From assembly GCA_903833215.1 (NCBI GenBank), contig CAILEM010000123.1, forward strand, positions 1 to 62,091: 62,091 nt of DNA, in the 5' to 3' direction. The notes under the pieces were generated by a model that saw only the letters and a list, made by a program, of their open reading frames with translations, did not search any database and had not been told where the DNA came from. Shown here one piece after another: positions 1 through 62,091 of the stretch; position 1 is the first letter of the stretch, and the number at the start of each line of letters is the position of its first letter. The position numbers and the translations under genes are program-made. This DNA is from an uncultured Armatimonadota bacterium. Lineage in GTDB: Bacteria; Armatimonadota; Fimbriimonadia; Fimbriimonadales; Fimbriimonadaceae.

Positions 1-1507
1 CTGGTGAACTCTCAAACGACAAAGCTCTTCGGCTATCTGGCCGATGACCTTCAGCCGCAAGTTGTCGAAATCCTCGTCCCCGAGCGATTTCGCACCGCTC
101 ATGTCGGTAACCGCGACCAGTTTTCTTCCGAACCTCACACCCGTGCTTTGGGACCGGGCCTTGCGCTCTTTGGCCTGCGAAAGGATGGAACTGAGTTTCC
201 CGTGGAGCCTCAGCCCGCTTGATACAGGAGACGGGACCCTGTTTCTGAGTGCCATCCGCGACGTCAGTGAGCGCAAACACATTGAAGCGGAGATTCGCAC
301 GGCGCACTTGGCGCTTGCCCAGACAAACCGAGAGCTTGAAGCCGCCCGCGATGCGGCGCTCCTTGCCTCAAAGGCTAAATCCGATTTCCTCGCGAGTATG
401 AGTCACGAAATCCGGACTCCCCTTAACGGCGTCCTTGCTACCGCCTCACTCCTCCTCGAAAAGAGTGGAGACCCTGAAACGAGGCACTACGCCGGGATGA
501 TCTCCCGAAGTAGCATCACCCTCATGCGCGTCATCGACGATATTCTCGATATGTCGAAGATTGAGGCAGGACGCATGGTCCTTGAGCCGGTTCCTGAGCG
601 CCTTGAGGTCATCGTTGAAGACATTATCGAGGTTCACCGCTCAGCTGCTGAGCATCGCGGGATATCGCTTCGCTCGGAATATGTGCTCCCGCTTCCCGCA
701 AGTGTCTCATTCGACGGCGCACGGCTCCGCCAAGTCATTGGGAATCTCGTTGGCAACGCCATTAAGTTCACGAACACGAGTAACGTCGAAATCCTTGTTC
801 ACGCATTACGACAGGCAGAGCGCACCTGGTCGATCTTTGTAACGGTTGCCGATACGGGTATCGGGATATCGAAGGCAAACCTCCTCACCATCTTTGAGCC
901 GTTTGCTCAGGGCGACGGAGAAACGTACCACCGGTACGGCGGGTCGGGGCTTGGGCTTGCAATCTCAAAGCGGATCATCGATCTGATGGGTGGCACGATT
1001 ACCGTGCAGAGCACCCTCGGTGTGGGATCGCGCTTCACCGTGCAGATTGAGTGCACGGAAGTGTCGGCAGTTCCCGTGGTCCAGGTTCAGCACACGGGAC
1101 CGTACCGGAAAGGGGTATCGGTACTACTTGCTGAAGATAACGAGGTGAACGCCATTGTCGCCACCGAAACCCTAGCGCTATTGGGGTGTGATGTGGTTCA
1201 CGCCTGGGATGGGCAGGAGGCTGTGGAGCAGGCGGCGGCGCATGATTTCGATCTCATCCTGCTTGATGTCCACATGCCCCACTTTTCGGGAATTGAGGCG
1301 TGCCGACGCATTCGCCTGAATGGGAAAGACATCAAAACCCCGATAGGAGCCCTGACCGCGTCAGTCACTCCCGATGAAATAACGAAGTGCCTGAGCGCTG
1401 GAATGGAGTTTGTCGTTGGCAAGCCCTTCACCGTGGGCACGATTCGAGAAATGCTCAGTGAGCTGTTTCCATTGGTATCTGGTGACAGTCAGCCCGAGGC
1501 GGTTTGA
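1..1507 (+). CDS. PAS-containing hybrid sensor histidine kinase/response regulator (5' truncated, frameshifted)
   Basis: Membrane-proximal or cytosolic signalling kinase whose 5' end lies outside the window. Reading order is a PAS-like domain (about 1-280), a HisKA dimerisation domain with the H-box SHEIRTPLNG (phospho-acceptor His at 404-406), a HATPase domain with N-, G1- and G2-type boxes (about 740-1040), and a C-terminal receiver domain with the acceptor Asp at 1265-1267 inside LLDVHMP. The PAS reading is split. Up to about 207 it runs in frame 1 (ending ...KDGTEFPVE), and from about 206 it continues in frame 2 (SLSPLDTGDGTLFL...), exactly where PAS proteins read FPVEISLSP. A 5-nt (or 2-nt) loss there explains both halves. 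The frame-2 part alone could start at ATG 44 but would lack most of the PAS. The kinase core and receiver are intact. The signal sensed is unknown. Confidence 0.85.
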
Positions 1508-1602
1508 ATGCTCATCACTGCCACATTTCTCGAAAGAGGTTTCAACACGAGTACCAGACGGAGTGCAAACAAGAAATGCATATCCTTCTAGATCCGTCCC
1601 AA

Positions 1603-1632
1603 GGGCCCGAGTACCCCCGGGCTCTTATTTTC
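1603..1632 (+). terminator. rho-independent terminator after the hybrid kinase
   Basis: GGGCCCG (1603-1609) pairs with CGGGCTC (1618-1624) across an 8-nt loop and is followed by a T-rich tract TTATTTTC. It lies about 95 nt after the kinase stop codon. Confidence 0.6.
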
Positions 1633-1692
1633 TGTAAAGTCCTACTGAACACTTGACTTACGATGTTTGAGTAACCCAGATCTCCAAGAAAC

Positions 1693-2172
1693 CTACCGCT
1701 TGGAAGTCCCGACGGCTTCGATCTTAATGGTGGAAACGGTGAGGCCAATCTCGGCGAATTGCTTCTCCAGCGCATCAACAACTGGGCCTGGAATCTGCAA
1801 CTCAATCACCGCGTGCGAAGTCTCATTCACAAAGATCTCAGATCTGGTCGAGCCATTCGGCAATCTACACGGGAAATATCCGTCGACGACACCAACATGG
1901 TAAATGGCCCCGATCTCTTGCAGGGTGCCCAGAATGCGATACACACTAACCACATCAATCTTGCCATCGCTTGCCATGATGCTCTCATGAATGGCGTACG
2001 CGCTGAGCGCCTCTTTTGTCGTAGCCAAGGCGCGAATAACTTGCACTCTGGGCATGGTAATGCGATATCCAGCCGCGCGGAGTCCCGCAATGGCCTCCTC
2101 CTCGTACAGCTTTGCACTTGCCGCGGGGCTTTCAGTGGGAGTTATCTTAAGGCGAGATCGTCGTTGTTTCAT
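1693..2172 (-). CDS. Fur-family (Fur/Zur/PerR fold) transcriptional regulator lacking canonical metal ligands
   Basis: A 159-residue protein with the winged-helix half of the Fur family: about residues 25-95, including ...AGYRITMPRVQVIRAL... and ...DVVSVYRILGTLQEIGAI. The C-terminal dimerisation half follows the family beta pattern, but the segment that normally carries the HHxH metal site and two CxxC zinc pairs reads instead NETSHAVIELQIPGP. Only one cysteine remains (YFPC). It may therefore sense something other than iron or zinc, or bind DNA constitutively. That is inference. The start ATG at 2172 has a GGAAG element about 9 nt upstream, and a TATGAT -10 hexamer lies at 2202-2207. Its neighbours do not reveal a target. 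Confidence 0.8.
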   Translation of the reverse strand: MKQRRSRLKITPTESPAASAKLYEEEAIAGLRAAGYRITMPRVQVIRALATTKEALSAYAIHESIMASDGKIDVVSVYRILGTLQEIGAIYHVGVVDGYFPCRLPNGSTRSEIFVNETSHAVIELQIPGPVVDALEKQFAEIGLTVSTIKIEAVGTSKR

Positions 2173-2466
2173 GGTCGTTCTTCCAAGAGACGATTGCAGG
2201 GATCATAAAGCAGCTTCATAACGCGCTAGCGATCTTAGTGAATGTGATATTCGCACGCCTGAGGAGCCAACGAGTGGTGTTCAAGCGGTTTACAGAGGGC
2301 GACAGTATCCCCCGAATCCCTGCTGGCTTTTTTGGACTAACACGGTGCGACTCACTCGCATTGATTCCTGATCCGCATCTCTCAGCACCACCTTCTGTAT
2401 CATTAACCCTGGGCTGCGCCGCAAAGACCTTGCTCTGCAACCAAGAGATTCTTGGCCGAAATCACA
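2173..2466. other. intergenic stretch with no convincing gene
   Basis: Between the Fur-like gene and the transposase remnant. It contains the likely Fur-gene -10 element (TATGAT on the minus strand, 2202-2207). A 77-codon plus-strand frame at 2238-2471 has no recognisable family pattern and no ribosome binding site, so I do not call it a gene. Confidence 0.5.
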
Positions 2467-2640
2467 ATTAGGGGGATTCGCAGAGGAAGCTACGATGCCG
2501 TGGAGGAGCTAATCGAGACGATAGGCAACTATCGCTAAGTGAACAACGCAGACCCAGTGCCCTTCAAGTGGATGGCTACTCCAGAGTCGATTATCGCGAA
2601 CGTTGACCGATGTCGAAAGAGTTACGAGACTCTACACTCG
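2467..2640 (+). pseudogene. IS630-type transposase C-terminal remnant
   Basis: Conceptual translation gives IRRGSYDAVEELIETIGNYR, a TAA stop at 2536-2538, then VNNADPVPFKWMATPESI and IANVDRCRKSYETL. This is the pattern of the last ~60 residues of IS630-family DDE transposases (the family reads roughly RRGxFxSVxEL...I..Y..xHN.xPKPFxWTxxxxxIlxxV). No upstream transposase domain or terminal inverted repeat is visible, and the remnant runs into the 3' end of the minus-strand potassium transporter. It is a decayed scar of a past insertion. Confidence 0.75.
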
Positions 2641-4521
2641 CTGACCTCCCTCTTTGCCCAAATACCACGGGACGTTGATGACGACTACTCGATGGTCACC
2701 TCTCCACAATAGGGCAGCTTTCAACCAGGTCGCGCGCTGATTGTGGAGAGGATACTGGTACCAGCGGGCCTCCACCAGTTCCGGCAATGTGACGGCAATG
2801 ATCCGGTTTGGATTCTGGATTTGCAGGTCATGCACGTATTCCAAAAGGGGATGGAATAATCGCCGGTAGGGCGAGGACACGACGACGAATTGCGGTGTCT
2901 GCAGCCCGGCAGCTTCGCACGGGTCTACGACAAGCGCTTCCCACTCCCTCTGAAGCCCCGGAAGTTTCTGGGGATCAGAACTGATGTGAAGCACTTGGAC
3001 CTCGGGGGAAATCCGCATGGCAAACCGCAGTGCCTTCGCGGAAATCGTGCTCCATCGCCCAATTGGGACGACAACAATCGGCGGCTGCAGATTGTCGACG
3101 ACCATGGGACACGGTGAAAGGGTCTCGACAATAACCTTTTCATAGTGCCGCTTCACAGAAAGAAACACCACGTAGATTCCAGGAACGAGGAGCAGAGTGA
3201 TCCAAGCACCATCCGCGAACTTGGCAAAGAGGACGACGACAATCGCTATTCCCGTCGCTACCGCTCCCAATCCATTAATCGTTTTCGAAAGGGTGTGCTT
3301 CTTCCCTTCTTGGCGACGCCAATGCTGAACCATGCCCGCTTGCGACAACGTAAACGCAAGGAATGCTCCGATCGCGAAGAGAGGTATCAGACGATCTGTA
3401 ATTCCGCCAAACGCAATCAACAGGACCGCAGTGAACGAGGCCAGGATGCAGATGCCGCCTGAATAGACAAGTCGACGTCCCCGGGTCGCGAACGCGTGCG
3501 GAAGGAAATCATCCTCTGCCAAAAGGCGGCACAGCCTCGGGAAATCAGCGAAACCCGTGTTGGCAGAAAGGGCTAAAACGAGCAGGACGCTGCCGATGGT
3601 GAGGTAATAGAAGCCACCTCGGCCGACCACTGCAGCCGTCAGCTGGGACAGCACACTCTGATAGTTTGCCGCGGTTGGATCGGTTGCGCCAATGTGATAG
3701 GCGTTGCAGAGGTAAGCGATTCCCGCAAGCATCACGCCCAGCAATGCGACAATGACTGTCAAAGTTTGCTGCGCACGCTTGACCGCAGGGCGAGCAAACA
3801 CGGTGATCCCGTTGCTCACTGCCTCTACTCCCGTCATGGCGGTACACCCACTGGCAAACGATTTCGCGAGTAACCACAAATTGGCGGTGACTAGGGCTTT
3901 GGGTAAAAGTGGAGGGACTTCCACAGGCAAGGGGTGACCGTGCTCCGCGACTGAACGCACAACGCCGATTGCAATGACCAACAACAGACAAACGATGAAC
4001 GAGTAGGTTGGTAAAGCAAACACGATGCCTGACTCTTTAACACCTCGAAGATTCACTATCGTAATGACTGCCAGGACGCCAAGACAGAGTGGGAGGATAT
4101 GTGGAAGCATCGACGGCATCGCCGAAACCAATGCTCCAACGCCGGCTGAGATACCTACTGCTGCCGTAAGGACGTAGTCCACGAGCAGTGCAGCCGCGGC
4201 AAAGAGCCCCGCTGTCGTCCCCAGGTTTGTCTTGGCTACGGTGTATGAGCCTCCGCCGGTCGGATACGCATTCATCGTCTGCCGATAGGACAGATAAAGG
4301 ATCAGGAGTATCCCGAGGATGATCGCACTGATCGGCCCAACATACCAAAGCCCTGCTGCTCCCAACGGAATCAGCAGGGTTAAAGCCGCTTCTGGGCCAT
4401 AGGCTGCCGACCCAAGGGCATCAAGCCCCAGCATCGGAATTCCCGCCCAGACGGTTACTTTATGTTGTTCTTCGTTTGCCGAAGCAATCGGCTTTCCGAG
4501 AAGTCGGTCGAGGAAACTCAT
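2632..4521 (-). CDS. kimA: KimA/YdaO-like APC-superfamily potassium:proton symporter
   Basis: About 629 residues with roughly twelve membrane segments (residues ~20-460) followed by a ~170-residue cytoplasmic tail. This matches KimA (formerly YdaO) of the APC superfamily, a high-affinity H+-coupled K+ importer. Family-like segments include GLDALGSAAYGPEA near the N terminus and a Pro/Thr/Gly-rich NAYPTGGGSYTVA motif. It is the last gene of the kdp operon, only ~10 nt after the kdpC stop, which supports K+ as substrate. I chose the ATG at 4521. An upstream TTG at 4557 would add 12 residues and overlap kdpC by 26 nt. An amino acid/polyamine permease role is the alternative, but less likely given length, tail and context. 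Confidence 0.8.
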   Translation of the reverse strand: MSFLDRLLGKPIASANEEQHKVTVWAGIPMLGLDALGSAAYGPEAALTLLIPLGAAGLWYVGPISAIILGILLILYLSYRQTMNAYPTGGGSYTVAKTNLGTTAGLFAAAALLVDYVLTAAVGISAGVGALVSAMPSMLPHILPLCLGVLAVITIVNLRGVKESGIVFALPTYSFIVCLLLVIAIGVVRSVAEHGHPLPVEVPPLLPKALVTANLWLLAKSFASGCTAMTGVEAVSNGITVFARPAVKRAQQTLTVIVALLGVMLAGIAYLCNAYHIGATDPTAANYQSVLSQLTAAVVGRGGFYYLTIGSVLLVLALSANTGFADFPRLCRLLAEDDFLPHAFATRGRRLVYSGGICILASFTAVLLIAFGGITDRLIPLFAIGAFLAFTLSQAGMVQHWRRQEGKKHTLSKTINGLGAVATGIAIVVVLFAKFADGAWITLLLVPGIYVVFLSVKRHYEKVIVETLSPCPMVVDNLQPPIVVVPIGRWSTISAKALRFAMRISPEVQVLHISSDPQKLPGLQREWEALVVDPCEAAGLQTPQFVVVSSPYRRLFHPLLEYVHDLQIQNPNRIIAVTLPELVEARWYQYPLHNQRATWLKAALLWRGDHRVVVINVPWYLGKEGGQRV

Positions 4522-4531
4522 AGAACCAAGA

Positions 4532-5185
4532 TCATAACGCCTTTCCGACTTTATCAAGCGCTAAATTGAGCCTTAGCACATTTACCGCGGGATCGCCAAA
4601 CACTCCGATAAACCTTTGCTGAGTGTTTTCTTCGATGAGATGAGTGACGTCGTCTAGATGCATATGGCGAGCCGCTGCGACCCGCGGTGCCTGGAGGTTG
4701 GCGTTCTCTGGGCTTATGTCTGGGTCGATGCCGCTTGCGGACCTGGTAGCGGCATCAGCCGGTACCAGTGCATCCTTCGCGAGGTTGTTCTCTTTTCGAT
4801 AGGCATCAGCCAAATCCTTGATTCCATCGAAGTTGCTCGGATCATCCTTTCCGTCGGCGGTCTTCTTGTGTATGCCGTTGATGAGCTTATCGCTCGTAGG
4901 TCCTAAGTTCGTTCCTGATGAACCCGCATAGGAGTGATCCTTATCAAACGTGCCGTAGCCCAAGTCTCCCGTTCCGGATGGTCTGGGGTGGAAATACTCT
5001 GGCTTTGAGAACGGCTGAGCGATGAGTTCGGATCCGATGAGATCGCCTTTGGCGTTCTTAATGAGACTCCCATTGGCTTGACGTGGCATTAGCTTGCCGA
5101 TAGCGTACAACGAGTATGGAAACGCTAACCCGGTGAATACCGTGAAGAACAGCGTTAACAGAATTGCAGAGCGAAGTTGTTTCAT
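4532..5185 (-). CDS. kdpC: potassium-transporting ATPase subunit KdpC
   Basis: 217-residue small accessory subunit of the KdpFABC potassium pump. It has one N-terminal membrane helix (about residues 7-30) and a periplasmic domain with the family landmarks GSELIAQPFSKPEYFHPRPS and a C-terminal ...RLNLALDKV. It raises K+ affinity of the complex. It is somewhat longer than the ~190-residue E. coli protein because of extra sequence in the middle (about 95-150). It starts 4 nt after the kdpB stop. Confidence 0.96.
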   Translation of the reverse strand: MKQLRSAILLTLFFTVFTGLAFPYSLYAIGKLMPRQANGSLIKNAKGDLIGSELIAQPFSKPEYFHPRPSGTGDLGYGTFDKDHSYAGSSGTNLGPTSDKLINGIHKKTADGKDDPSNFDGIKDLADAYRKENNLAKDALVPADAATRSASGIDPDISPENANLQAPRVAAARHMHLDDVTHLIEENTQQRFIGVFGDPAVNVLRLNLALDKVGKAL

Positions 5186-5189
5186 GGGT

Positions 5190-7280
5190 TTATGCCAAGT
5201 GGAGAACTACAAGAAGTCGATCGATGAGCCAAATACCGGGGAATGGAGCAATGATGCCTCCAACTCCATAGATAAGCAGATTCCTTCGCAGGATCTGAGC
5301 TGCACTGGCAGGTCGATACTGCACTCCGCGAAGAGCAAGAGGAATAAGCAGGACGATGATCAAAGCATTAAAGATAACCGCAGACAAAATGGCCGATTGG
5401 GGATTCGTCAGTCCGATGATATTCAGTGCTTTGAGCTCAGGATAGGTCACGGCGAACATTGCTGGAATGATCGCGAAGTACTTTGCGACGTCGTTGGCGA
5501 TACTGAACGTAGTCAGTGAGCCGCGAGTCATGAGCATTTGCTTGCCGATCTCAACAATCTCGATGAGCTTGGTTGGGTTCGAGTCGAGGTCCACCATGTT
5601 CCCCGCTTCCTTGGCCGCCTGAGTTCCTGTGTTCATTGCGACTCCGACATCAGCTTGTGCCAGTGCAGGAGCGTCGTTCGTACCGTCGCCTGTCATCGCA
5701 ACCAATCTTCCGCCCGACTGTTCTTGGCGAATATAGGCGAGCTTCATTTCAGGGGTTGCTTCGGCCAAGAAATCATCGACACCTGCCTCAGCTGCGATCG
5801 CTGCAGCGGTCAACGGGTTGTCGCCAGTGATCATCACTGTCTTGATTCCCATTGCGCGCATTTGGTCGAAGCGGGTCTTCATGCCACCCTTGACGATGTC
5901 CTTCAGTTGAATCACGCCCAGCACTTTGTTGTTTTCAGCGACAGCAAGGGGTGTCCCGCCTTCTTTCGAAATCCGCTCAATAATCTCCTGGACTTCACTT
6001 GGCATCTTGCCACCTTGCTCTTCAACAAACCGCTGAACAGATTGTCCAGCACCTTTGCGAATGAGTCGCCCCGGCAAGTCGACTCCGCTCATGCGAGTCT
6101 GAGCCGTAAATGGTACGAATTCAGCGTTGAGAGATTCCATATCTCGCTCTCGCAGTTCGTATTTCTCCTTTGCCAGGACGACAACACTTCGTCCTTCCGG
6201 TGTTTCGTCGGCAAGGGATGCAAGTTGGGCTATGTCGGCGATCTCGTGATCCGTAACACCAGGTGCAGGATGGAAAGCGGTAGCTTCACGGTTGCCGAGT
6301 GTGATCGTTCCCGTCTTGTCTAGCAACAGCGTATTGACATCACCAGCCGCTTCTACGGCCTTTCCACTCATAGCCAATACGTTGTGCTGCATGACTCGAT
6401 CCATTCCTGCAATGCCAATGGCGCTGAGCAGTCCACCGATCGTGGTTGGGATGAGACACACAAGCAAGGCGACCATGACTGTGATCGTTGGCACCGAACC
6501 GGCATTCGCTGAGCGAACACTGTAATGTGCGAAGGGCAGAAGAGTTACCGTCGCGAACAGAAAGACAATCGTCAAACCCGAAAGCAAGATCGACAGAGCG
6601 ATTTCATTAGGAGTCTTTTGGCGTTGGGCACCCTCGACTAGAGCGATCATCCGATCTAGGAAGGACTCGCCAGGATTGCTTGTGACCCTAATGACGACAC
6701 GATCGGAAAGGACCCGTGTTCCGCCGGTTACGGCAGATCGATCTCCACCACTTTCACGAATGACGGGTGCCGACTCTCCGGTAATAGCCGATTCATCGAC
6801 GCTCGCAATTCCTTCGATGACTTCGCCGTCGGCAGCAATCATGTCTCCCGCCTCGCACACATACATGTCGTTCTTGCGAAGTTCAGGTGCGGCGACCTGA
6901 GTTTCGACCCCGTTAACGAGCTTGCGGGCGATGGTGTCCGTTCGCGCCTTTCGCAAGGAGTCGGCTTGGGCCTTTCCTCTTCCCTCTGCCATGGCTTCGG
7001 CAAAGTTAGCGAACAGTACCGTGAACCAGAGCCAAATGCAGACCTGGGCCACAAACAGCGTGTCGGCAGAGTGGGTGACTGCACCCCTGATCCAGAAATA
7101 GGTTGTCACGACGCTGCCTACTTCCACCACGAACATCACAGGGTTCTTCGCCACCATGCGAGGATCAAGCTTGATAAACGCCTCTCGTGATGCCCGCTTA
7201 ACGATGGATGGTTCGAACAGCTTAGCCGGCGCGTTTTTTGGCCGGGTGAACGATTCTTCGATTTGATTCATTGGTTTCAA
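5190..7280 (-). CDS. kdpB: potassium-transporting P-type ATPase subunit KdpB
   Basis: 696-residue P-type ATPase that hydrolyses ATP to drive K+ uptake through KdpA. Visible signatures are the actuator TGES (in [11 protein letters not shown], ~residue 170), the phosphorylation loop DKTGTIT (~residue 320), the hinge [15 protein letters not shown] (~530), and the hydrophobic segments expected for seven TM helices. Length is close to the usual ~680. It is preceded by a 67-nt gap carrying a hairpin and followed 4 nt later by kdpC. All catalytic motifs are intact. Confidence 0.98.
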
Positions 7281-7295
7281 AGTGATTTCTCCGTT

Positions 7296-7330
7296 CCCCT
7301 CACCCAGGCGAACTGCCTAAGGTTGAGGGG
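7296..7330 (-). repeat. hairpin between kdpA and kdpB
   Basis: CCCCTCA (7296-7302) pairs with TGAGGGG (7324-7330), and an inner AGGC/GCCT pair stacks inside. It fills most of the only sizeable gap inside the kdp operon. It may stabilise or cleave the mRNA to set KdpA:KdpB ratios. It is not followed by a U-tract, so it is unlikely to be a strong terminator. Confidence 0.5.
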
Positions 7331-7347
7331 AGGGTGTTTTGGCATCG

Positions 7348-9213
7348 CTAGACAGGCGGCTGCATCAGGGCCATCTTGAAATGTTCAACTATCGGTCCCA
7401 ACGCCAGTGCTGGGAAGAAGGTGAGGACATTGATCAAGATCACCACGCCGATGAGGAGGGCCACAAACGTTCCTGAGTCCGTGGCAAACGTTCCCGAAGA
7501 TTCCGGTACACGCTTTTTGGCGGCCAGACTTCCAGCAATCGCCAAAAGGGGGATGATCATCAGGAATCGTCCAACGAGCATGGCGATCATTCCAGTGGTG
7601 TTGTAATGCGGCGTGTTTGCCGTAATTCCTGCAAACGCAGAGCCGTTATTGCCAGTTGACGAGGCGTACATGTACAGGATCTCGGAAAATCCGTGAGCGC
7701 CAGAGTTGTTAGTGTTGTTGGTGGTCGCGCCAAGATAGTTGCTTGGCGAACTTCCATTCACGTGGTTCCAACTTGCCATTGCAGGCAACTTTGCTTCGTC
7801 TGCGGTGTGTTTGTCGTCAAATGTCTGAGCACTTGTGCCTGGCGGATACGTCGTATTCGCACTGAGCGCACTGAATCCCAAGATGCTGGCAGCAAGGATC
7901 AGGGTCGCGAGCATCGACATCTGAACCTCGAACTTTTCAATCTTCTTCCCGATGTACTCAGGAGTTCGCCCAACCATCAGGCCCGCTATGAAGACTCCTA
8001 TCACGGCGAACATCAGCATTCCGTATAGGCCAGCACCCACACCGCCGAAAATAACTTCCCCGGTGAGAATATTGAACAGCGGGACCAAGCCGCCGAGCGG
8101 TGTAAAGCTGTCGTGCATACCGTTGACTGCGCCACACGAGGCGTCTGTAGTTACAGTTGCAAACAATGTGGTGGCACCGATGCCAAACCGCGTCTCCTTA
8201 CCCTCCATGTTCCCACCGGGCTGAGTCTTGGTCTGAGCAGTCATCACACCTGCTTTTGCCACGAATGGATTGCCAGCTTGTTCCGCAACATTACAAACAA
8301 CGGCACCTGCGATGAACATCACTGACATCGCGCCGAAGAGCGCCCAACCCTGTCGTGTGTTTCCGACGAGCTTGCCAAATGTGTATGTCAGCCCTGCCGG
8401 AATGCAGAAGATCGCAATGATTTGAAGGATGTTGATGAAGTTGCTTGGATTCTCAAATGGATGGGCCGAGTTGGCATTAAAGAATCCACCACCATTTGTG
8501 CCGAGCATTTTGATGATCTCTTGCGACGCAACTGGCCCCATGGCGATCGTTTGCTTTGCACCTTCAAGGGTCGACGCAATCTGGTTAGGTAAGAAATTCT
8601 GGGGAACCCCACCCGCAATGAAGATAATTCCGCCGACGAATGCGATCGGAAGCAAAATGTAAATTGTTGATCGAACCGTGTCGACCCAAAAATTGCCAAT
8701 TCCCTTAGCCGATCGCCGAGAAAATCCACGAATCAATGCGATAGCAATCGCCATACCGGTTGCTGCCGACATCCAGTTGTGGATTGCCAACGAAACCATG
8801 TTGGAGAAGTAGCTGACCGTCATTTCTGGCGAATAGCTCTGCCAGTTTGTGTTCGTGGTAAACGAGGCGGCTGTGTTGGCTGCAAGGTCCGGGGTCATCT
8901 GACTCCCATTGAATCCTTGCGGGTTCAGGCCAAGGAAATTTATCATGCCTTGGGTCCGTAAAAGGGCGTAGGTGAGAATCATCCCAACAACGCTGAACAG
9001 CAGCATCGCGATGGCATAGGTTGTCCACCGCATATCGTCCTCTTCACGAACGGCACACAGCCGATAGATCAGCTTCTCAAGCGGCCGCAGTATTGGGCTA
9101 AGAAAAGTTTTCTCACCCTCATACACCCTGGCCATGTAACTGCCAAGTGGTTTCGTGATGACGAGGATAATCCCGAAGTAGAGCAGGATTTGAAGGAGTC
9201 CATTGACTGTCAT
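7348..9213 (-). CDS. kdpA: potassium-transporting ATPase subunit KdpA
   Basis: 621-residue channel-like subunit that binds and translocates K+ in the KdpFABC complex. It starts with the typical LLQ...KPLGSYMARVYEGE helix and has the selectivity-filter-type repeats, for example MLGTNGGGFFNANSAHPFENP and NNGSAFAGITANTP. It is about 60 residues longer than E. coli KdpA. Most of the excess is a hydrophilic stretch (about residues 455-500: TTYPPGTSAQTFDDKH ... NNTNNSG) inserted before the GAHGFSEILY element, which should be an extracytoplasmic loop. The start ATG at 9213 lies 3 nt after the kdpF stop. Confidence 0.97.
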   Translation of the reverse strand: MTVNGLLQILLYFGIILVITKPLGSYMARVYEGEKTFLSPILRPLEKLIYRLCAVREEDDMRWTTYAIAMLLFSVVGMILTYALLRTQGMINFLGLNPQGFNGSQMTPDLAANTAASFTTNTNWQSYSPEMTVSYFSNMVSLAIHNWMSAATGMAIAIALIRGFSRRSAKGIGNFWVDTVRSTIYILLPIAFVGGIIFIAGGVPQNFLPNQIASTLEGAKQTIAMGPVASQEIIKMLGTNGGGFFNANSAHPFENPSNFINILQIIAIFCIPAGLTYTFGKLVGNTRQGWALFGAMSVMFIAGAVVCNVAEQAGNPFVAKAGVMTAQTKTQPGGNMEGKETRFGIGATTLFATVTTDASCGAVNGMHDSFTPLGGLVPLFNILTGEVIFGGVGAGLYGMLMFAVIGVFIAGLMVGRTPEYIGKKIEKFEVQMSMLATLILAASILGFSALSANTTYPPGTSAQTFDDKHTADEAKLPAMASWNHVNGSSPSNYLGATTNNTNNSGAHGFSEILYMYASSTGNNGSAFAGITANTPHYNTTGMIAMLVGRFLMIIPLLAIAGSLAAKKRVPESSGTFATDSGTFVALLIGVVILINVLTFFPALALGPIVEHFKMALMQPPV

Positions 9214-9216
9214 GAC

Positions 9217-9303
9217 CTAGAACTTCTCCGGCTTTACGAGGGCGTAAAGCAGATAAATCAGCAGCAAGAGGCACACGATCGATGTCCAGATGTAGTCACT
9301 CAT
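9217..9303 (-). CDS. kdpF: KdpF small subunit of the K+-transporting ATPase
   Basis: 28 codons: MSDYIWTSIVCLLLLIYLLY then ALVKPEKF and TAG. A single hydrophobic helix with the ALxxPE(x)F ending is the hallmark of KdpF, a ~29-residue peptide that stabilises the KdpFABC complex in the membrane. Its ATG sits inside the end of the preceding 34-codon ORF (ATGAGTGA overlap), and its stop is 3 nt before kdpA. Confidence 0.92.
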   Translation of the reverse strand: MSDYIWTSIVCLLLLIYLLYALVKPEKF

Positions 9304-9400
9304 CAGCGGCACCGCCTCGCAGCTTTTCACATGCGTAAACGTAAGCAATGGCTATTGCGAAGAACAACAGCCCCATAACGACGTACAGGATGTCCTGCAT
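9296..9400 (-). CDS. conserved-looking 34-residue membrane peptide upstream of kdpF
   Basis: Translates as MQDILYVVMGLLFFAIAIAY then VYACEKLRGGAADE: one transmembrane helix ending in a Y(V)xxCExLR motif. It has a strong ribosome site (AAGAGGA 7 nt before the ATG) and overlaps kdpF by 8 nt, so it is almost certainly translated and coupled to kdpF. Short single-helix peptides of this style occur before kdpF in other phyla. I recall this from family knowledge and cannot verify it here. Likely an accessory peptide of the Kdp complex. Confidence 0.75.
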   Translation of the reverse strand: MQDILYVVMGLLFFAIAIAYVYACEKLRGGAADE

Positions 9401-9402
9401 TT

Positions 9403-9555
9403 CTATTTCCTCTTGGAGGAGGTTCCGCTATCTGGCTTGCCGTCAACTTCATTGATGTCATTTCCATGCTCCGATTGCCCTCGAAAGGCCGCCGCTGGTT
9501 TTGCCAGGCAAATAAGAACAAAGAGAAATGCAACGTACTGAAGCCAGGTGTCCAT
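9403..9555 (-). CDS. 50-residue small membrane protein opening the kdp operon
   Basis: ATG at 9555, stop TAG at 9403-9405, 2 nt before the next ORF. The N-terminal hydrophobic segment WLQYVAFLFVLICLAKPA is followed by a hydrophilic 28-residue tail. The spacing LQ-(12 residues)-KP is identical to the first helix of KdpA downstream (LLQILLYFGIILVITKP), so it looks like a copy or mimic of KdpA helix 1. A G-rich SD-like run (GGGGGG) precedes the ATG, and a promoter candidate lies at 9572-9599. The evidence is a strict operon layout and family-like residues. No homologue search was possible. Confidence 0.6.
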   Translation of the reverse strand: MDTWLQYVAFLFVLICLAKPAAAFRGQSEHGNDINEVDGKPDSGTSSKRK

Positions 9556-9571
9556 GCGCCCCCCAACCGTG

Positions 9572-9599
9572 AATCTAGTTTGCGGATGGGGCTGGTCAA
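9572..9599 (-). promoter_or_regulatory. candidate kdp operon promoter
   Basis: On the minus strand TTGACC (9594-9599) and TAGATT (9572-9577) are separated by 16 nt, ending 16 nt before the ATG at 9555. It lies between the rpmA terminator and the first kdp ORF. No KdpE-type operator or c-di-AMP riboswitch structure is recognisable in this short leader. Confidence 0.5.
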
Positions 9600-9668
9600 C
9601 GAGGCATAAGGCAGAGTGGAGCGAGCGTAAGGAAAGAGTAAAGACGTCCGCAAGGCACGGAAACGCAC

Positions 9669-9702
9669 AAAAAAACGGGGCAAGAGAATGAACTCTTGCC
9701 CC
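9669..9702 (-). terminator. rho-independent terminator of rplU-rpmA
   Basis: On the minus strand GGGGCAAGAG, a 6-nt loop TTCATT, and CTCTTGCCCC form a perfect 10-bp stem followed by C and seven U residues. It lies 24 nt after the rpmA stop. Confidence 0.93.
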
Positions 9703-9725
9703 GCCTGTAATTTCTGAAGGTGTTG

Positions 9726-10013
9726 CTAAGCTGCGATGGCTTCGGCGGTTGCTTCTGCTACTTGCTTCTCATAGACAGCGACGCGTCGCTTCTTGAGAGG
9801 TCCCTCGAAGGTGACCTGACCTGGCCGAAGTGCGAACAAGGTGAAATCGCGACCGATTCCAACGCCCGGACCTGGATAGAACTTGGTGCCGCACTGACGA
9901 ACGATAATTTCGCCCGACTTAACAACTTGGCCGCCGTATCGCTTTACGCCACGATACTTAGGCTTGGAGTCTCTACCGTTTCTGGATGATCCTTGACCTT
10001 TCTTATGTGCCAT
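9726..10013 (-). CDS. rpmA: 50S ribosomal protein L27
   Basis: 95-residue protein with the invariant N terminus [19 protein letters not shown], followed by the family core [21 protein letters not shown]-type and [16 protein letters not shown]. L27 sits near the peptidyl-transferase centre. It lies 3 nt after rplU, the usual order. The C-terminal ~15 residues ([12 protein letters not shown]-type) are Ala/Glu rich and outside the core. Confidence 0.98.
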
Positions 10014-10016
10014 TTA

Positions 10017-10334
10017 TTAGCCTCCAACCTGCACTTCGAGAATTCGAACGTGCGTTTGTGGCTGTCGGTGGCCCCATCGCTTTCGCTCATTCTTCTTAGG
10101 CTTGTAATTAAAAGCTTCGATCTTCTTGCTCTTTGACTGCCGAATGATCTCGCCTTTGACGCTTGCGCCTTTAATAAAGGGCGAGCCAATAGTACTCTTG
10201 TCGCCATCTACGAGCAACAAAACTTCTCCAAATTCGATCGGCGTACCGGGATCGCCTTCTAGCTTTTCGACGATGAGAACGTCATCCTTCGCAGCCTTAA
10301 ACTGCTTTCCGCCGGTCTTTACAATCGCGTACAT
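10017..10334 (-). CDS. rplU: 50S ribosomal protein L21
   Basis: 105 residues, standard L21 length, starting MYAIVKTGGKQFKAAKDD and ending with KRWGHRQPQTHVRILEV. It binds 23S rRNA in the 50S subunit. GGAG lies 8-11 nt before the ATG. First gene of the rplU-rpmA operon. No obgE follows in this window, as the next genes belong to kdp. Confidence 0.98.
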   Translation of the reverse strand: MYAIVKTGGKQFKAAKDDVLIVEKLEGDPGTPIEFGEVLLLVDGDKSTIGSPFIKGASVKGEIIRQSKSKKIEAFNYKPKKNERKRWGHRQPQTHVRILEVQVGG

Positions 10335-10368
10335 AAAACTTCTCCGCGCACTGGAGGCGCAAGGAGAG

Positions 10369-10398
10369 ATGATGGCACATTACTGCCCCACTCGTCAA
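10369..10398 (-). promoter_or_regulatory. candidate rplU promoter
   Basis: On the minus strand TTGACG (10393-10398) and CATCAT (10369-10374) are spaced 18 nt, about 35 nt before the rplU ATG. A short GC-rich leader and a purine-rich SD follow. Confidence 0.4.
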
Positions 10399-10477
10399 CC
10401 TAAATAGCCTTAAGACTAGTAGAAGTTGAACTTGCTCCCAAGGCCATTGTGACGTACAACGCGGGTAAAACTTTAAC

Positions 10478-11263
10478 GTGAAGCGCTACTGGAGGGTATA
10501 TCGATCATTCTTCTCTAGCTCCTTCGCCCGCGAACTAGAGTTCAAGGCCAATCTGTTCGCCAAGTTCGCCGGAAACTTGATGTGGATCTTCTTTTTCGTG
10601 ATGATCCTTTTTGTTGTCTACAGCAAGACAAACTCCATCGCAGGCTGGGACAAGGGCAACGCGTTCGTACTCGCCGCCACCGTCTTCTTGATGAACGCAG
10701 TTTTCAACGCGTTCTTCTTTTCACTTCAAGAGATTCCTCAACAGATCCGACTTGGCACAATGGACTTCGTCGTCACCAAGCCGATGGACACTCAGTTTTG
10801 GGTGAGCACTCGGAAATTCAATTTCGATCAGATAGGAACGATGTGTGCGGGCATCGTCATGATCGCAGTCGGCATTCACCTTGGGCACGTCACGCCAGAT
10901 TTCGCCAGTTGGCTTGCGTATGTTGTGCTGGTTGCGTGTGCGATTGCGATCTTCTACTCTTTCAACTTGGCCTTGATGACCAGCGCCATTTGGTTGGTTC
11001 GAGTCGATAACCTTTGGGTCTTGGGTGAATCGCTTGTTGGAGTCGCAAGATATCCAGTGGATATTTACGAAGCGAGCATGAGGCGAATACTCACCTTCGT
11101 GGTTCCACTCGCATTCCTCGCCACCGTTCCTGCCCGACAACTTATTCGCGGTCCCGATTTCATGGCTGTCGGAGAAGGAATCTTGTGGGCGGCAGTTGCG
11201 CTGACATGCGCTCGGCTCTTCTGGCGTCGAGCAATGCGATCTTATACCAGCGCGAGCAGCTGA
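10478..11263 (+). CDS. ABC-2 type transporter permease (DUF990-like)
   Basis: 261-residue polytopic protein with about six membrane segments. The pattern MKRYWRVYRSFFSSSFARELEFKANL at the N terminus and ...QIRLGTMDFVVTKPMDTQFW in the middle matches DUF990-type ABC-2 permeases. These normally work as a pair of permeases with an adjacent ATPase to export an unknown substrate. Here no ATPase or second permease is adjacent, so its partners must be elsewhere. The start is GTG at 10478, with TAAAAC 6 nt upstream, a near match to the leaderless pattern seen elsewhere in this window. It converges on lptD with a 14-nt gap. Confidence 0.85.
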   Translation: MKRYWRVYRSFFSSSFARELEFKANLFAKFAGNLMWIFFFVMILFVVYSKTNSIAGWDKGNAFVLAATVFLMNAVFNAFFFSLQEIPQQIRLGTMDFVVTKPMDTQFWVSTRKFNFDQIGTMCAGIVMIAVGIHLGHVTPDFASWLAYVVLVACAIAIFYSFNLALMTSAIWLVRVDNLWVLGESLVGVARYPVDIYEASMRRILTFVVPLAFLATVPARQLIRGPDFMAVGEGILWAAVALTCARLFWRRAMRSYTSASS

Positions 11264-11277
11264 TCCTTCTCCGAGAC

Positions 11278-13614
11278 CTAGAAGCTGGTGCCGGTGCCCG
11301 TTCCAAGCGGCTGACCACGTGACCCTGCGCCAAATGGTGAGCTAAACGGTAACGCCTTGATTCGCAAGAAGAACGTCAGGGTTCGTCCAGGGTTGAAGCC
11401 GGTCTTCTGCTCTTGGAACGTGAAAACGGCCTCAGCGCAGTGAAGATCGTAAATCATTGAATACTGCTGGTTATCGAATTGCTGCGTGTATCCGTTGTAG
11501 GTCAGGATCGCACTGAGCTTGGTCTTGCCCCAAGTCAACCCGTCCAAGAACAGGTTGACGTTGTTCCAAGTGTGACGAATTCCATCGTAGTAGGAACCCA
11601 CCGATAGAAAAGTCGCGCCCGGCTTGTAGCTCATGTCGATGCGAATGTTGCTCCAGGCACCTTGGAGGGTGTCGTACATCGCCTGAGTTCGCATCAAGTA
11701 GTAATCTTTGGGCTGCCACTCAATGCGGACGCCAACAGGCTGCCATGCCGCCTGGCTATTTTGGAGGCGAATCATGTCGTATCCCGATTGAGCTCCAATT
11801 GAAAGCGTCTTGATCGGCTTGACGCTCAAGTCGGCTGTGGCGACATTTTGCTTTCCGGCTTGGTCAATCGATATTGGCGAGTAACCGTAGGGTCGAAGGT
11901 AGTTGTATCGGAAATTGAGTGAGGTCTGATTTCCGAGCCGATAGCTCTCAGTGTCTGAGAAGTCCAGAACGTATTGTGCGGTGTTATCCGAGTAGATCCC
12001 CTGCCTAAACCCTCCACTGATGTCACTGTGCAAAGGTCCAGACGATCTATCTGGATGCTGGAATTTAAGGTCAAAGGAGTCTCGCGTGATCTGCCCAGCC
12101 CCAAACTCGTCCGTAAACTCGCCAATCGAAAGTGTCGTTCGAAATGGCCAATTTGCGGCAAAGCTGTCTCCCATCAAACGCTTGGCATCGGACGACAGTG
12201 AAACTTCTGGAGTCTGATTATTTGAGCCGTATAAGGCTAGCGTGCTGCCGATAGGGATTTGTCGTTGATACTGAAACTCAGCGGTTGCTTTGTTCAGATC
12301 CTCCTGTGCTTCAACCTTCACGTTCAGGTTTTGGCGAGTCGTCGTGATCGGCCCCTGGAGACTCTGGTAGGTGGTGCCGGTTGTTTGATAGTTGACGTCA
12401 ACCATCGTCGTGAATTTCGATCCGTATTTTCGACTATCTGAAATTCCAACTTGCTCCGAAGTCGACTTCGTGCGTCCCGAGGATTGTGTTGACTCGCTGA
12501 GAGACACCCGTGTGACCGAACCATTTCGCTGAGGAAACGTCAGCATCGCCCTTTCGCTCTGACTTACCGCTCCCGGTTGCACGAGATAGTTGTTGTTCTC
12601 GTAATCGCTGTTAAGTACGAGACTTCCCCATGCGAACTTTTGCTGGTGCTGATTGGTGATCTTAACCATCTCACCCGGCCCTAAGATCGTGTAGACGTTG
12701 AGCCGTCCATCGATCACCTGAGTCTTATACAGCCAGTCAGCACCGATTCCAAGCCCGAGCTTCTCCATGTAGTCGATGCGTGAATAAAGGGTGTTGTAGC
12801 CTCGAAGGGGAATGCCCCAACGAGTCTTGATGAAATACCCTTCCTGCTCGCTCTGCCCAACTTCGGGAGTGTTGTTGTACGCGTTGTCATCCAGCGGAAC
12901 CGACAAGTAGTTCACTTTCAGGATTGTTCGGCCGAACAGCCGAATTCTGGCCTTGCGGAAAATGGCACGCTTCCCTGGACGGACAATAATATTGTCACCA
13001 TCAATTTCGTAGTGGGGTCGTAATAGATCGCAACTGGTGATCCCACCGTACAGGGTTTGATTTTCGTTGGCACTGCCGAAGGATTCCCTGCCGTGTGAAT
13101 AAAGGTCCTTCAGCACTTTGCCCTGGAGCAAGCCGGGCTTCAAATCTGCCTTTGAGTCAACAGCGTGATAGATCTTCTTGTCAAAGTCGACCGTGATTTG
13201 GCTACCGGAAACAAGGGCGTCTTTACCGATCATTTTCACGTCGCCGCGAAGGCTGAAAATGTGGGTATCCAAATTACCATCTACCGAATCCGCAAACATA
13301 TGGTAGCCATGGTAGGTGAACTCCACCCCACCCGACATCTCGACCGACTCACTTGATTGCCGCGTTCGCCCTGATCTGAGGATTTGAAATGACTTGTCGT
13401 CCGATTCCGGCAATGGTATCAGACCAGTCTTGCCAATGTCCTCCGTCCCAAATCCGGTGGGCTGAAGCGGGTTGGGGGGCACCTCTGTCGGAACGAGTCC
13501 GCGCACCTGCAGGTCGCGCAGCATCGAAGCGGTCGTCCGAAACGCCATCATTTGGCCGTGAGCGACAGCCGTTCCACCCACTAACGCAATGACGCCTAAT
13601 GCAGCCCGCTTCAT
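11278..13614 (-). CDS. lptD: LptD/OstA-family outer-membrane LPS-assembly protein
   Basis: 778 residues: a signal peptide (MKRAALGVIALVGGTAVAHG), an N-terminal OstA-like beta-jellyroll (about 90-250, with AMSGGVEFTYHGYHMFAD-type repeats), and a long C-terminal beta-barrel region of alternating aromatic strands ending near the C terminus. It should receive lipopolysaccharide from the Lpt bridge and insert it in the outer membrane. It overlaps the upstream LptF/G-type permease by 4 nt (ATGA), which strongly supports the assignment. Sequence identity to proteobacterial LptD is clearly low and paired cysteines are few. Confidence 0.85.
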   Translation of the reverse strand: MKRAALGVIALVGGTAVAHGQMMAFRTTASMLRDLQVRGLVPTEVPPNPLQPTGFGTEDIGKTGLIPLPESDDKSFQILRSGRTRQSSESVEMSGGVEFTYHGYHMFADSVDGNLDTHIFSLRGDVKMIGKDALVSGSQITVDFDKKIYHAVDSKADLKPGLLQGKVLKDLYSHGRESFGSANENQTLYGGITSCDLLRPHYEIDGDNIIVRPGKRAIFRKARIRLFGRTILKVNYLSVPLDDNAYNNTPEVGQSEQEGYFIKTRWGIPLRGYNTLYSRIDYMEKLGLGIGADWLYKTQVIDGRLNVYTILGPGEMVKITNQHQQKFAWGSLVLNSDYENNNYLVQPGAVSQSERAMLTFPQRNGSVTRVSLSESTQSSGRTKSTSEQVGISDSRKYGSKFTTMVDVNYQTTGTTYQSLQGPITTTRQNLNVKVEAQEDLNKATAEFQYQRQIPIGSTLALYGSNNQTPEVSLSSDAKRLMGDSFAANWPFRTTLSIGEFTDEFGAGQITRDSFDLKFQHPDRSSGPLHSDISGGFRQGIYSDNTAQYVLDFSDTESYRLGNQTSLNFRYNYLRPYGYSPISIDQAGKQNVATADLSVKPIKTLSIGAQSGYDMIRLQNSQAAWQPVGVRIEWQPKDYYLMRTQAMYDTLQGAWSNIRIDMSYKPGATFLSVGSYYDGIRHTWNNVNLFLDGLTWGKTKLSAILTYNGYTQQFDNQQYSMIYDLHCAEAVFTFQEQKTGFNPGRTLTFFLRIKALPFSSPFGAGSRGQPLGTGTGTSF

Positions 13615-14681
13615 TCCAGCCTCCGAATCGCGATAACACCCGCTATCAAAAAGAGCATGTTAGGCAGCCAAGCGGCAAACCACGCTGGCACCATCGGTGA
13701 CTTTGAAATAATCTGGGTCGAGATGATGAAAGCGTTGTAGTACACCATGACAAGCATGATCGTCAGAAAGACCCCAACGAATCCTCCACGGCGAGCAAAG
13801 TAGATGGCGAAAATCGGTCCAATCACCGCAAAGATAAGGCAAGCTGCGGGAACACTAAACTTAACATGGAGCTTGACTTCCAAGTCTTTCGTATTCGATC
13901 CGACTTTCTTGCCATCCTTGATCGATTCCAACAACTCTGGGATCGACATTTCTTCCGCCATCGGGGGTGCGAATAAGTCGCCACTCACGATGGACTCATT
14001 GATCACAAAGTCTTGCTTAGGGTGGAACACTTGAAGTTCGAGGTCTTTCACGACTCGGAAATATGCGTCATGGAACGACCACTGACCGTTGTGATACGTC
14101 GCGGTCTTGGCTGATGTAAGTGCCATCACCCCAGGTTCGGGATGCTCAATCAGCGTAACTCCCCGGATTCGAAGGTCGTCCCCGTCCCTTTCGACAAATT
14201 CAAAATTCGCTGCGTATTGACGCAAAGTCAAAAACGCATTGGTCTTCACGTTCGGGGCCATGCCAAGAATTCCCAACGTGTAGCCAATCCGATTGGCAGC
14301 CTTGGTTGCCGGCGGTATGACTTTTTCAACCAGGAAGAAATTGCCGATCGAAACGACCAGACCGAAAGCGGCAATCGGGCGGATGACACGCATGATCTTG
14401 GCACCGGCCACACGAAAGGCAGTGAGTTCTGACTCCCTGGCCACGCGTGACATTGCCAACGATGATGCCAGAGCCATTCCGACAGGTAGCGTCAGGTTCA
14501 GATAGGAGGGGGTCAGGTCCAGAATGAACTGGAAGACTGCCTTCGCCGGAATGTTCTCGAGATTAAAAAGCTTCGCAAGTGCGATGTACTCGTTTGCCTG
14601 GAACATCAAGACGACCGAGAAGGTGCCGATTAGGAACGGCACAAACAATTCTCGAATCATGTACGTATCGAGCTTTTTCAA
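13611..14681 (-). CDS. LptF/LptG-family permease (YjgP/YjgQ)
   Basis: 356-residue inner-membrane permease: three N-terminal helices (starting MKKLDTYMIRELFVPFLIGT), a large periplasmic beta-jellyroll domain (about 125-260), and three C-terminal helices. It works with an LptB ATPase to extract LPS from the inner membrane and pass it toward LptD. Only one such permease is in the window, so the partner (LptF or LptG) and LptB/A/C lie elsewhere, or this one acts as a homodimer. It overlaps genes on both sides by 4 nt (ATGA). Confidence 0.92.
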   Translation of the reverse strand: MKKLDTYMIRELFVPFLIGTFSVVLMFQANEYIALAKLFNLENIPAKAVFQFILDLTPSYLNLTLPVGMALASSLAMSRVARESELTAFRVAGAKIMRVIRPIAAFGLVVSIGNFFLVEKVIPPATKAANRIGYTLGILGMAPNVKTNAFLTLRQYAANFEFVERDGDDLRIRGVTLIEHPEPGVMALTSAKTATYHNGQWSFHDAYFRVVKDLELQVFHPKQDFVINESIVSGDLFAPPMAEEMSIPELLESIKDGKKVGSNTKDLEVKLHVKFSVPAACLIFAVIGPIFAIYFARRGGFVGVFLTIMLVMVYYNAFIISTQIISKSPMVPAWFAAWLPNMLFLIAGVIAIRRLE

Positions 14682-15478
14682 TTCGCGACTCCACCCGTCG
14701 TATCACGGAACGCGAGGAACACTAACCCTATCGCACAGACCATCATGGTCAACACCGCGACAATGGATAGGGCGGTTGGGAGCAACCGGGCAAGCGGAAT
14801 ACCAATCAGCATGGCGACAAGTGAAATCCAGGTTGTAATCAGCTTTTTGCCAAGTCGATTTCCCACAACCCTGCCCTTAGCGAATTCCAGCAGAAAAGGT
14901 GCACCGCAACTCCGGCAGAAAATATTGCCGGGGTCGTTTGGAGCATGGCACTCAGAACATGAGATCGCGGAGAAAAATCGAGCATCGATTTGCAGCAACT
15001 GCCACTTCTTAAGGGTTCGAAGTTCCTCAGTAAAGAACCGCTGAGGCATCTGCGGTGCCAGGCTCTCCGCTATGCGAAGGGCGTGGCCACAGACACCCAA
15101 ATCAAAAAGTATCTTCGCAATCTTGAATTGGGCAATGATATTGTCCGGCCTAAGGCCGAGGGACTGATAGGCCTTTTCCAGAGCCTCAATATCGATGCCT
15201 CGCAGCTCCCGCTTGTCCATTGCGTTTCGGACGAATGGGAACATGAAAACCGTGACGAGGACGGCAATAACGGTCAAAGGAGCCATCTGTGGAACGGGCG
15301 GATTGATTGCCTCATATCCCAATCCCACCGCCATGAATATTCCCAAGACACCGGTGATAACGTCAATGTCACCGCCTATCGACCAGTGAACGCAAGCCAT
15401 GATCCACACCGCCAATGGAATCCAAGCCAAACAACCGACAATCGCAGCCGAGTTGTTGATTAAGCGGTCAAAGTGCAT
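14678..15478 (-). CDS. membrane protein with cytoplasmic zinc ribbon
   Basis: 266 residues. Two or three N-terminal helices (about 10-80), a ~100-residue soluble helical part (HALRIAESLAPQMP..., tetratricopeptide-like spacing), a zinc ribbon CSECHAPNDPGNIFCRSCGAP (CxxC-x10-CxxC), then two C-terminal helices. No known family recognised. It is co-transcribed between plsY and the LptF/G permease (4-nt ATGA overlap with the latter), so a role in envelope or lipid homeostasis is a reasonable guess from context only. Confidence 0.8.
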   Translation of the reverse strand: MHFDRLINNSAAIVGCLAWIPLAVWIMACVHWSIGGDIDVITGVLGIFMAVGLGYEAINPPVPQMAPLTVIAVLVTVFMFPFVRNAMDKRELRGIDIEALEKAYQSLGLRPDNIIAQFKIAKILFDLGVCGHALRIAESLAPQMPQRFFTEELRTLKKWQLLQIDARFFSAISCSECHAPNDPGNIFCRSCGAPFLLEFAKGRVVGNRLGKKLITTWISLVAMLIGIPLARLLPTALSIVAVLTMMVCAIGLVFLAFRDTTGGVAN

Positions 15479-15514
15479 CTAGTTCTGCTTCCGGTCTCGG
15501 GACGTGTCGGGTCA

Positions 15515-16213
15515 TCATTGCGTCGAAGGTCCAGAGTCCTTGGGGGCCTGTGGATCAGAGGGAGGCTCAGCATCGGCGTCGTTGCCTTTTGTGTCTTTGT
15601 CGCCAAAACTGAATCTAGGTTCCGTACCTTCTCTCAATCGCCGAATATTCGGTCGATGTCGATAAACTACAAACAGCGATAACAAAACGTAGAGTGGAAC
15701 CAGTTCCCGCGCCTCACTTGGCAGGACCCAACCGAAGATTATTGCCGACGAGACACCGATGAGGCTGGCAAGGCTCATGAACCGGGTTGTGAACAAAAGG
15801 ACAAGGAACAAGCTGAAGCAGCAAACGGCAACCATGGGTGCCGCGCCAATAACCATTCCCAAAGCCGTCGAGACGCCCTTTCCTCCCTTGAACTTGAGAA
15901 ACGGCGACACGCAATGGCCAAAGACGGCAATAAGACCTGCTAGGAACCAAAACATTTGGGCGGGGATACCGTGAAGTTCGTGAGTAACGATGGACCGTGC
16001 CAAGAAAGATGGAACTGCAGCCTTTGCCACGTCCAGCACGAACACCAAAAGAGCAAACTTGACTCCAAGAGCTCTTTTTACATTCGTTGCCCCGATATTT
16101 CCGCTACCGACCGATAATAAGTCGATCCCTTTCATCTTGGCGAACACAACGCCAAACGGGATACCACCACAAATGTAGGATCCGAAATACAGTAGCAGGA
16201 GATTCAGATTCAT
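15515..16213 (-). CDS. plsY: acyl-phosphate:glycerol-3-phosphate acyltransferase PlsY
   Basis: 232-residue integral membrane enzyme making lysophosphatidic acid from acyl-phosphate and glycerol-3-phosphate, the first step of phospholipid synthesis. Family landmarks: YICGGIPFGVVFAKMKGIDL, SVGSGNIGATNVKRALG, and GHCVSPFLKFKGGKGVSTALG (the glycine-rich catalytic loops). After the last helix comes a ~35-residue acidic hydrophilic tail (GDKDTKGNDADAEPPSDPQA...) not typical of the family. The start overlaps the glnE stop by 4 nt. Confidence 0.96.
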   Translation of the reverse strand: MNLNLLLLYFGSYICGGIPFGVVFAKMKGIDLLSVGSGNIGATNVKRALGVKFALLVFVLDVAKAAVPSFLARSIVTHELHGIPAQMFWFLAGLIAVFGHCVSPFLKFKGGKGVSTALGMVIGAAPMVAVCCFSLFLVLLFTTRFMSLASLIGVSSAIIFGWVLPSEARELVPLYVLLSLFVVYRHRPNIRRLREGTEPRFSFGDKDTKGNDADAEPPSDPQAPKDSGPSTQ

Positions 16214-18861
16214 ATTTTCAGTCGGTCAAGTCCTTCTAGATACAATCGACGGACGGGTACCACTACCGATTGGTGTCGGGCCAACAACAAGTTTCCACCT
16301 GAAAACCCGCAGGAGCGGGCAAGGCGATCAAGCTTATCTGGGTTTTCGGGAAGCAGGTCTTCATCAATACCCAAAAGGAATATCCGATTCCTAAGCTCCA
16401 ACAGAAAGCTGCGTGCATCCAACAGGAGTTCGGCTTCGAGTGCATTAAGCACGCGGGCCCCTGCAACTCTCCGAATCCGTTCATCCATCTCGGTGACTTC
16501 ACCAGCCTTTGTGGCGGTTGGAAATCGCATTTCGTTTAAGTGAACTAGCCATTCGATATCGTTTAACCCACCGCTACCCAGTTTCACCTGTCGGTGCACA
16601 TGTTGGGGTTTCACACGCTCAGTTTCGACTCTGCGCTTCATTTTGACGAGTTCCTGCAATCGTTCTGGGGTCAGTGGCAATCCGAACGCGCAATGCTGAA
16701 CCAGTTCAAGAGCTTCACTGGACCCGGAGACCAATCGCGCGTGCCCGAGCGCAAACCTTTCCCAAAGCTCCATCCCGTCGAAGTCATAGGCTCGAAGCCC
16801 ATCAAAGGTTCGTACGAGTAAACCCTTCCCTCCCTCTGGCCGCAAGCGAAGATCGAATTCAACTGGGGCACCAAGCCGCTTGAGTTGCCCAAGGAAAGCC
16901 AATAGCTGCTGGGCTTGTTTTTCGGAGGCTTGCTGTTGTCTCGGATCGGCGACCAGAAACAACAGGTCACAGTCCGAACTCGGACACACCTCGCGAGAGC
17001 CAAAACTGCCCAGCGCGATAATATCAAAGTTCAGATCAAGCCTTCGGCAGCAGTGGTCAAGCAGGGCGTCATACAGATCAGATAGCGCATGACCCAAATC
17101 AAAAGTTGGAGCGAGGACCCAACTCCCGAGAATGACGGCATAGCTGTGAAGAGTGACCTCGGCGAGCAGTTGCGCAGGTACCGATACTGGTAACCGTTGA
17201 ATTCGTGCCTCGTTGTGCTCCAGTTCCTGAATCTCGCCGCTCATCAGGAGTTCGGTGAGAGCTACCGAAGATTTGAAATAGGAGACGATCCTTGGTGCAT
17301 CGCTCAAGATCGCTTGAACACGATTCAGGCTATCTTCATTCTCGGCGAGCCCCTTATAAAAGGCACTGCTTTCGGGGATGCCATCAAACCAATGAAGGGC
17401 TGCCGGTGCAAGCGAACCCAATTTCTGTGCCACAAGGCTGCGATCGCCGGAAGTCGTCGGCTCAAGGCTTAAGGTTGATCGAAACAAGGTCTGGATTGTA
17501 CGCCGATGTGCTTCCAACTTGCCGCTGACCTCAGCCCAACTCGATCCCCCCATCAACATTGCGAGCCCTTCACGCGATTCCGGGGTGCTGGGAATCATAT
17601 GCGTTTGCTGATCACCAACCAGCTGCGTGCGATGTTCCATCTTACGGAGAAATTCGTAGCCTTCTATGAGGGCATCAGCTACCGAATGCTCCACCAGTTC
17701 TGCGGATTGAAGGGCCCTTAGAGCATCCGATGTGGCGTGAACTTGCAGTTCGGGCTTTCCATACCCGTGAAGCATCTGCAGGATTTGGGTCAAGAACTCG
17801 ACATCACGAATCCCACCTTCACCTCGCTTGAGGTCTCCATCAGCAGCACCAAGTTCAATTCTTGCCTTCATCGACAACATGTGCTCGAGGCTGATCTCAC
17901 TCAAGTTAGGTCGGAAACAATGCTTGACACGCATTTCTTCCCACCTGTGTTGAAGCCCCGAACTCCCGACGATCGGCTGAGATCTGAGAAGTGCTTGGAC
18001 TTCCCAAGGTTCAGCATAAAGTTGGTAATAGGCCTCGAATGCCCGCATACTCCGAGTGATAGGGCCAGCACCACCATACGGCCGCAATCTCAAGTCCACA
18101 CGATACAGCGAGCCACGCCCCATCTTTTCGCTGAGGGCACGGCTAAATGTCTCGAAGAATCGCGTCAAAAATCGGTCTGTTTGCTCGTCTAGGCCGTCCT
18201 CAACGACGTAAACCAAGTCGACATCGGATGAGTAATTGAGTTCGCGTCCCCCGAGCTTTCCAAAACCGATGACCATAAAATCCGGTCTTTTTGAAATCCC
18301 CTTTTGCTTCGCAAACTCGTCCCATTCGACGTCCAGAGTCAACTCGATAAGGGCATCGGCAAGGTCGGACAGAGCTCGCCAGACGACTTCCTGCGGCCAA
18401 TAGCCAGCCAAATCGTTCATCACGATGGGAAGGTTCCATCGCTGTTTCAAAAATCTTAGTCGATCGAGAGCGTGTAAGTGCGAAGTAGCCGCGGCAAGCA
18501 ATCGCCTGCCCTCGGTGAGTAGCGATTCGGTCGAAATTGCACGAAGAAGTTCTGAAGTGTCGAGAACCACACTGGCAAGCTCGGGATTCTGAATGAGAGA
18601 GTCCGCGATAGGCTGACTTGCACCGAAAAGGTGAATCAAAAGTCGCCCAACTGGAGGCAGACCAGCAATTTGATCCATGTAGAGCCCAGGATTTGAGGTC
18701 GCACGCAGCCATCGCTCCAAGTTTGTAAGCGCAATATCCGGTGCAGCATTGCCCGTGAATGCCTGCCCAACAAATCTCTCGATGCTCGAACCGGTCAACT
18801 CTTCGATACGCTCAAACGCACGAGTTGCGGCTTCAGGATTTCGAAACTGTGATTCGTTCAT
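16210..18861 (-). CDS. glnE: bifunctional glutamine synthetase adenylyltransferase/deadenylase
   Basis: 883-residue GlnE. Two nucleotidyltransferase domains are visible. The N-terminal (deadenylase) one has GFGKLGGRELNYSSDVDLVY at about 199-219, and the C-terminal (adenylylase) one has ALGSFGSREVCPSSDCDLLF near 620. Each is followed by a helical GlnD/PII-uridylyltransferase-associated domain. It covalently switches glutamine synthetase according to nitrogen status. Slightly shorter than the ~945-residue E. coli enzyme. It overlaps nth and plsY by 4 nt at each end. Confidence 0.96.
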   Translation of the reverse strand: MNESQFRNPEAATRAFERIEELTGSSIERFVGQAFTGNAAPDIALTNLERWLRATSNPGLYMDQIAGLPPVGRLLIHLFGASQPIADSLIQNPELASVVLDTSELLRAISTESLLTEGRRLLAAATSHLHALDRLRFLKQRWNLPIVMNDLAGYWPQEVVWRALSDLADALIELTLDVEWDEFAKQKGISKRPDFMVIGFGKLGGRELNYSSDVDLVYVVEDGLDEQTDRFLTRFFETFSRALSEKMGRGSLYRVDLRLRPYGGAGPITRSMRAFEAYYQLYAEPWEVQALLRSQPIVGSSGLQHRWEEMRVKHCFRPNLSEISLEHMLSMKARIELGAADGDLKRGEGGIRDVEFLTQILQMLHGYGKPELQVHATSDALRALQSAELVEHSVADALIEGYEFLRKMEHRTQLVGDQQTHMIPSTPESREGLAMLMGGSSWAEVSGKLEAHRRTIQTLFRSTLSLEPTTSGDRSLVAQKLGSLAPAALHWFDGIPESSAFYKGLAENEDSLNRVQAILSDAPRIVSYFKSSVALTELLMSGEIQELEHNEARIQRLPVSVPAQLLAEVTLHSYAVILGSWVLAPTFDLGHALSDLYDALLDHCCRRLDLNFDIIALGSFGSREVCPSSDCDLLFLVADPRQQQASEKQAQQLLAFLGQLKRLGAPVEFDLRLRPEGGKGLLVRTFDGLRAYDFDGMELWERFALGHARLVSGSSEALELVQHCAFGLPLTPERLQELVKMKRRVETERVKPQHVHRQVKLGSGGLNDIEWLVHLNEMRFPTATKAGEVTEMDERIRRVAGARVLNALEAELLLDARSFLLELRNRIFLLGIDEDLLPENPDKLDRLARSCGFSGGNLLLARHQSVVVPVRRLYLEGLDRLKI

Positions 18862-19613
18862 TTCTTGGCTTCTGCCCGCTTGAGTGGCTTCTGTCGGCGA
18901 TTCCTAGTGAGTTCCTGCTTTCGAAGTTCAGGTCCGCCGTTTTTGAACCATCGACAAACATCGCTGAGCGGACATGCGGCACAGTCGGGGATCGGCGCCC
19001 TACAAATCACCCTGCCATGTTGGATCAAGTCAGTGTGATATCGAAATGACATCTCATCCGGAACCAGGTCCAGCAGCAAATCATGAGCTTTGACTTCCCC
19101 GACATCCTCCGGAATCAAACCAAGCCGCCACGACACGCGATAGATATGGGTATCAACGGGAATTGTTTCCCGTCCCATCGAAAAGCATAGGACGATAGAA
19201 GCCGTTTTCGGACCGACTCCGGGAAGGTCCATGAGCCATTTCCGCGCCTGCAGGGTTGGAATTGCTCTTAGGTGTTCAAGGGAATACGAACCAGTCGTCT
19301 CAAAAATTCGATTGAGGCACCCAATGATGTTCTTAGCTTTTTGGTTGGCCAAACCCGCCTTGCGGATGACATCAGCAAGCTTCTCTGGGCCTGCGTTTAC
19401 AATCAAGTCCCACGTTGGAAACGTCTCCTTAAGCCGAGTAAATGCAGGAAACGAGTTGGCATCGCTCGTGTGTTGACTGAGGATACAGCTGACCAATTCG
19501 TCCATGGGTTCAAACCGAGCAATGCGACGCGGACGGCCGTAAATCATTTCGAGGCAATCGATGATATGGAGAACAAAATCAGCATTCGTATCTTTCGATT
19601 TTGCCCTTCCCAC
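18858..19613 (-). CDS. nth: endonuclease III-like DNA glycosylase
   Basis: 251 residues. HhH-GPD base-excision repair glycosylase/AP lyase for oxidised pyrimidines. The helix-hairpin-helix LPGVGPKTASIVL carries the catalytic Lys, the Asp follows in PVDTHIYRVSWRLG, and the iron-sulphur loop C-x6-C-x2-C-x5-C is CRAPIPDCAACPLSDVC. A basic ~40-residue tail extends beyond the E. coli length. The start GTG at 19613 follows a TATCCT -10 hexamer by 7 nt, so the message of this six-gene run appears leaderless. Confidence 0.95.
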   Translation of the reverse strand: MGRAKSKDTNADFVLHIIDCLEMIYGRPRRIARFEPMDELVSCILSQHTSDANSFPAFTRLKETFPTWDLIVNAGPEKLADVIRKAGLANQKAKNIIGCLNRIFETTGSYSLEHLRAIPTLQARKWLMDLPGVGPKTASIVLCFSMGRETIPVDTHIYRVSWRLGLIPEDVGEVKAHDLLLDLVPDEMSFRYHTDLIQHGRVICRAPIPDCAACPLSDVCRWFKNGGPELRKQELTRNRRQKPLKRAEAKK

Positions 19614-19620
19614 GTGCTAC

Positions 19621-19626
19621 AGGATA
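19621..19626 (-). promoter_or_regulatory. -10 element of the nth-glnE-plsY-lpt operon (leaderless)
   Basis: TATCCT on the minus strand ends 7 nt before the GTG start of nth, so transcription would begin at or next to the start codon. No -35 consensus seen. Confidence 0.55.
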
Positions 19627-19687
19627 CATCGCAATCGATACCCACTCGCCCGAGTTTCGAGTCTGGATGGGTACCCTAGTAGACAAC

Positions 19688-20197
19688 ATGTCCCTCCTGA
19701 ATGCAAAGATTGGTTCGAACGCACCTTTAACCTTTAACACCGTCATCGAGATACCTCGAGGCAGCACAAACAAGTATGAAGTCAATCAGGAAACGGGGCT
19801 TATCCACCTGGATCGCGTGCTCTTTTCGCCCCTGTACTACCCATTTGACTACGGTTACATTCCCCAGACGCTTTATCTCGATGGAGATCCGCTCGATGTA
19901 CTCGTTTTGATCACACACCCAACCTTTCCCGGATGCGTGATCGAGGCGAGTGCGATCGGAGTGTTGGAAATGCGAGACGAGAAAGGACCCGACGAAAAGA
20001 TTCTGTGTGTCGCAACAAAAGACCCACGATACGGCTATCGAAAGGATATCGCCCAGGTCAACGAACACACAACGAAGGAGATCACGCACTTCTTCGAGGT
20101 TTACAAGGAGCTTGAACAGAAGGATGTCGAAGTCCTCGGCTGGAAAGGTCCGGAACTAGCGAACGAACTCATTCAAAAATACCGAACCGACAAGTAA
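19688..20197 (+). CDS. ppa: inorganic pyrophosphatase (family I)
   Basis: 169 residues from the ATG at 19688. Soluble enzyme hydrolysing PPi to phosphate. Active-site landmarks: EIPRGSTNKYEVNQETG, the DYGYIPQT loop, the metal-binding DGDPLDVLVL (three Asp), and KDPRY...D. The frame stays open upstream to 19601, but the extra 29 residues would overlap the divergent nth start and do not look like the family. A TACCCT -10 hexamer lies at 19672-19677, 10 nt before the ATG. A strong terminator follows at 20236. Confidence 0.96.
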   Translation: MSLLNAKIGSNAPLTFNTVIEIPRGSTNKYEVNQETGLIHLDRVLFSPLYYPFDYGYIPQTLYLDGDPLDVLVLITHPTFPGCVIEASAIGVLEMRDEKGPDEKILCVATKDPRYGYRKDIAQVNEHTTKEITHFFEVYKELEQKDVEVLGWKGPELANELIQKYRTDK

Positions 20198-20235
20198 TCC
20201 CGAAAGGCTAAGTTTGAGATTCTCACAAGTTCAAG

Positions 20236-20271
20236 AGGCATAGGAAGCAGATCGCTTCTTATGCCTTTTTC
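20236..20271 (+). terminator. rho-independent terminator of ppa overlapping the topA 3' end
   Basis: AGGCATAGGAAGC pairs with GCTTCTTATGCCT across 5 nt (13 bp, one G-U) and is followed by a T-run. The 3' arm contains the topA stop codon (TTA on plus at 20259-20261), so the two convergent genes share this hairpin. Confidence 0.88.
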
Positions 20272-22943
20272 GCTTTTGCCTTTGGTTTCGCCGCTGGTTT
20301 CTTTGTAGTCTTAGTCGCTCGCTTGAATGGCTTTTTCACTGAGGGGCCAGCAGCTTTCTTTGCAGCAAGCAAAACCAACGCCTGCTCTTCGGTCAGATCT
20401 TCTGGATTTGTGCCTTTGGGAAGGGTTGCATTGGTTTCCCCGTCGGTGATGTAAGGTCCAAATCGCCCGGCAAGAACTTTTACGGTGACCGTGGATCCTT
20501 CGACAGGTCCAAACTCCTTGAGTGGAGCAACTGGGGCTCGCTTTGCACCGAACCGAGGCTGTTTGAGGATTTCAACTGCCGCTTCTACCGGCATGGTGGT
20601 AACAGCCCGCCAGTCCTCAACAGTGCGTCGATCCGCACCGCTTTCGATATAGGGTCCAAATTTGCCAATCCGGAATAAGATCGGCTGGCCAGTTTCAGGG
20701 TGAACACCGATGGTTTTTGGCAACGAACACAAAAGATCGAGATCGTCTTGCGGCAGGTCCATCGGATTGACTCCGGGAGGAACGCTGATCCAAGTCGGTT
20801 TTACCTTCGCCTCAATTTCTTCCGGGGTTCGTTCGACTTCCAAGTAATAGCCTTGTCGGTTTCGAACCAAAAGTCGGCGACCAGTCGTTGGATCAATGCC
20901 TGCCGATTCAGCTTCTGGACGGCGCTGAGCAAGCAGTTCCATCGCCTTTTCGATTGTCAGATCAGCAGGTGCTAATTCCTCTGGCACGTTTGCATAGCGC
21001 TTGTTTTCCCCTTCACCCACCTGCAAAAAGGCGTTTCCATCTTTGCCGTTTCGCACGACGATGGTCTCGCCGGTATCGGGGCAATCTCCTACGATGAACA
21101 TTGGGTAAGGAATTTCCTTCTTCCGCTCATCCACCATCGTTTTTAAGCCAGGCTTGTCGGCATCGCCAAGGAAGAAATCACGAAGGTAGGTTTTCGAATT
21201 CTCTTTTCCTTCAGAGATTTCGTCGAGAGCCTCATCCATCCGCGCGGTGAACCCAAGATCCATCAACTCTTGGAAGTTGTTTTCTAAAACCTCCATCGTC
21301 AAGAACGCCTTGAATGTGGGAATCAACTGCCGACCATGTTTGCGGACATAACCTCGGTCAACGATGACGGAGATAATCGAAGCATACGTCGACGGACGAC
21401 CAATTCCCTGCTCTTCAAGCTTCTTGATTAGGGTTGCGTCGGTGTAACGTGCGGGAGGCTTGGTGCTGTGGCCCAGTGCATCTACTTTCAGCGGTTCCAC
21501 TTGAAGGCCCTTTGAGAGCGGTGGCAGCATACGCTCATTCGGATCTGTTTCGTCTTCTTTACCTTCGGTGTAAACGCGTAGGAAACCATCAAAGGTGATC
21601 TGCTTACCTGTCGCAAGGAATGTTAGTTCCTTTGAGTCTGCGGTAACGGAGATATCCGCCTCTGTCTTGAGAACTCGGGCAGGCTTCATCTGGGATGCGA
21701 CCGTGCGCTGCCAAATAAGGTTGTAGATCTTAAATTGATCTTCGTTCAGATACTTGTGCATCCGCTCGGGGCGACGGTCGACATCGGTCGGACGGATTGC
21801 TTCGTGAGCTTCCTGAGCGTTTCGGACCTTGTTCGTGTACTGCTGAGGCTTTTCTGGCAGGCAGTCTTTGTATTCACGCTCGATGAAACCTCGTATGCGA
21901 CCAAGTGCTTCCCCACTTAGCACCAAACTGTCGGTTCGCATGTAGGTGATAAGTCCAACCTGCTCGCCACCCAAGTCGATACCTTCGTAAAGCCCCTGAG
22001 CGATCCGCATCGTCCGGTCCGCGCTAAATCCAAACTTTCGGTTGGCATCCTGTTGGAGGGTGGTGGTCATGAAGGGAGCAGCCGGACGCTCGAAACCTTC
22101 GTTCGTTTCCAAGCGGGTGATGACGTAAGGTCGGGCGTTGCCTGCCGCGCCAGCCAACGCCTCCGCAATCTTCTGATCGAGCAAAACGACTTTGCTTTCA
22201 CGGCCGGGCGTCAATGCACCGGTGTTGTCATCAAAGTCACTGCCGTTTGCGACACGAACGCCATCGAGAGTTTTGAGATCCGCCGTAAATCGCTGCTTGT
22301 CACTCTCAAGTTCCACTCTCAAATTCCAATACGATGCGCCGCGGAAATTTCTGCGGGCCCGTTCGCGTTCAACGATCAACTTGACAGCTGGGCTTTGAAC
22401 ACGTCCGGCACTAAGATTCTTGGTAACTCGTGACCACAAAACTGGGGAGAGCGTATATCCATAGAGGCGATCCAGGATTCTTCGGGTCTCCTGAGCTTCA
22501 ACAAGGCTGGTGTCCACCGACCGGGGGCTATCCATTGCCTTGAGGATCGCGGATTTGGTGATTTCGTGGAATGCGATACGTTTGACCGAGACGCCTTTGC
22601 CTGGCTTGAGGACTTCGAGAAGGTGCCACGAAATCGCTTCACCCTCTCGGTCTTCGTCAGTTGCGAGGACGAGGGTGTCTTTTCCCTTCATCGCATCACG
22701 GAGTCGTTTGACCTGAGCTAGCTTCTCGGGAGGTACCTCGTAGAACGGTTCGAAATTGTTGTCAACGTCGACTGCATAGTCAGACCACCATTTCTTTCGG
22801 AGTTCGGCGGGCAGCCCTTTGGCATTCGGCATGAGGTCTCGAATGTGACCAACACTCGCTTCCACCTCATATTCGCTTCCAAGGTAGCTACCGATGGTCT
22901 TCGCCTTTGCGGGCGATTCGACGATCACGAGTTTCTTTGCCAT
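20259..22943 (-). CDS. topA: DNA topoisomerase I
   Basis: About 894 residues. Type IA topoisomerase relaxing negative supercoils. N-terminal TOPRIM domain (MAKKLVIVESPAKAKTI, then ATDEDREGEAISWH with the DxD-type metal residues), catalytic Tyr in GLITYMRTDS (~residue 315), and the family motif RPSTYASII. The C terminus has TopA repeats without clear Cys zinc fingers (FRIGKFGPYIESG, GRFGPYITDGE), then a Lys/Ala-rich tail. I start at ATG 22943 because families begin MAKKLVIVESP. An upstream ATG at 22979 would add 12 residues. Confidence 0.96.
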   Translation of the reverse strand: MAKKLVIVESPAKAKTIGSYLGSEYEVEASVGHIRDLMPNAKGLPAELRKKWWSDYAVDVDNNFEPFYEVPPEKLAQVKRLRDAMKGKDTLVLATDEDREGEAISWHLLEVLKPGKGVSVKRIAFHEITKSAILKAMDSPRSVDTSLVEAQETRRILDRLYGYTLSPVLWSRVTKNLSAGRVQSPAVKLIVERERARRNFRGASYWNLRVELESDKQRFTADLKTLDGVRVANGSDFDDNTGALTPGRESKVVLLDQKIAEALAGAAGNARPYVITRLETNEGFERPAAPFMTTTLQQDANRKFGFSADRTMRIAQGLYEGIDLGGEQVGLITYMRTDSLVLSGEALGRIRGFIEREYKDCLPEKPQQYTNKVRNAQEAHEAIRPTDVDRRPERMHKYLNEDQFKIYNLIWQRTVASQMKPARVLKTEADISVTADSKELTFLATGKQITFDGFLRVYTEGKEDETDPNERMLPPLSKGLQVEPLKVDALGHSTKPPARYTDATLIKKLEEQGIGRPSTYASIISVIVDRGYVRKHGRQLIPTFKAFLTMEVLENNFQELMDLGFTARMDEALDEISEGKENSKTYLRDFFLGDADKPGLKTMVDERKKEIPYPMFIVGDCPDTGETIVVRNGKDGNAFLQVGEGENKRYANVPEELAPADLTIEKAMELLAQRRPEAESAGIDPTTGRRLLVRNRQGYYLEVERTPEEIEAKVKPTWISVPPGVNPMDLPQDDLDLLCSLPKTIGVHPETGQPILFRIGKFGPYIESGADRRTVEDWRAVTTMPVEAAVEILKQPRFGAKRAPVAPLKEFGPVEGSTVTVKVLAGRFGPYITDGETNATLPKGTNPEDLTEEQALVLLAAKKAAGPSVKKPFKRATKTTKKPAAKPKAKAKKA

Positions 22944-23227
22944 TTTGTGTTTTTTCACCAGCCGCTCGCGACTGTCCATTGCCTGTCTACGAACCTTTGA
23001 CCGTGTAAATACTCAAATCGTTTACATCGAACCGAATATCTAGGGCCTTGGCACTCTACTTTCGTCGCGCACAGCCTGTCAAGCCGCAAATTTCACGGAC
23101 ATCTCTCCACAGGGGGTGAAAAGACCTAAATAGACAACGGCCAATGAAGCAAGCCGCAACAATGGTAAAACGTAGATTGCGTCCAGAACCATCGTTAACA
23201 TCTGGACGTTATTACTTTTTGAGTTTC

Positions 23228-24640
23228 ATGAGACACTTGGCCTTATTGTGCATTGCTTGCACCACGTCGATATCTTTTGCCGATACTACGTATTTAGGCT
23301 TGTACTTGCAGGGCAAGAAGATCGGCTATTCGTCTTACCAAACCAGCCCGACGACGCTAAACGGCAAATCCGTTTTAAAGTGCGAGTCCAAGACGGTCGT
23401 TGACGCTGGGCTGATGGGCTCTGAAATGTCGGTCACGATCGACTCTGCCACATGGACATCACGGTCTGGTTCGCCGCTGAAGATGACGTTCGATACGCAG
23501 AGCGGCGGGAGAAGCGAGAAGGTCAAAGCGAGCTTTGCCAAGAACTCCGTCATCCTCGACATCGAGAACGGGGGAATTAAGACTCACAGAACGCTGCCAG
23601 TCCCAGTTGGGGTCCAAGTGGTTGATGACCCGTTGACTTTGTTTCTGGGAAAGCACCTGCCGAATGGGACATCCAGGACCTTTCTTGTTCTCGATCCAAT
23701 GACGGCGTCCCTCATGAAGAATAGAGTTCAGTTTCTCGGTCCCAAAGGCACCGAGATCAAGGGCAAACGTATAACGGCAGATCTCATTCGGATTGTGGAT
23801 CCGCGAGCGACAACCGAAGTGTATGTCAACCAGAAAGGCGACATCCTCCGAGTGAATGCCCCGATGGGCATCACGATGCTGCCAGTTTCTCGCCGCATCG
23901 CGCTCACGCGAGACCAAAGATATCAGCCATCGACAGACCTTTCTCTCAGCACAAGTCTCAAGGCAAATAAAGAGATTGATTCTCCAGATGAGTTAACGAA
24001 GCTAACTCTCAACATAGTGTGTGACACCATCTCGGATGTGCCGTCGGATGGCTTTCAAACCTCCACCAAGTCCCCTCACGGATGGAAGATATCGATCCAT
24101 CCTCCCAGACTCGGTGGAAACAAAGGCAGGACAATTCTTGAGGCCGGTGCGGCCAAACCAACTTGGGTCCAGCCAAGCCTTAACATGCCATCCGAAAGTC
24201 CAGGGTTCAAGCAGCTGGCTAAACAAATCGTTGGTGCAAGAAAAGACGTCGAAAGCGCAGCAATTGCTATACAAAGTTACGTCTATCTCAATATGAAGCC
24301 GAATGCTGGAATTGGGGTCCTCAGGGATGCGACTGAGGTTTTGGCTTCAAAAGAGGGAGTCTGTCGTGATTACGCGACGCTGACCGTAACATTATTGCGG
24401 TCAGCGGGTATTCCTGCACGACTAGCGAGCGGATTGGTGAACTGGGACGGTACCTTCTATTATCACGCTTGGGCGGAAGCTTGGGATGGAACTCGATGGC
24501 TCGGCATTGACTCGACGACGGATCGCCCACAGATATCCGCTGCTCACGTCAAACTCAGCGATGGAAATGTTGAAACAGCTTTTTCATTCTCCTTCTTAGA
24601 AAAAGCAAAGATAGAAGTTTTGGAAGCACGCAAGGATTAA
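23228..24640 (+). CDS. secreted transglutaminase-like (cysteine protease fold) protein
   Basis: About 470 residues. Starting at ATG 23228 gives a clean signal peptide MRHLALLCIACTTSISFA. An in-frame ATG at 23144 would prepend 28 basic residues. A ~300-residue N-terminal beta-rich region is followed by a transglutaminase-like domain with the triad Cys (EGVCRDYATL), His (YYHAWAEAW) and Asp (LGIDSTT). Such bacterial proteins are extracytoplasmic peptidases or amide hydrolases of unknown substrate. It is followed 3 nt later by the PIN-TRAM gene, suggesting co-transcription. Confidence 0.85.
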   Translation: MRHLALLCIACTTSISFADTTYLGLYLQGKKIGYSSYQTSPTTLNGKSVLKCESKTVVDAGLMGSEMSVTIDSATWTSRSGSPLKMTFDTQSGGRSEKVKASFAKNSVILDIENGGIKTHRTLPVPVGVQVVDDPLTLFLGKHLPNGTSRTFLVLDPMTASLMKNRVQFLGPKGTEIKGKRITADLIRIVDPRATTEVYVNQKGDILRVNAPMGITMLPVSRRIALTRDQRYQPSTDLSLSTSLKANKEIDSPDELTKLTLNIVCDTISDVPSDGFQTSTKSPHGWKISIHPPRLGGNKGRTILEAGAAKPTWVQPSLNMPSESPGFKQLAKQIVGARKDVESAAIAIQSYVYLNMKPNAGIGVLRDATEVLASKEGVCRDYATLTVTLLRSAGIPARLASGLVNWDGTFYYHAWAEAWDGTRWLGIDSTTDRPQISAAHVKLSDGNVETAFSFSFLEKAKIEVLEARKD

Positions 24641-24643
24641 GAA

Positions 24644-25840
24644 ATGAACGGATTCACAAAACAAATGCGCAGGCTTCCCCTCTTGAGCGGGCCACGGGCC
24701 GCCCTGAGATCCATTGCCGTTTTGATATGTGCGGCGGGTGGTGGAGGGTTACTAGCCTCGATTGCTCCCGCTGCCCTAAATCTGCTGTTCATCTCGATGA
24801 GCAAGAGCTTTAAGGTCTTGGGCGACGCTCGCGCGACGGATCAATTCAAGGTATCGACGGTCGTGACGATCTTGTCCTTCGCACTCTTGGGAGCGATTTT
24901 CGGTGGCTTCATTGCCGTCCGATGCCTTCTCGCCCTTGAACGCCTTCAGCATGCTTGGGACAAGATGGATATCGGCAACAAAGTTAACTTCTTTGTTGGC
25001 ATCTTCGCTGGCTTGATCGCTGCCGTTCCAATGCTCATTCTTTTCCAGGCACTGGACCTGCCCGGAGTTTATCGAGTTGTGCTGGTGCTGGGTGTCACAT
25101 TGGGTCTCGGTGCTCTCGCCGTTTACGCATTGCAGTCGATGGAAGAAGTGCTACCGTGGACAAGAGCGGGGGCACGGCATCGTCGAAGTGGTATCAAGCT
25201 GCTCGACACCAACGTGATTATTGACGGCAGAATTTATGACGTCGCCAAGACCGGCTTTCTTTCCGGCGAGATGTATGTTCCAGGGTTCGTTCTTGACGAA
25301 CTACAGTACATCGCAGACAGTCACGACGCTCTTCGACGCCAACGCGGACGCCGTGGCCTTGAAGTACTTCGTCATATGCAAGCCGAATTTGAGATGGAAG
25401 TCCGAGTTCATGACAAATTGGCCCCCGACCTACAGGACGGCGTCGACGCTAGACTCGTGAGGCTGGCAAAGGCGATCGGTGCGGATATCGTGACGAACGA
25501 TTTCAACCTGCGCCGAGTCGCGGAGTTGCAGGACGTCCACGTCATGAGCCTCAATGATCTCGCACTGGCGCTTCGACCGAATGTCTTGCCTCAGGAGACA
25601 TTTGACCTGACGATTATCCGTGAAGGAAATCAAATCGGACAGGGCGTTGGCTACCTGGAAGACGGTACGATGGTCGTCGTTGAGAATGGCAAAAACCATG
25701 TCGGAGAAACGGTTGAGATTATCGTGACTCAGGTTATTCAAACCGAACGCGGCAAAATGATCTTTGGAGAAGTCGATACCGAAGAAGGCGGACCGAACTA
25801 CGAGTCCCGTCCGAAGAAAAAGCCCACCCCGCCACGCTGA
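24644..25840 (+). CDS. YacL-like membrane protein with PIN and TRAM domains
   Basis: 398 residues: four N-terminal membrane helices (~20-165), a PIN nuclease domain from about 183 (KLLDTNVIIDGRI, acidic residues D..D, then TNDFNLRRVA), and a C-terminal TRAM nucleic-acid-binding domain (about 325-385) with a basic tail. Matches the YacL/PilT-N family, in which the PIN domain suggests RNase activity on the inner membrane. The yacL-ispD-ispF order is also found in Firmicutes, and the next gene here is the IspDF fusion, 6 nt away. Confidence 0.92.
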   Translation: MNGFTKQMRRLPLLSGPRAALRSIAVLICAAGGGGLLASIAPAALNLLFISMSKSFKVLGDARATDQFKVSTVVTILSFALLGAIFGGFIAVRCLLALERLQHAWDKMDIGNKVNFFVGIFAGLIAAVPMLILFQALDLPGVYRVVLVLGVTLGLGALAVYALQSMEEVLPWTRAGARHRRSGIKLLDTNVIIDGRIYDVAKTGFLSGEMYVPGFVLDELQYIADSHDALRRQRGRRGLEVLRHMQAEFEMEVRVHDKLAPDLQDGVDARLVRLAKAIGADIVTNDFNLRRVAELQDVHVMSLNDLALALRPNVLPQETFDLTIIREGNQIGQGVGYLEDGTMVVVENGKNHVGETVEIIVTQVIQTERGKMIFGEVDTEEGGPNYESRPKKKPTPPR

Positions 25841-25846
25841 TTACTT

Positions 25847-26971
25847 GTGAAAATCGTTGCTGCAGTGCTTGCTGCCGGACGCAGTGAGCGGTTCGGATCA
25901 GATAAAACCGAAGCCATTCTTGGCGGTCGGCCGGTTTGGCGATGGTCGCTGGATACCTACCTCTCGCACCCTGAAATTGATACCGTCATTCTGGTGACTG
26001 CTGAGCACAAATTGGCATCCGTCACGGATGCAATTGGCGATGAAGTCAAGGTAGTGGTCGGTGGCACCACACGCCAGGAGAGTTCGTTGGCGGCGCTGAA
26101 AGCCGCTGCCGGGGCCGATGTCCTTCTTGTCCATGATGCTGCTCGCCCATTTGTCTCCCACGAAATCATCTCTCGGACGATTGAGGCTGTTAAGCACTCA
26201 GGCGCTGCTGCCGCTGCACTACCGGTGACAGATACGGTCAAAGAAGTCATTGACTCCTCAGTCCGGACTCTTGACCGCTCAAAGCTGGTGGCGATGCAGA
26301 CTCCGCAGGGAGCAACGGTAGAAATCCTACAGCAAGCCCACGCTGGATCAACCGGCGAATTTACGGATGAAATGGCGCTAATTGAGGCGCTGGGGGTACA
26401 CCCTGTGATTGTGACGGGCGAACCCAATAACTTTAAGATTACGACTCCCGAAGACCTGGCCCGTGCACGGTCGCTTGTGGGGCCCTCCGAGACCCGCGTC
26501 GGTATCGGGTACGACATTCACCCGTTCTCCACTGATCCAAATCGGCAATTGTTCCTGGGGGGCGTCCACTTTCCAGACCACGCAGCTTTGGATGGCCACA
26601 GCGATGCTGACGTCCTTCTACACGCAGCCACGGACGCCCTGCTCGGCGCAGCAGGCATGGGAGACATCGGTCAGCACTTCCCGAACACCGATCCTCGCTG
26701 GCGGGGCGAACCTTCCCTAACTTTTCTGAAGCACGCAGCCTCAATGCTCGCCTCCGCCGGTTGGCGCATCGTGAATCTCGATATGACCGCCATCGCCGAA
26801 TCCCCGAAAATCATGAAGAAGGCACTCGAGATCCGAACCGCTATTTCTGAGTGTCTGGAAATCGACCTATCCCGCGTCAGCGTGAAGGCGACGACCAATG
26901 AACGGCTTGGATCGATCGGACGAAGCGAAGGAATCGCGGCTTTTGCCACGGCTTCGATTCAAACACTCTAG
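25847..26971 (+). CDS. ispDF: bifunctional IspD/IspF isoprenoid biosynthesis enzyme
   Basis: 374-residue fusion of two steps of the MEP pathway. Residues 1-205 are IspD (2-C-methyl-D-erythritol 4-phosphate cytidylyltransferase) with AAGRSERFGSDK, VHDAARPFV and TDTVKEV. After a short linker, residues ~216-374 are IspF (MECDP synthase) with the zinc ligands D223 and H225 in GYDIHPF, GHSDADVLLHAATDALLGAA, and the C-terminal KATTNERLGSIGR. A GTG start at 25847 follows the PIN-TRAM stop by 6 nt. The fusion is seen in alphaproteobacteria and scattered other phyla. Confidence 0.96.
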   Translation: MKIVAAVLAAGRSERFGSDKTEAILGGRPVWRWSLDTYLSHPEIDTVILVTAEHKLASVTDAIGDEVKVVVGGTTRQESSLAALKAAAGADVLLVHDAARPFVSHEIISRTIEAVKHSGAAAAALPVTDTVKEVIDSSVRTLDRSKLVAMQTPQGATVEILQQAHAGSTGEFTDEMALIEALGVHPVIVTGEPNNFKITTPEDLARARSLVGPSETRVGIGYDIHPFSTDPNRQLFLGGVHFPDHAALDGHSDADVLLHAATDALLGAAGMGDIGQHFPNTDPRWRGEPSLTFLKHAASMLASAGWRIVNLDMTAIAESPKIMKKALEIRTAISECLEIDLSRVSVKATTNERLGSIGRSEGIAAFATASIQTL

Positions 26972-27033
26972 GGAGTGCAGCCTTTCAAACCTCGTCAGAT
27001 TCGTTTCGGTTTTTGGAGATTCCCGCGAAGGTT

Positions 27034-28221
27034 TTAGGGGCCAATGTGTTGTTTGATTCCCAAATACTCCTCCCATTTCCGACGGTAGCCATCCTCTCCT
27101 GGAATCGACCCATCGCTCTTGTATGGGGGTAGGAGTCCCTCTGGGTACATGTCCACGAGTTCGAGCGGAAGTCCACTTCCCATCATGTTGTAAATTTTTG
27201 AACGATCTTCTGAACCCAGACCAACGGTTAACTCGTAGAGACTCTTGCGCTTTGCGTTGTCCATTGCAGATTCTGAAATGTAGACCAACCTTAAGACGAC
27301 GCCAACGTATCGCCTCCTCACTCGCCTTGCTATCTCCAAGCCACGCTCAACGGTGAGTATTGGAAAAGGTGGTTCTACGAGAAAGTCGCCGAGTGACGAA
27401 GCTTCGGCGTCCGACCGTGCATCCTCGCAGGATTTAAAAAACGGCTCGAAGCCCTGGTCACTGCCCCATACGCCGGAGAGCAAGGTTAAATACGTGCGCG
27501 CTCTGGCCGGAGACTTTTCGGCAAGCCTTAACGCAGCAGAGGCAATTGCGATGTCAGATGCCTCATACGTCCTTGGGGTAAATACCTTTCTTCTGAGGTC
27601 CTCTGGCGACTTCAGATATTGAGAATTCTCACCATGCCATTCATCACATAGCCACCTCATCCAGAATTTCGAACGGTTGGCATCAGCGATGCGAAGCGAC
27701 TGAAGGATCGCTGTGAACGCGGCGTCTTTTGCTGACACCTTCCTAACGGATATCGACGGATCGACCGGGACAAACAGTCGTGGTACCACATATCCTGCGG
27801 AAACCCAAGATGCGGATTTGGGTTTGCTAATAACAGCTAAAAAAGCATTTCCACGTGGGATCAATGGGTCATTCTGAGCCAAATGCCGCTTAGGTCCCCA
27901 CACATAGTTCGCGTTTCCTGGCGGACCATTGACGCCCAAACAGATGTTAATTTGACGGATTTCTGGTCCAGAAGACGCCGAGACTACGTCACAGGTAAGG
28001 CAAAGCCGCCCGTTGGTCATTTTGTCTGCCTCCATGGTTGGCGATTCGGAACTAAGTTTGACCAACACAACGCGCGAGTTCGCCCAATCGATCGGTTTCC
28101 CAGCGGAAGGAGGATCAATCCACAGCGAATGCGATGAGGCCAGAGACATTTCCTGGCCACCAAGCGCTATGTGCGCGATCACAAAAGCTGTGAGAGCAGT
28201 TACAGAGTCGTGGTATCTCAT
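27034..28221 (-). CDS. hypothetical secreted protein
   Basis: 395 residues with an N-terminal hydrophobic segment (MRYHDSVTALTAFVIAHIALGG) that could be a signal peptide. The first ~140 residues are beta-rich, and the rest looks alpha-helical (ALRLAEKSPARARTYLTLLSG...). No known family recognised. It starts 8 nt after the stop of the upstream secreted gene, so the two are probably one transcription unit and may act together outside the cytoplasm. That is inference from context only. Confidence 0.65.
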   Translation of the reverse strand: MRYHDSVTALTAFVIAHIALGGQEMSLASSHSLWIDPPSAGKPIDWANSRVVLVKLSSESPTMEADKMTNGRLCLTCDVVSASSGPEIRQINICLGVNGPPGNANYVWGPKRHLAQNDPLIPRGNAFLAVISKPKSASWVSAGYVVPRLFVPVDPSISVRKVSAKDAAFTAILQSLRIADANRSKFWMRWLCDEWHGENSQYLKSPEDLRRKVFTPRTYEASDIAIASAALRLAEKSPARARTYLTLLSGVWGSDQGFEPFFKSCEDARSDAEASSLGDFLVEPPFPILTVERGLEIARRVRRRYVGVVLRLVYISESAMDNAKRKSLYELTVGLGSEDRSKIYNMMGSGLPLELVDMYPEGLLPPYKSDGSIPGEDGYRRKWEEYLGIKQHIGP

Positions 28222-28229
28222 ATTGGCAC

Positions 28230-29528
28230 TCAGTTATTCGTAATTTTGTCCGTCCAAAATGTTGTAGTGGTAGTCAAGACCAAAATTCCCGATAGTCCCG
28301 CCTTAACATAAGACGTGTCAGTTGTCGCCGCGTAATAGCGATGGGTAAAAGGTCCAAGCGCTGGAGGGCCATTGCCGCCGTTCCAAGGATGAGGTGTTGA
28401 GAGGTAATACGAGAACGAATCGACTATTAATCCGGTCGCGGGTGGGCTTGTACCATTCCAAAGGAATATTGCGGCATCTCCCCAGTTAAATTCCCACCGC
28501 TCAGCAATGTAGACGCTTCCCATATTCTGTGCGCCATCATCTTTCAGTTGATACGTGTAGTCTACGCCACAGCCCCAACTTGAGTTTGGCGGCACAGTCT
28601 GAACGTTATAAGGTGAACTTACGGTTACTTGCGCCAGGGTCTTCGGTTTGTGTGCATCAAAACGGTACGCTCGTAGAAGAGAATCACCAGTTATCGCAAT
28701 CTGCTGAGGACTGTCATCAAGACAGGTCCCCGTGACTTCGTCGTTGGGATCTTGATTATCGAAATTGTAGGTCAGCTTAACCTGGATGGGAGCCCCAGCG
28801 GATCCATCTGTTGCACCTACAGCTATAATTGAAGTCGTAGGGCCGACCCCTGTTGATAGTATTTCTAGCGGTGCAGGTACGTTCCAAGAGTAGGTCGTCG
28901 TTCCAGGTTGACCTCCACATGCCGAAACGGTGCCCGTTTGTGGATTCTGGGCACCAACAGGTGGTGTACTTGCTGGATCAAAGCCGAAGTACTCGACATA
29001 GACCGGAGAGATCGGTCCCGAGTCTCTCGCAGGAGTTCCGGCGACTCCTCCGGTCACTCCCAATGTTAAGGGGCCGCCCACTACATAAACGGGTTTACTA
29101 GTGAAGGGACCGTCAAAAAACGGCTGGGCACCGGGCGAACTATCAATAAGAATCACCGTGCAAGTTGGATAATACACACCTGGTCCATGGGCGTACCCGG
29201 TAACAGTTGCGGCACTAGGAGCAGGACTTCCAAAGTCTAGCCCTGACCAGAGGTAGCCCAAAATCGTATAGTTTGAGATGGCAGACGTAGGATTAAATGT
29301 ACAGGTTATTGGTTTCGAATCTTGCTGAACGTAAGCCCCACCGTTTGGCGTGTGTACCACCTCAGCCTTGACCATCGGGGCAAATCGAATATCCGTTGTA
29401 ACAGTCGGTTTGGGCGGGGGTTGCACTACGATCTGTGACTTGGCGTGCGAACACAAGCTCACAAACGCGACAACCAGTAAGGCAGTTTTTACTAAGGTAC
29501 GTGTCATTGAAGTGGTCAGGGACATCAT
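28230..29528 (-). CDS. hypothetical secreted beta-rich protein
   Basis: 432 residues with a signal peptide (MTRTLVKTALLVVAFVSLCSHAKS). The mature part is Pro/Thr/Gly rich with Ig-like or PKD-like beta character (for example the SACGGQPGTTTYSWNVPAPL segment) and four scattered Cys that could form disulfides. No family recognised. First of a two-gene unit with 27034-28221. A TATGAT -10 element at 29552-29557 lies ~24 nt before the start, with GGTGAG as a weak SD. Confidence 0.7.
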   Translation of the reverse strand: MMSLTTSMTRTLVKTALLVVAFVSLCSHAKSQIVVQPPPKPTVTTDIRFAPMVKAEVVHTPNGGAYVQQDSKPITCTFNPTSAISNYTILGYLWSGLDFGSPAPSAATVTGYAHGPGVYYPTCTVILIDSSPGAQPFFDGPFTSKPVYVVGGPLTLGVTGGVAGTPARDSGPISPVYVEYFGFDPASTPPVGAQNPQTGTVSACGGQPGTTTYSWNVPAPLEILSTGVGPTTSIIAVGATDGSAGAPIQVKLTYNFDNQDPNDEVTGTCLDDSPQQIAITGDSLLRAYRFDAHKPKTLAQVTVSSPYNVQTVPPNSSWGCGVDYTYQLKDDGAQNMGSVYIAERWEFNWGDAAIFLWNGTSPPATGLIVDSFSYYLSTPHPWNGGNGPPALGPFTHRYYAATTDTSYVKAGLSGILVLTTTTTFWTDKITNN

Positions 29529-29907
29529 TTTGGCTCACCAGCGAACACCCTATCATAACCCATCTTCTTGCTTTTTAGATTCTCGGGAGTATTTTCCCCC
29601 TAAACGTTTTTTCGCAATCGTGTCTACAGACTTTCTACATTCCTATAGGAGGGGGAAGATAAACTACAGTACGCTTACCCTCGAATTTCTCGAAGGGCTT
29701 TATCTGCTAAGCGCTTTCGAGTTTCATCTCCGAACGTAACTGCTAACCAACTTAATATTGACGTAATCGCACCATGCTCAAACGAGGCTCCGCTGGTGTT
29801 CGCTCAAATCCGATGCGGACCGTGGACCAGTCATTGGAAAGAGATCATGCAACCGAGCAGTCCAAAATGATACATCTGCGCCATTCATGATCATCTAGAA
29901 TGCAAGC
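29529..29907. other. intergenic region between divergent genes
   Basis: Holds the minus-strand promoter (TATGAT, 29552-29557) of the secreted pair and the plus-strand -10 (29896-29901) of the DUF2784 gene. A minus-strand frame of ~20 codons (around 29690-29745) ending in ...RKRLADKALREIRG looks gene-like in composition but has no start or family match. Nothing else seen. Confidence 0.45.
29896..29901 (+). promoter_or_regulatory. -10 element of the DUF2784 gene (leaderless)
   Basis: TAGAAT ends 6 nt before the GTG start at 29908. No SD is possible in a transcript starting at the GTG. Confidence 0.6.
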
Positions 29908-30312
29908 GTGTCCAAGACGACGTTACTGTTTCTGGATGGATTCCTTTTCACATTTCACACTTTTCTCGTGCTGTTTAATGTGTTTGGCTGGATTCCAAAG
30001 CGGACGCGTCGAGCCAACCTCGTGTGCCTCACTTTAACATTCGTCAGTTGGTTCATTATGGGAATCTGGCACGGTATCGGGTACTGCGTGATAACAGACT
30101 GGCATTGGCAAGTTCGCCGAGCACTTGGGATACACGATCCAGAAGGTTCCTATATCGAACTGCTAATCCGGGTTCTCACTGGTTGGCGTGCTCCGCCCAT
30201 ATTGGTTCAAAACTTTGCCGGCGCCGTATTCATCATTTCCGTGATCGCGAGCATCATTGTGAATGTCCGCGCCTATTGCCAGGTCCGAGTCCGCAACCGG
30301 GACCACGCCTAG
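29908..30312 (+). CDS. DUF2784-family membrane protein
   Basis: 134 residues, about three to four membrane helices. The pattern FHTFLVLFNVFGWIPKRTRR followed by GIWHGIGYCVITDWHWQVRR matches DUF2784 proteins, small inner-membrane proteins of unknown function. GTG start with a leaderless-type promoter. Its stop is 1 nt from the stop of the convergent comF gene. Confidence 0.8.
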   Translation: MSKTTLLFLDGFLFTFHTFLVLFNVFGWIPKRTRRANLVCLTLTFVSWFIMGIWHGIGYCVITDWHWQVRRALGIHDPEGSYIELLIRVLTGWRAPPILVQNFAGAVFIISVIASIIVNVRAYCQVRVRNRDHA

Positions 30313-30313
30313 A

Positions 30314-30964
30314 TCAATCATAGTTTTCGCCGCAAAAGGCCAAGATTCCCACTTCATTGGCACCAGCGGCACGCAGGGCTTTGGCGCATTCACGGGCGGT
30401 TTGGCCACTGGTGACGACATCGTCGATTAGGAGGATCGACTTCCCTTTGACATCTACGATGACTTCGAATGCGTCTGCGAGATTTTTGAGCCGCTCAGAG
30501 GTTGTGAGGCCAGCCTGTGGCTTGGTCGCTCGAACCCTTCTCAAAGCCAAGCACCTATGGTCTAGTTTTGCAGCCAAAAGGTCTGCTTGATTAAAGCCGC
30601 GCGAAACTAAGCGAAACCAGTGGATGGGAATGGGTACAGCAAGATCGTAGTCGATTCCGACTTCCGAGGCAGCTTCCTGGATGCTGAGCGCCATGAAGCC
30701 AGCCAAGCTGGTTCGACGGCAATATTTGAGTTGGCGGACTGCCTGTCCTGCCCGCCCCGGATACCTAAAGACACTTCCCAAATAGTCCAGGTCCTCGTGT
30801 CCAAAATAGGTAACAACGGATTCTGACCGATGCATCTCCCCTTGGCACTGGATGCACGGGTCAACAGGCGAGAAGATCTCGCATAGGGAGCACTTCGGCG
30901 GATAGATCCAATCGAGCGCCGAGCTAGAGAAGCTGGTCCAGAAGTTTTTGGCTCTTGGAATCAA
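30314..30964 (-). CDS. ComF-family phosphoribosyltransferase-like protein
   Basis: 216 residues. N-terminal zinc-finger-like cysteines (CSLCEIFSPVDPCIQCQGE) precede a type I PRTase domain with RGFNQADLLA and the PRPP loop LLIDDVVTSGQTARECAKAL. Homologous to ComF, a DNA-uptake (competence) protein in several bacteria. No other competence gene is nearby. The reading frame only opens at a TTG (30964), which overlaps the DUF1854 gene by 41 nt and makes coupled translation likely. Confidence 0.88.
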   Translation of the reverse strand: MIPRAKNFWTSFSSSALDWIYPPKCSLCEIFSPVDPCIQCQGEMHRSESVVTYFGHEDLDYLGSVFRYPGRAGQAVRQLKYCRRTSLAGFMALSIQEAASEVGIDYDLAVPIPIHWFRLVSRGFNQADLLAAKLDHRCLALRRVRATKPQAGLTTSERLKNLADAFEVIVDVKGKSILLIDDVVTSGQTARECAKALRAAGANEVGILAFCGENYD

Positions 30965-31424
30965 GGTCGTCCGCCTTTAGGATTTCAAATCTTGCCCCAT
31001 CGACGCTCAAGATTTGCCAACGCCCGGGGGTAATTTCGTGAGCATTATCACGCCAGTTTCGAACATAAAACTCGGCTGGACCCCGCTGAGTCTGTACGTT
31101 GAACCGCCACATTCCCGCCTCTTGCTTCAGGCTATCGATACGATCCACTCGGGGGGTGAAATACCTCCGATCAAGCTCTTCGCTGAAGACGGATGCCGTT
31201 TTGGAATCAAGCCCGTTGACGGTCCGCAGGACTCCCATCTCTTTCCCAGCGCCGTCAAGAATCGAGAGGTAGACGTCTGGATTACTAAGCGGAAAAATCC
31301 GTTTGATCTGCGCCGAGAGGATGACAAACTCATCGATGATCTCAACACGCGGGTGGACCGCCCCAGATGAACGAAATGCCCTGATCTGGGTTGGCTCAAA
31401 ATAGCGGACAGGTGAACTCGACAT
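30924..31424 (-). CDS. DUF1854 domain protein
   Basis: 166 residues from ATG 31424 (an in-frame TTG sits one codon earlier). The C-terminal segment FYVRNWRDNAHEITPGRWQILSVDGARFEI is the DUF1854 signature, a small domain of unknown function sometimes found near transport or cyanophycin genes. It carries a long 41-nt overlap with comF downstream. No substrate or partner can be inferred here. Confidence 0.75.
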   Translation of the reverse strand: MSSSPVRYFEPTQIRAFRSSGAVHPRVEIIDEFVILSAQIKRIFPLSNPDVYLSILDGAGKEMGVLRTVNGLDSKTASVFSEELDRRYFTPRVDRIDSLKQEAGMWRFNVQTQRGPAEFYVRNWRDNAHEITPGRWQILSVDGARFEILKADDLDSKSQKLLDQLL

Positions 31425-31466
31425 CAATAGGCGTCAAGCTTATCCTAATTCCAAAATCCAGGAAGG

Positions 31467-31736
31467 CTACGAGTCCCGGGCCTGGCTAAATGTGGGTTCA
31501 AATGGAATCAGGCCGAGACGGGTTGCGGCCCGAAACGCTTGAACCCGATTATTCACCTGTAGCTTGTCGTAAATATTTGCCAGGTGAAAGTCAACCGTTC
31601 TCTTCGAAACTACGAGTGCATCAGCTGCTTCCTTGCTGCTGCAGCCCTGAGCAATGAGTGCCAGGACCTCGATTTCGCGTTTTGTAAGTCTGATCGCTCT
31701 TTGTGCACGCTCAATTGTAAATGCCGAATAACCCAC
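31467..31736 (-). CDS. small LuxR-type (GerE) HTH transcriptional regulator
   Basis: 89 residues, essentially only a LuxR/FixJ DNA-binding domain: LTKREIEVLALIAQGCSSKE, AADALVVSKRTVDFHLANIY, DKLQVNNRVQAF. No receiver or ligand-binding domain precedes it, so it resembles GerE-type solo regulators. GTG start at 31736. An ATG alternative is not available in frame. Targets unknown. Confidence 0.88.
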   Translation of the reverse strand: MGYSAFTIERAQRAIRLTKREIEVLALIAQGCSSKEAADALVVSKRTVDFHLANIYDKLQVNNRVQAFRAATRLGLIPFEPTFSQARDS

Positions 31737-32009
31737 GAAAAAACACCCCGTCCGTACTTTCCTTTCCGGTTGTCTCCTTCCTAGAAAACAGAGCCCAACT
31801 CAAACTGATGTCAAATGTCCTTCAAGCGAGCTTCCAGTGAAGCTACAGGCAAAACTCAAAGATCCACCCGATGCATCTGCATCGGTGACATCCCAATTCA
31901 GGCATGCGATCCGACTACCCCACTACCCAAGGACCATTTTCCGTGATGGACCCGGTGATTTCACGTGTACTTAATCCTTTTTGCGAAACTGTCCGCACAG
32001 GTAGACCTA

Positions 32010-33152
32010 CTAGGCAACTAATAGACGCGCTCCGTCAACAATGCGGCAAGTCATTGCTTCTCCGTTTAGGCCGGAAGCTAACTTGTAGAGGTTCAAAGTT
32101 GACTCAATGAAGGCATCGAGTTTTTCGGTTTGAACGACAGCGATACAAGCACCTCCGAAGCCACCGCCCATCATTCTTGCTCCAACACAGCCGGGTGCAG
32201 CCCATGCGGAGGCGGCCATTGCGTCCAGTTCATCACAACTGACTTCAAAGTCGTACCGCAGGCTCTGATGGCTTTCGCGCATGAGGATTCCGATAAGCTC
32301 GAGGTCTCGGTTAGCGAGCGCACTTCGGAAGCCCAAACACCGGGCATTTTCAGAGATCACATGACGTGCACGCCGATAAGCAACCTCGGTCAACTTGTAT
32401 TTTCGTGCCTCAAGCATCCCTTGGTCTGCGTCTCGAAGTTTCTTTACTCCAAGCAACTGAGCCGCCATTTCGCATTGGGTTCGTCGCTCGTTGTAGGCGG
32501 AGTTCGCCAACTCTCTTTCCTTTTTGGTATCACACAGAACGATCGACAAGCCGGGAGGCATCGCTACGTAGTCAATTTCCTTCGAGCGCGTATCGAGGAT
32601 CATAGCGTGGTCTTTGCGCCCCATGGCACTTGCCATCTGATCCATGATCCCACTATTGACTCCGACGAATTGGTTTTCACACACCTGCCCGAGACGTGCT
32701 AGTTCACGGTTATCTAGGGCTAATCGGCCAGCGTGACTCCACACGACACCAAAAGCCATCTCCAGGGCAGCACTGCTGCTGACTCCACTTCCGATCGGGA
32801 TCGTGCTATCGATGGCAACTTTGAGGTTCGGTAGCTCTTGATCGGCGGATTTCGAAATCGCCCACGACATGCCGGCTGGGTACTTCACCCAATTATCGGT
32901 AAATCCCGGTTCGACCTTTCCAGCAACAAAAGGTTGCCCATCGCCAAGTTGAACCGAATACGATTTGGTTTCTTTGTTGGTGATGGCTGCCGCAATCCAC
33001 AATCCCCGATCAATGGCGGCAGGAAACACAAAACCGTCGTTGTAGTCCGTGTGTTCCCCAATAAGATTGACCCGCCCGGGTGCCACTCCTACTATTTCTG
33101 GTTCATAACCAAACTTCTCTCGAAATACCTGTGCAATCCCGTCAGCTGACAT
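32010..33152 (-). CDS. galK: galactokinase
   Basis: 380-residue GHMP kinase phosphorylating galactose at C1. Signatures: GRVNLIGEHTDYNDGFVFPAAI (galactokinase motif, ~26-47), the ATP loop PIGSGVSSSAALEMA (~115-130), and GGGFGGACIA near the C terminus. It stands alone. No galT, galE or transporter is adjacent. Divergent from the PepV-like gene across a 64-bp gap. Confidence 0.97.
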   Translation of the reverse strand: MSADGIAQVFREKFGYEPEIVGVAPGRVNLIGEHTDYNDGFVFPAAIDRGLWIAAAITNKETKSYSVQLGDGQPFVAGKVEPGFTDNWVKYPAGMSWAISKSADQELPNLKVAIDSTIPIGSGVSSSAALEMAFGVVWSHAGRLALDNRELARLGQVCENQFVGVNSGIMDQMASAMGRKDHAMILDTRSKEIDYVAMPPGLSIVLCDTKKERELANSAYNERRTQCEMAAQLLGVKKLRDADQGMLEARKYKLTEVAYRRARHVISENARCLGFRSALANRDLELIGILMRESHQSLRYDFEVSCDELDAMAASAWAAPGCVGARMMGGGFGGACIAVVQTEKLDAFIESTLNLYKLASGLNGEAMTCRIVDGARLLVA

Positions 33153-33204
33153 CTACCAAATAAATACCCTGAAACGGCCCTCCAGTATCAGGGTTGACCG
33201 CAGG

Positions 33205-33210
33205 TAAAGT
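33205..33210 (+). promoter_or_regulatory. -10 element of the PepV-like gene (leaderless)
   Basis: TAAAGT ends exactly 6 nt before the ATG at 33217. A TTGACC 5 nt further upstream is too close to be its -35. Confidence 0.55.
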
Positions 33211-33216
33211 CGTCTT

Positions 33217-34611
33217 ATGTCCGACCCCATGATCGCCAAACTCCAAGATTGGCTCCGCGCACACGAGCAAGAGCTCCTCGAAGACACCATCAAGATGCTT
33301 CAGATTCCCTCGATTGAGGGCACGCCAGAGCCAAATGCTCCCTACGGCAAAGAGAATCGAATCGCTCTTGATTTCGCGCTCGCCCTGTCGGAGAAATTCG
33401 GAATGAAGACTACCGACCTTGAGGGACACATCGGTTATGCCGATTTTGGAAGTGGGGATCGGCTCGTTGTGTCTCTTGGACACCTTGATGTTGTTCCGGT
33501 AGGTCCAGGCTGGAAACATGCCCCGTTTGGCGCAGAGATTGAGGATGGGTACATCTATGCTCGTGGCACCACCGATGATAAAGGCCCAACGATGGCTTCT
33601 CTATACGCGATGCGAGCCATCAAAGAATGCTGCCCGGAAATTGGAGCTCGCATGCGCCAAGTATTCGGCTGCAACGAAGAATCCGGCTTTGGCTGTGTTG
33701 CGCGATACACCCAAACCGAAGAACCACCAACATTCGGGGTGGCCCCCGATTCTGGTTGGCCCCTCTATCACTGCGAAAAAGGCATTGCCAACCTAGAGGT
33801 AACGGTTCCTCTTTGCACCGGTGAAATGGAGTTGGTCTCAGTTGAAGGCGGTCAAAGACCAAACATTGTCATCTATTCATGCGCGGCTAAAGTCCGGGTG
33901 CAAGCAGCTGTTAGGGCACAGGTCGAAGAAAAGCTCGCTGATAGTTGGGACCGCAACGTGACCTTTTCTTGGGATGGGGACGAACTTGGAGTCTATGCAA
34001 CTGGCAAAGCCTGCCATGGAAGTCAGCCTTTCCTGGGTGATTCCGCGGCCATCCGAATTTTCCGATTTTTGAATGAGATTTCACCGCTCAGCACCGCTAG
34101 ATATTACGAAGAGCTTCTTGAGCTGACTCACATCGGCGGAGCCGGCCTTGGGATCGCGGGTGCCGACGAAGTTAGCAAGGACCTCACCTGCAATCTGGGC
34201 ATCGTTAAGATTGAAGACGGGCAGTTGTATATGTTGTTTAACATCCGCTACCCAGCGACGTGGAAAGGCGAACACCTTGAGCAAATGTGCCATGCGCATC
34301 TAGACACCCTAGAAAGTGGATTCCAACTCAAGGTGGTCAGAGACAGCCCTGCCCTCTACTTCCCCCTTGATCACCCCCTCGTAAAAACCATCATTGACAT
34401 TTACGCTGAAGAGACTGGTGAAGTAAAGAAACCTGGCGTGACCGGAGGTGGCACCTACGCAAGAGCCATTCCGAATACGGTGAGTATCGGAACTTGCTGG
34501 GATGGCGATGGAAAAGCGCACGAAACAGATGAGCGTTACAAAGTCGAGCACTTGTTCAAAGCAAGTCGGATCTATGCCCATATCCTGTATCGCCTTGCGA
34601 CGATGGACTGA
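33217..34611 (+). CDS. M20 family dipeptidase (PepV/Sapep-like)
   Basis: 464 residues. Zinc-dependent cytosolic dipeptidase. Metal and catalytic residues are visible in SLGHLDVVPVGPGW, ARGTTDDKGPTMASLYA and GCNEESGFGC, with a final His in KAHETDERYKVEHLF. The lid/dimerisation domain lies between about 190 and 400. Length and motif order fit PepV (Xaa-His dipeptidase). Succinyl-diaminopimelate desuccinylases are related but shorter. Leaderless-type promoter, no SD. Confidence 0.88.
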   Translation: MSDPMIAKLQDWLRAHEQELLEDTIKMLQIPSIEGTPEPNAPYGKENRIALDFALALSEKFGMKTTDLEGHIGYADFGSGDRLVVSLGHLDVVPVGPGWKHAPFGAEIEDGYIYARGTTDDKGPTMASLYAMRAIKECCPEIGARMRQVFGCNEESGFGCVARYTQTEEPPTFGVAPDSGWPLYHCEKGIANLEVTVPLCTGEMELVSVEGGQRPNIVIYSCAAKVRVQAAVRAQVEEKLADSWDRNVTFSWDGDELGVYATGKACHGSQPFLGDSAAIRIFRFLNEISPLSTARYYEELLELTHIGGAGLGIAGADEVSKDLTCNLGIVKIEDGQLYMLFNIRYPATWKGEHLEQMCHAHLDTLESGFQLKVVRDSPALYFPLDHPLVKTIIDIYAEETGEVKKPGVTGGGTYARAIPNTVSIGTCWDGDGKAHETDERYKVEHLFKASRIYAHILYRLATMD

Positions 34612-34743
34612 ATCATTCCAACGAGATATTTCGCCGGAGTCGGGACATTTTGTCTTGCTCCAGCGATTTTTGTTCTGAAAGGTGGTTTCTTGGCAAACTC
34701 CTACCTAACATTTTCGGGCTGATGACCGTAGACTCGGATAGCC

Positions 34744-35316
34744 ATGAAACTGCCACTCACCCTCTCCATCATTGCCATTGTCGCCGGCTGCACGCCCTTT
34801 GTCATGGCATCCAGCCCTGCTGCACCTCTCGAAAAAAGCATCTACGACTTCAAGATGCAAGATATTGACGTAAAGGCCATATCCCTTGCCAAGTTCAAGG
34901 GCAAGGTCCTTCTCGTCGTTAATGTCGCCAGCAAGTGCGGAAACACTCCGCAGTACGATGCTCTTGAGTCCCTTTATGAAGCGAAGAAGAAAAGCGGATT
35001 TGCTGTTCTCGGCTTCCCTGCGAATAATTTCGGGCAACAGGAGCCAGGTTCAAACAGCGAGATCAAGGAGTTTTGCACTTCGACCTATAAAGTGAAATTT
35101 CCAATGTTTGCCAAGATCTCGGTCAAGGGCCAGGATGAGCATCCACTTTATAAGTGGTTGAGAGCCAACAGCAATCGACCCAATGACGATATCGACTGGA
35201 ATTTTTCGAAATTCGTCATTGGCAAAGATGGAAAGGTTGCGGCTCGATTTCGCGCAAGCGTTACGCCCGATAGCCCCGAGGTAGTTGCCGCCATCAATGC
35301 GGCGCTCGCCAAATAG
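34744..35316 (+). CDS. glutathione peroxidase-family thiol peroxidase, possibly lipoprotein
   Basis: 190 residues. The N terminus (MKLPLTLSIIAIVAGCTP) is a signal sequence with a lipobox-like VAGC, so the protein is probably exported and may be lipid-anchored at C16. The peroxidase core has the peroxidatic Cys65 (VASKCGNTPQYDAL), Gln in FPANNFGQQEPG and Trp in IDWNFSKF. Bacterial Gpx of this type usually use thioredoxin-like donors. TAGACT lies 9 nt before the ATG. Confidence 0.92.
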   Translation: MKLPLTLSIIAIVAGCTPFVMASSPAAPLEKSIYDFKMQDIDVKAISLAKFKGKVLLVVNVASKCGNTPQYDALESLYEAKKKSGFAVLGFPANNFGQQEPGSNSEIKEFCTSTYKVKFPMFAKISVKGQDEHPLYKWLRANSNRPNDDIDWNFSKFVIGKDGKVAARFRASVTPDSPEVVAAINAALAK

Positions 35317-35343
35317 CCGCCAGCTTTCCTACAATTACAGTAA

Positions 35344-35386
35344 CGACACGTCCGTCAATATTCCTGCATGGACGTGTCGACTGTTT
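35344..35386. terminator. shared hairpin between convergent gpx and rhodanese genes
   Basis: CGACACGTCC (35344-35353) and GGACGTGTCG (35370-35379) form a perfect 10-bp stem, followed on the plus strand by ACTGTTTT. It spans the rhodanese stop codon and can serve both strands. Confidence 0.7.
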
Positions 35387-35708
35387 TGGCCCAACCATTA
35401 ATTCCGGTTGTTAAATTCCGCACGTTGGCAAAACCTGCCTGAATGAGATAGCTCGTCGCCTGAGCGCTTCTCCCACCCACGCGACACATGACAACGTATT
35501 TCTTGTCCTTCGTCAGTTCCTCAACATGCCCAGGCAGTTGGGCCAATGGAATGTGGACCGTATTCTTGAGAGTACTGATCTTAAGTTCATAGGCCTCGCG
35601 AACGTCGATGATGGTAGGGGGGTTCTGGCCGCGAAGCTCAGCGTGAAGTTCTTTTGGAGAGATTGAAGGGATCATTAGGTTAGTTTTCAAAGCGACACAT
35701 CCGCTCAC
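35355..35708 (-). CDS. rhodanese-like sulfurtransferase domain protein
   Basis: Single rhodanese domain: IIDVREAYELKISTLKNTVHIPLAQL, then the active-site loop CRVGGRSAQATSYL. It moves sulfane sulphur through the active Cys. GTG at 35708 overlaps the recG stop (GTGA). An in-frame ATG at 35675 gives the more typical N terminus MIPSISPKELHAEL. Either way it is coupled to recG. Confidence 0.9.
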   Translation of the reverse strand: MSGCVALKTNLMIPSISPKELHAELRGQNPPTIIDVREAYELKISTLKNTVHIPLAQLPGHVEELTKDKKYVVMCRVGGRSAQATSYLIQAGFANVRNLTTGINGWAKTVDTSMQEY

Positions 35709-38005
35709 GAGATTGTGAGAACGGCGGCATCGCTACGCTTCTGGCGCACTTTGACGAGAATTCCTGCGTTTTCGGGAAGAGCAAGCTGGGGGTCCTGGTC
35801 GACGAGTTTCATGGCTGCTTGCCGAGCCACCTCTAGCATTCTGCCATCTTGAACAAGGTCTGCGATTTTATAATCAAGATTTCCAGACTGTTGAGTGCCT
35901 AGCATGCTTCCGGGCCCCCGGAGTTCCAGGTCGATTTCGGCAATTTTGAAACCGTCCGTCGTACTCGTCATGGCATCGATTCTAGCCCTACTGTCTTCGC
36001 TCTTCGTATCTGCGATCAGCACGCAGTAACTCTGCTGGGAACCTCTACCGACGCGGCCACGCAACTGATGAAGTTGAGAAAGACCAAAGCGATTCGCATC
36101 CTCAATTACCATGACCGAACTGTTGGGGACATCGACGCCAACTTCGATCACCGTGGTACTCACCAAGATATCGAGTTCATGGCGACGAAATTGTTCCATC
36201 ACTTCTTCTTTTTCGCGAGGCTTCATCTGCCCGTGAAGCAATCCAACCCGTTGGTTGATGAAAACACCAGTGTCCAAGCGATAGTGTAAGTCGGTAGCGG
36301 CTTGCGCCATCATTTTTTCGCTCTCACTGACCATTGGACACACAAAATACGCTTGACGCCCTTCTTCAATGAGCTTGCGGACACCTTCGTAGACTGAGTT
36401 TCGATCCTGTGGAAACTTTGAATGGGTCTTGACTGGCTTGCGTCCAGGTGGCAATTCATCGATCACCGACACATCAAGATCCCCGTAGAGGGTCATCGTC
36501 AAGGTCCTCGGAATGGGAGTTGCCGTCATGACAAGAACATCTGGATTCCCGAGCCCTTTGTCGCGCAAAGCCTTCCTTTGAAGCACTCCAAATCGATGCT
36601 GCTCGTCGACAATCACCAAACCCAAATTAGCGAATTGCACATCGTCTTGAATGAGTGCGTGAGTGCCGATGGCGAGGCTAACACTTCCCGAACGAGTGCG
36701 CTCCGCTGTCTTTCGCTTCTGGGAGGCAGTGAGTTTTCCAATGAGTAACTCAACTTCAATGCCAAGCGGCTCAAATAACCGGTGGAGATTCGCAAAATGC
36801 TGCTCCGCCAAGATTTCGGTAGGAGCCATCAAAGCAGCCTGGTATCCGCAGCGAATTGCGGCGAGAATGCAGCATGCCGCCACAGCGGTTTTGCCTGATC
36901 CAACGTCACCTTGAACCAGGCGATTCATCGGCACTGGGCGTTCCATATCACCCCATATCTCTCCAATGACTCGACGTTGCGCTCCAGTCAGGTCGAATGG
37001 AAGCATCTGGTGGATCTGATCCCACAGGGGCTCTCCCATGTATTTCGACCTCTGCTCTTCCACAAATAAGTGAGCTGGCTGAATGTTCGCCTCGACGACC
37101 GCCGGTTTAGAAGTCGCACCATTCAATGCGTCGCCCTTTTCGGAGCCAAAGGCAGATTTGGCGCGAGAGAGTGCTTCAGCGGAGCGTTTCTTCTTGGATT
37201 CTTTCGGAGTCGGCTCGGCCGCCAAAATTACTCCTGGATCCTTGCCAAGAAGTAGGTCTGATATCGGAAAGGAAATTCCCAGTTCCTGCTTGGTTTCCGC
37301 CCGTCTCATCGCAAGGGCTGTCTGCATCAGAAAGAATTCCTCAAAGACAAGGCGTCGCCGTGCCTCAAGGCGATAGTCTTCTGATTCAGGTAAATGAATT
37401 TGTTCGAGACACCATCGGAGGTCTCTCAAGCCTTCCGCTCGAAGCAGCGACTCTGGCAGAAAGTCTTGTACGAGGTGGAGATAATTCTGAACCGCCGACT
37501 TGGCCGCCCGTCGCATCACTTTTTGCTGAAGGCCTTCTGTAAGTGGATATACGGGCACAATGCGAGCGAAATCCTCAGGGTCGTCTTCTTCCGTCAGGGA
37601 TTCCCATTCTGGTGCGGCTATTTCGTAGTTCCAGTTCGTTTCCTTAACCTGACCATATGCAATGACGTCGCCCTCGACCTTTTCGAGCATCGACTTGATC
37701 CACGGCTGGTTGAACCAGGTCAATGCGATCACACCCGTTCGATCCTTGAGCAGGGCTTTTAAGACAACGGTGCCCCCGCGAGTTGGCCGAGCTTCTACAT
37801 TTACAATGCGCCCTCGAACAGTGATCCACTCACCGGGACGAACTAAGGATATCGGGGGAATGTTTCGCCGATCTTCATAGCGGCGTGGCATGTGATACAG
37901 CACATCACCAACCGTGTTCAACCCAAGCTTTCGCATTGGCGTGGCGGCTCTCGGCCCAACTCCCTTTAGGAATTGAACTTCAGTATCTAGAGTCTGGGGA
38001 AACAT
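35705..38005 (-). CDS. recG: ATP-dependent DNA helicase RecG
   Basis: 766 residues. Branch-migration helicase that remodels stalled forks. N-terminal wedge/OB domain (EWITVRGRIVNVEARPTRGG), Walker A GDVGSGKTAVA, DEQHRFG box, ATPIPRTL motif III, and the C-terminal QLRGRVGRGSQQSYC. Between wedge and helicase is a Lys/Ser/Ala-rich insertion (~residues 255-300) of low complexity, which I take as a flexible linker. It overlaps the rhodanese gene by 4 nt. Confidence 0.97.
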   Translation of the reverse strand: MFPQTLDTEVQFLKGVGPRAATPMRKLGLNTVGDVLYHMPRRYEDRRNIPPISLVRPGEWITVRGRIVNVEARPTRGGTVVLKALLKDRTGVIALTWFNQPWIKSMLEKVEGDVIAYGQVKETNWNYEIAAPEWESLTEEDDPEDFARIVPVYPLTEGLQQKVMRRAAKSAVQNYLHLVQDFLPESLLRAEGLRDLRWCLEQIHLPESEDYRLEARRRLVFEEFFLMQTALAMRRAETKQELGISFPISDLLLGKDPGVILAAEPTPKESKKKRSAEALSRAKSAFGSEKGDALNGATSKPAVVEANIQPAHLFVEEQRSKYMGEPLWDQIHQMLPFDLTGAQRRVIGEIWGDMERPVPMNRLVQGDVGSGKTAVAACCILAAIRCGYQAALMAPTEILAEQHFANLHRLFEPLGIEVELLIGKLTASQKRKTAERTRSGSVSLAIGTHALIQDDVQFANLGLVIVDEQHRFGVLQRKALRDKGLGNPDVLVMTATPIPRTLTMTLYGDLDVSVIDELPPGRKPVKTHSKFPQDRNSVYEGVRKLIEEGRQAYFVCPMVSESEKMMAQAATDLHYRLDTGVFINQRVGLLHGQMKPREKEEVMEQFRRHELDILVSTTVIEVGVDVPNSSVMVIEDANRFGLSQLHQLRGRVGRGSQQSYCVLIADTKSEDSRARIDAMTSTTDGFKIAEIDLELRGPGSMLGTQQSGNLDYKIADLVQDGRMLEVARQAAMKLVDQDPQLALPENAGILVKVRQKRSDAAVLTIS

Positions 38006-38100
38006 CGACTACGAGTAAATACGTTCTGAACCGCCAACCCGGCGCACATAAGTCTACGATTTCGACAACGACGCCTCATGCACCGACACTGGCATCGCAG

Positions 38101-38126
38101 CCCATCATGAGCGTCACAATGATGGG
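38101..38126 (+). repeat. inverted repeat just before the PLP-enzyme start
   Basis: CCCATCAT and ATGATGGG, spaced 10 nt, end 3 nt before the ATG at 38130. In RNA the hairpin would sit on the ribosome entry site. As DNA it could be an operator. Confidence 0.45.
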
Positions 38127-38129
38127 CAG

Positions 38130-39299
38130 ATGGATTTCAGTCAGGAATTGGGATGGAGTACGTTACTCCAACACTTTGGTGAAGACGAAAAGATCAAGGG
38201 TGCTGTCACGCCCCCCATCTTCCAAAACTCGCTCTTTGTCTTCGACAAGATGGATGAATTGTTGGATGCCATGGCCAACCACCCAGCCGGGCCACAACAT
38301 CACTACAGCCGCGTAAGCAATCCGTCCGTCGATCTTGCCGAAAGAAAGATCGCAAAGCTGGAAGGCACCGAGGCGTGCAAACTCACCGGTTGCGGTCAAG
38401 CAGCATTGACGATTGCAATCATGAGTTGCGTCAAACAGGGCTCGCATGTTGTGTGCGTCGATACTTGCTACGGCCCCGTCAAATCGCTGCTTTCAGACTA
38501 TCTGCCCCGATTCGGTGTCACCCACACGTTTGTGAACGGCAGTGAGATTCAAGAGGTCGTGGATGCGATCCGACCAGAGACAACCGCCATTTACCTTGAG
38601 TCTCCCAGCAGCCTTGTGTTTCAAATGCAGGACATGGAAGCCATCGCGAAGATTGCCCACGAGCGTGGCATCAGCACAATTTGCGACAACACCTACAACA
38701 CGCCACTGCATATGCGACCACACGAGCTGGGAATCGATCTCGTATGCCATAGCGCTACCAAGTATCTCGGTGGGCATAGCGATATCACTGCCGGTGCCGT
38801 CTGCGGAAGCCAAAAGCGAATTGACAAGATCATTCGCGAGGAGATCAATCTCCTAGGATCGATCCTGCATCCGTTCCAGTCATGGTTACTCAACCGGAGT
38901 CTGCACACACTACAACTGAGGCTCAAGCAGCATGAGGCGACGGGCAACTCCGTCGCGACTTGGCTCAACGATCGACCCGAAATCGCTCGGGTCAACCATA
39001 TTAGTCTTCCCTCCTACCCCCAGCGAGAACTCTATCTCAAGATGATGAAAGGATCAGGTGGGCTATTTTCTTTCGAGCCTAAAGTCCAAGACCCCATAAA
39101 AGTAAAGGCATTCGCTGACGCACTCAAGATCTTCCAGCGTGGAGTCAGTTGGGGAGGTTTTGAGAGTCTGGTGGTTGCACTTCCAGTTCAACCCCTTGGT
39201 TACGACTCTCAAAAGTGGATCATACGGCTTTTTTGCGGGTTGGAAGACGCTCAGGACTTGATCGCCGACATCGAATCGGCGATTCATCAACTCGCCTAG
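38130..39299 (+). CDS. Cys/Met-metabolism PLP-dependent enzyme
   Basis: 389 residues of the gamma-family (cystathionine gamma-synthase/lyase, methionine gamma-lyase). Landmarks: HHYSRVSNPSVDLAERKIAKLEG, the Asp-containing TICDNTYNTPL, and the PLP-lysine motif HSATKYLGGHSDITAGAV. The exact reaction cannot be set from motifs. The region after the Lys differs from classical MetB/MetC, and a lyase acting on cystathionine-like beta or gamma substrates is most likely. The TAG stop overlaps the stop of the convergent amidase gene (CTAG). Confidence 0.9.
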   Translation: MDFSQELGWSTLLQHFGEDEKIKGAVTPPIFQNSLFVFDKMDELLDAMANHPAGPQHHYSRVSNPSVDLAERKIAKLEGTEACKLTGCGQAALTIAIMSCVKQGSHVVCVDTCYGPVKSLLSDYLPRFGVTHTFVNGSEIQEVVDAIRPETTAIYLESPSSLVFQMQDMEAIAKIAHERGISTICDNTYNTPLHMRPHELGIDLVCHSATKYLGGHSDITAGAVCGSQKRIDKIIREEINLLGSILHPFQSWLLNRSLHTLQLRLKQHEATGNSVATWLNDRPEIARVNHISLPSYPQRELYLKMMKGSGGLFSFEPKVQDPIKVKAFADALKIFQRGVSWGGFESLVVALPVQPLGYDSQKWIIRLFCGLEDAQDLIADIESAIHQLA

Positions 39300-39958
39300 T
39301 TCTTGTTCTGCCCGTAGTACATGGGCAATCCCAAGTAGGCAAGCCGTTTCCAAGGGAAATTCGCCGGGTCAATTTTTCGGCCCGGCGGAATGGCAATGAA
39401 CTCATGACTGACGATCTGTTTGATCGGGAAACGTCGTCGCATTTCGGCGATGATTCCGCAGAGAGCTTGAAGTTGAGTCTCGGGATACCCATCTTTGCCG
39501 TCATCAAGGTTCACGAGTTCAATACCGATTGAATAGTGATTAACACTGGGTCTTCCCGCAGCGTCTTTGCTGACGCCCGCGTGCCATGCCCGTTGAAACG
39601 TCGAGACGTTTTGAATAATGGAACCATCCTTTCCAATCGTAAAGTGCGCACTGACTGGGTTCGTCTTGGTTCGCTGAAAGACCTCAGTCGTCTTTTCGAG
39701 TGAAGGGATTGCCGTGGAATGAACAACGATGGTGTCGACGACGGATCCCTTCTGCCTTTCGTCGCAGTTTGGCGACTGAATCCAAGAAATCTGGAGGTAC
39801 CCCGGATCTTTCCAATCCTTTTCGGCAGGCATCGGCGTCCTAGGGTCCGGCACAAACGGAACAAGCCGTTGCCCCTGAACCACCTTTGGCATCGACTCAA
39901 CGTTGATCGCAATCATTGGCGAATAGACAGCTAACGAAAAAGCGAGGCCAAGAAGCAT
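39296..39958 (-). CDS. N-acetylmuramoyl-L-alanine amidase (Amidase_2)
   Basis: 220 residues with an N-terminal hydrophobic segment (MLLGLAFSLAVYSPMIAI), so probably exported or membrane-anchored. The Amidase_2 core has zinc ligands in DTIVVHSTAI and WHAGVSKDAAG and the downstream IDPANFPW, plus the family SIGIELVN strand. It cleaves the amide between MurNAc and the stem peptide. It could feed sugar to the MurK/MurQ recycling pair ~4 kb away. TAAACC lies 6 nt before the start (near match to the leaderless pattern). Confidence 0.93.
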   Translation of the reverse strand: MLLGLAFSLAVYSPMIAINVESMPKVVQGQRLVPFVPDPRTPMPAEKDWKDPGYLQISWIQSPNCDERQKGSVVDTIVVHSTAIPSLEKTTEVFQRTKTNPVSAHFTIGKDGSIIQNVSTFQRAWHAGVSKDAAGRPSVNHYSIGIELVNLDDGKDGYPETQLQALCGIIAEMRRRFPIKQIVSHEFIAIPPGRKIDPANFPWKRLAYLGLPMYYGQNKN

Positions 39959-40045
39959 TTGGCAGGTTTACCACAACCAAAGTGGAAACCACGGCTGAGA
40001 TTCTTCTATGGAACGCATCCATTTCGCGCTACAGTATTTGACCTT

Positions 40046-41578
40046 ATGCGACGTGTACTTCTTGGGCTTGCGTTTCTGTACTCAACGGCATACGCAACCG
40101 TACATTACAAATTAACGCCGCAAACCGCATCTCATTCGATCCTTGTCTCTATGACAATCGACTCCCCGAATCCATCTGAGAGTTTTCAAATTCCCGCCTG
40201 GTGCCCTGGTTACTACCAAATCGCTGAATATCAAGACAAGATCTTTGATCTTCGTGCGTCGGATTCAACCAGCGCCTCGCTCCAGATCGACAAACCGGAC
40301 CCGCGAACATGGAAAGTTCACGCGAACCCGAACCACAAACTCACTCTGTCCTATAAGGTAGTAGGAGACGACTCTGGACTTGGTTTCTTTGCCGTTCATG
40401 TTGGCGACGACAATGCGTTCATAAACGGGGCCGCCGCCTTTTTGTACGTCGACGGGCGCAAACGAGAGGCTGTCGATTTGCGAGTGGTCAATCCGAATGG
40501 GTGGGAAATCGCCACCGCAATGGATTCTACTAGTGAGAACAGTTTCAAAGCAGATGGCTACGACGAGTTCATTGACCACCCTCTTCAACTTGGGACGTTT
40601 CAGAGAAAGAAATTCAGAATCGATGGCATCCCGTTCGAAGTTATCTTTGTTTCACCCAGAAGCACTCCCAACTGCGATGTTGATGGTGAAACCGAACGAA
40701 TTCGCACAGTGAGCATCCCTGCCCTCAAGATGTTCAAGGGTGCGGCGTTCAAGCGGTACGTATACATTCTTCACCTCGAGGTTGGCAACTTCTCTGGAGG
40801 TCTGGAGCATCGTGCTTCGAACGTTCAAGCTGTCGCCAATGGTCCCGTGCTTCATCTCGATGACCTGGCAGCACATGAGTATTTTCATGCCTGGAACGTC
40901 AAGCAGATTCGCCCAGCGGTGCTCGGTCCGTTTGACTACTCACGTCCCCAGAGAACGGCAAATTTATGGTTTGCCGAGGGCGTCACCGATTACTACTCGA
41001 AGCTCCACACCTTTCAAAGCGGTCTGCAATCAGAAAAGTGGCTGATCGCACAACTCGCGGACCAGATGCAGCAACTCCAAGTGAGCCGCACCCGGAAGAC
41101 AACGAATTTGGAGCAAGCATCCAAAGGGTGTTGGGAGGCCGACGGGTTCAGCGTTGGAGACTTAAGCTACTACACGAAGGGTCTGCTGGCAGGATTCATA
41201 TTGGACAGCGCCATTATCGACGCGACAAACGGGCAAAAGAACCTCGACGACCTCATGAGGCTACTGTTTCTTCAGCATGAGTTACCCAACGCCGGATACG
41301 AAGAAGATGACTTGCGGGTGGCAATCAACGATGTCGCAGGAACGGACTTTTCGGACCTCTATCGTAAGATGATTCGTTCGACAGATGAATTGCCCTACGA
41401 GCTTTTGTCCAAGATAGGCCTTCGAGCTGTTCATACAACAAAAGGCATCTCTGAACCCAATGATGGAAGCACTCCAGATGTCACCAGCGGCATGACTCTT
41501 CAACTCGATCCTGCCGCTACACGTCACGCGAAGCATCTCTACCAAATCTGGCTACATCGTAAGTACAGCGTCGAATAG
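40046..41578 (+). CDS. M61 (glycyl aminopeptidase-like) family peptidase
   Basis: 510 residues. Signal peptide MRRVLLGLAFLYSTAYA, an N-terminal beta-sandwich, and an M1/M61-like catalytic domain with HEYFHAWNVKQIRP (HExxH) and the third ligand Glu in WFAEGVTDYY. The usual C-terminal PDZ domain of M61 peptidases is missing or vestigial, as the protein ends soon after the helical domain. The longer frame opens at TTG 39959, but ATG 40046 gives the clean signal peptide. TACAGT is 10 nt upstream. Its 3' end overlaps the convergent gene by 27 nt. Confidence 0.88.
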   Translation: MRRVLLGLAFLYSTAYATVHYKLTPQTASHSILVSMTIDSPNPSESFQIPAWCPGYYQIAEYQDKIFDLRASDSTSASLQIDKPDPRTWKVHANPNHKLTLSYKVVGDDSGLGFFAVHVGDDNAFINGAAAFLYVDGRKREAVDLRVVNPNGWEIATAMDSTSENSFKADGYDEFIDHPLQLGTFQRKKFRIDGIPFEVIFVSPRSTPNCDVDGETERIRTVSIPALKMFKGAAFKRYVYILHLEVGNFSGGLEHRASNVQAVANGPVLHLDDLAAHEYFHAWNVKQIRPAVLGPFDYSRPQRTANLWFAEGVTDYYSKLHTFQSGLQSEKWLIAQLADQMQQLQVSRTRKTTNLEQASKGCWEADGFSVGDLSYYTKGLLAGFILDSAIIDATNGQKNLDDLMRLLFLQHELPNAGYEEDDLRVAINDVAGTDFSDLYRKMIRSTDELPYELLSKIGLRAVHTTKGISEPNDGSTPDVTSGMTLQLDPAATRHAKHLYQIWLHRKYSVE

Positions 41579-43375
41579 AACCGCTAGCGCGGCACCAACC
41601 CCAACGGTTAGCGCGCTCAGCAAGAACGACGGATGCAAACACCCGAACCCAAACGAAGCGATGGCGACAAAAGGCAGAGCAGTCCGGCGGTCGTCAAGTT
41701 TGACAAGTTTTCGGAGTTGGTGAAAGAAGAACCTGAAACCAAAAATCGCGGCCCCGCATGCCATCAGTATGCATATGGCCAGACTGACACTGCTAATAAA
41801 GTCTACGTAGTATGCCAAGTTCACGCCGACACGATCATGACTCGAGCGGATGAGCCCTAACGGTGCCCAGATGAATCCTCCAGTGTAGATCGGAATCCAC
41901 GACGTTGGCCATGCGACAAACCCAATGAGCATCGGCCAGCTAAATAAGCCTTCGCCAATAACCGTGGCAGCAACTGAAATAAACGAAAGCGCTCCAAGGT
42001 CAGCGATCCACCACGTTTTGAGTGCTAGGCCACAAATCAACAAAGCAAGACTCGTGATTCTTCCTACCCAAACAGAACTACGTCCACAGCCGCGAAAGCT
42101 AGCGATAAAACCCGTCAGGTATCCGAGCAATGCTCCAAGGGAAATCGCGGAAACGGCAGAAGGACGGGAACAAAAGACTGGACTAAGAAAGCTCCAAATT
42201 GGATCTACCGAGCAAATGACGCTTAAGCCAATCGCAAATACTGCCAAAAGAGGGTGTGCACGTGGCAGCCTGCGCTTCATAACAATAGACATCCCGCGCG
42301 AAGCCAAAGTCAGCAGGGCCACGGATAGGGATATCCAAAGCCACCCATAATCGACTCCAAGGGTTTTGCCGAGAAATCCAGCAAGCACGACGGCAGCCGG
42401 TGAAAGCAGGACACCTGAAAGTAGAGTCGGCAAAGCAAGATTGGTTCGCTCTGAGGTGACGACCGTAACCGCCCAAATGCATAGCCCCGCGGAGAGGATC
42501 ATCCACAAAGCGCCGATGAGAAAGCTGCTTCGCTTGTTGATCTCAAGAAACCGATTCGCACCAGGCCAATTTCGCAGACTCACCTCTTGGACTTCAAATT
42601 TGCCCGGATGCAATAAAAATGGAACCAGCAATCTAGCCTTCAGAAGTCCGGGAACGACGAAGTCGGTGCTTTTTGCCACGAGCGCGCTGTCCGCTGACGT
42701 TCTCAGGGTTTTGCCAGCGATCGCCCATTCTGATCCCCGTAACCAGTAGCGGGTCCACGGTGTTTCTGGTAGCGGTGGGTATTCGACAACAAGAATACGA
42801 CCACGAGTTCGCCTCGAAATCTCTGCGATCTCGTCCCAACTGTAAGCCTCGGTCACCATCAAACAATCTTTAGGCCAGTTCGGCTCCGAGATTCGAACTG
42901 GCCTGACAATGGGCGAATCAAAGCCCAGCGCAATTCGCAACGCATTCGGACTCACCGAACCCGAATCTTTGACGAGAACCTCTGTTCGAACCAGTCCGAG
43001 ATTCTCACCGCGAACGGTAAAGTGCCCCCGTGAAATCAGTTGCTGATAGTTGCGTGAGCGCCACGCCTTACCGCCTTCAACGAGATCAAATTGAAAGTCC
43101 GCCGAGCTTCCAACCCAATTGTCACCGGTTGCTATGGACAGAAGGCGCCCCCCATTGCTGTCATTCATCGATGGCGGCCATAGCACCCACTGTGGTTGCC
43201 AATAGTTCATCGGATTCACATTGGGCCCGGCCAACGAAGGTTGGATGAGGACAAGAACGTTATTCGACTGAGTTGAGGCAACGGGTCCAGCAAAACACAG
43301 CCCAACTGCTAGTGCCCACACGAAAATCCCAATCAACGCCTTCATGACCACATTCCGAGGTTGTGACTTCGCCAT
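41552..43375 (-). CDS. polytopic membrane protein with large N-terminal extracytoplasmic domain, unknown function
   Basis: 607 residues. A signal-type helix (second Met at residue 11: MKALIGIFVWALAVGLCFAG) is followed by a ~260-residue beta-rich extracytoplasmic region containing several Trp-Pro pairs (QPQWVLWPPS, RISEPNWPKD). About ten membrane helices then run from residue 285 to the C terminus. No known family recognised. The architecture resembles sensor-coupled permeases, but no motif supports a function. Its 3' end overlaps the convergent M61 gene. Confidence 0.7.
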   Translation of the reverse strand: MAKSQPRNVVMKALIGIFVWALAVGLCFAGPVASTQSNNVLVLIQPSLAGPNVNPMNYWQPQWVLWPPSMNDSNGGRLLSIATGDNWVGSSADFQFDLVEGGKAWRSRNYQQLISRGHFTVRGENLGLVRTEVLVKDSGSVSPNALRIALGFDSPIVRPVRISEPNWPKDCLMVTEAYSWDEIAEISRRTRGRILVVEYPPLPETPWTRYWLRGSEWAIAGKTLRTSADSALVAKSTDFVVPGLLKARLLVPFLLHPGKFEVQEVSLRNWPGANRFLEINKRSSFLIGALWMILSAGLCIWAVTVVTSERTNLALPTLLSGVLLSPAAVVLAGFLGKTLGVDYGWLWISLSVALLTLASRGMSIVMKRRLPRAHPLLAVFAIGLSVICSVDPIWSFLSPVFCSRPSAVSAISLGALLGYLTGFIASFRGCGRSSVWVGRITSLALLICGLALKTWWIADLGALSFISVAATVIGEGLFSWPMLIGFVAWPTSWIPIYTGGFIWAPLGLIRSSHDRVGVNLAYYVDFISSVSLAICILMACGAAIFGFRFFFHQLRKLVKLDDRRTALPFVAIASFGFGCLHPSFLLSALTVGVGAALAVLFDAVLTM

Positions 43376-43622
43376 TCTAACGGTGTTTGGGTCTACGCAT
43401 GTTCACCCAAGGCGTTAGGGTGGCGTGATTTCCAGGCGTTGTGTTAGCAATCACAGCATTGCAAGAATTCAGGCGTCTCATGTCAACTCGGTACCGCCTC
43501 ACCTAAAAGTTTTACCTTGTAAGTCTGCGTCCCCAATTTGTTAAGGCACGTCCCCCTTTACGCTTCATTCGCCAGGTTTGGCTGGTACATTACGTGGTGG
43601 CACCTTATGGGGCCGGTTTCAC

Positions 43623-44519
43623 ATGAGTGTTTATGTGGGTTTGGACTGTGGTGGATCGTCGAGCCGCGTATTAGCGGTGGACGAATCTGGCGCAATTGTA
43701 TTTCAAGGGCAATCTGGAGCTGCGAATCTAGTATCGACTCCCGAGCCCCGACTCAAGCGTAATCTGAACAATGCAACTCGCGGCTGCGAGAAAGCTGACT
43801 TTGTTTGCGGGTGCTTCGCCGGACTGTTAGGTGACGAAACCCGAACGCAGGCCGAGGAATTGTTGCGGCAGTGCTTTCCAGGGTCCGAAGTCCGTGCCGA
43901 GCCAGATTACACAGCCGCTTTTTACGCCTCACCACCTGATACCGATATTTGTGTCATCGCAGGAACGGGTTCACTCGTGTGTTCGAAGGGCGAAAAAGGA
44001 GTGGTCAAAAGCGGGGGGCGCGGATATATTCTCGGCGACTACGGCTCAGGCTTCCACTACGGGCGAGATGCTCTGGTTCATTACCTCGACCATCCAAAAT
44101 CCTGTTCCTCGGTCTTGCGACATGCCGTGGTAGACGTTTTTGGAACCGACGCTGAGACGAAAATTGTCTCGGCGTTGTATAAATCTGGAACGGCTCCTCA
44201 GATCCTGGGCAGGCTTGCCCGCATCTTGGGCTCCGACGCCACTGCTGGCGAGACCTACGCAATTGAGAGTCTGGAACGCAACACACTCGCCCTCGCGTCG
44301 GTAGTAAGGGAGCATCTGACACGTTACATGCAGCCAACCGAATCCTTGTCCATAAGCCTTGCTGGAGGTATGTGGAAAGGTCCGCAGATCTTTAAGACCC
44401 ACTTCAAACAAGTACTCGACGAGTTGATGCCTGGCATCGAAATCACCCTAAATCGCATCACCAAGCCGCCCTTGTACGGCGCGCTAGAACTGGCAAAGGA
44501 GCTAAGAGTTGGGAACTGA
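43623..44519 (+). CDS. BadF/BadG-type N-acetylglucosamine/N-acetylmuramic acid kinase (MurK/NagK-like)
   Basis: 298 residues from ATG 43623 (MSVYVGLDCGGSSSRV, the phosphate-1 loop). Further ASKHA-family motifs: VIAGTGSLVCSKG (phosphate 2) and SLAGGMWKG (adenosine loop). Such kinases phosphorylate GlcNAc or MurNAc at O6. It is translationally coupled to murQ (11-nt overlap), so MurNAc is a plausible substrate, as with clostridial MurK. The frame is open to 43578, but that start lacks the family N terminus. Confidence 0.88.
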   Translation: MSVYVGLDCGGSSSRVLAVDESGAIVFQGQSGAANLVSTPEPRLKRNLNNATRGCEKADFVCGCFAGLLGDETRTQAEELLRQCFPGSEVRAEPDYTAAFYASPPDTDICVIAGTGSLVCSKGEKGVVKSGGRGYILGDYGSGFHYGRDALVHYLDHPKSCSSVLRHAVVDVFGTDAETKIVSALYKSGTAPQILGRLARILGSDATAGETYAIESLERNTLALASVVREHLTRYMQPTESLSISLAGGMWKGPQIFKTHFKQVLDELMPGIEITLNRITKPPLYGALELAKELRVGN

Positions 44520-45330
44520 ATCCAGAAATTCACGGTCGTTCGGACTTGATCGCATGACCCCGCACGACATGATTCGACTCATGAACGAAGAAGAATCAAT
44601 CGTTCTGAGATGTCTCGCCCAAGCAGAAGAAGCGCTCGCCTTGACTGCACAAAAGGCGGCGGAAGCGTTTCAAGCGGGCGGACGCATTATTTACATCGGA
44701 GCTGGCACAAGCGGCCGAATCGCCGTATCCGACGCGGCAGAAATGCCGCCAACGTTTGGAATTGAGCCAGACCGCTTTGTTGCGGTTGTCGCTGGCGGTA
44801 CCGCTTCACGCGACAAAGCTGTCGAAGACGCGGAAGACGACATCTACGCAAGCATCAGTGCCCTCAACGAAATGTCGGTGAACCGAAGAGACATCGTGAT
44901 TGGCCTTGCCGCAAGTGGTACCACCCCGTTTGTCGTCTCTGCGGTCCACCATGCTCGCCAAAAAGGGGTTTGGACATGTGGCATCGCAAATAACAAGGGA
45001 GCGCCTCTGCTTGAGGTCGCCGAACACGGCATCCTCCTTGACACTGGCCCCGAGGTCCTCACCGGTTCGACCCGCCTCAAAGCGGGGACTTCTCAGAAGC
45101 TAGCGCTCAACAGGATTAGCACCGTTGCGATGGTTTTGAGCGGAAAAGTGATGCAGAACTTGATGGTTGACGTCAAAGCCAAAAATCAAAAACTTAAGGA
45201 TCGCTGCGCACGCATCGTTTGTGAATTGACCCCGGCCACAAAGGATGAGGCTTGGGAGTTGCTTGAAGAAAATGACTGGAGCATCCGAAGGGTGATCGAA
45301 CGGTCTTCTCAGCCGGCGGTACCCACCTAA
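44509..45330 (+). CDS. murQ: N-acetylmuramic acid 6-phosphate etherase
   Basis: 273 residues, SIS-domain lyase removing lactate from MurNAc-6-P to give GlcNAc-6-P. Signatures: GTESRNSRS, YIGAGTSGRIAVSDAAEMPPTFG, GLAASGTTPFVVSAV and TRLKAGTSQKLALN. TTG start at 44509, preceded by a strong AAGGAG SD at 44496-44501 inside the kinase gene. With the upstream kinase it forms a peptidoglycan-sugar recycling module. Confidence 0.96.
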   Translation: MGTESRNSRSFGLDRMTPHDMIRLMNEEESIVLRCLAQAEEALALTAQKAAEAFQAGGRIIYIGAGTSGRIAVSDAAEMPPTFGIEPDRFVAVVAGGTASRDKAVEDAEDDIYASISALNEMSVNRRDIVIGLAASGTTPFVVSAVHHARQKGVWTCGIANNKGAPLLEVAEHGILLDTGPEVLTGSTRLKAGTSQKLALNRISTVAMVLSGKVMQNLMVDVKAKNQKLKDRCARIVCELTPATKDEAWELLEENDWSIRRVIERSSQPAVPT

Positions 45331-45334
45331 CGGA

Positions 45335-45340
45335 TACAAT
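45335..45340 (+). promoter_or_regulatory. -10 element (leaderless) of the Met-rich protein gene
   Basis: TACAAT ends 6 nt before the ATG at 45347, 5 nt after the murQ stop. Confidence 0.6.
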
Positions 45341-45346
45341 GCAGGT

Positions 45347-46024
45347 ATGAATCGAGTTCGGTCCCTCCTATTAGGTTTGCTCTTCGTGTTAGGCTGCACA
45401 GCCTCGGCACAGTTGCCTCCGGGCTTCAAAATGCCCAGCCTCTGGTACAACCCAGCCCTGATGATGGATCCAGGTGTTCAGAAAGACCTCCATGCCAGCC
45501 CGGCTGCCGTTCAGAAGATTCAAAGTGCGATCATGACCCAGGGCATGAAGATGATGCCGTTGATGGGTTCCTCCATGGGCGGAAAAGCACCAACCGCGGC
45601 CGAACAGCAGAAAATGATGCCGGTGTTTCTGGCAGCGTTTGATGCCATGCAGAAGGCTTGTGTCGATAACCTTAGCAAGCCGCAACTCGAACGACTTCAC
45701 CAGATCACTCTTCAATCCTTCGGCCCCAAGTCCCTTCTCGATCCCAAGGTAGGCAGTCAGGTCGGGTTGACGGCGAGCCAAAAAACAACCCTCACTCAAG
45801 CCTTGGCCAAGGTGACAGCGGCACAACAGCAGGCCGCGATGAAAATGATGAGGAATTCCACTGGAAACCAAGGGGCTGCGATGGGTTTGCTCAAGCAGAC
45901 ACGAAAACAGACTGACGCTGTCCTAAACGCCATCCTAACTCCGAAGCAGAAGCAGAAGTGGGCTGCCCTTCAAGGTAAGCCGATCGAATTATCGGGTATG
46001 GCCGGAATGATGGGCGGCGGCTAA
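45347..46024 (+). CDS. secreted Met-rich helical protein, unknown function
   Basis: 225 residues. Signal peptide MNRVRSLLLGLLFVLGCTASA (the Cys could make it a lipoprotein, but the box is imperfect). The mature part is helical with two LTxxQ-like turns (GLTASQKTTLTQ, LTPKQKQKWAALQGKPIEL), recalling Spy/CpxP-type periplasmic chaperones and metal-stress proteins. It is rich in Met (clusters MTQGMKMMPLMGSSMGG, MKMMRN, and a MMGGG end). A metal-binding or chaperone role is inference. Confidence 0.75.
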   Translation: MNRVRSLLLGLLFVLGCTASAQLPPGFKMPSLWYNPALMMDPGVQKDLHASPAAVQKIQSAIMTQGMKMMPLMGSSMGGKAPTAAEQQKMMPVFLAAFDAMQKACVDNLSKPQLERLHQITLQSFGPKSLLDPKVGSQVGLTASQKTTLTQALAKVTAAQQQAAMKMMRNSTGNQGAAMGLLKQTRKQTDAVLNAILTPKQKQKWAALQGKPIELSGMAGMMGGG

Positions 46025-46033
46025 GAAAACGCT

Positions 46034-47533
46034 TTAGCCTGCATTCCTGAATCCATCTGCCTCATCCCAAACAGATCGAACATTCGTTGCCGAGACATGC
46101 CGACTTGCGGTGTGCTCGGCAACGCTTACGATTGAGCCCAGTTCTGGTGGCAATTCTGCTTGCCCCCATTCAGCGAACTCTCGCCCTAAGAACCCAGTGT
46201 CAATTTGACCAAGCCCGAAATCTGGGTGATCCAACACGTCGAGCATATAGCCGATGTTCGTAGTCACTCCCAGAATGTGAAAATCCAAGAGTGCAAATCT
46301 CATTCGCTGAATCACTCCCTGGCGACTGTCGCTGTGGCAAATCACTTTTGCGATAAGCGAATCGTAAAATCGCGTTACTTCAGCGTTAACACCGAAGCCT
46401 GTGTCGACTCGAATTCCGGGTCCCTTGGGTTCTGCCCATCCGAGGATCGTACCGATCGACGGCATGAAGCCTTTCGCGGGATCTTCCGCCACAATTCGCA
46501 CTTCCATGGAATGTCCGCAGATCGCTTTTCGATCGCCAGCCATGAGTGAGGACGCAAGGGTGAGTTTCTCGCCACTGGCGATTCGAAGTTGCCACTTGAC
46601 GAGATCGACCCCAGAAACGAATTCGGTCACAGGGTGCTCGACTTGGAGGCGTGTGTTGACTTCCAGGAAATAGAACTTCCCTTCTGCCTCATCTACCATG
46701 AACTCGACAGTGCCCGCACCGACGTATCCTGATGCCTTTGCTAAGCGGCGAGAAGCCTCACACATCTCTTTCCACATCTTCGGGTGATCGGATAGGTAGG
46801 GTGAGGGAGCTTCCTCAAGCAACTTTTGGTGGCGTCTCTGAAGCGAGCATTCTCTTTCAAAGAGGCAAGCCACATTGCCGTGCTGATCTGCCAGTAACTG
46901 GACTTCGATGTGTCGGGGACGCTCTACAAGCTTCTCCACCATCATCTTGCCGTCGCCAAAGGCCTTCTCAGCCTCATCAGAGGCGGTATGCAGTTCTTCG
47001 TGGAATATGGCAGGGTCACGGACAATTCGCATTCCGCGACCGCCTCCACCTGCCGATGCTTTCAGCATGACTGGGTATCCAATCGCTACAGCAGCAGCGC
47101 AGAGTTGTTCGTTGGTCGCAGATACATCAAATAATCCAGGGACAATCGGAACCGACTCCTGCACGGCAATCGACTTCGCGGCGCTCTTTGAACCTAGAAG
47201 TCGCATCGCAGATGCAGGTGGTCCAACAAAAATGATGCCAGCGTTTGCACATGCTTCGCTGAACTCGGCGCGTTCACTCAAAAAGCCATAGCCTGGATGA
47301 ATCGCATCGACTCCCAAGCTGATGGCGGCCGCTATGATCTTCTTGATATCCAGGTAGCTCTCTGCTGGAGTATTTCCACCCAAGGCGCTCGACTCATCGG
47401 CCAATCCGGTATGAATCGCGTTGGCATCGGCATCGCTGTAGACGGCAACGGTGCGTATCCCCATCTCACGGGCAGCCCGGATAATCCTCACTGCGATTTC
47501 ACCGCGATTGGCAATCAGAAGTTTTCGAATCAT
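46034..47533 (-). CDS. biotin carboxylase subunit of an acyl-CoA carboxylase
   Basis: 499 residues. ATP-grasp biotin carboxylase: KLLIANRGEIAVRIIRAA, GYGFLSERAEF, the glycine loop ASAGGGGRGMR, and EVNTRLQVEHPVTE. The C-terminal part (GVTTNIGYMLDVLDHPDFGLGQIDTGF) resembles propionyl/methylcrotonyl-CoA carboxylase alpha chains rather than AccC. The biotinyl carrier (BCCP) domain with the EAMKM motif is absent, so a separate carrier protein is required. It overlaps the enoyl-CoA hydratase gene by 4 nt, which points to leucine/branched-chain acyl-CoA degradation. Confidence 0.92.
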   Translation of the reverse strand: MIRKLLIANRGEIAVRIIRAAREMGIRTVAVYSDADANAIHTGLADESSALGGNTPAESYLDIKKIIAAAISLGVDAIHPGYGFLSERAEFSEACANAGIIFVGPPASAMRLLGSKSAAKSIAVQESVPIVPGLFDVSATNEQLCAAAVAIGYPVMLKASAGGGGRGMRIVRDPAIFHEELHTASDEAEKAFGDGKMMVEKLVERPRHIEVQLLADQHGNVACLFERECSLQRRHQKLLEEAPSPYLSDHPKMWKEMCEASRRLAKASGYVGAGTVEFMVDEAEGKFYFLEVNTRLQVEHPVTEFVSGVDLVKWQLRIASGEKLTLASSLMAGDRKAICGHSMEVRIVAEDPAKGFMPSIGTILGWAEPKGPGIRVDTGFGVNAEVTRFYDSLIAKVICHSDSRQGVIQRMRFALLDFHILGVTTNIGYMLDVLDHPDFGLGQIDTGFLGREFAEWGQAELPPELGSIVSVAEHTASRHVSATNVRSVWDEADGFRNAG

Positions 47534-48285
47534 CGGTCAACCTTGTAGCTTGGGGCTCTCCGCTCCAGAAATGCCGTCACGCCTTCTTTCCCTTCGTCAC
47601 TGGCCCTAATCTTGGCCAGACACGTTGCCGCATCCTCCAGGTTCATCGGAGGGGATTGGGCGAGCGCTTTCGCCGCCGCAACCGCCTTGGGGCCCGCCGT
47701 TAATACTGCCTTGAGCTTCTTGTCGACGGTTTCATCAAGCAGTTCGCTTGAAACGACTTCGTGGACCAAGCCGATTTGGAGAGCTCGCGTTGCTCCAAAG
47801 GCTTCGCCAGTTGAGAAGAGTGCACGCGCATGGCCATGGCCAATTTTTGGAATCACGAACGGCGATATCGTGGCGGGAACAAGGCCTAGCCGAACCTCGC
47901 TAAATGCAAACTGAGCATTCTCGGAGGCGATGGCGACGTCGGCGGCGGCAACAATGCCACAACCTCCACCAAAGGCCGCTCCATGGACTCGAGCGATAAT
48001 CACAGCAGGGCTGGTCACCATCGCTTCGAACAGCTTCGCCAACTTCAAAGCATCCTCAAAATTCTGAGCTTCGGTGTAGGTTGATGCCTGTTGCATCCAT
48101 TGGAGATCGCCACCGGCACAGAATGACTGTCCTGACCCGGCGATGACGATCGCACGCGTTTGATCCGAAATGCCACGGATCGCTTCGAACAGCCTTCCGA
48201 TGAGAACATCGTTAAAGGCATTTCGGACTTCGGGCCTGTCCAAAGTAAGCCGCAATACCGGTCCATCCTCGTTGACGATCAGCAT
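47530..48285 (-). CDS. enoyl-CoA hydratase/isomerase family protein (methylglutaconyl-CoA hydratase-like)
   Basis: 251-residue crotonase-fold enzyme. Oxyanion-hole motifs: SGQSFCAGGDLQWMQ and VHGAAFGGGCGIVAAADVAIAS, with the catalytic acidic region FSEVRLGLVPATISPFV. The sequence style and the coupled biotin carboxylase suggest 3-methylglutaconyl-CoA hydratase (LiuC/AtuE type) in leucine breakdown, though other crotonase reactions cannot be excluded. The start ATG is preceded by TATACT at 6 nt. Confidence 0.9.
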   Translation of the reverse strand: MLIVNEDGPVLRLTLDRPEVRNAFNDVLIGRLFEAIRGISDQTRAIVIAGSGQSFCAGGDLQWMQQASTYTEAQNFEDALKLAKLFEAMVTSPAVIIARVHGAAFGGGCGIVAAADVAIASENAQFAFSEVRLGLVPATISPFVIPKIGHGHARALFSTGEAFGATRALQIGLVHEVVSSELLDETVDKKLKAVLTAGPKAVAAAKALAQSPPMNLEDAATCLAKIRASDEGKEGVTAFLERRAPSYKVDR

Positions 48286-48291
48286 GCGGGA

Positions 48292-48297
48292 AGTATA
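48292..48297 (-). promoter_or_regulatory. -10 element (leaderless) of the hydratase-carboxylase operon
   Basis: TATACT on the minus strand ends 6 nt before the ATG at 48285. Confidence 0.6.
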
Positions 48298-48372
48298 CAG
48301 AAGTCAGCGGGGCTGGTTGGGCTGAAGTCGGCCATGTATGACAGAATCACATGTATCCCGAACGTAACCACC

Positions 48373-48879
48373 ATGATCGTCAGCAAGGTCTTTGTTCTGT
48401 CCCGCACCCAGATGGCACGCATTGCCAGTGAAGAATATGTGCGGATGTACTGGTGGTTTGTGGCACCACTCCCTGTGGTAGGACTCACTGCGGTTCTAAT
48501 GACAACCGGTCCCATGCAGGCATTGGGAATGCTTGCCCTTCTCTGGCCGTTTTCCATTCCGGCGCGGTCGGTGCTTATCACCTCAAAGCCCAGCCGACTC
48601 TTCACCGGTGGATGTCACATCGAGGCGAACTCTACCGAGGTGGCCTTCATCGCCGAACCACGCGATGGAAAACGATTGCGCAATATCATCTCGCTCAACA
48701 ACGTCCGGCAAGCCGTCCGGCGAAACGGAGTCATCCTTCTCCGAATGCGTCTGCCAGGCATGGCACCCATTCGGGAAGATGCCTTTGAGTCAGAAGAGCA
48801 GCTACAAGCGTTTCTGAAGCTCGTGCAGGACGCGGTGGATTCACGATTGAACGGCGGCAGTTCGGTAACCCAAGCCTAA
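48373..48879 (+). CDS. small membrane protein with YcxB-like cytoplasmic domain
   Basis: 168 residues from ATG 48373 (MIVSKVFVLSRTQMARIA). Two adjacent membrane helices (VRMYWWFVAPLPVVGLTAVL, then ALGMLALLWPFSIPA) and a ~95-residue soluble C-terminal domain with the strand pattern seen in YcxB-like proteins (unknown function). The frame is open further upstream and other Met codons (48334) are possible. No SD is evident. A long inverted repeat follows the stop. Confidence 0.65.
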   Translation: MIVSKVFVLSRTQMARIASEEYVRMYWWFVAPLPVVGLTAVLMTTGPMQALGMLALLWPFSIPARSVLITSKPSRLFTGGCHIEANSTEVAFIAEPRDGKRLRNIISLNNVRQAVRRNGVILLRMRLPGMAPIREDAFESEEQLQAFLKLVQDAVDSRLNGGSSVTQA

Positions 48880-48900
48880 CAACCAAGGACCCCACCAACC

Positions 48901-49044
48901 GATGATGCCTCCAGCCGAAGCGATAGCGGAGCCTGGAGGCTTATCCACCACCCGATTGCGTCATGTAAAAATCCCGTTTGCCAACGGAAGCTGGTCTATT
49001 CAAGCCTCCACGCTCCGCCTTTGGCTCCGGGTGGAGGCATCATC
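48901..49044. repeat. long inverted repeat between convergent genes
   Basis: Arms 48901-48942 (starting GATGATGCCTCCAGCCGA) and 49002-49044 (ending GGTGGAGGCATCATC) are reverse complements over about 42 nt with several mismatches. The loop is ~60 nt. It lies between the YcxB-like gene and the S9 peptidase gene and could end transcription from both sides or be a miniature element copy. Confidence 0.75.
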
Positions 49045-49072
49045 GCTAGCTAGTGTTGAGTGGTTACACGGA

Positions 49073-51769
49073 CTACTGATCAAGCTGCTTCAGCAGCGGG
49101 ACATCGTCGGTAACCCAAGCCTCCGGCTTTGCGTGCTTGAGATACACGTCTAGGAAATGCCGTACTCGATGAGCATAGTCAAGCTGGTTGGGCTTTCGGG
49201 CGAGACCGTGATTCTCACCGGCGTAAACCAGCATCACCGCGTTCTTGCCTTGGCGACGCAGGGTGTTGTACAGATACTGCCCTTGATGCCAGTCGACGGC
49301 ACCGTCTTGATCGCCAACGGTGATTAGGATCGGCGATGTGCGCTTCTTGGACTGCCAGACGGGTGAGTTGTCGAAATACGCCTTGGGATCGTCCCAGAAT
49401 GGGACCTCCATCCGGCCCTGACCGGTTTCGATCAGAGGCTGATCGGTGATTCCAGAATTCCAGTAGAAGCTGTTGTACATGCTCGTCAACTCGGTGAGAG
49501 GTGCTCCTGCAACTCCAACCGCGAAGTACTTGCTGACCGTCGTGACAAATGCGGTTTGGTATGCACCCCACGAATGGCCCATCAAACCGATCTTCGTGCT
49601 ATCCACGCCTACATGCAAAGCGAGCACCGCGTCTACGGCTGGTTCTAGACAATCCAGTGCGGAAATGCCGGGGTTCCGCGGCTTGTACGTGATATCAGGC
49701 ATGAACACGAAGTAGCCGTTTTGCGAGAGCACCTGCGGGTTATACGAGCTCCAATCGACCGGCGCCATATAGGCGTGCAGGTTGTTGCTCATCTTTTCGT
49801 AAATGTACGTCACCATGGGATACTGTCGGCCCTTCACGTACTCAGCGGGATAGATCAACATCCCCTGAAGCTCCTTGCCCCAGCAGCTCTTATACTTCAC
49901 CAAAGCGGTGTGCCCCCAATAGAAGTTGGCCTGCTGAGGGTTGGTTTTACTTTCAGGCTTGATCGCCGTCATGTCCGTATTCGTGAGGTACAAGTTCGGC
50001 GATTCTTCGAACGAGCCCATCGTAAAGATCACACGATCGACATCTTTTGCCTTGATCAAGCCACCCAAAGCCTTATTGTCTGTTGCGAGGGCTTTGCCTT
50101 TGCCCTTTGAATCGCAGCGATAGAAGCCTGACGACTTTTCAATTTCGTCAAAGACCGAGAAGTACAACGGATTCTGGAGGCTCGGGCCGTCTTCAGGCTG
50201 ATCGGGGGAAATAAACCGGTAGATCAGCTTTTCCTTGCGGCCATTGGTGAGCGGTGTCACCGAATTTGTACCGGTCCTTACGAGGTAGGCATCGTACTTG
50301 TCGTGGACGATGACACCATCGTCGTTGGCCAACCAAATTGGAGAACTGATAGGAGGCTTCTCGGGCACGGTGTGATCATCCTCGGTGTCGTCAAAAGACG
50401 TACGGATATCGCCGGTGAGATTGATCTTCTTGTCAGCAGCGATGTCGTACAGCCACCAGTTCTTGCGTTCGAAGTAGGTGAGGTACTTTCCTTTGCGCGA
50501 TGGCATCGCTGGCCACTGAGTCTTTTCCAGAATTCGAGTTTTCAGGCCTGTCTTGGTATCGACGATATAGATGTCGTCATACGAAACCCCGTTGGTGACG
50601 GGATTCTGATACGGCTTGGGATCGATGACGATAGCCCGTTCGAACCCTGGGACGAGCATCGCAGACTGTTTGTCGCCATCTGAAATCGTCGCGAAGCTAT
50701 TTCCGCCGGGATGCCAAATGCACAGCTTGGTTTTCAGCTTGTCTCGACCGGCTTGGACCTTTTGCTCTGGAATGACCCTGATGTCTTTCGTGTTCCAGAC
50801 TTCGACACCTGGCTTATCCTGCGGCTTAGAATCCGGCTTCTTTTTGTCCTTCCACGCAGCAGCGCCAAATCCAACGACGGTTCCCTCATCGTTCAAAACA
50901 AGGCCGCCAAATTCAGCAATGCGATCCCCTTTGGCGAAGGCAGCCTCCTTCGTTGGATCAAAGATCTTGATGGTTGGGTTTGGCTTACGAAGGTCGGTTA
51001 CGATCTCGGCGACATTAAAATCGCCCTCCTTCTTTTCGTTCACGCTTCCTACAAGGAACCCAACGACATCGGCTTTATCCGCCCAGGTGAGGTCGTACAC
51101 ATCTTCCTTGCCCCACTGGATGGCGCGAAGAGTGTTGGTGGCAGGCTCAAGGATTTGAATGCCCTTCTGTCCACTATCACTAACGATGGACAGCGCAACC
51201 AAGTCACCTTTCTTATTTGGGGCCGCAGCGACAACATTGCCGATAGTAAGGGGCTCACCTGTGGTCAGGTTGACCGCGACAAGGTCACTTCCGCCTTCCG
51301 GTTTCGTGAGTCCACGGAAGTGTTGGAGCAGAACCGTCTTGCTACCCTTAAGGAAAGTGAAGCTCTGGACACCTTCAAACGTCACTTCGGCACCGGTTGA
51401 GAGTTTCCTCAATGAGAACTTGGTCTCAACTGGTTTCTTCTCTTCGCGTAACCTGTCGGCGATCGCTTTGGGTGGGGCGATCAGATAGCCGCACCACTGG
51501 GAATCGTCCGAGAACTTCGAACCCGTGACATTCAGGATTTCGGCCTTTTGAGGAGTATCACTGTTCTTCAGAACGAAACGCGCGTCTCCCTCCACCAAGG
51601 CGATGATGTAACTGAGCCAATGGCCATCATTGGAGATCTGCGGTGCCTGCAAAGATTGCCATTGCTTGTAGTCATCGGGCTTCAAAGTCCGTTTCACTTG
51701 GGCATTTGCGGTCCCAATTGCCAAAGTTACGCAAGCAAAGGCGAGAATCGTGGTTCGTGTAGGCGACAT
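49073..51769 (-). CDS. S9 (prolyl oligopeptidase-type) serine peptidase
   Basis: 898 residues. Signal peptide MSPTRTTILAFACVTLAIGTANA, a long N-terminal beta-propeller-like region (~30-620), and a C-terminal alpha/beta-hydrolase domain. Catalytic Ser733 sits in LMGHSWGAYQTAF, Asp in VGDQDGAVDWHQG, and His in YAGENHGLARK. Exported S9 peptidases of this kind degrade oligopeptides outside the cytoplasm. The divergent neighbour is another exported peptidase. The two starts are ~40 bp apart, so promoters overlap. Confidence 0.93.
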   Translation of the reverse strand: MSPTRTTILAFACVTLAIGTANAQVKRTLKPDDYKQWQSLQAPQISNDGHWLSYIIALVEGDARFVLKNSDTPQKAEILNVTGSKFSDDSQWCGYLIAPPKAIADRLREEKKPVETKFSLRKLSTGAEVTFEGVQSFTFLKGSKTVLLQHFRGLTKPEGGSDLVAVNLTTGEPLTIGNVVAAAPNKKGDLVALSIVSDSGQKGIQILEPATNTLRAIQWGKEDVYDLTWADKADVVGFLVGSVNEKKEGDFNVAEIVTDLRKPNPTIKIFDPTKEAAFAKGDRIAEFGGLVLNDEGTVVGFGAAAWKDKKKPDSKPQDKPGVEVWNTKDIRVIPEQKVQAGRDKLKTKLCIWHPGGNSFATISDGDKQSAMLVPGFERAIVIDPKPYQNPVTNGVSYDDIYIVDTKTGLKTRILEKTQWPAMPSRKGKYLTYFERKNWWLYDIAADKKINLTGDIRTSFDDTEDDHTVPEKPPISSPIWLANDDGVIVHDKYDAYLVRTGTNSVTPLTNGRKEKLIYRFISPDQPEDGPSLQNPLYFSVFDEIEKSSGFYRCDSKGKGKALATDNKALGGLIKAKDVDRVIFTMGSFEESPNLYLTNTDMTAIKPESKTNPQQANFYWGHTALVKYKSCWGKELQGMLIYPAEYVKGRQYPMVTYIYEKMSNNLHAYMAPVDWSSYNPQVLSQNGYFVFMPDITYKPRNPGISALDCLEPAVDAVLALHVGVDSTKIGLMGHSWGAYQTAFVTTVSKYFAVGVAGAPLTELTSMYNSFYWNSGITDQPLIETGQGRMEVPFWDDPKAYFDNSPVWQSKKRTSPILITVGDQDGAVDWHQGQYLYNTLRRQGKNAVMLVYAGENHGLARKPNQLDYAHRVRHFLDVYLKHAKPEAWVTDDVPLLKQLDQ

Positions 51770-51809
51770 GACGGTTTGGTTACGCTACCATATCGCAAAC
51801 CGATCCACA

Positions 51810-54308
51810 ATGACGAATCACATGCGCTTGCTCACGTTGATCCCTTTCTTGGCTGTTTTCACAGTGGCCCTATCCCAAGACATGCCCCGACCGGGCGCAC
51901 TTCGCAAGTACAGCGACGTGGTTACCAAGGACGCCGTCTCGCAATCGGGCATGTTCAAGGTCCATCGCATTGATGAGCGAATGCTGCTTGAAATTCCTGA
52001 GGCAATGATCGGACGTGAGCTGCTTTGGCAGACCGAGGTCGCCGAACTCCCACAAAGTTCTGGCTACCCAGGAACCGCAGCAGGCACCCGAGTGATTCGA
52101 TTCACCCGGCGCAAAAACAAGATATACCTACGCAATGTCGACTACAGCATGCGAACAGAGGCTTCGGGTGCGAGAAAGGTTGGAGTGGATGCCAACACGA
52201 TCGAACCGATCCTGATGTCATTTGAGGTTCTCACCGAGAACGGCGACAAGGCGGCTGTCATTGATGCGACCAACCTCTTCTTAAGCGACCCACAAGATTT
52301 CTCGGTGCGAGATGCGATCGGAACGAGCGGGGCCGATCCTTCCCGCTCCTATATCGACCGTGTCAAGGCATACCCGGACAACATCGAGACAAGATCCTTC
52401 CTCACTTTTAGCGCTGGCTTCAATCGAATGAGTCTATTTGGGCCGAGTGGCGGTGGTCCAACGTCGAGCGCAATCAGCGTTACCGTACATTACAGCCTGG
52501 TTCTGCTTCCCGAAAAGCCGATGAAGGGCCGGTTAAAGGATAGCCGCATTGGCTACTTCACCATTGGATACACCGAGTATGGCGGCCCCCTTAATCGCCC
52601 TGTTGATCGACAATATATCGACCGCTTCCGGCTGGAGAAGAAGTTCCCCAATCAACCCGTTTCAGAGCCGGTCAAGCCGATCGTTTTCTACCTAAGCCGC
52701 GAAGTGCCCGAAAAGTGGCGAGCCTACCTAAAAAAGGGGGTTGAAGACTGGCGACCCGCCTTCGAGGAAGCAGGATTTTCGAATGCGATCTCCTGCCTCG
52801 ATGCACCGTCGAGGGACGACGACCCAAATTGGGATCCCGAAGACGTTCGCTATTCGGTGGTTCGTTGGGCGCCTTCGACCACGCAAAATGCGATGGGTCC
52901 GTCGATCCAAGACCCACGAAGCGCGGAGACGATTTCCGCCCACATCATCGTTTGGGACAACGTCGTTGAGTTGGCAGAGTCATGGTACTTCTCGCAAGTC
53001 GCTGCATCCGATCCAAAGTCGCGCAAGCTGCCCCTCTCCGATGAACTCATGGGCTCGCTGCTTCGTTACATTTTGTGCCACGAGGTTGGCCACACCCTTG
53101 GCCTTGAGCACAATTACAAGGCGAGTGCCGCATATACCATTGCGCAGCTTCGCGATCCGAAATTCACTTCGGAGCATGGCGACAACTCGTCGATCATGAG
53201 CTATTCGCGATTCAACTACGTTGCACAACCCGAAGACGGAGTGACCCGGTTCATTCCGATGATCGGGGCTTATGACAAATTTGCGATCCACTATGGGTAT
53301 GCCCCCATTCCCTCCGCGAAATCGGCGGATGATGAAAAGCCCACGTTGGATAAATGGTTAAGTGCGCAGGTTGGCAATCCCTGGCTGCGATTTGGCAACT
53401 ACAAGTATTCGCAAGACCCTACAACCCAGTCGGAGCGCATCGGAGATGACAGTGTTGAGGCGACTCGTCTTGGTCTGCTGAATATTGATCGGATCGCGAG
53501 CACTTACTTGCTCCCCGCAAGCACAAAGTTCGGTGAAGATTATTCCCACCTGACCAGCATGTATTCTGCGTTGATGAGCCAGCGGTTAACCGAGTTACTT
53601 CACACCGGACTTCTTATCGGTGGTGTTGTGGAAACGGACTACCATGCCGGACGTGGCGGAGCCGTCTTCAAGCCTGTCCCGGCCGCTCAGCAGCGTCGTG
53701 CGGCGAAGTTAGTGGTTGAAAAGGCTTTTAATCTGCCCAAAGCGCTCTTCAATCAGGACTTACTCAACAAAATTCGACCCGATGGCAGCATGGACCAATT
53801 CGTTGGCATGGAAGATCTGCTCATGGGTTATTTGCTTACAGGTTCGCGCATTGCTCGACTTGTGGAGAACGAAGCCATCAACGGCGCCAATGCCTATGGA
53901 GTTGGCGACTTTGTTGGAGATATCACCAACGGTGTCTGGACAGAATTAGGAACCGCTCACCCCAAAGTTGAGACCTTCCGACGGATCGTTCAGCGGTCGT
54001 ATCTGCGGGTCCTGGACGGCAAGGTGAACGGAAACACCAAGGACGACCTTCGCCTCTACGTTAAGGCTTCTTTGCGCAACCTCGCAAAGAAGATTGATGC
54101 CGCGATTCCTCGCGCTGGAAACAGCGTGACCGCGATGCACCTGACGGACAGCCGACGAGAGATTGAGCAAATCCTTAACGGCAAGAATCCCCGTCCATCC
54201 AGCGGAGGCTCCTCCTTCTTCAGCCCCTTCGGCATCCAGCAAGACCCGAAAGGCTGCTACCTGATGCCGCCTTTGACGCCTTTCGCTGAGGTGAAGAAGG
54301 GTTCATAG
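51810..54308 (+). CDS. secreted zinc-dependent metalloprotease (DUF4953/DUF5117 family)
   Basis: About 832 residues from ATG 51810 (51822 is also possible), with a signal peptide (MRLLTLIPFLAVFTVALS). Large N-terminal beta domain (DUF5117-like, ~35-280), then a metzincin-type site HEVGHTLGLEHN (residues ~424-435), and a DUF4953-type C-terminal region. Such proteins are exported zinc peptidases of unknown specificity. Divergent from the S9 peptidase, so the two may be co-regulated. An earlier start at 51750 would overlap the S9 start codon. Confidence 0.92.
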   Translation: MTNHMRLLTLIPFLAVFTVALSQDMPRPGALRKYSDVVTKDAVSQSGMFKVHRIDERMLLEIPEAMIGRELLWQTEVAELPQSSGYPGTAAGTRVIRFTRRKNKIYLRNVDYSMRTEASGARKVGVDANTIEPILMSFEVLTENGDKAAVIDATNLFLSDPQDFSVRDAIGTSGADPSRSYIDRVKAYPDNIETRSFLTFSAGFNRMSLFGPSGGGPTSSAISVTVHYSLVLLPEKPMKGRLKDSRIGYFTIGYTEYGGPLNRPVDRQYIDRFRLEKKFPNQPVSEPVKPIVFYLSREVPEKWRAYLKKGVEDWRPAFEEAGFSNAISCLDAPSRDDDPNWDPEDVRYSVVRWAPSTTQNAMGPSIQDPRSAETISAHIIVWDNVVELAESWYFSQVAASDPKSRKLPLSDELMGSLLRYILCHEVGHTLGLEHNYKASAAYTIAQLRDPKFTSEHGDNSSIMSYSRFNYVAQPEDGVTRFIPMIGAYDKFAIHYGYAPIPSAKSADDEKPTLDKWLSAQVGNPWLRFGNYKYSQDPTTQSERIGDDSVEATRLGLLNIDRIASTYLLPASTKFGEDYSHLTSMYSALMSQRLTELLHTGLLIGGVVETDYHAGRGGAVFKPVPAAQQRRAAKLVVEKAFNLPKALFNQDLLNKIRPDGSMDQFVGMEDLLMGYLLTGSRIARLVENEAINGANAYGVGDFVGDITNGVWTELGTAHPKVETFRRIVQRSYLRVLDGKVNGNTKDDLRLYVKASLRNLAKKIDAAIPRAGNSVTAMHLTDSRREIEQILNGKNPRPSSGGSSFFSPFGIQQDPKGCYLMPPLTPFAEVKKGS

Positions 54309-54360
54309 CGTCGGGGTTGTTTGTTCGGCTGCTGATGTTTATTGACGGTTGTTGAATTGG

Positions 54361-54453
54361 CACGCAAAGTCCGCCGAGGAACGCAAAGGAATGGCCCGTA
54401 CGGGGCTCGACAAACATTTCTCCTCCTTTGCGTGCCTTGGCGGACTTGGCGTG
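54361..54453. repeat. long inverted repeat between convergent metalloprotease and nadE genes
   Basis: Arms 54361-54390 and 54424-54453 are reverse complements at 27 of 30 positions (core ...CGCAAAGGA / TCCTTTGCG... and GTCCGCC / GGCGGAC), with a 33-nt loop that itself has a small GC hairpin. It is not T-rich. Either a bidirectional terminator or an intergenic repeat-family member. Confidence 0.75.
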
Positions 54454-54509
54454 AGACACTAATACCCAGCTCAAACTGAGAAACCTCAGTCACAATCCCA
54501 CACTAGAGT

Positions 54510-55373
54510 TTAGAAATCAACCGGTCGGAGGTAGTACTCGCCGATCGCGGTCGAACTCAGCATCGCGACGGTGGGTAAACGCCGCTTCCAGTGAGTGGTG
54601 TCTACCCGCTTCCAGACGAGCTCGACTTCCGACTGGGCGAAACCCATCTCGACCAACTTAGCCATGGTGAATCCTTGGGTCATGAAGTGGAGGATGCGGT
54701 CGGCTTTGGCGTAGGTGATTCCGAAATCCGATTCATCGGTCTGCCCTTTGATGAGGTCGGCGGAGGCAGGCTTGTTGATGATCTCGCCGGGGACGCCAAG
54801 CTCGGTGGCGAGTTGCCAAACTTGAGTCTTGAACAGGTCGCCGATCGGGTTGATTGGGGGTGAATCGTCGGCGTGCCAGGTGTAGTAGCCGAAGAGACGT
54901 TCGCTCTTGTTTCCGGTACCGATGGGCAACGCTCCGATTTTTGCGCCTTGGTCGAAGATCACGATCATGCGGGTTCGGGCGCATACGTTACCAAGGCGGC
55001 TCGGGCTGATGTCTTCCTCGTGCGACCCGATGTATCCATCGACCATCGGCGTGATTTCGATCGTTCGGACGTTGATGCCGAGGTCGTCCACGACCAGATT
55101 CGCGTGATCAATGCTCTCCTGCGAGGAGATCTTGTAAGGCATTCGGAAGGCGTACACATTCTCCGGCCCAAATGCCCTTGCGGCGAGATATGCGACGACT
55201 GCGGAGTCGACACCACCTGAAAGGCCTAGCACCGCCTTGGTCACGCCCCGCCGCCGAATGCACTCGTCCTTCAGGAATCGGACCAGCCAATCAGCAACCA
55301 GTCCAGCATTAATCACAAGCGGCTCATCGGAGTTGGCATCAAACGCCTGGGCGCGCAGAACGGTAAGCGGCAT
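54510..55373 (-). CDS. nadE: ammonia-dependent NAD+ synthetase
   Basis: 287 residues. Adenylates nicotinate adenine dinucleotide and amidates it with ammonia. The PP-loop is LGLSGGVDSAVVAYLAARA, and later family segments are NVCARTRMIVIFDQ, LPIGTGNKSERLFGYYTWHADD, and KPASADLIKGQTDESDFG. No N-terminal glutaminase (CN hydrolase) domain, so it uses free ammonia or a separate donor. A TAAGCT hexamer 6 nt before the ATG gives a leaderless-type start. Confidence 0.96.
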   Translation of the reverse strand: MPLTVLRAQAFDANSDEPLVINAGLVADWLVRFLKDECIRRRGVTKAVLGLSGGVDSAVVAYLAARAFGPENVYAFRMPYKISSQESIDHANLVVDDLGINVRTIEITPMVDGYIGSHEEDISPSRLGNVCARTRMIVIFDQGAKIGALPIGTGNKSERLFGYYTWHADDSPPINPIGDLFKTQVWQLATELGVPGEIINKPASADLIKGQTDESDFGITYAKADRILHFMTQGFTMAKLVEMGFAQSEVELVWKRVDTTHWKRRLPTVAMLSSTAIGEYYLRPVDF

Positions 55374-55379
55374 GCCTAT

Positions 55380-55385
55380 AGCTTA
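55380..55385 (-). promoter_or_regulatory. -10 element (leaderless) of nadE
   Basis: TAAGCT on the minus strand ends 6 nt before the ATG at 55373. Confidence 0.55.
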
Positions 55386-55523
55386 CACTCCCACGATCGT
55401 CTCCAACCGCGTACAATATCCTAGGTCAAAAGACTATTAAACGCATCCTTACAACGGCCTACCCCGTTACAGGAATATAGGATCAGCGCAGACGAGTTTC
55501 GTCGGCAGGGGGCCTCGCGAATC

Positions 55524-55724
55524 ATGTCCACTACAACAAGAAATATCATCACCTTCGCAGTCGGAGCCATTGCAGTCTGGATCGCCATCCACTGGATCTT
55601 CAAGATTGTGTTCAGCATCTTCTCGCTGCTGCTGCCCGTCGCAATCGTCGGTGGAGCTCTGTATGCCGGATACCAACTGTTCGGAAAAAAAGCTCTGGGC
55701 GGCGGTAGACGAACCCTGCCGTAA
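55524..55724 (+). CDS. small membrane protein, unknown function
   Basis: 66 residues with two hydrophobic stretches (TFAVGAIAVWIAIHWIFKIV and LLLPVAIVGGALYAGYQLFG) and a basic end (GGGRRTLP). It has good coding composition and no family match. It lies between nadE (divergent) and the penicillin acylase gene. A perfect GC-rich hairpin follows at 55741. Confidence 0.6.
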   Translation: MSTTTRNIITFAVGAIAVWIAIHWIFKIVFSIFSLLLPVAIVGGALYAGYQLFGKKALGGGRRTLP

Positions 55725-55740
55725 ACGAACCAACGGCGTT

Positions 55741-55764
55741 GCGTCCCGAGTATGATCGGGACGC
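55741..55764 (+). repeat. perfect inverted repeat before the penicillin acylase gene
   Basis: GCGTCCCGA and TCGGGACGC, 9 bp perfect with a 6-nt loop, ending 9 nt before ATG 55774. A TATGAT -10 hexamer (55751-55756) sits in the loop, so the repeat could be an operator over the promoter. It has no U-tract. Confidence 0.6.
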
Positions 55765-55773
55765 AAACTTCTC

Positions 55774-57945
55774 ATGATCGCCGTTCTACTTCTCATTGCC
55801 GCCCGCCAATCTATGGCGATCTCCCGAGACACCTATGGTGTCCCTCACATCCATGCGGAAAGACTCACCGATGCGTTTTATCAGGCGGGTTATGCCGTCG
55901 CCGAGGACCGACTCTGGCAGATGGAAACCAGTCGCCGGCTGGCTCGGGGCCGTCTTGCAGAAGTTTTAGGCAAATCGTTCCTCGGGTCCGACAAGGATAT
56001 CGTCACCACGGGCTATACCGACGATGAACTTCTGGACCAATACAGAGAACTGACTCCGGCCGCCCAGACCGTCGTAGAAGCCTATGTCAGGGGTGTAAAC
56101 GCCTATATACGCACTCGTTCAGATTCCACATTGCCGGAGGGATATCGGCAAAATGGATTCAAACCCGAGCCTTGGACCGCGCTTGATACCGTCGCTATTT
56201 GCGTACGCCTGCTACAGCAGTTCGGCCGCGGCGGCGCGGGGGAGATTCGAAATCTTGCTGCTCTGAACTATCTCCAGACTCAGAAGCCGATCGGAACCAA
56301 AGCGCTTGACGTCTTTGATGATATGGCGTGGTTCAATGACCCCGACGCCATCCCGACCGTAGCCGCTTCGGATGACCCTCTCGCACGAAATCATCCCAAT
56401 TTCGATAAGCCAAGCCGCTCAGCTACAGAAGCTCAACTCGCCAAACTCCCCAAACTAGGGCTGCTCCAGCTGATGGGCGGAATCCGTATTAGCTCCCGTG
56501 AAGAATCGACTCGCGTTGCAGAGTCGCTGTCTTCCCCCTTCCACACTGGTAGTTATTGCGTCGTTGTTGGCCCCAAGAAGTCGGCCACCGGTCACCCATT
56601 GCTCCTGTCTGGCCCTCAGATGGGAATGCGGGTTCCGAGCTTGGTCCACGAAATGTCGATTGAAGCACCCGGGTTTGCGACAGTCGGCATGGATGTTCCT
56701 GGCATTCCCGGAATCATTGTCGGACACACCAAGTCGTTCGCCTGGGGCTTGACCAGTGGCGTGGCCGACACCGACGACATCTTCTTCTATCCAACCGACG
56801 GATCGAACTATCAAGCTGGTGACCGATCCCGCCCCATCACAAGGATCAAGCGCACGATCAAAGTGAAGGGTGGCGATGACGTTGTCGTCGAGCAACAACG
56901 AACAATCGCTGGGCCCGTCGTGATGGCAGCAGGCAAAACATTGTTCTCCAAGCGTTCCAGCTATTGGATGCGAGAGTTGGAGACATTCAACTCTTGGATC
57001 GGGTTGTGGCAAGCAAACTCGGCCGACGCCATTGAAGCCTCGCTCAACCAAGCGACGATGAACTTCAATTTCTTTTACGCTACATCGAGTGGCGATTTTG
57101 GTTGGAGGTACCTCGGACTTATCCCGAAACGCGCTCCCGGCCTCGATACTCGCTTCCCCACCCCTGGAGACCCCATTTATAACTGGCAAGGACTACTAAG
57201 TCCTGCCGAAATGCCGCGCGTACGCAACCCCAAGGCTGGATTCTTGGCGAATTGGAACAACAAACCCGTTTCTTGGTGGCCAAATTTCGATACTCCCGCC
57301 TGGGGCAAGGTATTCCGAAACTCGGCCCTGCTATCCACGCTCGACAAACCGCTACTCAATGCTGCAGATCTAGAGATGTCCGCATGGTCCATTGCCCGGA
57401 TGGACGAGGATTGGCCATTCTTCAAGCCATACGTCGAACTCGCGAAGGGCGCCCCCGGTTATGAGTTGATCGAAGGCTTTGACGGACGAACCTTCGATGG
57501 ATCACTCCAAGCCGGTGCTTTCGACGCCTTCAAAACGGCGTTAAGGCAGGAGTTATTCCTATCGAACGCCGGCAGCTTCTTGAACCCAGAGTTCTTCAAC
57601 CTTGCGCTTCAGCCGTCGATGATGCTTCGGGCCCTTGAGCGAAAGACGCACTTCAACTATTTGGGAGACAGAACTCCTAAGCAGATTGTCGAAGCCGCCC
57701 TTGCCCGGGTTGCTGCCAATCCACCCGGTCCATTCCACGCCCCGGGCTTCCGTTCGCTGGACCCAACTCCGGTTCCCTACTCCAACCGAGGCACCTACAT
57801 CCAGGTCATCGAATTCCTGAAAAGCGGAATCTACGGTCGGAATGTCGTCACTCCCGGGGTGGCGGAGACCGGCCCTCACAGCAATGATCAGTCTGCCCTG
57901 GCACGGGCTTGGCTGTACAAACCCATGGGGTTTGGGAAGAATTGA
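55774..57945 (+). CDS. penicillin acylase family (Ntn) amidohydrolase
   Basis: 723 residues. N-terminal segment MIAVLLLIAARQSMAISRDT may be a short signal sequence. The alpha-subunit-like part runs to about residue 255, then the Ntn nucleophile Ser in HTGSYCVVVGPKKS (autocleavage would expose it), followed by the conserved SGPQMGMRVPSLVHEM and the GHTKSFAWGLTSG loop. The family cleaves amide bonds of acyl-homoserine lactones, beta-lactams or acyl-amino acids. The substrate here is unknown. The GNAT gene follows with a 1-nt overlap. Confidence 0.9.
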   Translation: MIAVLLLIAARQSMAISRDTYGVPHIHAERLTDAFYQAGYAVAEDRLWQMETSRRLARGRLAEVLGKSFLGSDKDIVTTGYTDDELLDQYRELTPAAQTVVEAYVRGVNAYIRTRSDSTLPEGYRQNGFKPEPWTALDTVAICVRLLQQFGRGGAGEIRNLAALNYLQTQKPIGTKALDVFDDMAWFNDPDAIPTVAASDDPLARNHPNFDKPSRSATEAQLAKLPKLGLLQLMGGIRISSREESTRVAESLSSPFHTGSYCVVVGPKKSATGHPLLLSGPQMGMRVPSLVHEMSIEAPGFATVGMDVPGIPGIIVGHTKSFAWGLTSGVADTDDIFFYPTDGSNYQAGDRSRPITRIKRTIKVKGGDDVVVEQQRTIAGPVVMAAGKTLFSKRSSYWMRELETFNSWIGLWQANSADAIEASLNQATMNFNFFYATSSGDFGWRYLGLIPKRAPGLDTRFPTPGDPIYNWQGLLSPAEMPRVRNPKAGFLANWNNKPVSWWPNFDTPAWGKVFRNSALLSTLDKPLLNAADLEMSAWSIARMDEDWPFFKPYVELAKGAPGYELIEGFDGRTFDGSLQAGAFDAFKTALRQELFLSNAGSFLNPEFFNLALQPSMMLRALERKTHFNYLGDRTPKQIVEAALARVAANPPGPFHAPGFRSLDPTPVPYSNRGTYIQVIEFLKSGIYGRNVVTPGVAETGPHSNDQSALARAWLYKPMGFGKN

Positions 57946-58718
57946 TGGATGTGGCTGGTGTCGTTGACGCTTTTCGCAACGAGGCAAGGACACTTCATTG
58001 GAGTGGCGAAGAGCTCGAATCGTTGCCTTTCGTCACGCGGCGCTGCGGAACCGCAGGCGATTACAGTTACGTCACAGCCTTCGCGCTCACAACGGAGAAC
58101 GCTGATGCTGAGATCCAAGAGCAGATTTCCCACTTTCGGGAATTAGGCCGTTCCTTCGAGTGGAAAACATTTTCGTTCGACGAACCTTCGAATCTAGTCG
58201 AGCGGTTGAAGGCGGCTGGATTTGAGGTTGAAGACTTGGAATCCCTCGTTATGTATGACCTCGCTGATGGACTTGAGCCTTTTCAGTTCCCTGCCGGTAT
58301 TGAAGTGAAGCGAGTGCAGAACGAAGGTGAACTGACGGACTTCCGCTCCGTTGCAGAGGAAGTCTTTGCAAAAGACTATTCGTTTACGACAAACCAACTC
58401 GCGGAAGCCATCGCCAGTGGCACAAGGGGCCACGACGCCTATGTGGCGTATGTCTCCGGCGAGCCAGTCTCGATAGGCAGACTCTACACATCCCCGAACA
58501 GCGCCTTCGCCGGCTTCTACGGTGGTGGCACGCGCGAAGCCTTTCATGGCCAAGGCATCTACCGAGCCATCGTAGCCGCCCGAGCACATGAAGCCCTTGC
58601 CCTAGGCGCCCGATACCTCCAAGTCGACGCCCTACCCACGAGCCTCCCAATCCTCAAACGCCTAGGCTTCACCCACATCGCCGACACGATCCCGTGCGTC
58701 TGGTCGCCGCCGAAATAG
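57945..58718 (+). CDS. GNAT-family N-acetyltransferase
   Basis: 257 residues from ATG 57945, which overlaps the acylase stop (TGATG). The frame is open to 57909 inside the acylase gene. The C-terminal GNAT fold carries the acetyl-CoA loop GGGTREAFHGQGIYRAIVAA and YLQVDALPTSLPILKRLGF. The N-terminal ~130 residues form a second, degenerate GNAT-like half. The acyl acceptor is unknown. Coupling to the acylase suggests related metabolites. Confidence 0.88.
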   Translation: MDVAGVVDAFRNEARTLHWSGEELESLPFVTRRCGTAGDYSYVTAFALTTENADAEIQEQISHFRELGRSFEWKTFSFDEPSNLVERLKAAGFEVEDLESLVMYDLADGLEPFQFPAGIEVKRVQNEGELTDFRSVAEEVFAKDYSFTTNQLAEAIASGTRGHDAYVAYVSGEPVSIGRLYTSPNSAFAGFYGGGTREAFHGQGIYRAIVAARAHEALALGARYLQVDALPTSLPILKRLGFTHIADTIPCVWSPPK

Positions 58719-58787
58719 CGGAAGCATTACGGGACGAATTAGGGGCAAGGTAATCCCGATCAAAGCCAGAGCCGGCCAGGCAGGCCC

Positions 58788-58818
58788 CTCTCTTTCCATA
58801 TTATGGAAGGAGAGGGTA
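58788..58818. repeat. near-perfect palindrome after the GNAT gene
   Basis: CCCTCTCTTTCCATA and TATGGAAGGAGAGGG are reverse complements with one mismatch. A very stable hairpin with almost no loop, without a T-tract. It belongs to the same style of intergenic repeat as the CCCCTCA/TGAGGGG hairpin in kdp. Confidence 0.65.
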
Positions 58819-58950
58819 GGGTGAGGATGGCCTCCGCTCTGCGTGCCCCAGGCACCATTATCTCCGGAGCCTGCGATCACCAACACCAAAAGTCGGCCAT
58901 TTCAATCTCTTCAAGTGTGTCAAGACGAGGACTCACAGGGACGTTCTCGC

Positions 58951-59420
58951 ACCGGAGCGTTCGGGGCGATGCCCGCTCACGGTATATATCGCACCTCCGG
59001 CGCTCTTGACATTGAGGCAACCAAAAACCAGGCTTTTAGCCTGGGCTGATATAGTCTCGCCCCTACCGGGGCTACCAGTGGGCAGTCGGTGGGATTAATC
59101 CCTGCGATCCACCGCGGAATCGCAACGACGTATTCACACCGGAGCGTTCGGGGCGAAGCCCGCTCACGGTATATATCGCACCTCCGGCGCTTTGGATATT
59201 GGGGCGACCAAAAACCAGGCTTTCAGACTGTGGGCTGATATAGTCTCGCCCCTACCGGAGCTACCAGTGGGCAGTCGGTGGGATTAATCCCTGCGATCCA
59301 CCGCGGAGTCGCCGCGAATATTCGCGCCGGATCATTCGGGGCGACCAAATACCAGGCTTTCAGCCTGGGCTGGTATCGTCTCGCCCCTACCGGGGCTACC
59401 AGTGGGTATTCGGTGTGATT
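58951..59420 (+). repeat. three tandem copies of a structured intergenic repeat
   Basis: Copy 1 starts at 58951 and copy 2 at 59137 (period 186), both opening CACCGGAGCGTTCGGGGCGA. Copy 3 starts at 59335 and lacks ~45 nt of the middle. Each copy has a CCAGGC...GCCTGG hairpin (59028-59044 in copy 1), GCCCCTACCGGGGC (59059-59072) and, in copies 1 and 2, the palindrome GGGATTAATCCC (59091-59102, 59280-59291). No gene lies between 58719 and 59602. Stem bases are kept while some loops differ. Confidence 0.85.
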
Positions 59421-59602
59421 CGAATTCGTTGGCCATAAACCGACTTAGAATTACCCACAACTCCGACGGCTGTTGCGTCGGTACGATCACCGCCGACTAC
59501 GTGGGCTCATGGCGATATCAGGGCCCGGGCAACCCGTAAACGCCTTCAGAATTTCCTCATCTCACCCGCCTAAACTCGCTCCATCACCCCGAAGGAGCCT
59601 CG

Positions 59603-60163
59603 ATGAAAGCATTTCCAACTCTGGCAATCACCACCCTCGCGATAATAAGCACAGCCGCCAACGGCCAAACCAAGCGAATCCCGATCACCTTCACCGGTGG
59701 CTACGAAACCGACCGTCGTGATGGTGGACGACCGATCATTCTTATCGCTGCCGCCCTCGGCGTCCCTTCTGAAGTCTTCCGAAAAGCATTCTCCGGGGTC
59801 ACTCCTGCCCGAGGACGTGCACCGGAACCCGAACAGGTGCGGCGCAACAAGGATGCCCTCCTTTCCGTGCTGAGCCCTTATGGCATCACCAATTACCGAC
59901 TTGACACTGTTAGCGACTACTACCGATACCAGCCGGAACGCGGTGAACGCTGGCCTGCAACACCTGCTCAGGCCTATGCCGTCGTATCCAAGGGCAAGAT
60001 CGTCTCGATCAAGATGACGCGTCCTGGCTCAGGTTACAGTTCCCCACCCTCTGTCTTGATCCCCGGCTTTGAGAATCTCACTCCGGTAGTGACGGTGAGT
60101 TACTCAAAGCAGTTCGAAGTGAATGGAGCGGTTAGAGCAATATCCATTACACAGAAAAGATAA
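59603..60163 (+). CDS. hypothetical secreted protein
   Basis: 186 residues, signal peptide MKAFPTLAITTLAIISTAANG. The mature part contains GGYETDRRDGGRPIILIAAA and a Pro/Tyr-rich middle (SDYYRYQPERGERWPATP), then beta strands with GSGYSSPPSVLIPGF, a pattern common in secreted repeat proteins. No family recognised. It has an SD (GAAGGAG) and a TAAACT -10 at 59571-59576, so unlike several neighbours it is a leadered gene. Confidence 0.75.
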   Translation: MKAFPTLAITTLAIISTAANGQTKRIPITFTGGYETDRRDGGRPIILIAAALGVPSEVFRKAFSGVTPARGRAPEPEQVRRNKDALLSVLSPYGITNYRLDTVSDYYRYQPERGERWPATPAQAYAVVSKGKIVSIKMTRPGSGYSSPPSVLIPGFENLTPVVTVSYSKQFEVNGAVRAISITQKR

Positions 60164-60190
60164 TAAAGTTTTAAGCCACTTGAGTTCGAC

Positions 60191-60220
60191 TTGATTCCCT
60201 CCAGCGAAGGACGATACCCT
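60191..60220 (+). promoter_or_regulatory. promoter of the lipoprotein-like gene (leaderless)
   Basis: TTGATT (60191-60196), an 18-nt spacer and TACCCT (60215-60220), which ends 7 nt before the GTG at 60228. Confidence 0.6.
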
Positions 60221-60227
60221 AGGGTTC

Positions 60228-60953
60228 GTGGTTAAATCGCGAATCCTACTTCTGCTAGTTCCCTGTATCGTTGTGCTCGGGTCCACTGGCTGCAAGAAGG
60301 CTGAGGAGCTTCATGTGAAGGACGCGCCTCCTGCGCAGCTTCAACCCGGTTGGACACCGGCGACGTCGAAGGACGGCGTCGTTTCACTGGGCGTGCCATC
60401 AGGGTGGCGGGTTGGCACTGACGCCGCCAATGGGCTCGCAGATCTCGCGGCAAAACTAGGTAACTCGGGAATTGACAACCAAGCCGCTCCGGAGGGTTCG
60501 CTCGGCGCAGAGATGCAGAAGATCGCACAGCGGGCAGACGAAAACGCTAAGAAGCAAGAAGCGGAAGCCCTCGCTGCCCTAGAAAAGAAAGGCGTCGTCC
60601 TCAACGTCATCAACGGCTCCAAGCCCATCCCTGGCGAAAGTCGGACCCGTTTCTACCTTAAAGTCACCCACGGCAACGGACCTATCGCCATTGCTGATGC
60701 GCTAGACGTGGAGAAGCTCCACTACCATTCACCACCACCTCCAACCGACGCCACCCTGCCCATCGGCCCTGCCAAGAAGTTCTCGGCACACGATTCCCTA
60801 CGTGATGGTATGACCTTGCACCAAATGAGTTACGTCGTCATCGACGGTCCAAACACCTACACCTTAAGGTTTGTCACCGAAGAAGCCCCCGAAACCATCG
60901 AATCCATCGCCGATGCCGTCGCCCAGACCCTAAGAATCAAACCAAGCAAGTGA
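60228..60953 (+). CDS. hypothetical lipoprotein-like exported protein
   Basis: 241 residues. N terminus MVKSRILLLLVPCIVVLGST then GCKK, a signal sequence with a lipobox-like STGC (Cys22). The mature part has a helical Glu/Ala-rich segment (MQKIAQRADENAKKQEAEAL) and beta strands around it, with a PPPPTD stretch. No family recognised. GTG start and leaderless-type promoter. The tRNA-Glu gene follows 48 nt after its stop. Confidence 0.75.
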   Translation: MVKSRILLLLVPCIVVLGSTGCKKAEELHVKDAPPAQLQPGWTPATSKDGVVSLGVPSGWRVGTDAANGLADLAAKLGNSGIDNQAAPEGSLGAEMQKIAQRADENAKKQEAEALAALEKKGVVLNVINGSKPIPGESRTRFYLKVTHGNGPIAIADALDVEKLHYHSPPPPTDATLPIGPAKKFSAHDSLRDGMTLHQMSYVVIDGPNTYTLRFVTEEAPETIESIADAVAQTLRIKPSK

Positions 60954-61001
60954 ATTGGGTGGCGAACCGGATTCCATTCAAGGTAATATTCCTAGCCGTC
61001 T

Positions 61002-61078
61002 GCTCCGGTCGTCTAGCGGTTTAGGACATCGCCCTCTCACGGCGAAGATCGCGGGTTCGAATCCCGTTCGGAGTACCA
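61002..61078 (+). tRNA. tRNA-Glu (anticodon CTC)
   Basis: Cloverleaf with acceptor GCTCCGG pairing TCGGAGT (first pair G-U, sixth and seventh normal or G-U). The D-arm contains TCGTCTAGCGG, the anticodon stem TCGCC/GGCGA encloses loop CTCTCAC (anticodon CTC), and the T-arm is GCGGGTTCGAATCCCGT. Discriminator A and an encoded CCA end at 61078. TAATAT at 60984-60989 is a likely -10. A strong terminator follows directly. Confidence 0.95.
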
Positions 61079-61079
61079 A

Positions 61080-61126
61080 AACCTTAGAAAGGGTGGATGC
61101 AACCGCCACCTTTTCTAAGGTTTTTC
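61080..61126 (+). terminator. rho-independent terminator of tRNA-Glu
   Basis: A 16-bp stem, ACCTTAGAAAGGGTGG with CCACCTTTTCTAAGGT (one G-U), and a T-run TTTTTC. Confidence 0.9.
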
Positions 61127-61391
61127 TATTTCGGGCTTGTGAGAGCTCGTGCACGCGGCTGAGCGGAGCGAAGTCCCGCCGAAGGGAAATGAAGCGAAGC
61201 GGAATCGGGAGTTCGAATCCCGTTCGGAGTACCAAAACCTTAGAATGGGTGGATGCAACTGCCACCTTTTCTAAGGCTTTTTTATTTCGGGCTGGGAGAG
61301 AACTCCTGCGCCGCGGCCGAGCAAAGCGAAGTCCCGCCGGAGGGTAATTGCGCGAAGCGAATCGGGAGTTCGAATCCCATTCGGAGTACCA
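61127..61391 (+). repeat. tandem partial duplications of the tRNA-Glu 3' half plus terminator
   Basis: The segment TTCGAATCCC(G/A)TTCGGAGTACC recurs at 61056, 61212 and 61369 (periods 156 and 157). Copies 2 and 3 keep the T-arm, acceptor 3' strand and CCA. Copy 2 also keeps the terminator hairpin, while the 5' half of the tRNA is replaced by an unrelated ~85-bp sequence containing GAAGTCCCGCCG. They cannot fold as tRNAs because no matching 5' acceptor strand exists. Confidence 0.85.
61237..61284 (+). terminator. second copy of the tRNA-Glu terminator
   Basis: ACCTTAGAATGGGTGG and CCACCTTTTCTAAGGC form a stem followed by seven T residues. It lies in the second repeat unit, with one mismatch relative to the first copy. 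Confidence 0.75.
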
Positions 61392-61442
61392 AGCCTTCTG
61401 CGTTAAACATTGTGGAGGGTCCAGACTCTTAGAAGTTCGGCC

Positions 61443-61516
61443 GTCTAGGTCGTCTAGCAGCTAGAACCTCGCCTTTCACGGCAAAGTTCGCGGGTTCCAA
61501 TCCCCATTCAATGTAT
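61443..61516 (+). pseudogene. decayed tRNA-Glu (anticodon TTC region)
   Basis: GTCTAGGTCGTCTAGCAGCT ... CGCCTTTCACGGC ... GCGGGTTCCAATCCCC aligns with the intact tRNA-Glu over its length, but the anticodon loop is one base short, the anticodon stem is mismatched, and the acceptor strands (GTCTAGG against TTCAATG) no longer pair. No CCA. Probably a non-functional relic of a second tRNA-Glu gene. Confidence 0.65.
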
Positions 61517-61539
61517 CGGATTTGTCCCTGAGCGACGGC

Positions 61540-61863
61540 CTAGTCACTTTTCTTTTTGCCGTCAACGATAATGAAGACTAACTCTCGAGGCCCCTCAAAA
61601 TCTTCAAGACCAATCTCTGCTCCGATTACAGGCTTGTCACCGGGTTCTTTCCAAGGGCGCTTCAATGTAACAGTAAATTCTTTTATTGGAACGTTCATCT
61701 CAATTGGAAAGGCGTCTCTCGTGAGCATAATCGGTCCCGAATCAAAGGATGCTCCGCGAAATCGTACTCCGCAGTCCGGTAAGAATGCATCCTTGTACTT
61801 GACACTAACTGTGAGCGTGGCGGTTTCCAGCTTCTTTTCTTCCATTTTTTCGCCGTTTGTCAT
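61540..61863 (-). CDS. hypothetical protein
   Basis: 107 residues, charged N terminus (MTNGEKMEEKKLETATLTVS), beta-rich with no signal peptide and a lysine-rich end (KKKSD). No family recognised. Support for reality is an acceptable composition and a TAATCT hexamer 5 nt before the ATG, the same leaderless-type arrangement seen at known genes nearby. Confidence 0.55.
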   Translation of the reverse strand: MTNGEKMEEKKLETATLTVSVKYKDAFLPDCGVRFRGASFDSGPIMLTRDAFPIEMNVPIKEFTVTLKRPWKEPGDKPVIGAEIGLEDFEGPRELVFIIVDGKKKSD

Positions 61864-61868
61864 GTTTC

Positions 61869-61874
61869 AGATTA
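61869..61874 (-). promoter_or_regulatory. -10 element (leaderless) of the 107-residue protein gene
   Basis: TAATCT on the minus strand ends 5 nt before the ATG at 61863. Confidence 0.45.
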
Positions 61875-62091
61875 TGCCTCAAAACCATTCGCGCTATTTT
61901 GTAGCGAGTTCAAGGCAGGTCAAAGCCGAGTCAAGTTGAGGTCGTGTATTTCAGGGTCTATGAAGAATCGTGTGGGTTCGCGTAATCTTCTTGCGTGCGT
62001 GACACAGATCTTTTCTCTTCGTTGTTGGGTCTGACATCTTCATGGTCAGTGTCTTCGGTGGTTTTGAACGAGGAGTCTCGTACGGTTGAGA
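61875..62091. other. terminal intergenic sequence
   Basis: No reading frame with family features, RNA gene or repeat recognised before the window ends. Confidence 0.4.

Follow-up and report, generated by a model that had tools for sequence, protein, structure and literature searches.

The kdp operon analysed here lies on the minus strand of a 62,091-nucleotide stretch of DNA from an uncultured Armatimonadota bacterium, the whole of which is referred to as the window. Two small open reading frames, ORF50 (9403-9555) and ORF34 (9296-9400), precede kdpF (9217-9303; 28 aa, with matches to PF09604 and TIGR02115), which is followed by kdpA (7348-9213; 621 aa), kdpB (5190-7280) and kdpC (4532-5185; TIGR00681). 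The genes at the head of the operon are tightly packed: there is a 2-nt gap between ORF50 and ORF34, the end of ORF34 and the start of kdpF share 8 nt (ATGAGTGA, 9296-9303), and 3 nt separate kdpF from kdpA. ORF34 encodes a 34-residue single-span protein, MQDILYVVMGLLFFAIAIAYVYACEKLRGGAADE, and ORF50 a protein of 50 residues that likewise has one span and ends in a polar tail of variable sequence. The first-pass annotation had reported two ORFs of these lengths and spacing 5' of kdpF, each with one hydrophobic helix and an SD-like site, and its coordinates agree with ours; each ORF contains one hydrophobic segment, and GGGGGG and AGAGGA are found 5' of ORF50 and ORF34, respectively. Beyond kdpC, and overlapping it by 26 nt, is a gene for a 641-aa APC-type transporter (2632-4557, minus strand) that has a weak match to TIGR00909; it is possibly a second potassium importer, perhaps KimA-like. 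Genes for KdpD are located elsewhere in the genome, away from the kdp operon.

Upstream of these genes, a terminator-like hairpin 3' of rpmA, encoding bL27 (9673-9706, minus strand), is probably where the kdp transcription unit is bounded on its upstream side. A promoter candidate had been proposed 5' of the ORFs; the hexamers of a weak sigma-70-like site, TTGACC-16-TAGATT, are present (9572-9599, minus strand), although chance alone would give 1.1 sites of this type in the window. Control by KdpE is suggested by a second element. KdpE of E. coli binds TTTATA and TTTACA with 5 bp between them (PMC3264566), and the same spacing is seen at 9627-9642 (minus strand; TTTACTCTTTCCTTAC), where two TTTAYA-like half-sites, 11 bp apart, are separated by a 5-bp spacer. 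On this pattern match, the site is a candidate KdpE operator. The pattern TTTAY-N6-YTTAY, which recovers the E. coli KdpE site, gave 16 matches in the 67 upstream regions taken from the window's phylum and 13 in the 79 other loci, against 0.2 expected for each from single-base shuffles, and kdpA coding sequence was nearly free of it. The window contains two occurrences compared with 0.29 expected from dinucleotide shuffles; the other match is located at 46353-46368 (minus strand). The distance from operator to ORF34 is 103 nt in G004, a genome in which ORF50 is absent, and 242-275 nt in three genomes that have ORF50. The candidate operator is upstream of both ORFs, with ORF50 between it and ORF34, and both would therefore lie inside the operon.

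ORF34 is far from peculiar to this genome. An ORF of 30-36 codons occupies its position in all 20 kdp loci first examined, which were drawn from the genus, family, and order. An HMM built from 96 members of the family was run over 159 kdp loci and gave a sense-strand match in 149, with an antisense maximum of 5.7 bits. In the window's phylum, 56 kdp loci had enough upstream sequence and were not used in training; scores exceeded 10 bits in 48 of these, and exceeded 12 bits in 78/78 testable named GTDB loci, all but four of which belonged to the training set. The named GTDB contigs were brought in by a KdpA search, and this set is biased towards Acidobacteriota and Alphaproteobacteria because it is made of the kdpA matches nearest the query. 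Within it, ORF34-type ORFs are found 5' of kdpF in Acidobacteriota, Alphaproteobacteria, Myxococcota, Verrucomicrobiota, Chloroflexota, Gemmatimonadota, and others; Deinococcota, Actinomycetota, and Betaproteobacteria also have members of the family, whose position is nearly always directly 5' of kdpF. Among plasmid and chromosome records, the HMM was positive for Streptomyces, Nonomuraea, Deinococcus, Allomeiothermus, Mycetohabitans, Acetobacter, Sinorhizobium, Phenylobacterium, and Paracoccus, and did not find ORF34 in those of E. coli, Raoultella, Lactiplantibacillus, Enterococcus, Synechocystis, or Halobacterium; the outcome was uncertain for Rhodococcus and Niallia. The first-pass annotation had described two extra ORFs at the head of the operon. 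This description holds for ORF50, which is a local addition, but ORF34 is an old companion of kdpF in multiple phyla and is therefore not ‘extra’ here: it is a usual part of the kdp operon outside enterics and some other groups.

The ORF34 family has the core MxD-x9-FF-x5-Y-x3-C[ED][RK]L, and the ORF34 of the window belongs to it by a sense-strand HMM match beside kdpF. Over 146 sequences, conservation is 99% for D3, 69% for F13, 78% for F14, 67% for Y20, 89% for C24, and 93% for L27; position 25 is acidic in ∼81% and position 26 basic in ∼85%, and half of the sequences are exactly 27 residues long. An SD-like sequence precedes ORF34 in 119 of 146 loci, as judged by a loose pattern. Among the four closest genomes, pN/pS is 0.18-0.36 for ORF34 compared with 0.07-0.29 for kdpF. 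ORF34 thus stands far above chance and is almost certainly a gene, single-copy in this genome and located at kdp. At L060, a locus from a Spartobacteria MAG, ORF34 has a further ORF34-like peptide (MQDFILFLLIVVVFALPLTSLWLCEK...) encoded 5' of it, perhaps as a tandem duplicate. An AlphaFold2 model of ORF34 from a 40-sequence alignment, which is silent on partners, is a single helix over residues 3-32 (pLDDT 89).

Existing annotation has largely passed over these peptides. Searches with ORF34, ORF50, and their homologues gave no significant Pfam, NCBIfam, or PDB match; single matches of homologues, such as BcsF-like and FixQ-like ones, scored under curated cut-offs and were set aside as chance. 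A named or characterised ORF34 family was not found in the open-licence literature, outside which most subscription papers fall, and the family is without a curated model. Most members are unannotated or hypothetical in RefSeq. The Mycetohabitans member WP_212667346.1, which sits 5' of kdpF and scores 28 bits (E 1.2e-7) with the ORF34 HMM, is named ‘potassium ABC transporter ATPase’, and this name is misleading, since a peptide of 34 residues with one span cannot be an ATPase or an ABC transporter.

The arrangement of ORF34 and kdpF bears on what is selected at this site. The start of kdpF is at most 25 nt after the ORF34 stop in 134 of 139 measured loci, and the two overlap in 38; overlaps of 8 nt, as in the window, or 4 nt recur in many loci, and the 8-nt overlap is probably a site of translational coupling. 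Such overlaps would also be seen if the ORFs were leader peptides or upstream ORFs, whose translation matters through coupling or attenuation and whose peptides do not. We regard this as very improbable, given that residues of ORF34 are conserved across phyla and its pN/pS is far under 1, and that an Rfam search for a riboswitch or leader gave no match and the window has no terminator-like hairpin from the operator to kdpF. On an Allomeiothermus plasmid (L190, 1319-1495), moreover, the order is kdpF, the ORF34 homologue, and kdpA, not ORF34, kdpF, and kdpA, which argues against ORF34 as a mere leader peptide.

Some loci depart from the usual arrangement. At four kdpA loci (L166-L169) kdpF and ORF34 are both absent; L166, L167, L168, and L169 are second kdpA copies in several genomes of the window's phylum. 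Three further loci (L157, L165, and L170) have kdpF and no detectable ORF34, which counts against ORF34 being a subunit of the pump. The same is true of E. coli, where KdpFABC is functional without an ORF34 homologue. Coding, adjoining kdpF in several phyla, carrying conserved residues, and absent jointly with kdpF, ORF34 is nonetheless probably an additional single-span Kdp subunit. It would be made together with KdpF as a single-span membrane protein; by the positive-inside rule, its N-terminus would be outside and its Cys-acidic-basic-Leu end at the cytoplasmic surface. The helix would pack against the membrane domain of KdpA/KdpB, as KdpF would, and so stabilise or tune the Kdp complex.

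Small Kdp peptides may also have effects other than as structural components. Overproduced KdpF peptides alter the behaviour of mycobacteria (PMC3618439, PMC5382158), and KdpF has been termed a regulatory peptide (PMC5401905). These precedents make regulatory effects possible for ORF34, which is among the first genes 3' of the candidate operator, and instead of being a pump subunit it might sit in the membrane as a regulator, with the sensor kinase KdpD or kdp expression among the possible targets. KdpD is encoded elsewhere in the genome, whereas ORF34 nearly always adjoins kdpF and goes missing with it from the four kdpA loci described above, and we consider such a role improbable. Whether ORF34 began as a divergent duplicate of kdpF, giving two KdpF-type helices per complex, is a matter of its origin and is compatible with its being a subunit. 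The two genes adjoin, the topology deduced for their products is identical, and their profiles are weakly similar across 21 columns (hhalign 37%). This origin is still rather unlikely, for ORF34 is not recognised by PF09604 or TIGR02115 and in place of a KPE[KR]F end conserves a different motif, C[ED][RK]L.

The first-pass annotation took the two ORFs together, and this needs correcting because they differ: ORF34 spans multiple phyla and ORF50 is lineage-specific, confined to three or four species. Orthologues of ORF50 in G019 and G012 (loci L002 and L003) share the position of the start codon and a hydrophobic segment that ends in Lys-Pro, and G011 has a possible distant orthologue. Neither the tail nor the 50-residue length is conserved; the reading frame of L002 and L003 continues through ORF34. 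A scan for single-span ORFs that end at the start of ORF34 found them in 9 of 146 loci; these are heterogeneous, and only that of L011 (TM-KP) may be related to ORF50. In L117, L122, and L132, all from the window's phylum, another single-span ORF lies just 5' of ORF34 (e.g. MDAWYGLLALVAFIVAVKLYTWCQMLYWSS...), at first sight not related to ORF50. A search for copies of ORF50 in its own genome beyond the kdp locus found none.

Selection on ORF50 is visible over its first 26 codons, where pN/pS is 0.31-0.47 in frame and exceeds 1.1 in each of the other two frames; synonymous sites are close to saturation. This part is under purifying selection, and ORF50 stands out beyond chance over these ∼26 codons alone, in no more than three to four genomes. 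With a KdpE-like operator 5' of both ORFs and low pN/pS in each, the earlier proposal that they lead the kdp operon and behave as coding is borne out; the check suggested with it, for a lack of conservation or an excess of nonsynonymous changes in relatives, left both standing.

A likeness between ORF50 and the N-terminal helix of KdpA, which had been noticed because the two share the LQ-(12)-KP spacing found in helix 1 of KdpA, is supported by profile comparison. The spacing is present in ORF50 (LQYVAFLFVLICLAKP vs LQILLYFGIILVITKP). Against a KdpA N-terminal profile, ORF50 scored 16.2 bits, and shuffles of its first 26 residues reached at most 8.2; among 19,451 fragments compared with that profile, it ranked above all other non-KdpA sequences (14.0 bits, E 0.03). 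A three-sequence ORF50 profile was aligned by hhalign with the KdpA N-terminus at 93%, in register over 28 columns that include the Lys-Pro exit, a score reached by 0/200 column shuffles and 1/200 helix-core shuffles. The possibility that ORF50 is a paralogue of KdpF or ORF34 was rejected, with hhalign values of only 3% and 7%, respectively. One ORF50 orthologue scores only 3.8 bits with the KdpA N-terminal profile, and ORF50 has no Pfam match up to E 10, including KdpA (PF03814). Identities reach 10/26 with KdpA helix 1 of other organisms and are 4/26 with that of its own operon, and ORF50 is therefore unlikely to have been copied recently from the local kdpA. The N-terminus of the second-copy KdpA at L167, VQYAVFLICLLALVKP, is also ORF50-like.

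ORF50 could thus be derived from the 5' end of a kdpA gene or have arisen by convergence. Its presence in three or four species only, its absence from G004, the lack of conservation of tail and length, and a likeness restricted to about the first 28 residues of KdpA would all be expected of a chance ORF or a decaying kdpA 5' remnant that has no function. We hold this to be a serious possibility, if somewhat short of an even chance: the start codon position is retained, the ORF is located between operator and ORF34, and pN/pS is low over 26 codons in this frame only, with synonymous sites nearly saturated. ORF50 is probably a lineage-specific accessory peptide, with a decaying remnant nearly as likely. 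Such a peptide might act in KdpA assembly or compete for the helix-1 site, which is the weakest part of the explanation.

Taken together, we favour a reading, with a probability of roughly 0.6, in which ORF34 is a KdpF-like extra single-span subunit of KdpFABC and ORF50 a lineage-specific peptide of the same operon. A bolder version, that the Kdp pump of most bacteria has five subunits including ORF34 and that a sixth peptide here imitates KdpA helix 1 and controls pump assembly, seems doubtful to us. KdpFABC is a textbook P-type ATPase, known from the E. coli structures as a four-subunit complex. If the favoured reading is true, the usual Kdp complex outside enterics has another helix, as ORF34 is linked to kdpF in many phyla and absent from E. 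coli; it would have been overlooked because work has centred on E. coli, which itself lacks ORF34. Untranslated leaders of 100-120 nt have been described 5' of kdpF in Caulobacter (PMC8552747) and M. smegmatis (PMC5401905). These are roomy enough to encode an ORF34-type peptide, and relatives of the two organisms, Phenylobacterium and perhaps Rhodococcus, have an ORF at this position.

Several known systems offer points of comparison. KdpF is a 29-residue subunit of E. coli KdpFABC, and ORF34 resembles it in being tiny and single-span, adjacent in the same operon, and of the same predicted orientation. It differs in that KdpF ends in KPE[KR]F, whereas ORF34 has the pattern MxD...FF...Y...C[ED][RK]L and is a separate gene beside kdpF; after the helix, the family has C[ED][RK]L where KdpF has its C-terminal [KR]PE[KR]F, and the KdpF profiles PF09604 and TIGR02115 match kdpF and do not match ORF34 or seven of its homologues. 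ORF50 follows the register of the KdpA N-terminal helix (PF03814) without the remainder of KdpA. In C. acetobutylicum, kdpZ and kdpY reportedly encode small hydrophobic peptides, for which we know of no function, and the operon of Alicyclobacillus acidocaldarius is said to be kdpZFABCN. The C. acetobutylicum operon is reported to be transcribed as kdpZYABCXDE, as cited in PMC5401905, and is thus headed by extra genes, as is the case with ORF34. In the window, too, a small hydrophobic ORF lies 5' of a KdpF-like gene and kdpA, and ORF34 and kdpZ may be genes of one kind, likened by operon position and description. Phospholamban and sarcolipin, one-helix partners of P-type ATPases (PMC10654040), serve only as a working analogy for ORF34.
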